IMG/VR virus record: IMGVR_UViG_3300041409_000215
Location: 1-34,100 of that record
Source: a virus
DNA: 34,100 nt
Direction: 5' to 3' (one strand)
Shown here: one piece after another, positions 1-34,100 of the stretch
Numbering within the stretch: position 1 is the stretch's first letter
How the letters are laid out: each line of letters begins with the position of its first letter
Made by a program: the position numbers and the translations under genes
Notes under the pieces: model-generated
What the model saw: only the letters and a program-made list of their open reading frames with translations
Database searches by the model: none
Told to the model about the DNA's origin: nothing

Positions 1-494
1 CGAGCCGCCGCCTGGCTGGCGCGCATCCGGTAAAGCGGTTCCTGTGCTGCGAACTGGGCCCGCTTGCTCTCGGGAACCTGCTCCAGCATCCGCTTCCAGA
101 CATCGTCGAACTTACCCGGCTTGAGAGCCGCGCCGGTGACTGGGTCGAGTTGCCCGGCGACCATGTCGTGGAACCCGGCCCCGTTTGCCGGGATTTCTTT
201 TGCTGACTCCTCCAGAAGCGACTGCACCGCAAGCGTCGTCTGGTTCTCAATGACGTTGGCTTGAAACGTGTCTTCCTGATCTTGGATGCGGCGCGCTTCA
301 GCCGCCTTGGCCTCCAGCTTCTGCCGCTGCTCCGCCTCCATCTGCTCGTTCTGAGCACGGAGGCGAGCGCCGGCCTGCTGGAGCGATCCGCCCAGCCCCT
401 GCAAAGCCCCGCCGACCGGAGAACCGGACGGATATTGCAGGACCGAGCCCCTTTCGAGGTTCGGCGTGGCGTTGATGACCGGAATGCGCGCCAT
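1..494 (-). CDS. Internal virion protein, gp15-like position (partial, C-terminus beyond window)
   Basis: The reading frame opens with MARIPVINATP at 494 and runs off the left edge, so only about 164 residues are visible. After a short proline/glycine-rich N-terminus, residues 30-85 are rich in Gln, Ala, Glu and Arg and look like a long coiled coil; no catalytic motif is visible. It starts inside the stop codon of the gp14-like gene (TGATG), so the two are translationally coupled. In T7-type phages the slot after the tail tube and gp14 holds the large internal core proteins ejected into the host. The function is inferred from position; the gene itself is well supported by coupling and composition. 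Confidence 0.7.
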   Translation of the reverse strand, partial: MARIPVINATPNLERGSVLQYPSGSPVGGALQGLGGSLQQAGARLRAQNEQMEAEQRQKLEAKAAEARRIQDQEDTFQANVIENQTTLAVQSLLEESAKEIPANGAGFHDMVAGQLDPVTGAALKPGKFDDVWKRMLEQVPESKRAQFAAQEPLYRMRASQAAA

Positions 495-1006
495 CAATAC
501 ATCCCGCCTGTATTGCGCGAGAATGCCGAGCCGCCAAACTTCGCGGCTTTGTTCGGATCATAAAGCTGGCTCACGCCGCTCACGAACGCCGAGCCGGCAT
601 TGATCCAGCCTGATGTCTGCGCCTGCTTGCCGCCCATGCGGGTAATAGCCGCTTGGTCGTGAAGTTGGTTCTGTCTTAAGGTGCTGCCATACTGAATGGC
701 TTGGATGTCCAGCTCCCCCTGCGCCGTGTTGGCGGCAAGAACTGTGGATGGCGAGCCCTCGAATGCCACGCCCGACGCGCCGACCTGAGCGCGCGCGTTA
801 GCGGCCAGCAAATCCTGCTTGCGGCGCTCCCTCACCTGCTCGAAGGCAGAGGCCTTTTGCTCGCGCATAGCCTGCGCCTGTTGTGCCTTGGCTTGGGCTT
901 CCGCCATTGCGTTGGCGTCGTTGCCCTGCTTGATCGCGCCCGCCATGTCCAGCGCCGTGCCAGCGACCGTGGCGACGATCATCATTGTTGCTGGATCAAT
1001 GCACAT
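494..1006 (-). CDS. Internal virion protein, T7 gp14-like
   Basis: This encodes 170 residues starting MCIDPATMMI. I chose the ATG at 1006 because GGAG lies about 10 bases upstream and the longer frame runs into the tail-tube gene. Residues 8-25 are hydrophobic, followed by an Ala/Gln/Glu/Arg-rich helical stretch (about 35-70) and a Gly/Ser-rich second half. This build and its place directly after the gp12-type nozzle gene match the gp14 core proteins, which are ejected and help span the envelope. It begins 5 bases after the nozzle gene stop and ends overlapping the next start by one base. The family assignment rests on remembered pattern and position, not a search. Confidence 0.7.
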   Translation of the reverse strand: MCIDPATMMIVATVAGTALDMAGAIKQGNDANAMAEAQAKAQQAQAMREQKASAFEQVRERRKQDLLAANARAQVGASGVAFEGSPSTVLAANTAQGELDIQAIQYGSTLRQNQLHDQAAITRMGGKQAQTSGWINAGSAFVSGVSQLYDPNKAAKFGGSAFSRNTGGMY

Positions 1007-1010
1007 TCGC

Positions 1011-3272
1011 TTACGGCTCCGCTTCGAACACCGGGACAATGGCCCGGATGGTGCATGGCGTCGGCGCGTCATGGCGGATCGAAATACGCCCCTGCCCGCT
1101 CCACGAGTCATCGATCCGAACACGGACGTTCCCGGTAAAAAGGCTCGCCGCAGCATCGTCTACCCCCGGCACGTCCGCTGTCTCCCATGCCCCGGAGATC
1201 AGCGACGATATCTCCAAGCCGGAGGTGTCCGTTTCAAACAGGGACAGGATTACTTCCTTGACCCGCTTGCGGCGCCCAAGCAGAGAGCCATCCTTGCTGC
1301 CGACATCCAGTTCCAGCGTGGATGCCGCCGCTTCGAACCGAAGGCCAACATGCCATTCTGCGGCTGTCGCGGATGCGGGCAGTGTCACGACGCCGCCCCC
1401 GGAAACCGTCAAATCGCGATAGACCACCCCATCGGCCAAAACATCTACAAGTCGCCCCGCGAGATGTGTCATGCCGCTGACAGTGTTGGTGGCGGCACCA
1501 GAATAGGACAGCCCTGCATCCACCTGAAACGCATCAGCGAGGTCGCCATATTCAAAGGATGTCGTCAGCATCTCGATAAAGCGCTTGGTCACGCCGGCGT
1601 TTGTGCGCCTCACGATAAGCCAGACATCATCCTCCCCGGCTTGTCCCGGCGTGACGATGCAATCCTCCACAACGGCCCACCCGGTCGCATCCGAATGGTA
1701 GCCGCCCGTTACATGGCGGTGCATCCCCCGCACTTCCTGCGCGGGCTGATACGTCATGCAGCCAAGGTGCCCGTTATCCAGAGGGAACCACACAAACGGG
1801 TCCGGCTGCTCCTGATAGGCAATAGTCCGTATCCCCTTCTTGGGGATGTGCTCGGAAATCTGGGCAAGATCGCTCGAATTGAAGCGCCCCACGCTGTTGA
1901 GTGTCAGTTCGGCAAGCGCGATGTCGCCGCGGGTCGCGTAGATGAACGAGACGCCCGTTTCGATCGGGCTGATGTTGCTGGTGCCGGCAGTCTTCGACTT
2001 GCGGTTCTTGAATGAGCTCGGGGTTAGCGCCTCATCAAGCCCGGAGCCGGACAGGGATCGGACGCCGCCGATCGTGCCCAGCACAAGTGAACCCTCGGAT
2101 TCAGCCAGCCACTCGATGCCGTTGGCTTGGCCGCCGCCAGCCTGGAGAAACTGAAGCGCGTCGTCGTCCTGTTCGCCAAGCCGAAAACTGTCGAAATCCC
2201 CGGTCTTAGAGGCATAGACGGTCGAACCCGCACCGAAGACCAGCCGCTCTTCAAATAGGGTGACGCTGTCCGGATAATTGTCGATTCCAAATGCGCCCAA
2301 GCGCCAGAGGTAGGATGCGTTGCCGCTGCCCACGACCTCCTCGGGAAATTCCGTGATGACCGTTGCAGAAACCTCAGTCGGGCTGGTGTAAGCCGTGATG
2401 CGAGCAACGCCATATCCAGAATGGAGATACTGCCATTCCAGCCCAGTCCAATAGTCCGGCGCATCCGCAGCAGTGAAGTTCTCGAACGTGCCCGGACCGT
2501 CCCATTCCGTGCCCTTGAGGTGGGTCGGAGGAGTGGAGCCGGTGCGATGGAAATTTGCGCCCGGATAATCGCTGGTCATGCACTCGTAGACGTTGCCGTT
2601 ATAACGGCGCAACTCGCCGAGCGGCGAACTGGAGCCGGTCACGACCTGGACCGGCTCCCACGGCTTGATGTTCTCGTAACTCTCCATATCGATGCGGATA
2701 AGCTGGCCGACCATCGTCGCATCGAAAGCGCTGAAATCGGCCGTGACCGTGATCGATCCCGTGGCGGCCGAGACATACATTTTCTCGGTTTCTTCGGTAT
2801 TGACCGCGGCAAACGGACCATCCGTGAAGTCGAGCACCTCCAGCGCCCAGGATGTGTGCGCGGTCCTGGTTAGCTTCTGCGGGCGGTAGCTGGGGTGAAC
2901 CAACCACATCACATCGGCGGATTGGACAAATTTGATGTCCGCCAGATCGGCAGACGACCATGGCGTTGTGACCTCAACCGTTCCCACCCGGGCGCCATAG
3001 GCATAAACGCGGAGATACAGGTCGCCTAACTCCAGCGCGTAGGCCTGATCTGCGCTGAAGATGAACGGGATCAGCCGCGTCACATCGGCGGAGTCCTTCA
3101 CCTCGCCGACGAAGTAGGTTCCGCCCCTCTTGCGCAACCCGCCATGGGGTAGCGTGACGAAATTCTCGCAGAGGGACAGCGCCGCCTGATAAAGATCAAG
3201 GGATGCCCGGGCATGAAGGCGCGGGGAGATTTCTCCCCTAATGAACGCGTCTTGGATGGGGTACAAAGCCAT
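1011..3272 (-). CDS. Tail tubular protein B (nozzle), T7 gp12-like
   Basis: A 753-residue protein with the typical opening of podovirus nozzle proteins: MALYPIQDAFIRGEISPRLHAR, then a region near residues 30-55 containing NFVTLPHGGLRKRGGT, and then beta-rich sequence throughout. Nozzle proteins form the hexameric distal end of the short tail, below the gp11-type adaptor, and close the channel until ejection. The gene follows the tail tubular A gene after one base, the usual gp11-gp12 pair. Length is close to T7 gp12 (about 790). No separate enzymatic domain is apparent. The long antisense open frames over it are codon-bias shadows. Confidence 0.9.
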   Translation of the reverse strand: MALYPIQDAFIRGEISPRLHARASLDLYQAALSLCENFVTLPHGGLRKRGGTYFVGEVKDSADVTRLIPFIFSADQAYALELGDLYLRVYAYGARVGTVEVTTPWSSADLADIKFVQSADVMWLVHPSYRPQKLTRTAHTSWALEVLDFTDGPFAAVNTEETEKMYVSAATGSITVTADFSAFDATMVGQLIRIDMESYENIKPWEPVQVVTGSSSPLGELRRYNGNVYECMTSDYPGANFHRTGSTPPTHLKGTEWDGPGTFENFTAADAPDYWTGLEWQYLHSGYGVARITAYTSPTEVSATVITEFPEEVVGSGNASYLWRLGAFGIDNYPDSVTLFEERLVFGAGSTVYASKTGDFDSFRLGEQDDDALQFLQAGGGQANGIEWLAESEGSLVLGTIGGVRSLSGSGLDEALTPSSFKNRKSKTAGTSNISPIETGVSFIYATRGDIALAELTLNSVGRFNSSDLAQISEHIPKKGIRTIAYQEQPDPFVWFPLDNGHLGCMTYQPAQEVRGMHRHVTGGYHSDATGWAVVEDCIVTPGQAGEDDVWLIVRRTNAGVTKRFIEMLTTSFEYGDLADAFQVDAGLSYSGAATNTVSGMTHLAGRLVDVLADGVVYRDLTVSGGGVVTLPASATAAEWHVGLRFEAAASTLELDVGSKDGSLLGRRKRVKEVILSLFETDTSGLEISSLISGAWETADVPGVDDAAASLFTGNVRVRIDDSWSGQGRISIRHDAPTPCTIRAIVPVFEAEP

Positions 3273-3273
3273 C

Positions 3274-3861
3274 CTAGGCGGTCCACCTGTAGTCGCCGCG
3301 CTGGATCAGCCAGGAGTTGGTATCGAGCCGCCCGGAGCGTTGGAAGGCGTTCTGCCTCTGCGCCGTGGCAACCGCATCCGCATATGCCTGCCGGGCCACT
3401 TGGATCATCGCCTGCTTGTGCGTCAGCGGCAGCGCGATCTTCACCGCCAAGGCCGCGGCCATCACTTCAACAAAGAGGGGCGACCATTCGTCCGGATCGG
3501 TGATGTCCTTGATGTAGCGGATGACCTGCGGCGTATCCTGGTCGGTGTAGATATAGATGCCGGTCTGCCGCCAGTTGATGGGAATGCCCGAGGGTTCGCC
3601 GTCATAGGTGAGCGGCAGGATACGCACCGCGTCGGTCGGCATGTCGAATTGCATCGTCATGGAGCCGTTTTCCACTTCGGTTCCAACCGAGGAGGACGAG
3701 CGCATCGCGAAAATCCAGGCATACTTTGCCAGTTCGGCGCGGCGGGTCTGCGCGAAATGCAGGTTCACCAACCGGCCGGCCGTGCTGTTCTGAGCAAGGC
3801 TCGTGATCTGAGCCTCATCCAAGAGACCCAGAGCCATGTTGGCGACATCGGTTTCGGTCAT
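3274..3861 (-). CDS. Tail tubular protein A (head-tail adaptor), T7 gp11-like
   Basis: A 195-residue protein, the usual length for gp11-type adaptors, opening MTETDVANMALGLLDE with a following AEL-KYAWIFAMR segment near residues 44-53, both characteristic of the family. It forms a ring between the portal and the nozzle. The start ATG at 3861 overlaps the stop of the upstream small basic gene by four bases (ATGA), and its stop is separated from the nozzle start by a single base. The C-terminal third, with an LPLTHKQAMIQVARQAYADAVA helix-rich segment, is typical too. I see nothing unusual in it. Confidence 0.88.
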   Translation of the reverse strand: MTETDVANMALGLLDEAQITSLAQNSTAGRLVNLHFAQTRRAELAKYAWIFAMRSSSSVGTEVENGSMTMQFDMPTDAVRILPLTYDGEPSGIPINWRQTGIYIYTDQDTPQVIRYIKDITDPDEWSPLFVEVMAAALAVKIALPLTHKQAMIQVARQAYADAVATAQRQNAFQRSGRLDTNSWLIQRGDYRWTA

Positions 3862-4103
3862 TTACCTGAGCCGATCCATTGATGATGGGAGGTGCGCTGC
3901 TTGGGCCGGCCGCGGCTGTCGTAGACCGTCTGTCGCGGGTCGGGATTGGCGAGGTTCGCAGCCAGCCGGAAGCCTTGATGGACACGGTTGCCGCGCACGG
4001 GCTCAGATTTAGCCGTGGGCAGGGGTTCGGGCATTGTCGGGCGGGATTGCTGCGGAACCTTGCGCGGGCGGCCTGGCGGCCTTCCTGTGGGCTTGTATGG
4101 CAT
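3858..4103 (-). CDS. Small basic protein with an AT-hook-like N-terminus
   Basis: An 81-residue basic protein beginning MPYKPTGRPPGRPRK. The GRPPGRPRK stretch (residues 7-15) resembles an AT-hook, a minor-groove DNA-binding element, but an isolated match of this kind is weak evidence. The rest is Pro/Arg/Gln-rich and probably disordered. The ATG at 4103 is chosen because AGGA lies five bases upstream; the frame extends further upstream but without a better site. It overlaps the tail tubular A start by four bases, so it is co-translated with the tail genes. Function unknown; it may be a minor head or DNA-associated protein. Confidence 0.6.
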   Translation of the reverse strand: MPYKPTGRPPGRPRKVPQQSRPTMPEPLPTAKSEPVRGNRVHQGFRLAANLANPDPRQTVYDSRGRPKQRTSHHQWIGSGK

Positions 4104-4297
4104 GATGTTCCTAGGGTAGATTTCTGCGATGCAGATCACGATCCGGAACGAGCGCCTTCTTGCACTGCTCGGGTTTGAGCGCGCCGACATGGATGCCAGC
4201 GCTTTCAGCCGAGCGGGGCATCCGCAGAAGCGCGCGCCGATGCTCGTCTCAATGTCGGTGCGTCAGTGGCTCGGAGTAGTCTTGACCCGAGTGATGC

Positions 4298-4320
4298 GGG
4301 CGGGAGACTAGCCCCCGCCC
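4298..4320 (-). terminator. Candidate hairpin downstream of the coat gene (distal)
   Basis: GGGCGGG (4298-4304) pairs perfectly with CCCGCCC (4314-4320) around a 9-base loop. On the minus strand it lies about 50 bases past the coat stop and just beyond a first hairpin. There is no clear T-run, so it may be an attenuator or RNA-stability element rather than a full terminator. Confidence 0.4.
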
Positions 4321-4333
4321 CTTCGCGTGTAGG

Positions 4334-4357
4334 TCAGCCGCACAAGTGCTAGGCTGA
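4334..4357 (-). terminator. Candidate hairpin downstream of the coat gene (proximal)
   Basis: TCAGCC (4334-4339) pairs with GGCTGA (4352-4357), with GCAC/GTGC inside the loop. It sits 12 bases past the coat stop codon at 4369. Together with the 4298-4320 hairpin it fills the gap 4104-4368, in which I see no convincing gene. T7 has its terminator at the same place, after the coat gene. Confidence 0.4.
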
Positions 4358-4368
4358 GCCCTCCAGAT

Positions 4369-5358
4369 TTACGCCTCGGTAGTACGTACCGCGATGAAAG
4401 TCATGTTCTTGACGCTGGTCGCCGTGCGATCCCAATTCGCCGCAAGGGCAAGCTCGGCATCGGTGGCGAACTCGCCGGCCGTGGACGCATCCAGGAAGCG
4501 CGTTCCCGGAACGTGCGCGACGAAGTGACGACGCGCCACCATTTCCGTCACGCCGCCGCCGTGGGCCTGACGGGGCTTACGGTCGAACTCGACCGGGCCG
4601 CCTTCAGTGTTCACGGGAAGCTCGTTCCACATGATGGCGTTGCGCTTGAACATGAACGCCGTGTATTCGTTGGTCGAGACAGGAATGTCGTCGTCCACGA
4701 TGACACGCAGGCCCATGTAGTAGGGCAGAAGCATCGTGCCCTGCTCGGCGATCGGCACCATGTCGATCAGATTGGCCTTCTTCAGGACCTTCATCTGCTT
4801 CGAGTGCATCCACCAGGCAACGAACTCGTCGGCGCGGTCGCCCATGAGGTAGGCCGCGTCGATCGCATCCGTGTCCGTGATGGAGGCGTTGGTGTCGAGC
4901 ACCAGATCGCCGCCGTCATTGGCGACGTTGTCGGCGATCACACCCTGCAAAATCTTGATCAGGGTCTGCTTGTGAGCGCGCTGCCAGTAGTTGACCTGGC
5001 GCTGCACAATGATCCGCTGGGGATCATCGCCGGCAAGGATTTTGGTGAGGTCCGGGATGCCCCATGCCTGAGCACGGATGTTCCGGGCCGCCGTTTCCCT
5101 GCGGGTGCCGATCTTCTTCAGTTCGATGGAGTCGGCCGGGTCGTCGTTGACCGGCTCGGACGGGTCGGAACCCAAATCCTTCCAGCCGGGCATATCGACG
5201 GAGCGGCCGCCCATCGAGAGCTGCCCCGTGATCTCCGGGTCATTGAACAGGATACCTGCCCGGAAGATGTCGAGGGTCTGCACGGATTCCTCGAAGGAAT
5301 ACCGGGCGTAGACTGACGGAATGATGGTATCCGACAGCCTGGTATATGCGTCTGCCAT
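4369..5358 (-). CDS. Major capsid (coat) protein
   Basis: A 329-residue protein in the size range of HK97-fold coat proteins, directly downstream of the scaffold gene. It begins MADAYTRLSDTIIPSVYARY, with a mixed alpha/beta body and a long helix-like segment around residues 110-145 (QVNYWQRAHKQTLIKILQG), a plausible spine helix. The C-terminal part (EFDRKPRQAHGGGVTEMVARRHFVAHVPGTRF) has the beta-rich look of a P-domain end. GGAAAG lies about 15 bases upstream of the ATG at 5358. The call rests on size, position after the scaffold and family resemblance. The sequence does not obviously resemble T7 gp10. Confidence 0.85.
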   Translation of the reverse strand: MADAYTRLSDTIIPSVYARYSFEESVQTLDIFRAGILFNDPEITGQLSMGGRSVDMPGWKDLGSDPSEPVNDDPADSIELKKIGTRRETAARNIRAQAWGIPDLTKILAGDDPQRIIVQRQVNYWQRAHKQTLIKILQGVIADNVANDGGDLVLDTNASITDTDAIDAAYLMGDRADEFVAWWMHSKQMKVLKKANLIDMVPIAEQGTMLLPYYMGLRVIVDDDIPVSTNEYTAFMFKRNAIMWNELPVNTEGGPVEFDRKPRQAHGGGVTEMVARRHFVAHVPGTRFLDASTAGEFATDAELALAANWDRTATSVKNMTFIAVRTTEA

Positions 5359-5419
5359 TTTCGCTTGCTTTCCAAAGGCAGCGAAGCGGCGGCAAAAGCC
5401 CGGCTCTCAGGCCGAGCGG

Positions 5420-6337
5420 TTAGAGGGGGTTTTCGGAGATCCAGTTTGAGGCTGGTTCGCCTGCTTCCCGCATGAGCCGCTTCGCTCGGGGAAGGTCATT
5501 TTTGATGAGCGCTGAAATCGCCCCTGGATTGGTGATCTTGCCGTCCTTGTTGCGCTTGAACGGGTTCTCGCCCGCCGCCACGCCATTTCCGGCTTCGATC
5601 GTGTCCTCGCGGAACATCTTCTCGCCGATCTCCGCGAATGCTCGCGCAATCGTTGGATCGGTCAGAGCCCCATCAGGAAGCAGGATGCCTGCCTTCTGGT
5701 AGGACTCGACAAGGCCAAGGTTCTTCATCGCCCGGTTGGCCAGCTCGTGCCTCTCTTTGAAGCTGTCGCTGTCCGCCGGGCCCCATTCGCCGACAAGCTC
5801 GTCATGCGTCGTCTCGACAGCCTTGGCTATAGCGGCCTGTTGAGCCGCCATGTCCTCTGCCGCCGATGCGATGAAACGGTCGTGAAGCGCCTGAGCCTGC
5901 CGAGTGTTCAGCCCGGCCTCGTGCATCCAAGCTTTCGACTTGTTCGCGAGGTCGTCCGAATACGGCAGATCAGGGGGGAGCCCTTCCGGGCGCTTGAACT
6001 CGTACTTGTCAGGTGTTTCCGGACGGCCCAGCTTCGAATAGAACTTGTCCAGTTCCTCCGGCGGGGCGTCTGGATCAGGAATGCGCAGGGAATCACCCTG
6101 CTTGCGTTCCAGTTCCGCGTAGGATGTTAGGGCTTTTTCAAGCCCTTCAGGGGAGGTCCAGCCCTTTGAGTCAGCTAGCTTGCGGTTGCCTTCGGAAAGA
6201 CCGTTATACCAGCTATTCGCAGCACTGTCGCCGGCAGACCCGTTCTCCGGCGTAGGCTGTGGCGGAGGAGGGTTGCCCGCCGACTGCGTTTCCGCAGCCA
6301 CGGACCCGGCATCCGCCGAAGATGTTTGGATTTCCAT
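5420..6337 (-). CDS. Capsid assembly scaffolding protein
   Basis: A 305-residue acidic, helix-rich protein with a low-complexity N-terminus (Ser/Ala/Pro/Gln, residues 1-40), then a WYNGLSEGNRKLADSKGW segment and a PDKYEF-RPEGLP motif near residues 108-120, both common in podovirus scaffold or capsid-assembly proteins. Scaffolds coassemble with coat subunits and leave before maturation. The C-terminal region contains the basic stretch RAKRLMREAGE, suited to coat contact. It lies immediately upstream of the coat gene, with about 60 bases between. No internal protease motif is seen. Confidence 0.85.
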   Translation of the reverse strand: MEIQTSSADAGSVAAETQSAGNPPPPQPTPENGSAGDSAANSWYNGLSEGNRKLADSKGWTSPEGLEKALTSYAELERKQGDSLRIPDPDAPPEELDKFYSKLGRPETPDKYEFKRPEGLPPDLPYSDDLANKSKAWMHEAGLNTRQAQALHDRFIASAAEDMAAQQAAIAKAVETTHDELVGEWGPADSDSFKERHELANRAMKNLGLVESYQKAGILLPDGALTDPTIARAFAEIGEKMFREDTIEAGNGVAAGENPFKRNKDGKITNPGAISALIKNDLPRAKRLMREAGEPASNWISENPL

Positions 6338-6340
6338 GGA

Positions 6341-6541
6341 TTACGACGCCGTGATGTTGGCGAGCGTATCCACGCGCTTCCAATTCGTGCCGTCAGAGAA
6401 GGCAATAACCGCTGCACCAGCGGCGCCATTGCTGACGTAAATCTGCTGCCCCTTACGAGTGGAGGCGGCCGGGACGGTCGCAACCGTAAAGGTGTTGGCC
6501 TTGGCGCGGCGCGCAGCAAGGCGAGGCTGTCCGAGAGCCAT
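6341..6541 (-). CDS. Small virion-associated protein candidate
   Basis: A 66-residue protein, MALGQPRLAARRAKANTFTV..., ending with an AAVIAFSDGTNWKRVD segment. The SDGTNWK/R phrase recurs in many small phage structural and tail proteins with a compact beta fold. I place the start at the ATG at 6541 because GGAG lies seven bases upstream; a second ATG six bases earlier sits directly against the Shine-Dalgarno and is less likely. It stands between the Bbp19-like gene and the scaffold gene, so a head-decoration or fibre-cap role is possible, but this is inference. Confidence 0.65.
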   Translation of the reverse strand: MALGQPRLAARRAKANTFTVATVPAASTRKGQQIYVSNGAAGAAVIAFSDGTNWKRVDTLANITAS

Positions 6542-6590
6542 GTTCATTCTCCGTGGTTCTGAATAGTCGGCGTTCCCCACGCCGCGGGGA

Positions 6591-6923
6591 TTACTGGCCG
6601 CTTTCGGCCCGGGCCGCCCGCTCCAGGGCCACCTTTCTGTCGTCGTCCATCAGCAGCAAATCCATGACGTGCTGCATCACCTCCGCCCGCGCGTTGCAAA
6701 GCGCGCTGTGCAGCTCAAAGCCGTGCGGACCCTTTGTCTTGATCATCCACTCGGCATAGTTCGGGCGCCGATAATAGCCGGTGATCGCTGCCAGGTCGGA
6801 CAGCACCATCTCGCCATCCTTGCCCGAGAACACCCGCTCATATGCTTTGGCGAGCGCAGCACGGGCCACAACCGGCCCGCCCTCCTGCTTGGAATGGGCA
6901 ACGCTTCGCCCTGTGGTTTTCAC
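6591..6923 (-). CDS. Bbp19-like phage protein
   Basis: A 110-residue protein with the pattern ALAKAYERVFSGKDGEMVL followed by DLAAITGYYRRP and a helical tail, as in the Bbp19 family first named from Bordetella phage BPP-1. These small proteins are encoded among the head genes of podovirus-like phages; their role is unknown. The start at 6923 is GTG (KTTGRSV follows), with GGGA about eight bases upstream. No in-frame ATG lies before the conserved core, so the GTG start is favoured. The tailspike stop lies three bases upstream. Confidence 0.75.
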   Translation of the reverse strand: MKTTGRSVAHSKQEGGPVVARAALAKAYERVFSGKDGEMVLSDLAAITGYYRRPNYAEWMIKTKGPHGFELHSALCNARAEVMQHVMDLLLMDDDRKVALERAARAESGQ

Positions 6924-6926
6924 GCG

Positions 6927-9686
6927 TTACGTCCCGATCAGACCGTGGCCGGCCGTGCCGTGCAGATCGTCCTTCAGTGCCTTGATGGTCTGCGTGGCGT
7001 CCCGCATGGCGGCCTCCAGCGCAGCCTGCCGCGTGATGATGGCGGTGATTTCCGACTGCGTATAGGTCGCGCCAGCCGTAAGCGCAGTGCCCACCGTGTA
7101 GGTTGCGTTCGCGGTTCGTTTCGCCGTGCCCGTATCGACATCCCACCCCGTCTTGCGGTTGGCGACAACTTGGACTCCGTCCACCTCATAGCTGCCGACC
7201 ACATCCCACACGCCGAGGTGATCAAACGTACCGAGGAGAGTAAGGATGTCGGTTCCGTCGATGCCGGCATTCTGGCCGTATACGGCCAAGCCGGAGTGCC
7301 GCGCGTTCGCGCCGGTCTGAATCTGCGCCAACACAAGGCGCCGGCGAGCAGAATTGGAGGAAGAGAACGCAAGAGCCGCGCCAACAACGCCCGCTCCAGC
7401 CGCCTGCGTGCCGCCCCGCAGCATTACCGCACCGTGTTGCGTAGCCGTATCCGCCGCATCAAAATCGCCAGCCGCAGCAATCTCGAACGTGTTGGTCTGC
7501 CACATTGAAACGGTCGGGTGCCCCATAAACCGAACACCGTTCCGCGTGATGTTCAGAATGATGTCGAGGTCATTGGCAATCGGCCCGTCCCAGGGCTGCC
7601 CGGTATCAGTGCACTCACCGGTGAAGAGGAACAGTCCCGAGCGGCCCGTCGTAGCGAACGTGATGCCCTTCCCGTTTCCGGGGTTCTGGATAAAGAAATC
7701 TTCGATCGTGATGTCGGTCGGCTGATAAAGCGCGGTGAACCCGATCCGGACCGCCGGATAAGGCCCGTCACCCCCGCCGAGGATATTTGTGCCGTGCCCG
7801 CAGTTGATCACGACCGGATTCTTGATGTGGACGTTAGAACATACGCCGTCCTCAGCATCCGCATTGTAGGTGATCAGGATGCCTTCGGCGTAGGTGTCCT
7901 GGATGACCGGATTGTTGATCTCGATGTTGTTGGAGAACTTGACGCTGATCCCGTAGCCCTGGGAATAGGTGTAGGCGTCGGCGCGGCAGGTTAGGCCGTT
8001 GAACACGCCGTAATCGCACTTCTCGATCATGAAGGCGTCGTGATTGCCGGCGCCAGGACCGCTCAGGCCGCCGTCGATCACATGGCAGTTGTCCATGTAG
8101 ATATGCTGGGCGCGCTCACCTGCGTTCGGGTTGATCTTGAAGCCGGACGCGCCAGGGCGGGTGGCAACCGAGTTGCTGATCCGGATGTTGCGGCTTTGCT
8201 GCTCGCCGTTCAGTTCGCCGCCCAGGCGGAACCCATGCTCCGGGCTGTCCACAAATATCATGCGGGTCAGGTCCGCATTCTGGACGCTACCGATCAGCAG
8301 GCCGGTGTTGCCGGACGTGCGCCGCGCGGCATAGTGCGTTCCATCTTCGCGGAACCCGTCGAGAGTGATGTCCGACACGTTGCGGATGGACCCGCCGCGA
8401 ATGCAGCCCTCCGCCGTCAGATTGCGGAGCCAGATGTTCGTGATGGGCGGAGCCGCAGCGGCGCCAGCGATGCCGACCTGAAATGCGTTGCCGTAGTCGA
8501 TGACGCGCACGTTCTCGACTTCGCAGTCGCTGTCATAGACGTGCAGCGCGCCGTAAGTGACCTCGCCACGGTTGCCGTAGGGACGAGAAGCGCGGATCAC
8601 GAGGTTGCGCACCTTGGAGCCAGCGCCGGTCCGCACCACACGCTCGGCGCCGTCCAGATGCTCCACCACGATGGCCGCGCCGTTCGCCGGCGCTGCGGTG
8701 AATGTCAGTGTCGAACCGGCGTGTGTATAGTTGTCGGTCCCGGTCATCTGTCCGGCGCGGTTTTCAACCGGCATCCGCGTCCCGGCCACACTCACATCGA
8801 GGTAGGTAATCGAGGTGGCAGCGCTCAGCACAAACGCCGTCGTCGCGCCATCGCCGACGAAGTTGTCGGTTGCCGTGGCAAGGATCGTGGCCTCGACCGT
8901 GAATCCGTCGAAGATCGAGTTTGCGCCCTGCACGATAGGCGTGCTTGACCCGCCGACCGAGCCATCCGCGATCAGTGTCGCCCCGTTGCCGATGGCCCGC
9001 AAATTGTCCGGCAGCGGCAAGTAACTGAACAGGTATTCGGCGCCGCCGCGGAAGTGCAGGGGCATGTTAGCTGCCACTGCTGCGGTTGCGGCAGCGAGGA
9101 TTTCCGCCGTGTCGTCCGTAACGCCATCGCCGGCCGCCCCGAACATCTCCGGAGTAACGAGCCCGACCAGAGCGATGATCTGCTGCTTGCCCCGCAGCGG
9201 AGTGATCAGCTTGACGTTATCGGACCCAGTCTCGGCCTCGTCCTCACTCGCCAGACGCGCATTGATCTGCTGCACCGTGCGCAGCGGCGTCATGACCGCT
9301 GTAAGGCTAACGCCAGCCTCAGCTTCTTCCTGATTAGCGAAGTTCTGCCGCTTGGTGGCGACGACGCTTTCCTTCAGGCTGACCAGGGCATCCCGGTTTG
9401 CAGCCAGAAGCGCACCGACCCGAGCAGCACGCCCGCGGCCGTTCTGATCAATGACAGGGACGGTATCCTTGGGGTCGACGACCTCGATGCGATCCAGGTC
9501 AGCAATCAGCTTTTCGAACTCTTGCGTGGGGCTCTCGCTCGGGGCGATCTGCGCCTGCTTTCCATCGCGCGGATCAGTGTCGGTCGGAGACTTCGGCTGC
9601 CAGCCATCCTCGACCGCACGGACAAGCGGGGCAGTCCTGACCGGAGTGAGATTGCCCCGCCAGTTTTGCCGGACGGTTCTTGCCAT
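6927..9686 (-). CDS. Tailspike or tail fibre with right-handed beta-helix
   Basis: A 919-residue host-recognition protein. The N-terminal 110 residues probably bind the virion. Residues about 118-174 hold two copies of a repeat of the form (E/D)EAE(A/T)G...(V/L)(M/I)TPLR..QQI, a motif common in fibre necks. MFGAAGDGVTDDTAEI at about 180-195 is the classic first turn of pectate-lyase-like beta-helix spikes, and the coil rungs run to about residue 700. The last 75 residues (TGTAKRT...KALKDDLHGTAGHGLIGT) form a helical tail with a conserved end motif. It overlaps the portal stop by one base (TAATG). Catalytic residues, if any, cannot be picked out by eye. Confidence 0.88.
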   Translation of the reverse strand: MARTVRQNWRGNLTPVRTAPLVRAVEDGWQPKSPTDTDPRDGKQAQIAPSESPTQEFEKLIADLDRIEVVDPKDTVPVIDQNGRGRAARVGALLAANRDALVSLKESVVATKRQNFANQEEAEAGVSLTAVMTPLRTVQQINARLASEDEAETGSDNVKLITPLRGKQQIIALVGLVTPEMFGAAGDGVTDDTAEILAAATAAVAANMPLHFRGGAEYLFSYLPLPDNLRAIGNGATLIADGSVGGSSTPIVQGANSIFDGFTVEATILATATDNFVGDGATTAFVLSAATSITYLDVSVAGTRMPVENRAGQMTGTDNYTHAGSTLTFTAAPANGAAIVVEHLDGAERVVRTGAGSKVRNLVIRASRPYGNRGEVTYGALHVYDSDCEVENVRVIDYGNAFQVGIAGAAAAPPITNIWLRNLTAEGCIRGGSIRNVSDITLDGFREDGTHYAARRTSGNTGLLIGSVQNADLTRMIFVDSPEHGFRLGGELNGEQQSRNIRISNSVATRPGASGFKINPNAGERAQHIYMDNCHVIDGGLSGPGAGNHDAFMIEKCDYGVFNGLTCRADAYTYSQGYGISVKFSNNIEINNPVIQDTYAEGILITYNADAEDGVCSNVHIKNPVVINCGHGTNILGGGDGPYPAVRIGFTALYQPTDITIEDFFIQNPGNGKGITFATTGRSGLFLFTGECTDTGQPWDGPIANDLDIILNITRNGVRFMGHPTVSMWQTNTFEIAAAGDFDAADTATQHGAVMLRGGTQAAGAGVVGAALAFSSSNSARRRLVLAQIQTGANARHSGLAVYGQNAGIDGTDILTLLGTFDHLGVWDVVGSYEVDGVQVVANRKTGWDVDTGTAKRTANATYTVGTALTAGATYTQSEITAIITRQAALEAAMRDATQTIKALKDDLHGTAGHGLIGT

Positions 9687-11443
9687 TATGCGTTCCCCTG
9701 CGGCTGCATTCCGGAGAGCAGCCCGCTATCCCGCGCCTGAATGGCAGTCGGCACTGCGTCTTTCGCAATCGCCGCAGCGCCCTGCAGCGCTTCCATACCC
9801 GCTTGCGCCTGCTGCGCCTTGGCTCGGGCCGCACGGAGGGCTTCCACCTCTTCCGGACGGCGCATAACCTTGGCTGGCGAGCGACCAGCCGCCTGGATGA
9901 CCTTCAGCGCCTCGTCGGCGTCGATGTTGTCCATGATGGACGGGTCGATCTGAGCCATCTGGATGGTCGTGCTCAGAAGCTGCATGGTGTCGCGCGCCTC
10001 AGCCGAGCGCCTAAGAATGTCGAGCGGGCTGGTGAATGTCGGCCGAATCTGCTTGCCTGACAGGCTTGCCGGGGGGCGGAAGCGGGAATCCTCTGCATAG
10101 AGCCCCTTCGCTTCCAGGATGCTCAGCTCGCGATCCAGATTGGCGGCAAAGCCGCGTTGAATGATAGAACCCGCGGGCCCGAGCAGCGCCCCCTTCTCTT
10201 CCTGTCGGATCAGCGCCTCGGTTGCCGTCATCTGCGGGTTGGCAACGAGCGTCTGGAACAGGTTGACGTAGAGCATGGACTGTATGTCCTCAGCCCGGCT
10301 CTTGGCGTAATCAAAGGCGTATGACGGGTTCTGCCCGGTCGCGATGGGCTGGATCATCATCCGCCCCTGATCGTCCACCAGACCTTCGTAGTTCTGCCCG
10401 GGGTTGAGCACCGGGATGTAATCCAGCCCCGCCCTAGATGCTGTCGCGGGGTCCGTGACCATCTGCAAAGCGCGCAGCCCGGTGCGGCGAACCGCGTTGA
10501 TTTCCCGAACGGTGGTTAGCGCCTTGATGACCGGCGAGATACCGTAAACGTCGCCCTCTTCCCGGCGCCAGTTGAAGCAGGAGACCGGAAATGTGCGAAA
10601 CCCCTTCTCCGAAACGATCGCTTCCTCAGCCTCGATGACGTGATAGGATGCAAACTCGGTATCGAGGTATTCCCACTCGCCGTTGACCTTGTACATCGCG
10701 CGCTCGTCACGCGGCTGAACGCAGTGGATCAGCGACACCATCTCCAGTTGGGTGTCCGGATCGTCAACCAGCGCTTTGATAGCGGCCGGCAGCTTGTCGT
10801 AACCGAACTTCTGAGCGCATTCCCGGGCGGTGCGCTGGTAGAGCCGGTGGAAAATGTCCGGCTCGCCCCAGCGATTACGGGCAATGAACGCCTCGTTCAC
10901 CGGGATCGACGAATAGCGGATGATCTGGGAGCCGAACCCCTCCTCCGAATAGAGGTAGGCTGGCCCATATCGAACCACGTTCAGGTAATCCGACTGGATC
11001 GCCGGCACGAAGTTCGATGCCGCGGAATAGCGGATGTCGTTGAAGATGAAGGACCGCAGGTTTTCGGCCCATTCCTTCTCCTCTTGCGTCTCCTCATCGT
11101 TCATGGCTGCGGTGGAAAGCCCGTGCCAGAACTCCGACTGCGGGGTGATCAGGCTTTCCAGCCCAGCCGCGAGCCGATCGACGCCAGAGGCAATGGTGTT
11201 GTCGTAAATCTGCCGACTGCGCTCCTCGGACCGTGATGCCTGGCTGCCTTCCGTGTAGCTACCGATCCGGCCAGACCAGTTGATCTTCGGCCCGTCCGGA
11301 TCGCAGAACGTCGCCACGTCCTCCCAGACGTGCTCATATTGGGAGCGGACGTGCTCCATCTCCGATTGACGGCGGAGAATGTCGCGCGCACGCTCCCTGT
11401 CCCCATTCAGGCGCGGGCCCTCTGGGGTGAGATCATAAGCCAT
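9686..11443 (-). CDS. Portal (head-to-tail connector) protein
   Basis: A 585-residue protein, the size of T7-type connector proteins. The N-terminal helical region has W-EDVATFCDP (about 40-50) and SRQIYDNTIASGVDRLAAGLESLITP (about 77-102), both strong signatures of the head-tail connecting family. It forms the dodecameric ring at the packaging vertex and binds terminase and the gp11-type adaptor. The C-terminus is Ala/Gln-rich and helical (ARAKAQQAQAGMEALQGAAAIAKD), as in the barrel region of such proteins. ATG at 11443. The last base of its stop codon is shared with the tailspike start. Confidence 0.9.
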   Translation of the reverse strand: MAYDLTPEGPRLNGDRERARDILRRQSEMEHVRSQYEHVWEDVATFCDPDGPKINWSGRIGSYTEGSQASRSEERSRQIYDNTIASGVDRLAAGLESLITPQSEFWHGLSTAAMNDEETQEEKEWAENLRSFIFNDIRYSAASNFVPAIQSDYLNVVRYGPAYLYSEEGFGSQIIRYSSIPVNEAFIARNRWGEPDIFHRLYQRTARECAQKFGYDKLPAAIKALVDDPDTQLEMVSLIHCVQPRDERAMYKVNGEWEYLDTEFASYHVIEAEEAIVSEKGFRTFPVSCFNWRREEGDVYGISPVIKALTTVREINAVRRTGLRALQMVTDPATASRAGLDYIPVLNPGQNYEGLVDDQGRMMIQPIATGQNPSYAFDYAKSRAEDIQSMLYVNLFQTLVANPQMTATEALIRQEEKGALLGPAGSIIQRGFAANLDRELSILEAKGLYAEDSRFRPPASLSGKQIRPTFTSPLDILRRSAEARDTMQLLSTTIQMAQIDPSIMDNIDADEALKVIQAAGRSPAKVMRRPEEVEALRAARAKAQQAQAGMEALQGAAAIAKDAVPTAIQARDSGLLSGMQPQGNA

Positions 11444-11449
11444 GCGGAG

Positions 11450-11509
11450 CTAGTTCCTTGCCGCTTCCTGGGCGCAGTAGAGATTGTCTGCGAGGACGGA
11501 TGGGGCCAT
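11450..11509 (-). CDS. Possible 19-residue coupling ORF before the portal
   Basis: MAPSVLADNLYCAQEAARN starts at an ATG that overlaps the fibre gene stop (TAATG) and ends seven bases before the portal start. It would carry ribosomes from the fibre gene to the portal. Nothing shows that the peptide itself has a function; it could be chance. Confidence 0.25.
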   Translation of the reverse strand: MAPSVLADNLYCAQEAARN

Positions 11510-12297
11510 TAGGACACCACGGCCAGCTTGCGCAGTGTTCCCCCGGCATCCTTTATGGTGATATAGCCGGTGATCGTCTCCGCTGCGATGGCGCTGTGGG
11601 TGCCATACCGAACGGTCCCAGTACCTGCCGGCGTCAGCCGCAGGTCAATGTCATCCGTCCCTGTGCCCGCCGTTTCAGCGGCAATCTCGAAATATCCAGC
11701 GCCGGATTGTAGGGCCATGCGCTCATAATTCGAGGCGTCAGTGTATGTCCGATATAGCTGGTTGACTTGCGCGTTCGCTCCATTACGCCGCGCGAGGATG
11801 CCGGCGCCCTGGCGAAATTGGGGAACGTCCATTTGGTTGTTGTTTGAGTCCGCAACATAGAAGCCGCCCGCCAAAACCATCCCCGGCCCATAGAACCAGT
11901 GATAACCCCCGAAAGCGCTCCAGTTCCCTGCACCAGTTGGTGCTATCTGCGCGGCCGTAAAGTTGCCGCTGATGGACATCGTTCCAGCCTTGGTCAGGCT
12001 GGCCTTGCTTACGCCGCCCACCTGAAAGTCGAACAATTTTGAGGCGGTGGCGGACGCCGTGTCGGTGACATTTACCAGCAGGGCTGTGAACGTGACGGCA
12101 CCAGCGTTCCATGTTTGGGTAAGCGTTTGCGCGGCAGAAGCCGTCAACGTCCCAGCGGCTTGTGTTGCTGTCGCCAGAAACGCGGTGAGGGCACTAAGAG
12201 CCGCGCGATAATTAGCGCCGCCTGCTACAACTGGAACCTCGTCAGTAGAAGCTAGAGTTGTGCGCGAGGTCAGCGCAGATATTTTCGTATCAGCCAT
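11509..12297 (-). CDS. Short tail fibre-like protein
   Basis: A 262-residue protein starting MADTKISALTS, a widespread opening of phage fibre and head-fibre proteins. The Ser/Thr/Ala-rich beta region up to residue 115 is followed by a core with YHWFYGPGMVLAGGFYVADSNNN and a C-terminal domain ending in DAGGTLRKLAVVS, a tail seen in other phage fibres. No chaperone or protease domain is visible. It lies between the esterase fibre and the portal gene, so it is probably an accessory receptor-binding or fibre protein. The exact attachment site on the virion is unknown. Confidence 0.7.
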   Translation of the reverse strand: MADTKISALTSRTTLASTDEVPVVAGGANYRAALSALTAFLATATQAAGTLTASAAQTLTQTWNAGAVTFTALLVNVTDTASATASKLFDFQVGGVSKASLTKAGTMSISGNFTAAQIAPTGAGNWSAFGGYHWFYGPGMVLAGGFYVADSNNNQMDVPQFRQGAGILARRNGANAQVNQLYRTYTDASNYERMALQSGAGYFEIAAETAGTGTDDIDLRLTPAGTGTVRYGTHSAIAAETITGYITIKDAGGTLRKLAVVS

Positions 12298-12314
12298 CGT
12301 CTAAGCCTCCAGCA

Positions 12315-14993
12315 TCATAGCATCAACCCGGCGATCACGGGCGCCGTGATGGATGCCATGAGGGTGTGCCCGGCTTGGGTGGGGTGAGTCCCGTCCCCGA
12401 AGTAAGTCGTGTTCGCATAGGCCGTGCTGCCGCCGAGAAGAGGCTCGGCGGCAAAATCCGCGAGCGCGTCGTAATAGGCCGACGCCGCCCTTATTGCGTC
12501 GTTAAACGTCGAAATTGCCCCAGCCGTCTTCGTATCAGTGGAAAGCATTGTGCAGGCCACCACCATTGCCCCGGCATCTCTCAGCGCGGTCCAATAGTCC
12601 TGAAGGTCGCTCATGGCCGGGATGCCATTTGCACCGACCAGAACGTGAGCGATAATCCTCCGGCCGTCGAAATTCGCGGCCTCAATCTGAGCAACCACTG
12701 TTGGGAGCTGCGTGACCATCTGGCCGAGCGCCCAACCCGACGTAGCGTAGTTCTTGTATTTCAGGTTAGGCGAAAACGACTTGCAGGCTGTAGCCAGATA
12801 CGAAGTCTCAGAGTTGGTCGCCCCGGCGCCGGCCGTGATGCTGTCTCCAGTGGCCACCAGATAATTCTTCAGTCCTGCGGTCCCGCCATATTGGCGGATG
12901 CGCTGCTTTACGCTCGTGGCCGCCTGGGCGTAATCAGCATCGGAAAGCGCCGTGTCCCAGATGGCGGTCGGCCCGATGTAGCCATAGAACTCACTGTTGT
13001 CGCCGTAGCCGCTACCTCCAAGGTTCAGCAGCGTCATTGTTATGGGCGCAAACGTCCCCGTCTTGGTCTCAATCGGGATTTCGTCCAGGTAGAACGTGAT
13101 TGCAGTTGGCGTTAGGCGAGCGCCGATGACGAGGAAGTCCTCGTCAACCAAGTTGTAGGCGTCCGGCAGAGCATTCGGGGCTTGCTCCCGAACCCGCCAC
13201 CAAAGCTCATTCGCCACAGCCCCGAGCGAGAGTTCAAAGAAGCCCGACGAACCGTCCTCGTTCAGAAACGCAGTAGAGTTCTCAGCAGGGTCGCTCAGCG
13301 ATGTCTGCTTGAGCGCATACATGAACGTGCCCTCGGTGAACGTCACCGCATCGGCGCCATTGCGTGTTAACTGGACGCGCCCCGTGAATGGCGCCTCGAA
13401 CGAGTTCCCATTGAGCGTAAACAGCGAGTCGGGACCGAGAGCAGTTTTCCCGACCAAGTTCAGGTATTGTGCCCCCTCATCGGCATAATCGGGAATGGTC
13501 TCCCCGCTCGGGTAAATCTGTATGTTGGCAAATGCCACGTCCGTGGCCACGCCAGCGCCAACAAAGATGCCGAGCACTTTCTGGACAGCAGCCGTGTCAA
13601 CCGTGTAGGTCGCGGAGGTCCATCCGGCCTCAGTGACAGCCAGACTAACCGCCCCGGTCTGATTATCCAGATCTCCCAACTTGAGCGTGATGCTGCCGCC
13701 GCCGGCATTGCTCTTTGCGGCAACCTTCAACGTCCAGGAACCACTGCCAATCGGCGCAGTGGCGAATTTCACACCGCCGTTTCCAGCAGTCGTGAAGCGG
13801 TGCGCCAGTTGATCCCCCTGCGGATCAGTCGTGTAGTTCCTTGTGACCGCGCCGTTGAGAACCGGGGATAGCGGTGAGACAAGCTGGAACCGATTTCCGC
13901 TTGGAACTTGGCCCTCGCTGGGGATTACACGATACCCGTAGCTTGCCGCGTCCGCAGGGCTGAGCGCCAGCAGCGGCGTTCCAGGGTATTGAGTAACAGC
14001 TAGGCTGAACGTCTTATCGTAAATGTTCCCCTGCGCATCGGTGGCGCGGATTTCGATCTCGACCGTGGCCCCCAGCGTGTAGAGAATTTCATCGGCGACC
14101 AGCAGATTGGCCCCGCTGATTGAAACCTTACCTCCGTCGTCGTCTAGGAGCGTAAACGTGAATGTCTCACCCGCATCAGGATCGCTCGCTGTAATGTTCG
14201 CAATGACCGTCCCAATGTCAGACTGAGCGCGGACCACCGTCGAACTCAGATGGATGTTCGTCGGCGGCTCCACCGCCACATTGGCAACGGCCAGCGCCAC
14301 CGAATTGTAAACCCTTAACCCCTCTCCGTTATCCGCCACAAAGACGGGGTTGAGCGTTGGTGTTGTCTCACGATCTGTATTGACCAGCCCCGCTTTGACA
14401 GCCCCGCCGGATGTGACTGCGACGCGGCCACCGACGTTAGCGCCGCCATCGAAAGCAAACGTCCACACAGCATCGGAGTTGGCGACAGCGAGTTGTCCCC
14501 ACTCGGTCCCTGGCGCATCGTTCTCAGTCGGGCCAACGCCCGAAAACTCGATAGGGCCAGCGACTGCCCCGCCGCCATCAAAAGGGGCGATGCGAACTAG
14601 CTGGCCTCCCCTGAATACGACCACCTCATCTCCGTCCTGCAATTCGGCAGGCGTCCCCTCGGGAAGCCGCATACGCTTGCCACCCCCACCAGCCGCGTTG
14701 CCCATTGCCATGGAACGCAGGGCCTTCTCGGCCCCCTGCCAAGCGATGTCAGCAACGGTTGTGAGTCGTGCCGCCCCGTTTTTCAGAACGGGCACAGCCT
14801 CATCACCGGACAGGTCGCCCGCCGAACTGAGCTGCCCTAGTTGTTGCGCCAGAGGAGCAACAACTACCTGCGGCACGGACGGAGGCTCTGGCACTTTCTC
14901 CGGGAGCGATGCCAGCGTGGTCATCTTAGCAGATGGCAGCGGATCAGGCCTTCTCACTTGCGGCGGCCTGATCGGAACCGGAATGCGCGCCAT
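12315..14993 (-). CDS. Multidomain tail fibre with cadherin-like, lectin-like and SGNH-esterase domains
   Basis: An 892-residue modular fibre. Residues 1-60 are Pro-rich and start MARIPVPIRPP. About 241-333 is a cadherin/VCBS-like beta-sandwich (DPDAGETFTFTL, VEIEIRATDAQGN). About 390-500 resembles a carbohydrate-binding jelly roll, and about 505-705 a concanavalin/LamG-like domain. About 712-892 is an SGNH/GDSL hydrolase: block I GDSIT with Ser718, a GANG block with Asn789, and block V DGTHPTQAGH with Asp867 and His870. Such domains remove O-acetyl groups from polysaccharides, so the fibre probably deacetylates host capsule or LPS. Domain boundaries are approximate. It lies upstream of the short fibre and portal genes. 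Confidence 0.82.
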   Translation of the reverse strand: MARIPVPIRPPQVRRPDPLPSAKMTTLASLPEKVPEPPSVPQVVVAPLAQQLGQLSSAGDLSGDEAVPVLKNGAARLTTVADIAWQGAEKALRSMAMGNAAGGGGKRMRLPEGTPAELQDGDEVVVFRGGQLVRIAPFDGGGAVAGPIEFSGVGPTENDAPGTEWGQLAVANSDAVWTFAFDGGANVGGRVAVTSGGAVKAGLVNTDRETTPTLNPVFVADNGEGLRVYNSVALAVANVAVEPPTNIHLSSTVVRAQSDIGTVIANITASDPDAGETFTFTLLDDDGGKVSISGANLLVADEILYTLGATVEIEIRATDAQGNIYDKTFSLAVTQYPGTPLLALSPADAASYGYRVIPSEGQVPSGNRFQLVSPLSPVLNGAVTRNYTTDPQGDQLAHRFTTAGNGGVKFATAPIGSGSWTLKVAAKSNAGGGSITLKLGDLDNQTGAVSLAVTEAGWTSATYTVDTAAVQKVLGIFVGAGVATDVAFANIQIYPSGETIPDYADEGAQYLNLVGKTALGPDSLFTLNGNSFEAPFTGRVQLTRNGADAVTFTEGTFMYALKQTSLSDPAENSTAFLNEDGSSGFFELSLGAVANELWWRVREQAPNALPDAYNLVDEDFLVIGARLTPTAITFYLDEIPIETKTGTFAPITMTLLNLGGSGYGDNSEFYGYIGPTAIWDTALSDADYAQAATSVKQRIRQYGGTAGLKNYLVATGDSITAGAGATNSETSYLATACKSFSPNLKYKNYATSGWALGQMVTQLPTVVAQIEAANFDGRRIIAHVLVGANGIPAMSDLQDYWTALRDAGAMVVACTMLSTDTKTAGAISTFNDAIRAASAYYDALADFAAEPLLGGSTAYANTTYFGDGTHPTQAGHTLMASITAPVIAGLML

Positions 14994-14999
14994 CAGGCC

Positions 15000-15197
15000 C
15001 TAAACCTCCAACAGCAGCACACCGCTACCGCCTTCAAGTTCAATGCCGTTGCCATTCTCAAGTAATAGCGCGCCACTGGCCCCGCCAGGCGTGGTGTCGC
15101 CGCCGGGGCCAGAACCCTGGCCACGCTTCGCCAACATACGCCACACCCACCACGGGCGTCCCATGCCCGAACGGAAGGTGCCGCGCATCAAAGCCAT
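15000..15197 (-). CDS. Small Gly-rich fibre-associated protein
   Basis: A 65-residue protein. The N-terminus is basic and Trp-rich (RPWWVWRML, residues 14-22), followed by a Gly/Pro/Ser linker and the repeat-like end ALLLENGNGIELEGGSGVLLLEV. Short LLLE-N/D-G repeats of this kind are common in tiny beta-structured phage tail proteins encoded next to fibres. It sits directly before the esterase fibre gene and follows the 69-residue gene by one base. Function is not known; a fibre cap or adaptor is a guess. Confidence 0.6.
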   Translation of the reverse strand: MALMRGTFRSGMGRPWWVWRMLAKRGQGSGPGGDTTPGGASGALLLENGNGIELEGGSGVLLLEV

Positions 15198-15198
15198 G

Positions 15199-15408
15199 TC
15201 AGACGCCCAACAACACGCGTTTCTTGCCGCGCACGTCGGATGCAGTCAGATCGGTTTTAATCGTGCCGGCCGAGCCTTGGCCCTGAAGCTTGGCCTGCTC
15301 CTCAAGCTGGCGCTGCCGGATCGCGTCGTCATCCACCTGTGGCGTGGACGGAGTAGCGATGGGCGTCGGAATCTTCGGCTTGCCGAACAGGGCCCCGAGA
15401 ACACACAT
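15199..15408 (-). CDS. Conserved small phage protein (MCxLGxLFG type)
   Basis: A 69-residue protein opening MCVLGALFGKPKIPTP, then a Pro-rich stretch and a charged helix (DDDAIRQRQLEEQAKLQGQG). Similar small proteins with a short hydrophobic N-terminus containing Cys, a Pro linker and an RxxL-rich end are frequent beside tail genes of podoviruses, but I know of no assigned function. It is followed one base later by the next small gene. The membrane gene ends 13 bases upstream. Confidence 0.6.
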   Translation of the reverse strand: MCVLGALFGKPKIPTPIATPSTPQVDDDAIRQRQLEEQAKLQGQGSAGTIKTDLTASDVRGKKRVLLGV

Positions 15409-15421
15409 GGGCGTAACCCTT

Positions 15422-15670
15422 TCAGGTGACGAGTTGCAGGAAGCCGAAGGTCCAGACGAGGCAGGCGCTGATCAGCCCAGCAAAATTGACCCAGCCGAAA
15501 GGCTTGATGCCGCTTTCGACGCAAACGAACCCATTGATTTGGGAGACATACGCGAGCCCCGACGCCGCTACCGCACAGGCAACGATTGTCTCGTCAGCGG
15601 CCCAGAAGCCGGCCGCGGCAAGGATGGCCAGCGCCATTGCGCCGAGGATGTAGACGCCAAGTTCCGTCAT
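15422..15670 (-). CDS. Small membrane protein, holin candidate
   Basis: An 82-residue, very hydrophobic protein with probable membrane segments at about residues 5-24, 28-46 and 57-79. It lacks a signal cleavage site. Three-helix proteins of this size include class I holins, but there is no recognisable endolysin or spanin beside it, so the holin call is only a possibility; other small phage membrane proteins look alike. The start ATG overlaps the gp13-like gene stop by four bases (ATGA). Confidence 0.6.
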   Translation of the reverse strand: MTELGVYILGAMALAILAAAGFWAADETIVACAVAASGLAYVSQINGFVCVESGIKPFGWVNFAGLISACLVWTFGFLQLVT

Positions 15671-16137
15671 GTGAGGTTGCCTTTCGTCCAGTCGAAGAGC
15701 AGAAAGGGCTCTCCGTTCTTTCCGTAGTTCGGCAGATCGCAGCGCCGCGTGGCGCCCATCTTTTCCAGCCAGCGATGGGCCGAGAAGTTCTTCGCCATGG
15801 CTCGGGCCTCAGCCCGCTGCCCGCCCTGAGCAATGATGTCCGGGATCATCACGTCCCGCACAAAGCGGGTGATCGTCGGAACGGCCCGCCACATGCGGTC
15901 AGTGCCCCAGCTCCATGCTATCCAGAGGCCCGGCCTGACTTGCCCTGCACCTACCGCCGCTTCCGGGTTGCCGTTGATTTCCACGACGTAGGCGTGGTCA
16001 CGAAGCGCCAGGCTGGCGAGCAGGACAGGCGTCCATTGCTCGAACTGGCAGGCGACTTCTTCGCGATCCTCTGGCCGGAGATTGGCGGCAACGTAGCTCA
16101 AATCCCGTAGCGTTGCGGCCGCGATCCGTGCTACCAT
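15667..16137 (-). CDS. T7 gp13-like protein (DUF2833 type, GNAT-like)
   Basis: A 156-residue protein with the motif LRPEDREEV (residues 21-29), followed by a beta-rich core with ALRDHAYVVEINGNPEAAVGAG and a LWIAWSWGTDRMWR segment. This matches the gp13/DUF2833 family, whose fold resembles GNAT acetyltransferases and which is needed for T7 virion assembly. The C-terminal segment NFSAHRWLEKMGATR also looks like the last helix of a GNAT fold. No good Shine-Dalgarno is seen before the ATG at 16137. It is separated from the terminase by about 200 bases that hold a convergent open frame. Confidence 0.75.
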   Translation of the reverse strand: MVARIAAATLRDLSYVAANLRPEDREEVACQFEQWTPVLLASLALRDHAYVVEINGNPEAAVGAGQVRPGLWIAWSWGTDRMWRAVPTITRFVRDVMIPDIIAQGGQRAEARAMAKNFSAHRWLEKMGATRRCDLPNYGKNGEPFLLFDWTKGNLT

Positions 16138-16143
16138 TCGATC

Positions 16144-16401
16144 ATGCCAAAGAGATCACCAATCCCCCAAGAAGCGGTGGATCATTACCATCGCATTCTC
16201 GCCATCGCCGATTCCGTCCCGGAAATCCCCGCTCTGGAGAAGGGAACCATATTGCTTTCCTTGCTCAGTAGCGGACGACTTGATGGCAAGACCACAAAGG
16301 AGTCTCAAGACATTCTGATCCGCGCCTACGCGGAACGTGCTAACGAAAATCCCCCAGCGGATCTGACATCCGCGCCTGCTTCTTCAGCCGGTTCACCTTG
16401 A
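16144..16401 (+). CDS. Possible small rightward gene antisense to the late operon
   Basis: An 85-residue frame on the opposite strand to all its neighbours. It begins MPKRSPIPQEAVDHYHRIL and has a helical, well-mixed composition, with a Pro/Ala/Ser-rich tail. Its last 62 bases overlap the 3' end of the large terminase gene; otherwise the roughly 200 bases between terminase and the gp13-like gene would be empty. No Shine-Dalgarno or promoter is obvious. It may be a moron gene with its own promoter, or chance. Function unknown. Confidence 0.4.
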   Translation: MPKRSPIPQEAVDHYHRILAIADSVPEIPALEKGTILLSLLSSGRLDGKTTKESQDILIRAYAERANENPPADLTSAPASSAGSP

Positions 16402-17887
16402 CGAGCCGCTTGACAGCAGCTTTGGTCCGGCCGTGCCATCCAAGGATCACTGCATCCGCATCGTCAGTGCTGGCGCCGAGCCGCTTCCTGATCTCGTCCT
16501 TGGCCTCAATCACAACAGCGGCACCGCGTAGCTTCCACCGGGGGGCGGTCAACTGCGCTCTTAGCCGACGATCAGGTGGCAATGCCGGCATCTCCCGAGG
16601 ATCATTCTCCGCAGGGTCCAAAGCTTCACGGAACGCCCACCACAGCTCGGAACGCATGTTGGCGTAGTAGTAATCGCCCTTCTTCGTCCGCTTGCTGGAT
16701 GCGGCGGAAAACACAATGCCTTCGACGTCAATGTTTTGCGCCGAGAGATGGTCGCGGGCTGAAATGCCCCAGCCGCCCGTCATGTCGATCACCGGCACCG
16801 CGCCGTGCCGCATCGTCTTCAGCACCAGCCCGGCAACGGCAGGGCCGTCTTTTGTGTCAACGCCCTTCTCGCGGACGAGCGGATCGAAGCGCACGCCCCG
16901 CACGGGCGCAAGAACCGTGTCGTCCGGCCCGCCCTGAGCTACATCAACGCCGATCGCATCCATGGTGCGGGGCTGTTCCGACTTGCGCCAGCGCTCCTCG
17001 GCAAGATCAATCCACGCTGTCGGAATCACCTGCCACGGGTCATCTTCCCGGCCGGCGAGGAAGTCACCCTTGAGGAGCTGCGAGCGCAGCGGCTCAGGTA
17101 GGTTTTGAATACGCGACCGATAGCCGGTCTCACGCAGATACGGGTTGTCTTCAAGCAGAGCCGGAATGAACGTCCGCGACAGTGGCGTGTAGGTGTCGCC
17201 ATCAATCAGGACCGGCTCAGGCCCATCAGCCCACCGTGTCGCTTCGCCAACGGTAATGGCCCACCTGATTTCGCCTGGAGCCGCAGGGTTTGGATGCAGC
17301 GGGTCCAGCCACGGCGCGAACCACTCAATCAGCCAATCCCCTTCTCCACCCATTGGCGGGTTGGAGGCGATGACAGCGCGCGTTCGCTGACCCGGTAGCG
17401 TCGTGCGTAGCCAGCCGAGAACAAAGGCGACCTTGGACGCGGAAAGCTGAGCGCCTTCATCGAATCCCAGAAGATCGTGCGGTCGTCCTTGCCAAGAGAA
17501 CTCCGATCCGGGCTTCTCAAGAGCACCAAACTCCAGGACCCGACCGTCAGACCGCAGCAACATGTCCGCGCCGTTGTAGCCCTCGCGCGTTCCGCGTATC
17601 TCAATCAGTCGTTCCTCAACGCCTCGCAAATCCACATAAGCACGGCGGAAGATGACGGATCGCTTGTGCTGCGTTAGTGCCAGGCCCAGCAGTAAGTCCG
17701 TCTTGCCGCCGCCAGCTGCGCCGCCATAAAGAAGCAGGTCCGCTTGTGAGTAGAAGGCGTCCGATTGAGGCCCCGGATTGGGCAACCAGGGCGATTGCAG
17801 TTCGTCCGCAATCAGCTTGTCCAGACTGGCCTTGTCGGCGGGCTCCATGCCGCGGACTAGAGACTCTAACTCGGCAAGGACATCCAT
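16340..17887 (-). CDS. Terminase large subunit
   Basis: A 515-residue packaging motor. The ATPase domain has Walker A GGAAGGGKTD (residues 55-64), Walker B LLGFDE (139-144) and the motif III-like IASNPP (173-178). The nuclease domain begins near GVDVAQGGPDD (D315), with a second acidic site at VIDMTGG (D368) and a third candidate in DDADAVILGWHG near the C-terminus. It cuts concatemers and pumps DNA through the portal. The start overlaps the small-subunit stop by one base (TGATG), giving the usual subunit pair. The C-terminus is basic (KAAVKRLVKVNRLKKQ). The sequence looks intact. Confidence 0.95.
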   Translation of the reverse strand: MDVLAELESLVRGMEPADKASLDKLIADELQSPWLPNPGPQSDAFYSQADLLLYGGAAGGGKTDLLLGLALTQHKRSVIFRRAYVDLRGVEERLIEIRGTREGYNGADMLLRSDGRVLEFGALEKPGSEFSWQGRPHDLLGFDEGAQLSASKVAFVLGWLRTTLPGQRTRAVIASNPPMGGEGDWLIEWFAPWLDPLHPNPAAPGEIRWAITVGEATRWADGPEPVLIDGDTYTPLSRTFIPALLEDNPYLRETGYRSRIQNLPEPLRSQLLKGDFLAGREDDPWQVIPTAWIDLAEERWRKSEQPRTMDAIGVDVAQGGPDDTVLAPVRGVRFDPLVREKGVDTKDGPAVAGLVLKTMRHGAVPVIDMTGGWGISARDHLSAQNIDVEGIVFSAASSKRTKKGDYYYANMRSELWWAFREALDPAENDPREMPALPPDRRLRAQLTAPRWKLRGAAVVIEAKDEIRKRLGASTDDADAVILGWHGRTKAAVKRLVKVNRLKKQARMSDPLGDFR

Positions 17888-18378
17888 CAGTGAGCCGTAG
17901 GCTTGTCGCCCTTCGACTTCGCCACCAAAGCGGCAATAGCCTTTGCCCTATCGCGGTCACTGACATCGGCCGTCTCGATCGGCCCGCCATCCTTACCCGT
18001 GACTTCCTGCCTGTCGCGCCACCGCTCGGGCTGGCGGTTCTTTAGCCAGAAGATGCCGGCCGTCGTGTCAGGCGGGTAGTGCTCCTTATAGGGAACAATG
18101 ACCGGCTCCGGCGCGCCTGACGGCATAAAAATCTTCACCGCCTCATGCGTGTAGCCGATGGCGCGCTGATAGAGGCTTTCCTCGACACGGGCATCCGCTT
18201 CAGCCTTGGCTTCCTTTAGGGCCTCGCAAAAGTCGGGGTGGTCGTTCTTCCATCGGTAAAGCGTAGCAACGCTCACGCCAAAGAAGTCAGCCATCTCCAC
18301 GTCAGTGGCGCCGAGCCGGCAAAGCTTTCTCGCCTGCCCTACAAAGGCAGGGTCATAGAGAGACGGTCGCCCGGTCAA
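17887..18378 (-). CDS. Terminase small subunit
   Basis: A 163-residue protein starting TGRPSLYDPAFVGQARKLCRLGATDVEMADFFGVS, the helix-turn-helix opening of many small terminase subunits, with LYRWKNDHPDFCEALKEAK following. It recognises the packaging site and loads the motor. The only start before the conserved region is TTG at 18378; its bases overlap the stop of the preceding 53-residue gene (ATTGA), and GGGGA lies about seven bases upstream, so a coupled TTG start is likely. The large subunit follows with a one-base overlap. Confidence 0.9.
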   Translation of the reverse strand: MTGRPSLYDPAFVGQARKLCRLGATDVEMADFFGVSVATLYRWKNDHPDFCEALKEAKAEADARVEESLYQRAIGYTHEAVKIFMPSGAPEPVIVPYKEHYPPDTTAGIFWLKNRQPERWRDRQEVTGKDGGPIETADVSDRDRAKAIAALVAKSKGDKPTAH

Positions 18379-18536
18379 TCCGCATCCCCATCAGTCCCAG
18401 CCCCATCCGCGGCGGAGGAGCCATTGCGGGCTTCCTCCAGCTTGCGGACGCGCTTTTCCAGTTCCCGCAGATCGGCAAGCGAGGTCGGATTGAACTCGCC
18501 TACCGTGCTCTCAGGACTGGCGGCATCCTTGCTCAT
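18375..18536 (-). CDS. 53-residue coiled-coil protein before the terminase
   Basis: Translating the minus strand from the ATG at 18536 gives 53 residues with a heptad-like stretch LADLRELEKRVRKLEE (about 20-35) and an acidic Gly/Asp-rich tail. It begins directly after the stop of the 134-residue gene (TGAATG) and its stop overlaps the TTG start of the small terminase. The tight packing argues that it is a true gene. Function is unknown. It is a likely candidate for being missed because of its length. Confidence 0.65.
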   Translation of the reverse strand: MSKDAASPESTVGEFNPTSLADLRELEKRVRKLEEARNGSSAADGAGTDGDAD

Positions 18537-18941
18537 TCAGGCGGCTTTTCGGGCCGGCCTGGTGTTCTTCGCCGGCTGAGACGCGGAGCCAGGATCGGCG
18601 TCGGACGATTCCTTGGCGTTCGTGTCGGTGCCGCGCTGCTTGGCATGGGAGGTGGACGGATCCACGCCGCGCTCAGGCGTGTTCACATCAGCGAGGCGCG
18701 TGACGCCCGTTCCGTAACGATCACCGATACCGCCTTCCTCGGGAAATCCGAACCCGCCGACAGCCTCACCCTTGCCGCCGCGGACCATGCCGATCATCAC
18801 GCCGCCGTCGACTTCCTCGACCTCGTAGCGCTCGACTTGATCCTGGTTGATCTCCGGCTCGGTGCCGTCCATCAGTTTGATGTCGATGACTTCGCCGGTT
18901 TCCTTGAGGATCACGGCCCAACGTCCAGATGCAACTGCCAT
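18537..18941 (-). CDS. Hypothetical phage protein upstream of the terminase
   Basis: A 134-residue acidic protein. The N-terminal half (residues 1-65) has beta-like sequence (GRWAVILKETGEVIDIKLMDGTEPE); the C-terminal half is Ser/Thr/Asp/Pro-rich and probably disordered, ending in a basic RPARKAA. AGAAAGGA lies about six bases upstream of the ATG. I do not recognise the family. It is the first gene of the terminase group and is followed without a gap by the 53-residue coiled-coil gene. Confidence 0.65.
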   Translation of the reverse strand: MAVASGRWAVILKETGEVIDIKLMDGTEPEINQDQVERYEVEEVDGGVMIGMVRGGKGEAVGGFGFPEEGGIGDRYGTGVTRLADVNTPERGVDPSTSHAKQRGTDTNAKESSDADPGSASQPAKNTRPARKAA

Positions 18942-18967
18942 ATTCGTTCCTTTCTGGGGTTGGCGCG

Positions 18968-19183
18968 CTATGCGCCCTGCAAACGAAACCGCGACCTACG
19001 CGACTGGTCGGGTGGCGACTTGTCCCGTCGTCTCTGGGGCGGGCTTTCCAATGGGTTTGGATGCTCGACTTGTGCCAGCACGGAACCGGCTAGACTCTTC
19101 TCGCGGGCAGGAGATTCCGGGTCCCTGAGAGCAGCAACGGCGAGCTGCGCCACCTTGGGCGATGTCGTCTTGCTGCGGGCCAT
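18968..19183 (-). CDS. Conserved small protein (KTTSPKVA family)
   Basis: A 71-residue protein opening MARSKTTSPKVAQLAVAALRDPES with SLAGSVLAQV after it. Short proteins with KTTSPKVA and a following AxSxLxQ helix are widespread in Proteobacteria and their phages; function unknown. I use the ATG at 19183 rather than the GTG just before it, with AAAGGA about nine bases upstream. Its leader, 19193-19212, is identical over 20 bases to the leader of the next upstream gene. The C-terminal part is basic and Pro/Arg-rich. Confidence 0.65.
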   Translation of the reverse strand: MARSKTTSPKVAQLAVAALRDPESPAREKSLAGSVLAQVEHPNPLESPPQRRRDKSPPDQSRRSRFRLQGA

Positions 19184-19192
19184 CACGCCGCG

Positions 19193-19212
19193 TCCTTTCG
19201 TGCTTCGGATTG
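19193..19212 (-). repeat. Duplicated 20-base leader, copy 1
   Basis: tcctttcgtgcttcggattg on the plus strand, identical to 19567-19586. On the minus strand it carries the AAAGGA ribosome-binding sequence of the 71-residue gene. Confidence 0.85.
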
Positions 19213-19221
19213 GCCGGGATG

Positions 19222-19560
19222 CTAGGACTGCAGGGTTGCCTCGGCTGCACCCAGCGCCTTCATCGCAACAGCGCTATCGAAGGTAGAGGACACGGCAGCG
19301 TCACCAGCCGACGAATAAGACGGGCCGCTGATCTGCCCCACTGAAGCTGCGTTCGAATACGTCGGGCTGCCGATGGTCCACGTGTAGGGATACGGCCGAT
19401 ATGGCGGCCAATAGCGGTCCACATAGACGCGCTCGGTAACGGCCCTGCCATCTATCTCGCCAACGCGCTTCTTGATGCGGGCCCACTGCTTCACGGTTGG
19501 CGCGTCATCGATGCTCTCGGTGAAGCCTTCGAACCACGCCTTGAACTCTGAAAGCGTCAT
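19222..19560 (-). CDS. Conserved phage protein (EFKAWFEGF family)
   Basis: A 112-residue protein that begins MTLSEFKAWFEGFTESIDDAPTVKQWARIKKRV, a pattern I recognise from many rhizobial prophages, with RVYVDRYWPPYRPYPY near residues 44-59 followed by a Ser/Thr/Ala-rich tail. In relatives this family is a small hypothetical protein of unknown role. The start is supported by AAAGGA in the duplicated leader, about six bases upstream. It precedes the KTTSPKVA gene on the minus strand, and the two share the same 20-base leader. Confidence 0.7.
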   Translation of the reverse strand: MTLSEFKAWFEGFTESIDDAPTVKQWARIKKRVGEIDGRAVTERVYVDRYWPPYRPYPYTWTIGSPTYSNAASVGQISGPSYSSAGDAAVSSTFDSAVAMKALGAAEATLQS

Positions 19561-19566
19561 GCGACT

Positions 19567-19586
19567 TCCTTTCGTGCTTCGGATTG
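19567..19586 (-). repeat. Duplicated 20-base leader, copy 2
   Basis: Identical to 19193-19212 over 20 bases. It lies directly before the EFKAWFEGF-family start and includes its AAAGGA Shine-Dalgarno on the minus strand. Confidence 0.85.
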
Positions 19587-19632
19587 CTGGAGTATATCCA
19601 GCGCCTTCAGCTTCAGCTTCGACCAGCTCGGA

Positions 19633-20145
19633 TCAATCTCGCGCATATTCGCCATAGACCTCGCGGGCTTTAGCCACATACGCGGCATGGGCCTCTTCCG
19701 GCGTGTCAAACATGCCTAGATAAATGCCGCTGCCATGTTTGCGCCCCGCGCCGAGCATGGCGCGCCACTTACCCTCGCGCTTCAGGTAGCAGACACCTTT
19801 GTAGCCGCTGGTATTCGTTCTGAGCGCCCGTTTATTGGCAGCGTTCTGTTCGGCCGTGGCAAGCCGCAGATTAGCCCAACGATCATCCGCGCGGTCGCAG
19901 TTGATATGGTCCACCTGCAGGCTGGGCCACTCGCCCGTCATGTAGACCCAAGCGACCATTCCTGCCCTGAGTGAGATGCCGCCAAAGGCAATCTGCGTGT
20001 AGCCTTCGGCCGTTCGACTCCCGGCGCGCTTCCCTATCTGGACGCCAGGGCGACTGACCTTCCACCGAAACTCGCCGGTCTCCGGGTCATAGTCCAAATC
20101 CCGGCGAATGTTCTCAACCTGCGGACGCGGTTTAGGCACGACCAA
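19633..20145 (-). CDS. HNH endonuclease with AP2 DNA-binding domain
   Basis: A 170-residue protein of the free-standing HNH homing-endonuclease type. The middle holds the HNH core: VDHINCDRADDRWANLRLATAEQNAANK (about 78-105), with His in VDHIN and Asn in NLR. The C-terminus (GYKGVCYLKREGKWRAMLG...YLGMFDTPEEAHAAYVAKA) is an AP2-type domain. Start codons are poor: TTG at 20145, four bases after GGAG, or GTG at 20139. It overlaps the 3' end of the HExxH gene by 14 bases. The gene looks like a mobile insertion between two phage hypothetical genes. Confidence 0.88.
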   Translation of the reverse strand: MVVPKPRPQVENIRRDLDYDPETGEFRWKVSRPGVQIGKRAGSRTAEGYTQIAFGGISLRAGMVAWVYMTGEWPSLQVDHINCDRADDRWANLRLATAEQNAANKRALRTNTSGYKGVCYLKREGKWRAMLGAGRKHGSGIYLGMFDTPEEAHAAYVAKAREVYGEYARD

Positions 20146-20542
20146 GCATCTCCAAGGCTTTCAGCTTTAGTCGATACATATCGACTTTCGGCGCAGTAGC
20201 GGCCATTGCCGAAACTCTACCATTCAGAAAGGCTTGGAAGCAAATAGAAAGGGCCTCTTCGCGCAGAATAGCGTCGCTCTCGCCGACGTATCCATGCGCC
20301 AATGGCCACAGAACTTTCGACGGACTCGGCACAGCTTGCAGATGCTCAGAGACAAAATGATGGCAGAACTCGTGGTCTACCATGTAGGCGGTTATATCTT
20401 CGTACCCCAGCCACTCGGCAAGCGCGCGATACTCGGCAGTGTCGTGTGCCAGCGCGCCGTAGGTCTTGCCGTCCAGAAAGACGCTCTCGCACCAGCCTTC
20501 GTGAATGCGCAGCTCGCAGAAGGTGAGCTGGATGGAATGCAT
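20132..20542 (-). CDS. Hypothetical protein with an HExxH motif
   Basis: A 136-residue protein. Residues 56-63 read DHEFCHHF, so His57, Glu58 and His61 form an HExxH motif as in zinc metalloproteases. Homologue-like phrases (VDHEFCHHF...VLWPLAHG) seem familiar from phages, but no peptidase function is known to me and no third ligand can be assigned. I prefer the ATG at 20542 over the GTG just before it; AGGAG lies five bases upstream. The 3' end overlaps the HNH gene. A candidate terminator hairpin lies just upstream, so it may have its own promoter. Confidence 0.65.
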   Translation of the reverse strand: MHSIQLTFCELRIHEGWCESVFLDGKTYGALAHDTAEYRALAEWLGYEDITAYMVDHEFCHHFVSEHLQAVPSPSKVLWPLAHGYVGESDAILREEALSICFQAFLNGRVSAMAATAPKVDMYRLKLKALEMLGRA

Positions 20543-20560
20543 CACGGCTCCTGATAAAGC

Positions 20561-20594
20561 GAAAGCCCCGCAGCGGTGAGGCTACGAGGCTTTC
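20561..20594 (-). terminator. Hairpin following the 20620-20738 structured element
   Basis: GAAAGCC (20561-20567) pairs with GGCTTTC (20588-20594) around a GC-rich loop; on the minus strand it is followed by GCTTTAT. It lies 26 bases past the structured element and before the HExxH gene, so it could end a short non-coding transcript. Confidence 0.4.
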
Positions 20595-20619
20595 TGGCGC
20601 ACCCGGAAGATGGCTCCAC

Positions 20620-20738
20620 GGATTCGAACTGGTAAGCCTGTCTATTCCGAGACCCACGCCATTAACGCGCTTCGCTCGTTATCCCTGCACGGGCGGAAGG
20701 TGCAGCTTCCGCAGACAGGCCAACTAGGCCGAGAATCC
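20620..20738 (-). ncRNA. Candidate structured, tRNA-like RNA (element 1)
   Basis: This lies in the 266-base gap between coding regions 20132-20542 and 20809-21369. GGATTC (20620-20625) can pair with GAATCC (20733-20738), and GCCTGTCT (20636-20643) with AGACAGGC (20713-20720). Inside, GCGGAAG/CTTCCGC (20693-20699 with 20706-20712) is a 7-bp hairpin, and CTGCAC/GTGCAG (20685-20690 with 20700-20705) is a competing one. TAACG/CGTTA (20663-20681) forms another hairpin. Minus-strand GGCC-TAGTT-GGCC resembles a D-arm and GTTCGAATCC a T-loop, but no canonical cloverleaf or anticodon arm can be built. The strand is inferred from these motifs and from the hairpin that follows. Confidence 0.4.
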
Positions 20739-20808
20739 AAAAGGGCCGCCAGCGACAAATGCTGCGACCCTATCTATCCGTAACGCCTGCCACGGTTCGC
20801 GCCGCATG

Positions 20809-21369
20809 TCAAGCGGCCTTCTCGCGCATCCACTCGGATACCCGGAACAGCCGAGCCAAAGCGTTCAGCCCGAGCCGCAGATCGCCTATGACGCGGTGCA
20901 CTTCCTGGTTCTCTATCACCCAAAGGTCCACGGCCCTCTGCGCCAAGGGATCAGCTTCGGCCAACGCCTGGCGCGCCGCAGCCATGCCGTCATAGGCGGA
21001 GCGGCAGCTCGCGACGTAGCGCTCGTCCGTGCCGTCCCGGTTGTCATGCCCTCCGCCTCGATCCAGGTCGGCAGGCGAGCCCAATCCTCCGGCGAGGATG
21101 GCACGCGAATATCGCTCCTTGAGCTTTGCATATTCCACCCCCGCTTCGTATTGAGCCTCGGTGATCTCCCCTGCCCTGCGCAGACGGCCTATGGCCGATC
21201 CAAGGGCCGGGTCGTTGGCTTGTGCCGCGGTTACCCCGAACTGCCGCTGGCGCGCTGTTATGGCCGGAGACATGGTTTCCTCCTTGCGCTCCGACCTGGT
21301 GCGCTTGATTTGTCCGCTGGGATGACGAACCGCCATGCTCTTGCGGCGTCCCTTCCGGGTCTTGGGCAT
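20809..21369 (-). CDS. Conserved phage protein with basic N-terminus
   Basis: A 186-residue protein. The N-terminal 32 residues are strongly basic (MPKTRKGRRKSMAVRHPSGQ), with the phrase RHPSGQI often seen at the start of such rhizobial phage proteins. Then comes a helical body: ARQRQFGVTAAQANDPALGSAIGRLRRAG (about 39-67) and a second helical half ending LFRVSEWMREKAA. It probably binds nucleic acid through the basic tail, but this is inference. An internal ATG at residue 33 is an alternative start. The stop of the upstream gene abuts its ATG (TAAATG). Confidence 0.6.
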   Translation of the reverse strand: MPKTRKGRRKSMAVRHPSGQIKRTRSERKEETMSPAITARQRQFGVTAAQANDPALGSAIGRLRRAGEITEAQYEAGVEYAKLKERYSRAILAGGLGSPADLDRGGGHDNRDGTDERYVASCRSAYDGMAAARQALAEADPLAQRAVDLWVIENQEVHRVIGDLRLGLNALARLFRVSEWMREKAA

Positions 21370-21579
21370 TTAGGCGGCGGCCTCCGCGGTATTCAGAAAA
21401 CCCCGAGGAGTGACTGACACGCGGATCGCTTGCTCACCGCGATGCTTGGCGTCCTCGATGTCGTCCTTGCTGGGCCAGCCCAGCCAGATTTGCCAAACGT
21501 GATCCTCGTTCTCCGCAAGGTCTAGGAACAGCAGCTTCCCCTTGCGATCATAAACAGCCCAAGGCTGCCGCTCGCTCAT
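21370..21579 (-). CDS. Hypothetical protein, 69 residues
   Basis: The protein reads MSERQPWAVYDRKGKLLFLDLAENEDHVWQIWLGW at its start, with many aromatic residues and an alternating beta-like pattern, so a small folded domain is likely. I do not recognise the family. GGGAG lies about nine bases upstream of the ATG. It is immediately followed by the basic-N-terminus gene (stop and start adjacent), and separated from the 79-residue gene upstream by 43 bases. Confidence 0.6.
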   Translation of the reverse strand: MSERQPWAVYDRKGKLLFLDLAENEDHVWQIWLGWPSKDDIEDAKHRGEQAIRVSVTPRGFLNTAEAAA

Positions 21580-21622
21580 CCCTGCACTCCCTGTTGCCTT
21601 GCAAACAGCGCGGACCTCATGG

Positions 21623-21862
21623 TCAGCCGTCTCCGCTTTGAGCAGCGATCAGGTCGTGCTGCATTGACGCGACGGCCGCGACTAGCCGGGCCCATTGATC
21701 GCCCACGACGCATTGGAAGCCGAGGGCGTGGTCCGTCTCAACGGTCGCAATAGCTACGGCTAGGACAGTTCCCTCTCTGGCCTGCGTCAGGATTTCCTCC
21801 AGCGCCGCAATGACATCAGCGCGGAGACCATCGCGTTTCGTTTCCAGAAGATGTATCTTCAT
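21623..21862 (-). CDS. Hypothetical protein, 79 residues
   Basis: A small protein that begins MKIHLLETKRDGLRADVIAALEEILTQAREG, predicted as a strand followed by a long helix, then a beta-like middle (VLAVAIATVET) and a C-terminal helix. I do not recognise it. The ATG at 21862 overlaps the stop of the helix-turn-helix gene by four bases (ATGA), which supports the start. Function unknown. Confidence 0.6.
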   Translation of the reverse strand: MKIHLLETKRDGLRADVIAALEEILTQAREGTVLAVAIATVETDHALGFQCVVGDQWARLVAAVASMQHDLIAAQSGDG

Positions 21863-22215
21863 GCCCCTTGCCTCGCATCCAGAGCCCGCCGACCCGGAAT
21901 TGGATCGCCCATGAGAACCCCAGTCAGATCGCGTGTGTCGCGCGGTATCTCCCGCATCAGACGCTCGGCATCGGCGCGGGTCTGTGAGTCCAGACGGTTG
22001 ACGTATGTCGGGCGCTCGAGCTCGCTGGCTGGCTTGCGGCGCTCTCGGTAAGCCCTCGGCTTCTCCGGCCGGCGCACCCTGCCGCCTTTGACAGCCCGGC
22101 GCACCGTGGATTCATCCACGTCGTAGCGGCCGCCAAGCTCAAGCCATGTTGCTCCATGCTGACGGAGGCTCTTAGCCTCGGCGATTTGCTCTGGAGACAT
22201 TGCCGGGGTTTTCAT
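21859..22215 (-). CDS. Helix-turn-helix protein
   Basis: A 118-residue protein. MSPEQIAEAKSLRQHGATWLELGGRYDVDESTVRRAVKG (about residues 6-44) is a Hin/homeodomain-like helix-turn-helix, with the recognition helix at DESTVRRAV. The rest is basic and Pro/Arg-rich, ending in a helix. It could regulate early or late genes, or help replication; the sequence does not say. I start it at MKTPAMS (22215), where GGAGGAG lies about six bases upstream and the ATGA overlap with the upstream stop couples it. The longer frame upstream is an out-of-frame extension. Confidence 0.7.
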   Translation of the reverse strand: MKTPAMSPEQIAEAKSLRQHGATWLELGGRYDVDESTVRRAVKGGRVRRPEKPRAYRERRKPASELERPTYVNRLDSQTRADAERLMREIPRDTRDLTGVLMGDPIPGRRALDARQGA

Positions 22216-22568
22216 GCCATCTCCTCCGCCTGATACCGGACACGACGAGGCGGCGGATAAACGCCGGCCTTTTGCCCAGCCGCGAACTCGCGCACCCATG
22301 TCGCCGGAAAGAACCACCCGACCTCGCCCGTGTCTTCGCTGCGCCATGTCTGTGGGACGCCTCGGTTCATCTCACCGAGGGAACGCCAGTGCTCGTGATG
22401 TCTGGCCGATAAGTGCAACCATGCGGGGGTCGGAACCCATTCCCGCTTGTCGAACTTCTGGCGGCGCTGATCGGGCTGGAAATGAGGATTGCGGTGCAGC
22501 TTCTTCACGAAAATCTGCTCCTGCTCGGGGCTCCCCCAGTAGGTCTTCAGTTCGCGTTCTTCCGGCAC
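22212..22568 (-). CDS. Hypothetical protein overlapping the replication-gene tail
   Basis: Up to 118 residues, Trp- and charge-rich (FDKREWVPTPAWLHLSARHHEHWRSLGEMNRGVPQTW). The first possible start is GTG at 22568, another GTG is at 22508; there is no ATG near the start. It shares up to 197 bases with the end of the upstream gene in another frame. In the shared stretch this frame has mostly G/C in third positions, as real genes here do, whereas the other frame does not, so this one is probably the older coding frame. Function unknown. Its stop overlaps the helix-turn-helix gene start (ATGA). Confidence 0.6.
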   Translation of the reverse strand: MPEERELKTYWGSPEQEQIFVKKLHRNPHFQPDQRRQKFDKREWVPTPAWLHLSARHHEHWRSLGEMNRGVPQTWRSEDTGEVGWFFPATWVREFAAGQKAGVYPPPRRVRYQAEEMA

Positions 22569-23157
22569 TTTCGGCCTCCATTTCGGCGCTTACTTCGTCA
22601 TAGGTTTTGAAGCGGAAGACCTTTTCCGGCGGGCCGGTCGTATGCGTTGCGCCGAGATCGTCAGCCACCCGGCGACACCAGTTCCGCCATGTCGCAGGCC
22701 AGTCGAGCTTCACCCCCCGATCGCCAGGAGCGCTGAGAGCCCAATCAACGAACTTGTCGGCTTCCCGCTTGGCCCTTGGCTCTGGAATGCCCATGCCGGT
22801 GGCTGTAGCCACGTCCGGCAGGTAGTCGCCGATCCTCGTGGCCCGCTTCTTTGGAGCGTTACGGTTCGCCCCTTCTTCCTTTTTGTTCTTTTGTTCTGGT
22901 TTTAAGTTAGTAGTTATATCCTCTACGCGTGCGCGAGGGGACGTTACGTTTTCCGTTACGGTCTGCGTTACGTTACTTGTTACGTCACACCGTAACGCTT
23001 TGCGCTCACGATATCGGGCTTGGCGGGCTGCATTGGATGTCTGTTTCGGCTGTGCTTGCGCCATGTCGCGGTCGATCGACGACACCACTTCAAGCAGGTC
23101 ATCACCGCTCAGGCCGGCTTCCATCAACAGCCGCAATGTTTCGGCGCTGATTCCCAC
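22372..23157 (-). CDS. Phage replication (primosome-type) protein
   Basis: Up to 261 residues. After an N-terminal helical region, SNAARQARYRERKA (41-54) and, near 150-162, VKLDWPATWRNWCRR are hallmarks of DnaT/O-like helicase-loading proteins in rhizobial phages. Between them are four xVTx repeats (residues 58-73) encoded by 12-bp DNA repeats, and a Lys/Glu-rich linker. It probably opens the origin or loads the host helicase. The start is GTG at 23157, sharing a base with the upstream TAG. The last 65 residues have atypical codon use and overlap the next gene, so the functional protein may end near residue 196. Confidence 0.75.
   Translation of the reverse strand: MGISAETLRLLMEAGLSGDDLLEVVSSIDRDMAQAQPKQTSNAARQARYRERKALRCDVTSNVTQTVTENVTSPRARVEDITTNLKPEQKNKKEEGANRNAPKKRATRIGDYLPDVATATGMGIPEPRAKREADKFVDWALSAPGDRGVKLDWPATWRNWCRRVADDLGATHTTGPPEKVFRFKTYDEVSAEMEAESAGRTRTEDLLGEPRAGADFREEAAPQSSFPARSAPPEVRQAGMGSDPRMVALIGQTSRALAFPR
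22942..23001. repeat. 12-bp periodic repeats inside the replication gene (iteron candidate)
   Basis: CGTTACG-type cores occur at 22942, 22954, 22966 and (as TGTTACG) 22978, all 12 bases apart, with one more GTTAC at 22972. An inverted CGTAACG begins at 22991, close to the next 12-base step. Phage origins often lie within the initiator gene, as in lambda O, but the repeats also encode xVTx tetrapeptides. Confidence 0.5.
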
Positions 23158-23369
23158 TAAGCCGCCTCCCGCCTGCTTGCCCGGTGCTCAGGGGGCGTTA
23201 CCGGCGCACAGAGCACGTCGGTGATGGCAGCCGGAGAGCATCCCGTGCAGTAGAAGCGATGCCCGGAGCGCCTCAGAACCAGCTTCCACCCAAAGGCAAC
23301 GGCCGTCCCTACTCGGTCTGCACCAGCAAAGCAGAGCCGTCTCGGGCAGGAGTAGCAACTGAGGATCAT
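23157..23369 (-). CDS. Small cysteine-rich protein, zinc-ribbon candidate
   Basis: A 70-residue protein with C5-x2-C8 and C41-x2-C44 (CYSC and CTGC), with an extra Cys13. The spacing suits a zinc ribbon. It starts at the ATG at 23369, which overlaps the GcrA-like gene stop by four bases, and its TAG stop overlaps the GTG start of the replication gene. No function is known. In this position small zinc proteins may bind DNA or polymerase, but that is a guess. Confidence 0.65.
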   Translation of the reverse strand: MILSCYSCPRRLCFAGADRVGTAVAFGWKLVLRRSGHRFYCTGCSPAAITDVLCAPVTPPEHRASRREAA

Positions 23370-23980
23370 GCTGCCTCCAGCTTGCGGAGCCGCTTGGCTG
23401 GATCTGCACTAGGTCCGCAGCTCAGCTTGAAATGATCGCGGCAGTAGGCGATGCCGGGGATGACCTGAGCGCCGCAGCAAAGCTTCTGTTCAACGGGCAC
23501 GTCCCAATCGCCGACAGGCCAGCGGCAGTGCCGCTTTTGGGTGTCCAGGAAAGGAACTGGCTCAGCGCGCACTATGCGGATGGGTTCGGGCGCAACCGGC
23601 GGCGCGGGACGGAGCAACATGGGTGGAGCCATCCGCGGCTTCGGAAGCTTCGGCCCAGCGACCGGCGGACGCCCATTCACATTGCTCTGGAAATGGACTC
23701 CGATCCTATGCGCGCGGCCTATGGCGGCGTTGCGGGTGATGCCGAGCACCTTTCCCGCAGCGGATGCCGAATGCCCCTCCTTGGCCATCCTGCGCAGCAT
23801 GGCGTCCATCTCTGGCGTCCACTTGCCGCGCACCTTGGGGGTTAACTCCAGCTCCCTGAGCTTCTTCTGGACGCCTTCCAATGTGCGCCCAAGCCGGGCG
23901 GCAATCTCGACCAGGCCTACGCCATCCGTAAGCAGGGCTTCGGCTTGATTGATCTCGCCACGGGTCCACAGGTAGCTCAT
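23366..23980 (-). CDS. gcrA-like: GcrA-like cell-cycle regulator
   Basis: A 204-residue protein. KWTPEMDAMLRRMAKEGHSASAAGKVLG with ITRNAAIGRAHRIG (residues 53-94) is the GcrA DNA-binding domain; CRWPVGDWDVP (152-162), CCG (168-170) and YCRDHF (179-184) form the GcrA C-terminal region, which contacts the sigma-70 RNA polymerase in Caulobacter. Extra to the family is an N-terminal 45-residue helix-turn-helix-like unit (TRGEINQAEALLTDGVGLVEIAARLGRT). GcrA acts at CcrM-methylated GANTC promoters; a phage copy could redirect the host transcription programme or serve as a late activator. Both ends overlap neighbours by four bases. Confidence 0.9.
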   Translation of the reverse strand: MSYLWTRGEINQAEALLTDGVGLVEIAARLGRTLEGVQKKLRELELTPKVRGKWTPEMDAMLRRMAKEGHSASAAGKVLGITRNAAIGRAHRIGVHFQSNVNGRPPVAGPKLPKPRMAPPMLLRPAPPVAPEPIRIVRAEPVPFLDTQKRHCRWPVGDWDVPVEQKLCCGAQVIPGIAYCRDHFKLSCGPSADPAKRLRKLEAA

Positions 23981-24348
23981 GCCGCGTGTGCCTTCTCCTG
24001 GGGTGAAGCGAGGGGCGCTAGGGAACGGCCACGCTCTGCTGCCTTCACAAGATCGATGAAGTGATCGGCCCTGAGCACGACCAGCGTCGGCGCCCGGTCC
24101 TGAGCCACAAACAGGCCGAAATGGTCAGCAAGGAAGTCGTAAAGGAGCTTGAAGCCCCCTGCCCGCTTCTTGGCCTCGAAGCGGCGATCCACGCCCATGA
24201 CCGGGATGGTCAGGTCACCAGCAAAGGAACCGCCGGCGGATCCACTCAGGGGAATGCGCTCGGCTGCTATGCCGGCATCCTGGAACATGTGGACCAGGGC
24301 ACGCTCGAAGCGATCACCCTTCTGTCGTGACGCCCGGCCCCCGCTCAT
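23977..24348 (-). CDS. PDDEXK-type nuclease (Holliday-junction-resolvase-like)
   Basis: A 123-residue protein. RASRQKGDRFERALVHMFQDAG (5-26), then SAGGSFAGDLTIPV (about 37-50) and RRFEAKKRAG (55-64) give the ordered E...GD...ExK arrangement of the PDDEXK nuclease fold. The Asp in GDLTI and the Glu and Lys of FEAKK are the likely catalytic residues. Proteins of this build in phages act as resolvases or structure-specific endonucleases in recombination and packaging. The start and stop overlap neighbours by four bases (ATGA). Confidence 0.75.
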   Translation of the reverse strand: MSGGRASRQKGDRFERALVHMFQDAGIAAERIPLSGSAGGSFAGDLTIPVMGVDRRFEAKKRAGGFKLLYDFLADHFGLFVAQDRAPTLVVLRADHFIDLVKAAERGRSLAPLASPQEKAHAA

Positions 24349-24809
24349 TGCTGGGCACCGCCAGCTCGGGACTGATCCACAACTCCAGCCAGCGACCGAA
24401 GCGCCGGGCTCTCGCGGACCATTTCAACCTGGTTTCCAGCCTCACCAGTCGCCGCCAGCCTTGCGGCTCGGAGTTCGTGGCGGGCGTCTTCTGCGTCTTG
24501 CTCCGCATGAACCCTCCTTGCCTCTTGCAACGCCAATACACGCTGCATTTCCCGGATTTCCCGGTGATCAATCCTTGCCGCTTCCTTGTCCGCTAAGGCC
24601 CGGACGCGCCGCCGCGTCCACTCCTTGTTGACCTTCCGGAGCTCGGAATAGACGGTCTCGAGAATTGTCTTGCGCTTGATCGCACCGTAATGGCGCCCGG
24701 CAATCTTGCGGATCAGATCAGCGGCGATATCGCCATCCGATCGGAACAGATCGTCGGAGAAAGCGCAGTCAGACATTTCCACGTCCTTGGGTGATTTTCC
24801 CACGTTCAT
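24345..24809 (-). CDS. Conserved early protein, helical
   Basis: A 154-residue protein. The core MSDCAFSDDLFRSDGDIAADLIRKIAGRHYGAIKRKTILETVYSELRKVNKEWTRRRVRAL looks conserved and DNA-binding (helical, basic), followed by a charged coiled-coil (REIREMQRVLALQEARRVHAEQDAEDARHELRAARLA). I use the ATG at 24809, with GGAGAG about eight bases upstream. The ATG at 24776 also has a good Shine-Dalgarno (AAGGA) and may be the true start. It is the first gene after the 24810-25129 gap, and it heads the nuclease-GcrA-zinc-replication series by overlap. Function unknown. Confidence 0.7.
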   Translation of the reverse strand: MNVGKSPKDVEMSDCAFSDDLFRSDGDIAADLIRKIAGRHYGAIKRKTILETVYSELRKVNKEWTRRRVRALADKEAARIDHREIREMQRVLALQEARRVHAEQDAEDARHELRAARLAATGEAGNQVEMVRESPALRSLAGVVDQSRAGGAQQ

Positions 24810-24966
24810 GGGTTGGCTCTCCGCTAGATTTCCCAGCGTGAGAGACGGAGATTCCGAAGTGTTTGCAGACGCCTTGCCGGGCGAAATCAGTGAGCAGGCC
24901 TTGCCGGGCCCGGTTCACATACTTGTGCCGCTGCGAGACTTGTTCGTGCGGCTTGTGGAAGAGAGA

Positions 24967-24987
24967 GGCGGGGCCGAAGCCCACGCC
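24967..24987 (-). terminator. UUCG-loop hairpin following structured element 2
   Basis: On the minus strand GGCG(T)GGGC-TTCG-GCCCCGCC forms eight base pairs with one bulged T and a C(UUCG)G tetraloop, followed by TCTCTCTT. It lies 30 bases past the element at 25018-25106. This is the most terminator-like structure in the 24810-25129 gap. Confidence 0.5.
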
Positions 24988-25017
24988 GAGAGTTGCGGAA
25001 CCAAGCCCATGAAGAAG

Positions 25018-25106
25018 GCTGACCGGCCCGAGACTCGAACGGTGCCCGCCGTTCAAATGCCGCTTAATCCCCGCACGTCGGGCACCTTGAAGGCTGTCGT
25101 TCAGCC
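25018..25106 (-). ncRNA. Candidate structured, tRNA-like RNA (element 2)
   Basis: This sits in the 320-base gap 24810-25129, where I see no convincing gene. GGCTGA (25018-25023) can pair with TCAGCC (25101-25106) and GGTGCCCG (25041-25048) with CGGGCACC (25079-25086), an 8-bp perfect stem. Minus-strand GGCTG-AACGA-CAGCC is a competing 5' hairpin, and GTTCGAGTC follows the 8-bp stem as a T-loop-like motif. The plan (outer 6 bp, inner 8 bp, TTCGA after it, a hairpin about 30 bases on) is the same as element 1, though the sequences differ. The rest of the gap has a 12-bp direct repeat (24871, 24898) and the palindrome CCGGGCCCGG (24904-24913). Confidence 0.4.
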
Positions 25107-25129
25107 CGAAGGGATGGCAGGGGCGGATT

Positions 25130-25294
25130 TCAGCCATGATGGTCAGCCTCGTGACCGATCAGGCGAAGCTCATGGAGATAGCGGCCGGCCGCGAAGGAGA
25201 CCGGCGCAAGGATCGTGAAAGCCAGCGCCGTCCATGGGCCGGAGCCGAACAGCGCGAGCCAGAAGAATGCGGAGAAGAGGAGAGCCAGCGTCAT
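25130..25294 (-). CDS. Small membrane protein, 54 residues
   Basis: Translating from the ATG at 25294 gives MTLALLFSAFFWLALFGSG, then WTALAFTILAPVSFAAGRYL and a His-rich end (GHEADHHG). Two membrane-spanning stretches lie at about residues 3-20 and 21-38. Its start overlaps the next upstream membrane gene stop by four bases (ATGA), which supports it despite the length. It may act with that neighbour. Function unknown; candidates are inner-membrane host modulators. Confidence 0.6.
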   Translation of the reverse strand: MTLALLFSAFFWLALFGSGPWTALAFTILAPVSFAAGRYLHELRLIGHEADHHG

Positions 25295-25473
25295 GGCCGC
25301 GTAAGCTCCTCAGCCACATCACTAGCCACGAGGACTATTATAAAGGCAGCAACAAGACCCAACGACCAGTCGGCGTCCTCGATTGTGGCAGCTACGCCCA
25401 CCACAATCCAAGTGAACCGGTGGAGCCAGTAGAAGAACAGGTTGAGGGAGAGCCAGCCAATTGCTGCAATCAT
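25291..25473 (-). CDS. Small membrane protein, 60 residues
   Basis: Two hydrophobic segments, about residues 3-28 (AAIGWLSLNLFFYWLHRF plus TWIVVGVAA) and 37-51 (SLGLVAAFIIVLVAS), with an acidic link between them. It overlaps the genes on both sides by four bases, so it belongs to the leftward early operon. There is no signal for its role. Together with the 54-residue gene it could form a paired membrane complex. Confidence 0.65.
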   Translation of the reverse strand: MIAAIGWLSLNLFFYWLHRFTWIVVGVAATIEDADWSLGLVAAFIIVLVASDVAEELTRP

Positions 25474-25694
25474 TGGAAAGCCACCTCCTCAGCATCCCGA
25501 GTCCGCCATCCGCCGACAGGACGCGGCTTGAGCATCACCGACGGCGCGGCAGTGTCCGGAGCACCGTTGCCCCAGCCAGAACCCCAGCCTCCTGCGCAGA
25601 TCGCCTCCATCAGAGGAGACAGACGGAACATGCGCTCGTGCTGCTCGTCGGAGAGGCGGCAGGGGAAGGGAATAACGGTGGCCGTGTCGCTCAT
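25470..25694 (-). CDS. Hypothetical protein, 74 residues
   Basis: The start MSDTATVIPFPCRLSDEQHERMFRLSPLMEAI is placed at 25694, where ATGA overlaps the GapR-like gene stop; the longer frame runs out of phase through that gene. The middle is Gly/Trp-rich (GGWGSGWGNGAP). The TVIPFP opening is common in small proteobacterial and phage proteins. Family not recognised, function unknown. Confidence 0.6.
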   Translation of the reverse strand: MSDTATVIPFPCRLSDEQHERMFRLSPLMEAICAGGWGSGWGNGAPDTAAPSVMLKPRPVGGWRTRDAEEVAFQ

Positions 25695-26245
25695 GCGGCA
25701 TGCGCCTCCATTGCCTTCGAGCAGGTGAAACAGTGATGGGGACCGCTCGCCGCGCAGCACTCGGGGCGCTGGCAATGCGGGCGCAGCACGTAGGGCCTGC
25801 GCTGGAATGGTGGGGCGACGGCAACCGGAGTCACCGCCGCCCCCTCGGAACGCCCTTCGTGGCCCGCAAGCGTCTCGCTACCTATGCCGGCTGGGGGCGC
25901 TTCGCCTTGCGGAGCTGCGCCCGAGGATGCCTCGCCACCCGCGCTTACATCGCGGTTAGAAGGGCTCGGTGGGTTCCTGCGACCCTCGTGTGCACGCACA
26001 CGCGAGGGTGTTCCTTCGATGCTTTCGAGATAGAGGCCGAACAGCGTGTCGGCCTCCTCAAGCGCGGCGCTGCCCAGCTTCTCACGCTGCCTGCGGAAAG
26101 CGAGCACCTGGCGCAGCACCTTCACGTCAAAGCCGCTGGCCTTGGCTTCCTTGTAGACTTCCGACTTGTCGGCGTTGCGCTCGGCAATCTCAGCCTCAAG
26201 GCTTTCGATGCGGCGCGCCAGATCGCGGAGAGCCGTGTCGCTCAT
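25691..26245 (-). CDS. gapR-like: GapR-like nucleoid protein with an added C-terminal Cys/His region
   Basis: A 184-residue protein. Residues 1-80 (LRDLARRIESLEAEIAERNADKSEVYKEAKASGFDVKVLRQVLAFRRQ) match the DUF2312/GapR family, which in Caulobacter forms clamps on overtwisted DNA and supports replication. Family members are about 90 residues; this one continues with a Gly/Ala/Pro linker (about 80-150) and a C-terminus holding Cys158, Cys163, Cys164, Cys172 and Cys175 plus His157, His170 and His171, a possible zinc site. It may clamp phage DNA or interfere with host GapR. It lies in the first leftward operon after the Cro-like gene. Confidence 0.88.
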   Translation of the reverse strand: MSDTALRDLARRIESLEAEIAERNADKSEVYKEAKASGFDVKVLRQVLAFRRQREKLGSAALEEADTLFGLYLESIEGTPSRVRAHEGRRNPPSPSNRDVSAGGEASSGAAPQGEAPPAGIGSETLAGHEGRSEGAAVTPVAVAPPFQRRPYVLRPHCQRPECCAASGPHHCFTCSKAMEAHAA

Positions 26246-26490
26246 TGGGCGAGCGCTCCCGTTTCAGTGCTTTGGGGCTGGGGAGCAAAATCCGCCTCGG
26301 AGAGGTCGGCGCCTGTCGCTCTTGCGTATTCAAGCAGCTTGGAAACATGCCAGTGGGGCACTGCCCCGCCTGTCCCCCCGAGCGCTCTGGGCCGAGCCCA
26401 GTTAGAAACCCGAGTGCGGTGCACGCCGACGGCCTTCGCAACCGCTGAAGGGCCGCCGAGCTTCCGAATGATGGTCTGCGCTGGTTCCAT
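26242..26490 (-). CDS. Cro/YdaS-like repressor
   Basis: An 82-residue protein with the helix-turn-helix IRKLGGPSAVAKAVGVHRTRVSNWARP (about 8-34) and the phrase PHWHVSKLLEYA, typical of YdaS/Cro-like regulators. It is the first gene of the leftward early operon, divergent from the S24 repressor, which is the classical Cro position; it should repress the repressor and its own promoter late in the early phase. The ATG at 26490 lies only a few bases past the expected transcription start, so its mRNA may be leaderless. Confidence 0.85.
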   Translation of the reverse strand: MEPAQTIIRKLGGPSAVAKAVGVHRTRVSNWARPRALGGTGGAVPHWHVSKLLEYARATGADLSEADFAPQPQSTETGALAQ

Positions 26491-26500
26491 ATTGGCTCGT

Positions 26501-26528
26501 ATAGTAGCGATTTCCGCTACGTTTGCAA
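26501..26528 (-). promoter_or_regulatory. Leftward early promoter with operator O1
   Basis: On the minus strand a TTGCAA -35 box (26523-26528) and a TACTAT -10 box (26501-26506) are 16 bases apart. The 17-bp operator GTAGCGATTTCCGCTAC (26504-26520) fills the space between them, so bound repressor would block polymerase. Transcription would start at about 26494, just before the Cro-like ATG. Confidence 0.7.
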
Positions 26529-26559
26529 GAGCAATGTGGAGATTTTCGCGACAGACGCC

Positions 26560-26578
26560 GTAGCGATAAAAACGCTAC
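26560..26578 (+). promoter_or_regulatory. Operator O2 upstream of the repressor gene
   Basis: GTAGCGATAAAAACGCTAC is a 19-bp palindrome with the same GTAGCG/CGCTAC arms as O1 but a 7-base spacer. It ends 9 bases before the repressor ATG and overlaps a possible -10 box (GATAAA), so it could serve autoregulation or Cro binding. Confidence 0.65.
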
Positions 26579-26587
26579 GTTCCAGAG

Positions 26588-27370
26588 ATGTCGCCAGAAT
26601 GGGTTTTGAGGGCCCTGACTCACAAGGGCATAGGGCAGGCCGAACTAGGTCGTCAGCTCAGTGCTGCGCTCGGCTATAACGTGGACCGGGCAGCGGTGAA
26701 CAAGATGATAGGGCGGGGAGGAAAGAAGCCTCGAAAAATCACTTGGGCGGAGGCGCGGGCCATCTCGCGAATTACCGGCCTGCCGCTACCCGAGGACGAC
26801 CCGCCACAGGAACTCCGGTACGAGCCGCTCGAAGAAAATGACCCTCGGTGGCGGCCAGATAGCGACGACCCTACCACCCCATATAGCGGCAGCGAGTATC
26901 GCCCCTCAGTTCCGGGTGCAATGGCCGAACTCAACGTCGAGCCTGGGGCTGGCGAAGGGCGCGTTGGCCCACTGTCGCAATATGCCATCCGCAACGGAGA
27001 CACCTACAGCGGTCACGAGGTCGTCGGCGAATGGCTTTTCCCAGAGCCGTTTGTACGGCATCAGCTTGGCACGTCCCCATCACGCGCTGTCGTTATGAAG
27101 GTAGTCGGCGACTCGATGGAGCCCACATTCCGTCCCGACGATCGAGTTATCGTTGACCTGACGCAGACAACAATGGTGGCTGATACGGTTTATGTGATTG
27201 ATGATCGGATCGGGCCGCCGCAAATCAAACGGCTTCAACGCGTGCTGTTTAGCGACCCGGTGATGGTACACATCATTTCCGACAACCCAGCCCACCGAAC
27301 GGACCCTCCGGTCGAATTGGCGCGGGTAAACATCCTGGGCCGGGTCTGCGGGCATGTTGCAAGGCGATGA
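26588..27370 (+). CDS. S24-family (CI/LexA-like) phage repressor
   Basis: A 260-residue repressor. The N-terminal region (residues 1-65) carries a helix-turn-helix with QAELGRQLSAALGYNVDRAAVNKMI. After an acidic linker, the S24 domain (about 110-260) has the catalytic Ser176 in VVGDSMEPTF and Lys214 in PQIKRL. EPGAGEG holds an Ala121-Gly122 pair in the place expected for self-cleavage. It should keep both early arms off by binding the GTAGCG palindromes and be cleaved upon RecA activation. Co-transcribed with the following membrane gene (ATGA overlap) and followed by a terminator. Confidence 0.92.
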   Translation: MSPEWVLRALTHKGIGQAELGRQLSAALGYNVDRAAVNKMIGRGGKKPRKITWAEARAISRITGLPLPEDDPPQELRYEPLEENDPRWRPDSDDPTTPYSGSEYRPSVPGAMAELNVEPGAGEGRVGPLSQYAIRNGDTYSGHEVVGEWLFPEPFVRHQLGTSPSRAVVMKVVGDSMEPTFRPDDRVIVDLTQTTMVADTVYVIDDRIGPPQIKRLQRVLFSDPVMVHIISDNPAHRTDPPVELARVNILGRVCGHVARR

Positions 27371-27780
27371 GCGAAGCCGCGCGCAACCAGCCGACCTTGC
27401 CCGGCATTGAGCCAAGGCGCATAGTGGCTGACGATATGAGCGCCCCAGAGATAGACGCGAAGATCGCCGCAGCTGAGGCTCGGACAGACACTAAGTTTGC
27501 CCAGGTGCAAGGCACGTTGTCCATGATCGCTCGCGACCTGGCGCGGCTGTCAGAGGATAATCGCGCCACCCGGACGACCGTCAGAAACACGGGCTGGGCT
27601 TTGGCCGGGCTGATCATCGCTGTAGCGGCAATGGGCATTACCGTTTTCGGAATCATGGGCGACCGCTTCATAGCCGGCATGAGTGCCAGCGAGATTGCTG
27701 ACCGCGCCGCTGAGCGCGCCATGCTCCGCTCTTTCGAGGCGGTCAAAGCGTCACCACCAACCACACCCGTCGCCAAGTAG
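27367..27780 (+). CDS. Membrane-anchored coiled-coil protein co-expressed with the repressor
   Basis: A 137-residue protein: an N-terminal coiled-coil (about 24-70, IDAKIAAAEARTDTKFAQVQGTLSMIARDLARL), one transmembrane segment at about 77-98 (WALAGLIIAVAAMGITVFGIM) and a short helical tail. It overlaps the repressor stop by four bases and ends before the terminator, so it would be made in lysogens. This position and shape suggest superinfection exclusion or another lysogenic-conversion role; there is no sequence match to a known exclusion protein that I recognise. Confidence 0.75.
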   Translation: MSEAARNQPTLPGIEPRRIVADDMSAPEIDAKIAAAEARTDTKFAQVQGTLSMIARDLARLSEDNRATRTTVRNTGWALAGLIIAVAAMGITVFGIMGDRFIAGMSASEIADRAAERAMLRSFEAVKASPPTTPVAK

Positions 27781-27804
27781 GCCCGCACCGCACCGTCTGA
27801 ACCC

Positions 27805-27828
27805 AGCCCCGCTCCGGCGGGGCTTTTT
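27805..27828 (+). terminator. Rho-independent terminator of the repressor operon
   Basis: GCCCCGC (27806-27812) pairs with GCGGGGC (27817-27823), extended by an A-T pair, and is followed by TTTTTG. It ends the repressor and membrane-protein transcript before the rightward early promoter. Confidence 0.85.
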
Positions 27829-27859
27829 GTTTCGCGTGCATTTTTTCGCTACATAGCTA

Positions 27860-27888
27860 TTGCGTCTCGTAGCGATTTCCGCTACATC
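27860..27888 (+). promoter_or_regulatory. Rightward early promoter with operator O3
   Basis: TTGCGT (27860-27865) and TACATC (27883-27888) are spaced 17 bases as -35 and -10 boxes. Operator O3 (27869-27885) has the identical 17 bases of O1 and sits between them. A further CGCTAC half-site occurs at 27848-27853. The first gene of the rightward operon starts at 27935. Confidence 0.7.
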
Positions 27889-27934
27889 ACTCCTATGAAC
27901 AGCGGCGGGTTTGATCCCGCCCCAGGAGGACGGG

Positions 27935-28237
27935 ATGCCCGAAGTCAGCTTTCAGACAACCTCGGAGGAGTTTGAGACGATCGGCAAGATCGCGGCTCGT
28001 GCATGGGCTGTGGACTGGCTGCGGCGCTCATACGGTTCTCGCATGGATATTCACATGGACGTCACTGCTGTCCATGCGAACGGCAATCCGCTCCGGCTGC
28101 GCGATCTGCTCGCGGCCGATGACTTCAACTTCGCTCACGACATCAGCGGCATCTGTAACTGCCTTGATCGGGAAACCGGCCAGCTAACGCGCAACTTCTC
28201 GCCGCGCTTCTCTCGCCGCGAACTCGTCGCCGCCTGA
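27935..28237 (+). CDS. Conserved small phage protein (DUF6874-like)
   Basis: A 100-residue protein starting MPEVSFQTTSEEFETIGKIAARAWAVDWLRRSYG and containing LRLRDLLAADDFNFAHDISGICNCLDRETG (about residues 54-83). I recall this arrangement from small early phage proteins of the DUF6874 type, but I am not certain of the family name. The ATG at 27935 follows AGGAGG by about six bases, a strong ribosome-binding site. It is the first gene of the rightward early operon, under the repressed promoter, so it is probably an early host-directed or replication-related factor. Function unknown. Confidence 0.65.
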   Translation: MPEVSFQTTSEEFETIGKIAARAWAVDWLRRSYGSRMDIHMDVTAVHANGNPLRLRDLLAADDFNFAHDISGICNCLDRETGQLTRNFSPRFSRRELVAA

Positions 28238-28248
28238 TCCCCACACAC

Positions 28249-28274
28249 CACGCAGAGCGGAGCAATCCAGATGA
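28249..28274 (+). repeat. Duplicated 26-base leader, copy 1
   Basis: A 26-base stretch ending in ATGA, matching 28487-28512 at 25 of 26 positions (a C/A difference at 28263). It holds the GCGGAG ribosome-binding sequence and the start codon of the 71-residue gene. Confidence 0.85.
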
Positions 28275-28486
28275 CGCGCACGACCCAGTTTGATGACCAC
28301 ATAACCCGCCACCGATTGCATCATGCCCGCGCGGCGCACGAGAGCCCGAACCGTCCCCGCTACGATAGCGCCGACGACTACTATCAGGCCCGCGACTACA
28401 TCGCGTTTCTCAGCGCCAAGCTGGCCGCTCAGACCGTGCTTGAGGCGGACCCGATGCACTTCTGGTTCGGCCGCCAATCCAACTGA
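28271..28486 (+). CDS. Hypothetical protein, 71 residues
   Basis: A His/Arg-rich protein: MTRTTQFDDHITRHRLHHARAAHES followed by SADDYYQARDYIAFLSAKLAAQTVLEADPMHFWFG, mostly helical. I do not recognise it. Its start region is a near-exact copy of that of the next gene. It lies second in the rightward early operon. The protein itself shows no relation to its neighbour, so only the leader was duplicated. Confidence 0.6.
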   Translation: MTRTTQFDDHITRHRLHHARAAHESPNRPRYDSADDYYQARDYIAFLSAKLAAQTVLEADPMHFWFGRQSN

Positions 28487-28512
28487 CACGCAGAGCGGAG
28501 AAATCCAGATGA
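28487..28512 (+). repeat. Duplicated 26-base leader, copy 2
   Basis: Matches 28249-28274 with a single mismatch. It directly follows the stop of the 71-residue gene and carries the ribosome-binding site and start of the 69-residue gene. Confidence 0.85.
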
Positions 28513-28718
28513 GTGGCTACACCATCGTCTACGGCGCGCTCACCGGCCGCCCGATCATCGTCGGCGGTCCGCCCGATGATCCTGATCCGGCCGAGATGAA
28601 TGCAGCCGCAAAGCGCGTCCTCGCAGCCATGCCGGAAGGAATGCGGCTGGTCATGCGCGTCGAGACGCAGCGGGCCAAGCAGCTTGAGGAACACCAGAAG
28701 ATGATGGGGAGGCGGTGA
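28509..28718 (+). CDS. Hypothetical protein, 69 residues
   Basis: MSGYTIVYGALTGRPIIVGGPPDDPDPAEMNAAAKRVLAAMPEG: a short beta-like start, a Pro/Asp-rich loop and a long charged helix to the C-terminus (RVETQRAKQLEEHQKMMGRR). The start is fixed by the duplicated leader with GCGGAG. The stop TGA overlaps the next ATG by one base. Not recognised; probably a small early phage effector. Confidence 0.6.
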   Translation: MSGYTIVYGALTGRPIIVGGPPDDPDPAEMNAAAKRVLAAMPEGMRLVMRVETQRAKQLEEHQKMMGRR

Positions 28719-29089
28719 TGAGCGAACGTCCGCTTTCATTCCACCTGGATCGGCTAAACGCTTGGCTGGTCGAGCTTTGGAAGGTGAAGAGCATCGACCT
28801 GCATATGTGTGACGGGACGCGTCGCGATGATCAGTCCGGCCTGCTTCAGAACATACGCGAAGACGTTGCTGCGCTTCGTCATGACCATACTACTCTTGGT
28901 GTAGGCCGAGCGAGCGCAGAAGTGGCCGTCGAGCACGCCAATTACTTGAGTGAGCGCCTCGAATTTTCAGAAAGCGCCCGCGCCGATCTGTATGAGGCGC
29001 TGGCCGAGATTATGGCCGATATCGAAGATGACGGCTCGCCGTCATACAAGAAACAGAGGGCCGCCCTCGCCAAGGCGGAGGGCAAGTAG
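28718..29089 (+). CDS. Hypothetical protein, 123 residues
   Basis: A mainly helical protein: LSFHLDRLNAWLVELWKVKSIDLHM (about 6-30), then NIREDVAALRHDHTTLGVGRASAEVAVEHANYLSERLEFSESARADLYEAL. The ATG at 28718 is chosen over a GTG one codon earlier, with GGGGAGG about six bases upstream and coupling to the upstream stop (TGATG). The stop TAG directly abuts the next start. Family not recognised. Confidence 0.6.
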   Translation: MSERPLSFHLDRLNAWLVELWKVKSIDLHMCDGTRRDDQSGLLQNIREDVAALRHDHTTLGVGRASAEVAVEHANYLSERLEFSESARADLYEALAEIMADIEDDGSPSYKKQRAALAKAEGK

Positions 29090-29293
29090 ATGCACCTCCT
29101 CCCCTTCCCCCGCAGCCGCCCCGATCCCTACGCGGAGATTGAGCGGCGCGTTTCTGAGTTCCAGCGCGTCCAGACCGAGTTCTCCGCAATGCTGGATCAG
29201 GTCGATGCCCAGCTTGCCGAGAGCCATCGCGCGACAGTCGCAGCACTGGACGCTGCCATTGCTCGCCTTGAACTGATCGGAGGCTCACGATGA
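29090..29293 (+). CDS. Small coiled-coil protein, 67 residues
   Basis: After MHLLPFPRSRPDPY the sequence is one amphipathic helix, EIERRVSEFQRVQTEFSAMLDQVDAQLAESHRATVAALDAAIARLEL, a likely coiled coil. It begins directly at the upstream stop (TAGATG) and ends in an ATGA overlap. Function unknown; it may pair with a neighbouring gene product. Confidence 0.6.
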   Translation: MHLLPFPRSRPDPYAEIERRVSEFQRVQTEFSAMLDQVDAQLAESHRATVAALDAAIARLELIGGSR

Positions 29294-29511
29294 CAGAGCC
29301 GGTTTCGAACGAGATGATTGCACGCGTCGCAATCGCTACCACCCGAACTATTGTAGACCACCTTCTTGGTGCGCCCAAGTCCAATGAAATGGCGTCGCGC
29401 CAGATGGACTACGACTTCGCACAAGAGCGCATCATTGAAGCCATTCTGGACTGTATCCCGGAAGAGGATTTCGAGCGCTTAATGCACCACTCTTCGGAGG
29501 CCGCAATATGA
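29290..29511 (+). CDS. Hypothetical protein, 73 residues
   Basis: An acidic helical protein starting MTEPVSNEMIARVAIATTRTIVDHLLGAP and ending DFERLMHHSSEAAI. Its start and stop both overlap neighbours by four bases (ATGA), which is the main support for it. I do not recognise the family, and no DNA-binding or membrane feature is visible. Confidence 0.6.
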   Translation: MTEPVSNEMIARVAIATTRTIVDHLLGAPKSNEMASRQMDYDFAQERIIEAILDCIPEEDFERLMHHSSEAAI

Positions 29512-29618
29512 CCGGCTCCGAACTCACCTTGGAACTCCTCCGCATCTACTGGCCGGGGCTCCTGGGCTTTCTGGTTTTGCTTGCGGCCGATCAGGCCTAC
29601 CGGACGTGGAGGTTGTGA
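29508..29618 (+). CDS. Single-span membrane micropeptide, 36 residues
   Basis: Read directly from the plus strand: MTGSELTLELLRIYWPGLLG, then FLVLLAADQAYRTWRL. The middle (about residues 10-26) is hydrophobic enough to span a membrane, flanked by a basic C-terminus (RTWRL). It overlaps the upstream stop (ATGA) and the downstream start (TGATG), so it fills the gap exactly and is probably translated. Easily missed by gene finders because of its length. Function unknown. Confidence 0.6.
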   Translation: MTGSELTLELLRIYWPGLLGFLVLLAADQAYRTWRL

Positions 29619-29905
29619 TGAAGCCAGTCTGCGTGCCGTGTCAGCGGTTCATTCGCCCGAAGCGCAATGGATTTGCCTTCGTTGAGGGGATGCCGATTGG
29701 CAACAACGCTCCGGCTGGGCGCGCGGCCCCGGAGCAATGGAAACCCTACAAACTCTGGCACGCAGACCTGTGGTCCTGCCCAGATTGTGGGGCGGAGATA
29801 GTCATCGGCGCGGGCAGAGAACCAATCGCCGAGCACTATCAGGACAGGTTCCCCGCTGCCGTAAAGCAGTTCGGCGGCGACCAGCTTCAAGTCAACGACT
29901 GCTGA
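29618..29905 (+). CDS. Zinc-ribbon protein, 95 residues
   Basis: MKPVCVPCQRFIRPKRNG has C5-x2-C8, and WSCPDCGAEIVIG near residues 53-65 has the second Cys-x2-Cys pair, with Trp and Tyr between; together a likely zinc ribbon. The ATG at 29618 follows GGAGG by four bases. It may bind nucleic acid or RNA polymerase, but there is no family match I can name. Part of the rightward early operon. Confidence 0.65.
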   Translation: MKPVCVPCQRFIRPKRNGFAFVEGMPIGNNAPAGRAAPEQWKPYKLWHADLWSCPDCGAEIVIGAGREPIAEHYQDRFPAAVKQFGGDQLQVNDC

Positions 29906-29917
29906 GAGGACCGCCGA

Positions 29918-30199
29918 ATGCCGTATTCAGAAGCCGGAGTCGGCTATCGGCCGACCGACACCAGCCAAGCGGCAGCCCCTGCCCCGCACAAGCTGACCCA
30001 GCTTCGCGGCTGGGTCTTGCAGGCCGTGACGAATATCCCGCGCACCTGTGACGAGGTGTCGGCCGCGCTCGGGCTCTCCCCATTCAGTGTGCGGCCGAGG
30101 CTCACAGAGCTTCGCAATGCCGGGAAGATCAAGAACTCCGGCCAGCGCCGGATATTGGACAGCGGGAAGAAGGGGATCGTTTGGGAGGTGGTGCGATGA
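29918..30199 (+). CDS. Winged-helix DNA-binding protein, 93 residues
   Basis: The C-terminal two thirds, LRGWVLQAVTNIPRTCDEVSAALGLSPFSVRPRLTELRNAGKIKNSG (about 29-75), is a winged helix of MarR-like or replication-control type: helix, helix, recognition helix with SVRPRLTELRNAG, then a wing (QRRILDSGKKGIVWEV). AGAGGA lies about seven bases before the ATG. It could regulate early transcription or act in host takeover. No partner domain is present. Confidence 0.7.
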   Translation: MPYSEAGVGYRPTDTSQAAAPAPHKLTQLRGWVLQAVTNIPRTCDEVSAALGLSPFSVRPRLTELRNAGKIKNSGQRRILDSGKKGIVWEVVR

Positions 30200-30474
30200 G
30201 TTCTCATGGCCCTTGGAGTGTTGAGCCGCCGAACGACTACATGCCGTTCTGGACTGTTTATCGTTCAAACGGCGACTACATCTGCGACGCGGACGATAGA
30301 CCCACGGCGCTGCTTTTGTCGGCGGCGCCGGAACTCCGTCAGGCGCTGGATAAGCTGCTCTCCCACTATATCCGAATGATCGACAGTGGGGACTGCGGCC
30401 ACTGGAACCCACGCGACGAGCCTCAGGTGAAAGAGGCGGGAAAGGCTCTCGCCAAAGCACGAGGCGACCAATGA
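30196..30474 (+). CDS. Hypothetical protein, 92 residues
   Basis: It starts MSSHGPWSVEPPNDYMPFWTVYRSNGDYICDADDRPTALLLSAAPELRQALDKLL. The pattern of a short Trp-rich beta region, a DGD-type turn and then ALLLSAAPELRQAL is very common in small phage proteins of unknown role. The start at 30196 gives an ATGA overlap with the winged-helix gene. The C-terminus is a charged helix. Not further identified. Confidence 0.65.
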   Translation: MSSHGPWSVEPPNDYMPFWTVYRSNGDYICDADDRPTALLLSAAPELRQALDKLLSHYIRMIDSGDCGHWNPRDEPQVKEAGKALAKARGDQ

Positions 30475-30758
30475 GCGCCACCACCGCCCAGCGTCTCCTC
30501 TCCCTGGTCCACATCCACCGCAGGGAGCGGGATAGCCTCAGAGCAGAGGCCCGCAAGTGTGCAGACGGGAGGCTTGATGCCCTATGCCCCGGCCGCAAAG
30601 AGGAGCGACTGAACGAGCTGCGGGTTCGCGCGTGGCTCGCAAACGAGCGAGCATGGGCCGTCCTTGCCTGGGCGAAGGAGGAAGCCGCCAGCGATGGCCC
30701 TTCGCCGCTCACCGTCATCTTCAACGAAAACGCCGAACGCATGAGGGCCGCACCATGA
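30471..30758 (+). CDS. Hypothetical helical protein, 95 residues
   Basis: A basic, helical protein, MSATTAQRLLSLVHIHRRERDSLRAEARKCADG, with Cys29 and Cys39 and a Trp/Ala-rich helix LNELRVRAWLANERAWAVLAWAKEEAA. It overlaps both neighbours by four bases. No family recognised. It immediately precedes the recombination module and may belong to it. Confidence 0.6.
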   Translation: MSATTAQRLLSLVHIHRRERDSLRAEARKCADGRLDALCPGRKEERLNELRVRAWLANERAWAVLAWAKEEAASDGPSPLTVIFNENAERMRAAP

Positions 30759-31474
30759 ACATGCTCGCCACCATAGGGCACAACCAGCCGCCCTCGCCGT
30801 TCGAAATGTCCCGCGAGGAAATCGAGGGGCTGTTTCTGGAGGCTAAGAACTGGCTGGATGGCGAAGGTGTGAACTCGGCCGCAGATGCTGATGGCGTGTC
30901 GCGCCTCCTCGACATGCTGCGCAAGGCAGAAAAGCGCGCGGACGAAGCGCGGAAGGAGGAAAAGCGCCCCCACGACGAAGCGGCTAAAGCCGTGCAGGAA
31001 CGCTATAAGCCGCTCCTGGAGCGCGTGAAGCTAGCCAGCGAAACCTGCAAGAAGGCACTCACGCCTTGGCTCGAAAGGGTGGATGCAGAAAAGCGGGCCG
31101 TAGCTGAGACTGCGCGCGTTGAAGCTGAGCAAAAAGCCGCCGAGGCACAGGCCGCCATACGGGCCGCTCGACAGTCCGACCTTGAGGAACAAGAGCACGC
31201 CGAAGCGCTGCTCCGTGAGGCAAAGCGCGCCGAGACTGCCGCCAACCGCGCAGAGAACGATAAAGCCCATGCGAAGGGCGGCGACCGTGCCGTGACGCTG
31301 CGCACCACCTACCGCCCGTTCCTGAAGGACGCCCGCGAGGCTGCCAAGCACTACTGGCTCACGCGCCGCGATGACATGGAAATGTTCATCTTCGAACTGG
31401 CCCAGAAAGACGTGCGGGCCGGCCATCGAAGCATCCCAGGCTTTGAAGTGATTGAGGAGCGGGAGGCGGTCTGA
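30755..31474 (+). CDS. Coiled-coil protein of the recombination module
   Basis: A 239-residue protein. MNMLATIGHNQPPSPFEMSREEIEGLFLEAKNWLDG is a recurrent opening in rhizobial phage proteins. Most of residues 60-185 is a long charged coiled coil (KAEKRADEARKEEKRPHDEA, then Ala/Glu/Arg/Gln-rich), and the C-terminus is a small domain ending HRSIPGFEVIEER. In gene position (directly before the annealing protein, TGATG overlap) it recalls partner proteins of phage single-strand annealing systems. The true biochemical role is unknown. Confidence 0.7.
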   Translation: MNMLATIGHNQPPSPFEMSREEIEGLFLEAKNWLDGEGVNSAADADGVSRLLDMLRKAEKRADEARKEEKRPHDEAAKAVQERYKPLLERVKLASETCKKALTPWLERVDAEKRAVAETARVEAEQKAAEAQAAIRAARQSDLEEQEHAEALLREAKRAETAANRAENDKAHAKGGDRAVTLRTTYRPFLKDAREAAKHYWLTRRDDMEMFIFELAQKDVRAGHRSIPGFEVIEEREAV

Positions 31475-32196
31475 TGTTCACCGAAATCCAGAACAAGGCG
31501 CTGGCCGCCAAGCTAGACCCCGACTGCGTCAAGAGTCGGGAGCAGGCCGGCCGGCGCGTCTCCTACGTCGAGGGCTGGCATGTCATAGCCGAGGCTAACC
31601 GGATCTTCGGCTTTGATGGCTGGACCCGCGAGACCGTGCGGCTGGAGGAAACCAACCGCGATTTGGTCAGCCTTAAAGGCTCACGCGGGGATTATCAGCA
31701 ATGGCGCGTCGGCTACCTAGCTGTTGTGACCATTACAGCGGGAGGCGTCACACGCCAGGGCACCGGCTTCGGCTCTGGAATGGCAAAGCCCGAGGCACTT
31801 GGGGAAGCCATCGAAAGCGCTGCGAAGGAAGCCGAGACGGACGCCATGAAGCGCGCCCTGTCCACGTTCGGCAATCCGTTCGGCCTCGCTCTCTACGACA
31901 AAACCCAGGAGAACGTGGGGCGGGATACGCCGCCACAAGCGCGTGAGCCCGAGCCTGACGGAACTCCCTTTGATGAGCCAGCGCTTCCGCCTAGTCGCGC
32001 GCAGGCCGATACCTACAGGGAATGCGTCGCCTGGCTGAAGAAGGCGGCCAACCCCGACGATTTAAAGAAGCGGGCGGCCCACAAGGAATACCTGCAAGGC
32101 ACAGCGACACTGACCGAGCAGCAGAAGGCCGACCTTCGGGCCTTCTATCTCGACACGTTGAACGCCCTTAAATCCGAACTGCTGATGGCCGGCTAA
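31474..32196 (+). CDS. Rad52/Rad22-like single-strand annealing protein
   Basis: A 240-residue protein. Residues about 28-54 (VSYVEGWHVIAEANRIFGFDGWTRETV) and about 108-131 (ALGEAIESAAKEAETDAMKRALSTFG) are hallmarks of the Rad52/Rad22 fold, which forms rings that anneal complementary single strands. After residue 140 a Pro/Glu-rich linker leads to a C-terminal helical region. It would drive phage recombination and concatemer formation in place of RecT/Beta. It overlaps the coiled-coil gene by one base, and its TAA overlaps the next ATG. Confidence 0.9.
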   Translation: MFTEIQNKALAAKLDPDCVKSREQAGRRVSYVEGWHVIAEANRIFGFDGWTRETVRLEETNRDLVSLKGSRGDYQQWRVGYLAVVTITAGGVTRQGTGFGSGMAKPEALGEAIESAAKEAETDAMKRALSTFGNPFGLALYDKTQENVGRDTPPQAREPEPDGTPFDEPALPPSRAQADTYRECVAWLKKAANPDDLKKRAAHKEYLQGTATLTEQQKADLRAFYLDTLNALKSELLMAG

Positions 32197-32651
32197 TGAG
32201 CGCCCCCGCAGCCATCCAAGGCACCTATGCCGATCTGAAGCTCATTCGTGGCCGCAAGGTCGCCGTGGTGTGCATCGAAATCCCGCTGGAGAAGGCGGAG
32301 GAGTTTGTCGCCGGCTTCGGGATGCCGGACCCGGCGGCAGAAAAGTGGGTTGCGGTGGCCCGTCTCGTGCCAGAGGGCGAGCGCCAAGCACCGCCGAAAC
32401 AGGCGAAGCGGCTGGCTGACCTTCCGGCGGCGCAACAAGCCGCGCTTACCTGTCAGCGGGAAGCCTTTTGGCGCTTCCTGCGGGAGTCGCGCGGGGCACG
32501 CACGGTCAACAGTGAGGAGGAGGCAGCGGCGTTCGTCCGTGACTTCTGCCAGGTCAACAGTCGATCTCAGCTCGGCATAAACGCCAAGGCTCAGACCCGC
32601 TGGCATCTGCTGCTGTCGTCCTTTGACGACTGGATGCGGAGCGCTGCGTGA
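32196..32651 (+). CDS. Conserved recombination-module protein
   Basis: A 151-residue protein. The N-terminal half has a beta pattern (YADLKLIRGRKVAVVCIEIPLEKAEEFVAGFG). The C-terminal half has PPKQAKRLADLPAAQQAALTCQREAFWRFLRE and the motif CQVNSRSQLGINAKAQTRWHLLLSSFDDW. I recognise this second half from other phage nin-like regions but not a named function. It begins at TAATG after the annealing protein and ends TGATG before the HNH gene, so it is very likely part of one recombination unit. Confidence 0.7.
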   Translation: MSAPAAIQGTYADLKLIRGRKVAVVCIEIPLEKAEEFVAGFGMPDPAAEKWVAVARLVPEGERQAPPKQAKRLADLPAAQQAALTCQREAFWRFLRESRGARTVNSEEEAAAFVRDFCQVNSRSQLGINAKAQTRWHLLLSSFDDWMRSAA

Positions 32652-33037
32652 TGGGCTTCCGTCTGGTCCGCCCCGATACGGCCTTCCCCCTTTCGACGGA
32701 GAAGAAGCGCAAGCGTCAGGAAGCCCCTGACTATCTGAAGCAGATCAGGATGCTGCCCTGCCTGGTCTGCGGCGGTCGTCCTGTGGAAGCCGCTCACATC
32801 CGCACCGGGTCGCTGGTTTACGCGAAGCGCGAGACTGGCACGGCGGAGAAGCCTGATGACCGCTGGACGCTTCCTCTGTGCGCTGAGCATCACCGCGAGC
32901 AGCACCAGGGCAACGAGATAGCCTTCTGGGCTTCCCACGGCATCGACCCGTTCTCGACCGCCTGTGCGCTTTGGGGCGCCAAGGGCGACGACGAGGCAAT
33001 GTTCCTGATCATTCGCAACGCTCGGAGACCAAAATGA
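32651..33037 (+). CDS. HNH nuclease of the nin/DUF968 kind
   Basis: A 128-residue protein with Cys37-x2-Cys40 (LPCLVCGG), AAHIRTG with His49, and LPLCAEHHREQH with Cys77, His80, His81 and His85. This is the zinc-stabilised HNH fold seen in phage DUF968 and Ref-like proteins that act in recombination. KKRKRQ at residues 18-23 adds a basic tail for DNA contact. ATG at 32651 rather than the GTG one codon earlier, since TGATG couples it. It follows the Rad52-like gene by one gene, as in other phage recombination modules. Confidence 0.82.
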   Translation: MGFRLVRPDTAFPLSTEKKRKRQEAPDYLKQIRMLPCLVCGGRPVEAAHIRTGSLVYAKRETGTAEKPDDRWTLPLCAEHHREQHQGNEIAFWASHGIDPFSTACALWGAKGDDEAMFLIIRNARRPK

Positions 33038-33267
33038 AAGACGTTTGCTACATTATTGCCGACAGCGTTGGCGTCTTGCGGATGACGAAACGAGCGCCAT
33101 CGCTCGGCCGGGAGGAGATAGCCGTCAAGGTGTCGATTTCGATACCCGACAGCGCCTTTCGATCCCCCATTGTGAGCGCGTCGCTGGACGTACCCGAGGA
33201 GCGCGTCGTCCATCCTGACATCGAAATGGATGTCGAGCAACCTCCGCAGACGGAGGCGCAGCCATGA
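33034..33267 (+). CDS. Hypothetical protein, 77 residues
   Basis: A protein starting MKDVCYIIADSVGVLRMTKRAPSLGREEIAVKVSISIPDSAFRSPIVSASLDVPEE, with alternating hydrophobic residues like a small beta fold (REEIAVKVSISIPDSAF) and an acidic end. Phrases of this kind occur in small rhizobial phage proteins of unknown role. The ATG at 33034 overlaps the HNH stop by four bases (ATGA). Its stop overlaps the start of the zinc-finger protein. Confidence 0.6.
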   Translation: MKDVCYIIADSVGVLRMTKRAPSLGREEIAVKVSISIPDSAFRSPIVSASLDVPEERVVHPDIEMDVEQPPQTEAQP

Positions 33268-34100
33268 CCGCATCACCAGGGCTTGAGGAAATCCGGCTGT
33301 TGCCCTGTCCGTTCTGTAGCGGAGCCGTCCAACTTCGCGACGCGCTCTGGCCGAGCGAGGGCGACACAGATGGGATTATCCATGCCGCGTCTACCCAATG
33401 CGGGCTGGTCGAGTTCTCCGTAAACACGGCGGACCGCAGCGTAATCGAAGCATGGAACAAGCGCGCCCGTCTCCAGACCCCCCGCGTATCAGTAGGGGTA
33501 GAGCCGGGAGAGGTGGAGCGGGTTAAGCGCGCAATCATGCGCGAGATCCAATTCAAGGAGTTCGGGCACTTCGAAGATGGTGACGAGGAAGCCCCGGACT
33601 TCATAACTACCACCGCAGAGCTACAAGAACTAGAAACGGCTTGTGAGAACGCAGCCCGCGCCGCCATCCGCGCCCTCTCCTCAGACAAGCCCGCAGAAGC
33701 GGTGTGCGGGACGTGCGGAGGGAGTGGTCGTTGGACTCCAAGTTTTCCGCCTGAGACTTGCCCCGACTGCAAAGGCACCGGCCGCGTCCCCGCTCAGCCC
33801 GACAAGCAGGAGGGGCAGGACGGACAGGGGGAGCTTCTGCCGTGCCCGTTCTGCGGGGCAGCAGCGAATTTTGTCCGTTCCTCAGACGAGGACGGTGAGT
33901 TCGTTGCGGCTCAATGCACGGGCTGCGGTTGTGGTTCAGGCAAGCATTACCCGCTCAAAGAACCGGCAGAGCCGAATGTCTCGTGCGAATGGAACCGCCG
34001 CGCCCCAGCCCCCACCCCACCCGCAATCGACGCCGCGACAGTGGAGCGGATCATCCGGAACTGGTTCCGCGACATTGCAAAGTCCGACTTTGGGCTCTCT
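33264..34100 (+). CDS. Lar-like multi-zinc-finger protein (partial, runs off the right edge)
   Basis: The frame runs unbroken for 279 codons to the window edge. A first Lar-like domain has LPCPFC (Cys15, Cys18) and AWNKRA (63-68), but only one Cys (46) where a pair is usual. A helical region follows (about 83-140), then a DnaJ-type zinc module CGTCGGSG...CPDCKGTG (148-172), then a second, complete Lar-like domain with LPCPFCGAA, CTGCGCG and CEWNRRA (192-247). Lar of the Rac prophage dampens type I restriction; these domains are also found in phage proteins of unknown function. An anti-restriction role is possible, not shown. Confidence 0.82.
   Translation, partial: MTASPGLEEIRLLPCPFCSGAVQLRDALWPSEGDTDGIIHAASTQCGLVEFSVNTADRSVIEAWNKRARLQTPRVSVGVEPGEVERVKRAIMREIQFKEFGHFEDGDEEAPDFITTTAELQELETACENAARAAIRALSSDKPAEAVCGTCGGSGRWTPSFPPETCPDCKGTGRVPAQPDKQEGQDGQGELLPCPFCGAAANFVRSSDEDGEFVAAQCTGCGCGSGKHYPLKEPAEPNVSCEWNRRAPAPTPPAIDAATVERIIRNWFRDIAKSDFGLS

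Follow-up and report, generated by a model that had tools for sequence, protein, structure and literature searches.

A candidate late-gene control region beside a gene for a remote GafZ-like protein in a temperate Hyphomicrobiales phage

The late region of phage lambda is ordered as the Q gene, the promoter pR', the 6S leader and the terminator tR', followed by the late genes, and the known Q proteins differ among themselves. Likeness to a lambda Q region lies in this order: an anti-terminator gene comes first, then a promoter and ~200 nt of leader that close with an intrinsic terminator, and then the late genes. In the Caulobacter crescentus GTA, the promoter on which GafZ acts has a long untranslated leader, and GafZ enables polymerase to get past terminators that precede the structural genes of a phage-like particle (PMC11150451). 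This anti-terminator, whose binding element sits between the -35 and -10 boxes, is similar to the C-terminal domain of GafA (PMC11150451), and GafA of Rhodobacter capsulatus matches proteins annotated as DUF6456 (PMC9638019).

The window, i.e., the whole 34.1-kb stretch of viral DNA analysed here, belongs to a temperate podovirus with a CI-like repressor, TerL, a head-tail adaptor, and major head and tail genes, and its TerL shares ~45% identity with the one in Bordetella phage BPP-1. A gap at 20543-20808 separates two minus-strand genes, one encoding 186 aa (20809-21369) and the other 137 aa (20132-20545), and lies at the boundary between replication and regulatory genes and the late operon (HNH, TerS, TerL, portal, capsid). 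We estimate a probability of about 0.66 that this gap is a Q/GafZ-type late-gene control region of a temperate Hyphomicrobiales phage, consisting of a leader and a terminator beside the gene for an anti-terminator. The gene order, the hairpin, the protein homology, and the recurrence of a -35 box and a terminator behind related genes argue for this reading. The features, all on the minus strand, are as follows.

20809..21369, minus strand: 186-aa gene, phrog_15385 (E 1e-23); remote DUF6456 (GafA C-terminal/GafZ-like) protein, candidate late anti-terminator
20807..20812, minus strand: candidate -35 box TTGACA lying across the stop codon that ends the 186-aa gene, proposed from sequence and recurrence in relatives
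20596..20783, minus strand: putative leader RNA that contains the nested helix GGATTC/GAATCC, GCCTGTCT/AGACAGGC and GCGGAAG/CTTCCGC; folding mildly above shuffles
20561..20594, minus strand: intrinsic-terminator hairpin, z -4.71, terminator-like in the scan
20132..20545, minus strand: 137-aa gene, the first past the terminator; no family; start at ATG 20542 or GTG 20545, AGGAG upstream
19633..20145, minus strand: HNH endonuclease (phrog_99, E 2e-60), the second gene past the terminator
16340..18378, minus strand: small and large terminase subunits (phrog_309; phrog_979/phrog_2), where the packaging and structural genes begin

The 186-aa DUF6456-like protein would be loaded onto RNA polymerase at a promoter with a -35 box lying across the end of the protein's own gene. 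Polymerase without the protein would produce some 200 nt of leader RNA and terminate at the hairpin (about 20561), and polymerase bearing the anti-terminator would pass the terminator into the terminase, head and tail genes. We infer promoter activity, loading of the protein there, and the overcoming of the terminator at 20561-20594 from the arrangement of the locus. The likeness to lambda is one of gene order, and the structural model of the 186-aa protein has no significant match in the PDB (Foldseek). The C. crescentus GTA shares a DUF6456-type protein with the window, although the homology of the window protein is remote and its role a putative one. The 229-nt untranslated stretch in the GTA reporter (PMC11150451) is comparable to the window's leader of about 200 nt. 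However, the gafYZ operon lies elsewhere, whereas the candidate gene in the window is directly upstream, and the terminator studied in C. crescentus follows the first gene, whereas that of the window precedes the first late gene.

By profile comparison, the family of the 186-aa protein is remotely homologous to DUF6456, which is the domain found in the GTA regulator GafA. Homologues in phrog_15385 occur in Rhizobium phages, IMG/VR contigs and Hyphomicrobiales genomes, with 43 of 397 sampled Hyphomicrobiales genomes (about 11%) carrying one, compared to 2 among the 384 genomes sampled elsewhere in the class. The Pfam model PF20057 (DUF6456) matched neither the 186-aa protein nor 17 relatives, even at E up to 5; a control search found the family in Caulobacter vibrioides. 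Profile-profile alignment of 65 family members with 21 DUF6456 proteins by hhalign covered 129 collinear columns with Prob 96.5 and E 9.6e-10, compared to Prob 0.5 for a reversed-sequence control and Prob 46 (E 2e-4) for an earlier, smaller comparison. The relation is visible only between profiles and stays below the curated Pfam cut-off. The AlphaFold model of the protein has a pLDDT of 74.5, and its top Foldseek matches are uncharacterised phage proteins, with a DUF6456 protein at rank 4. Homology to GafZ does not prove anti-termination, and the protein is best described as a candidate anti-terminator. The family phrog_15385 gains a testable role as a GafZ-like late anti-terminator. If this is true, the GTA regulators GafA and GafZ have working phage relatives with control regions that can be identified from sequence, and a simple reporter would suffice to test the late switch in many rhizobial phages.

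An intrinsic terminator lies between the candidate promoter and the late genes. The hairpin at 20561-20594, already noticed on the minus strand in the first-pass annotation, has 14 uninterrupted pairs, a six-base loop and the tail GCTTTATC, was terminator-like on this strand in a consensus scan, and ends a few bases upstream of the AGGAG of the next gene. The same arrangement recurs behind related genes. Of 64 distinct phrog_15385 relatives, 9 have TTGAC across the stop codon of the gene itself, vs 9 among 411 other stops (p 1.5e-4), and 14 have an intrinsic terminator no more than 250 nt downstream, vs 7 of 197 (p 2e-5). The window is left out of these counts, which take related phages to be independent; the p values are too favourable for this reason and because TTGAC is more likely at a TGA stop. 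L139, L142, L147, L148 and L153 are typical examples. Both flanking genes of the gap have homologues in one prophage (L195, G253), at 31% (186-aa) and 50% (137-aa) identity, with TTGACG-N17-TCAGAT at the end of the 186-aa homologue and, soon after, the terminator CCGCC...GGCGGGTTTTGC. Another prophage (L170) encodes a protein above the Pfam cut-off for DUF6456, and TTGACA lies where that gene ends, followed by the terminator GGGCTGCGCC-GATC-GGTGCGGCCCTTTCGC and, shortly after, TerS. The -10 hexamers of such promoters in relatives are better than chance (p 0.003). Inverted repeats in the spacer between -35 and -10, comparable to the GafZ element, are marginal across relatives (p 0.048) and poor in the window. 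At a further set of loci (L012-L014, L041-L045, L048), a conserved inverted repeat, TAGGA-N6-TCCTA, sits directly on the stop codon of the phrog_15385 homologue and is perhaps an operator or loading site.

Several observations count against the late-control reading. No -10-like hexamer was found 16-18 nt past TTGACA in the window (1 of 6), and the hexamer at the expected place, 20784-20789, is CAGGCG. The U-tract past the hairpin is short and has interruptions. Neither a promoter nor a terminator is seen at the two nearest homologues (L137, L138), and the TTGAC box, absent in most family members, belongs to a minority of the family.

The only DNA-level relative of the window is an identical contig in IMG/VR, with no DNA match among annotated phages. 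The other TerL relatives are at most about 50% identical, and none of them has the neighbouring genes, which the identical contig keeps. The 137-aa downstream gene has no homologue among annotated phages and plasmids. The Rhizobium phages RHph_Y25, RHph_Y1_10 and RHph_N2 resemble the window in having a phrog_15385 gene, then 280-420 nt of non-coding DNA, small genes and TerL; however, they have no gap sequence in common with it, and no sequence motif of the leader is common to the window and its relatives. Within the window, a further stretch with few coding regions lies upstream of TerS at 18379-19221, where small ORFs have no family matches.

The first-pass annotation described the gap as a long, nested structured element with mutually exclusive folds, and its parts are real. 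All three perfect arms were located, i.e., GGATTC/GAATCC at 20620-20625 and 20733-20738, GCCTGTCT/AGACAGGC at about 20636-20644 and 20713-20720, and GCGGAAG/CTTCCGC at 20693-20699 and 20706-20712. The loop of the third, GTGCAG, can pair with the adjoining CTGCAC at 20685-20690, and the local folds do compete (-9.8 vs -6.6 kcal/mol). However, perfect arms are no commoner than in dinucleotide shuffles, with 11 vs 8.5 ± 3.1 of at least 6 bp, 3 vs 2.2 of at least 7 bp, and 1 vs 0.56 of at least 8 bp. Thermodynamic folding of the minus strand gave z -3.39 for the whole gap relative to shuffles, mainly because of the hairpin at 20561-20594, which alone reaches z -4.71. The leader without the hairpin (20596-20808) has z -2.15 and the nested core z -1.84, and when the same strand is cut into 128 consecutive tiles along the window, 23 have z of -2 or lower. 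With the arms at chance level and the hairpin carrying the fold signal, the terminator hairpin is thus the one clearly non-random structure. An H-type pseudoknot between the GCGGAAG hairpin and CTGCAC was dropped; reasoning from sequence, it is sterically implausible because its connecting loops would be only 0 and 2 nt. A search against Rfam 15 gave no match at curated cut-offs, and matches to HIV-1 SL4, SNORD63, HOXA11-AS and the rnk leader at E up to 10 are at chance level.

There are two other explanations of the gap. It may be a plain intergenic region, in which the hairpin serves only to stop the regulatory transcript arriving from upstream, GC-rich spacer without constraint makes up the remainder, and the late promoter lies elsewhere, e.g., in 18379-19221. 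Chance-level arms, leader folding that is ordinary for this genome, the missing -10 hexamer and the lack of conservation of the gap sequence with relatives are all expected under this explanation, but the recurrence of the -35 box and the terminator behind homologous genes and the DUF6456-like neighbour gene are not, and we regard it as rather unlikely. A protein-independent attenuator or riboswitch-like leader of the 137-aa gene, with two folds of which one suppresses the terminator, would account for the leader and terminator right before a ribosome-binding site and for the competing local hairpins. In addition, AGGCTT in the leader can pair with AAGCCT in the terminator arm over 6 bp. Six-base pairings are nevertheless expected by chance (8.5 per shuffle) and are far weaker than the 14-bp terminator, this one has no relatives for comparison, and no Rfam family matches, so that an attenuator seems very improbable. 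The late-control reading remains the one we prefer, and the earlier suggestion of a regulatory RNA is partly right, in that the late operon probably has its leader and terminator here.

The proposal of a tRNA mimic or a decayed tRNA gene drew on two minus-strand motifs, a D-arm-like GGCCTAGTTGGCC (20718-20730) and a T-loop-like GTTCGAATCC (20620-20629), and both sequences are present. The T-loop-like decamer has a chance probability of about 0.001 in so short a stretch, which favours the proposal, although the motif was chosen post hoc; a second GTTCGANTCC occurs at 20012, within a gene. The proposal found no support in the window. ARAGORN found no tRNA in the gap at default settings, and was also run with relaxed thresholds and introns, where matches below about 90% of the threshold are noise. 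The Rfam tRNA model had no match in the gap even at E up to 10, and the suggested Infernal/Rfam check thus returned neither a tRNA nor a known RNA family at curated thresholds. Judged from the letters, a T-stem around TTCGAAT (ACCAG-TTCGAAT-CCGTG) would have 2 of 5 pairs, the T-arm scan lists none in the gap, and the same strand offers no partner for an acceptor stem. The D-arm-like and T-loop-like segments form the two sides of one imperfect helix in the minimum-energy fold. A tRNA origin of the window's element is accordingly most doubtful. The link to tRNA is still of interest because some relatives have atypical tRNA genes in the equivalent slot, among them those of L149 and L140, which speak for the proposal.

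The tRNA-like elements of relatives are leads and are no part of the window's element. Two of them lie in the late leaders of prophages, L149 and L140. In L149, positions 127-196 after the stop encode a tRNA-Gly(UCC) with a very short D-arm and an encoded CCA, found by default ARAGORN. In L140, the minimum-energy fold at about 2148-2221 of the strand read is a cloverleaf with a CAU anticodon and a CCA end, which ARAGORN missed, and L037 has a sub-threshold tRNA-Sec match of 22.9 bits. T-arm motifs in the 500-nt stretches numbered 7 on the sense strand vs 1 on the other. Several Rhizobium phage gaps contain modular tRNA-like elements, unlike the window. We give little credence to the idea that the leader RNA itself is functional, as a structured tRNA-derived or tRNA-mimicking element of late leaders in Hyphomicrobiales phages that serves anti-termination or RNA processing, with the Rhizobium phage modules as its better preserved forms.

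The modules have features of their own. Downstream of phrog_15385 in L005, L006, L019-L022, L028, L029 and L037 lie modular structured elements, partly tRNA-like, whose interiors are unrelated and whose common flanks are GATCGGGAAGG...CTTCCCGTACCCATCACCACCATCCCATAGCC and TTTGGAATG...CATTCCAAAGCC; those of L005 and L006 have no Rfam match at curated thresholds. In L025, the first 150 nt past the stop of the phrog_15385 gene (which ends at 972) carry a T-arm/acceptor half, GCCGGTTCGAATCCGGCCCGCTAC, upstream of a D-arm half, GGCGGTAGCTCAGTTTGGAAGAGCG. Both halves are canonical, their order is that of a permuted tRNA gene, and the would-be anticodon-stem segments match at 8 of 9 positions by eye. 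In Rhizobium phage RHph_Y1_10 (L006, 105-638), an annotated RNA ligase 2 gene lies a few kb upstream of the tRNA-like elements.
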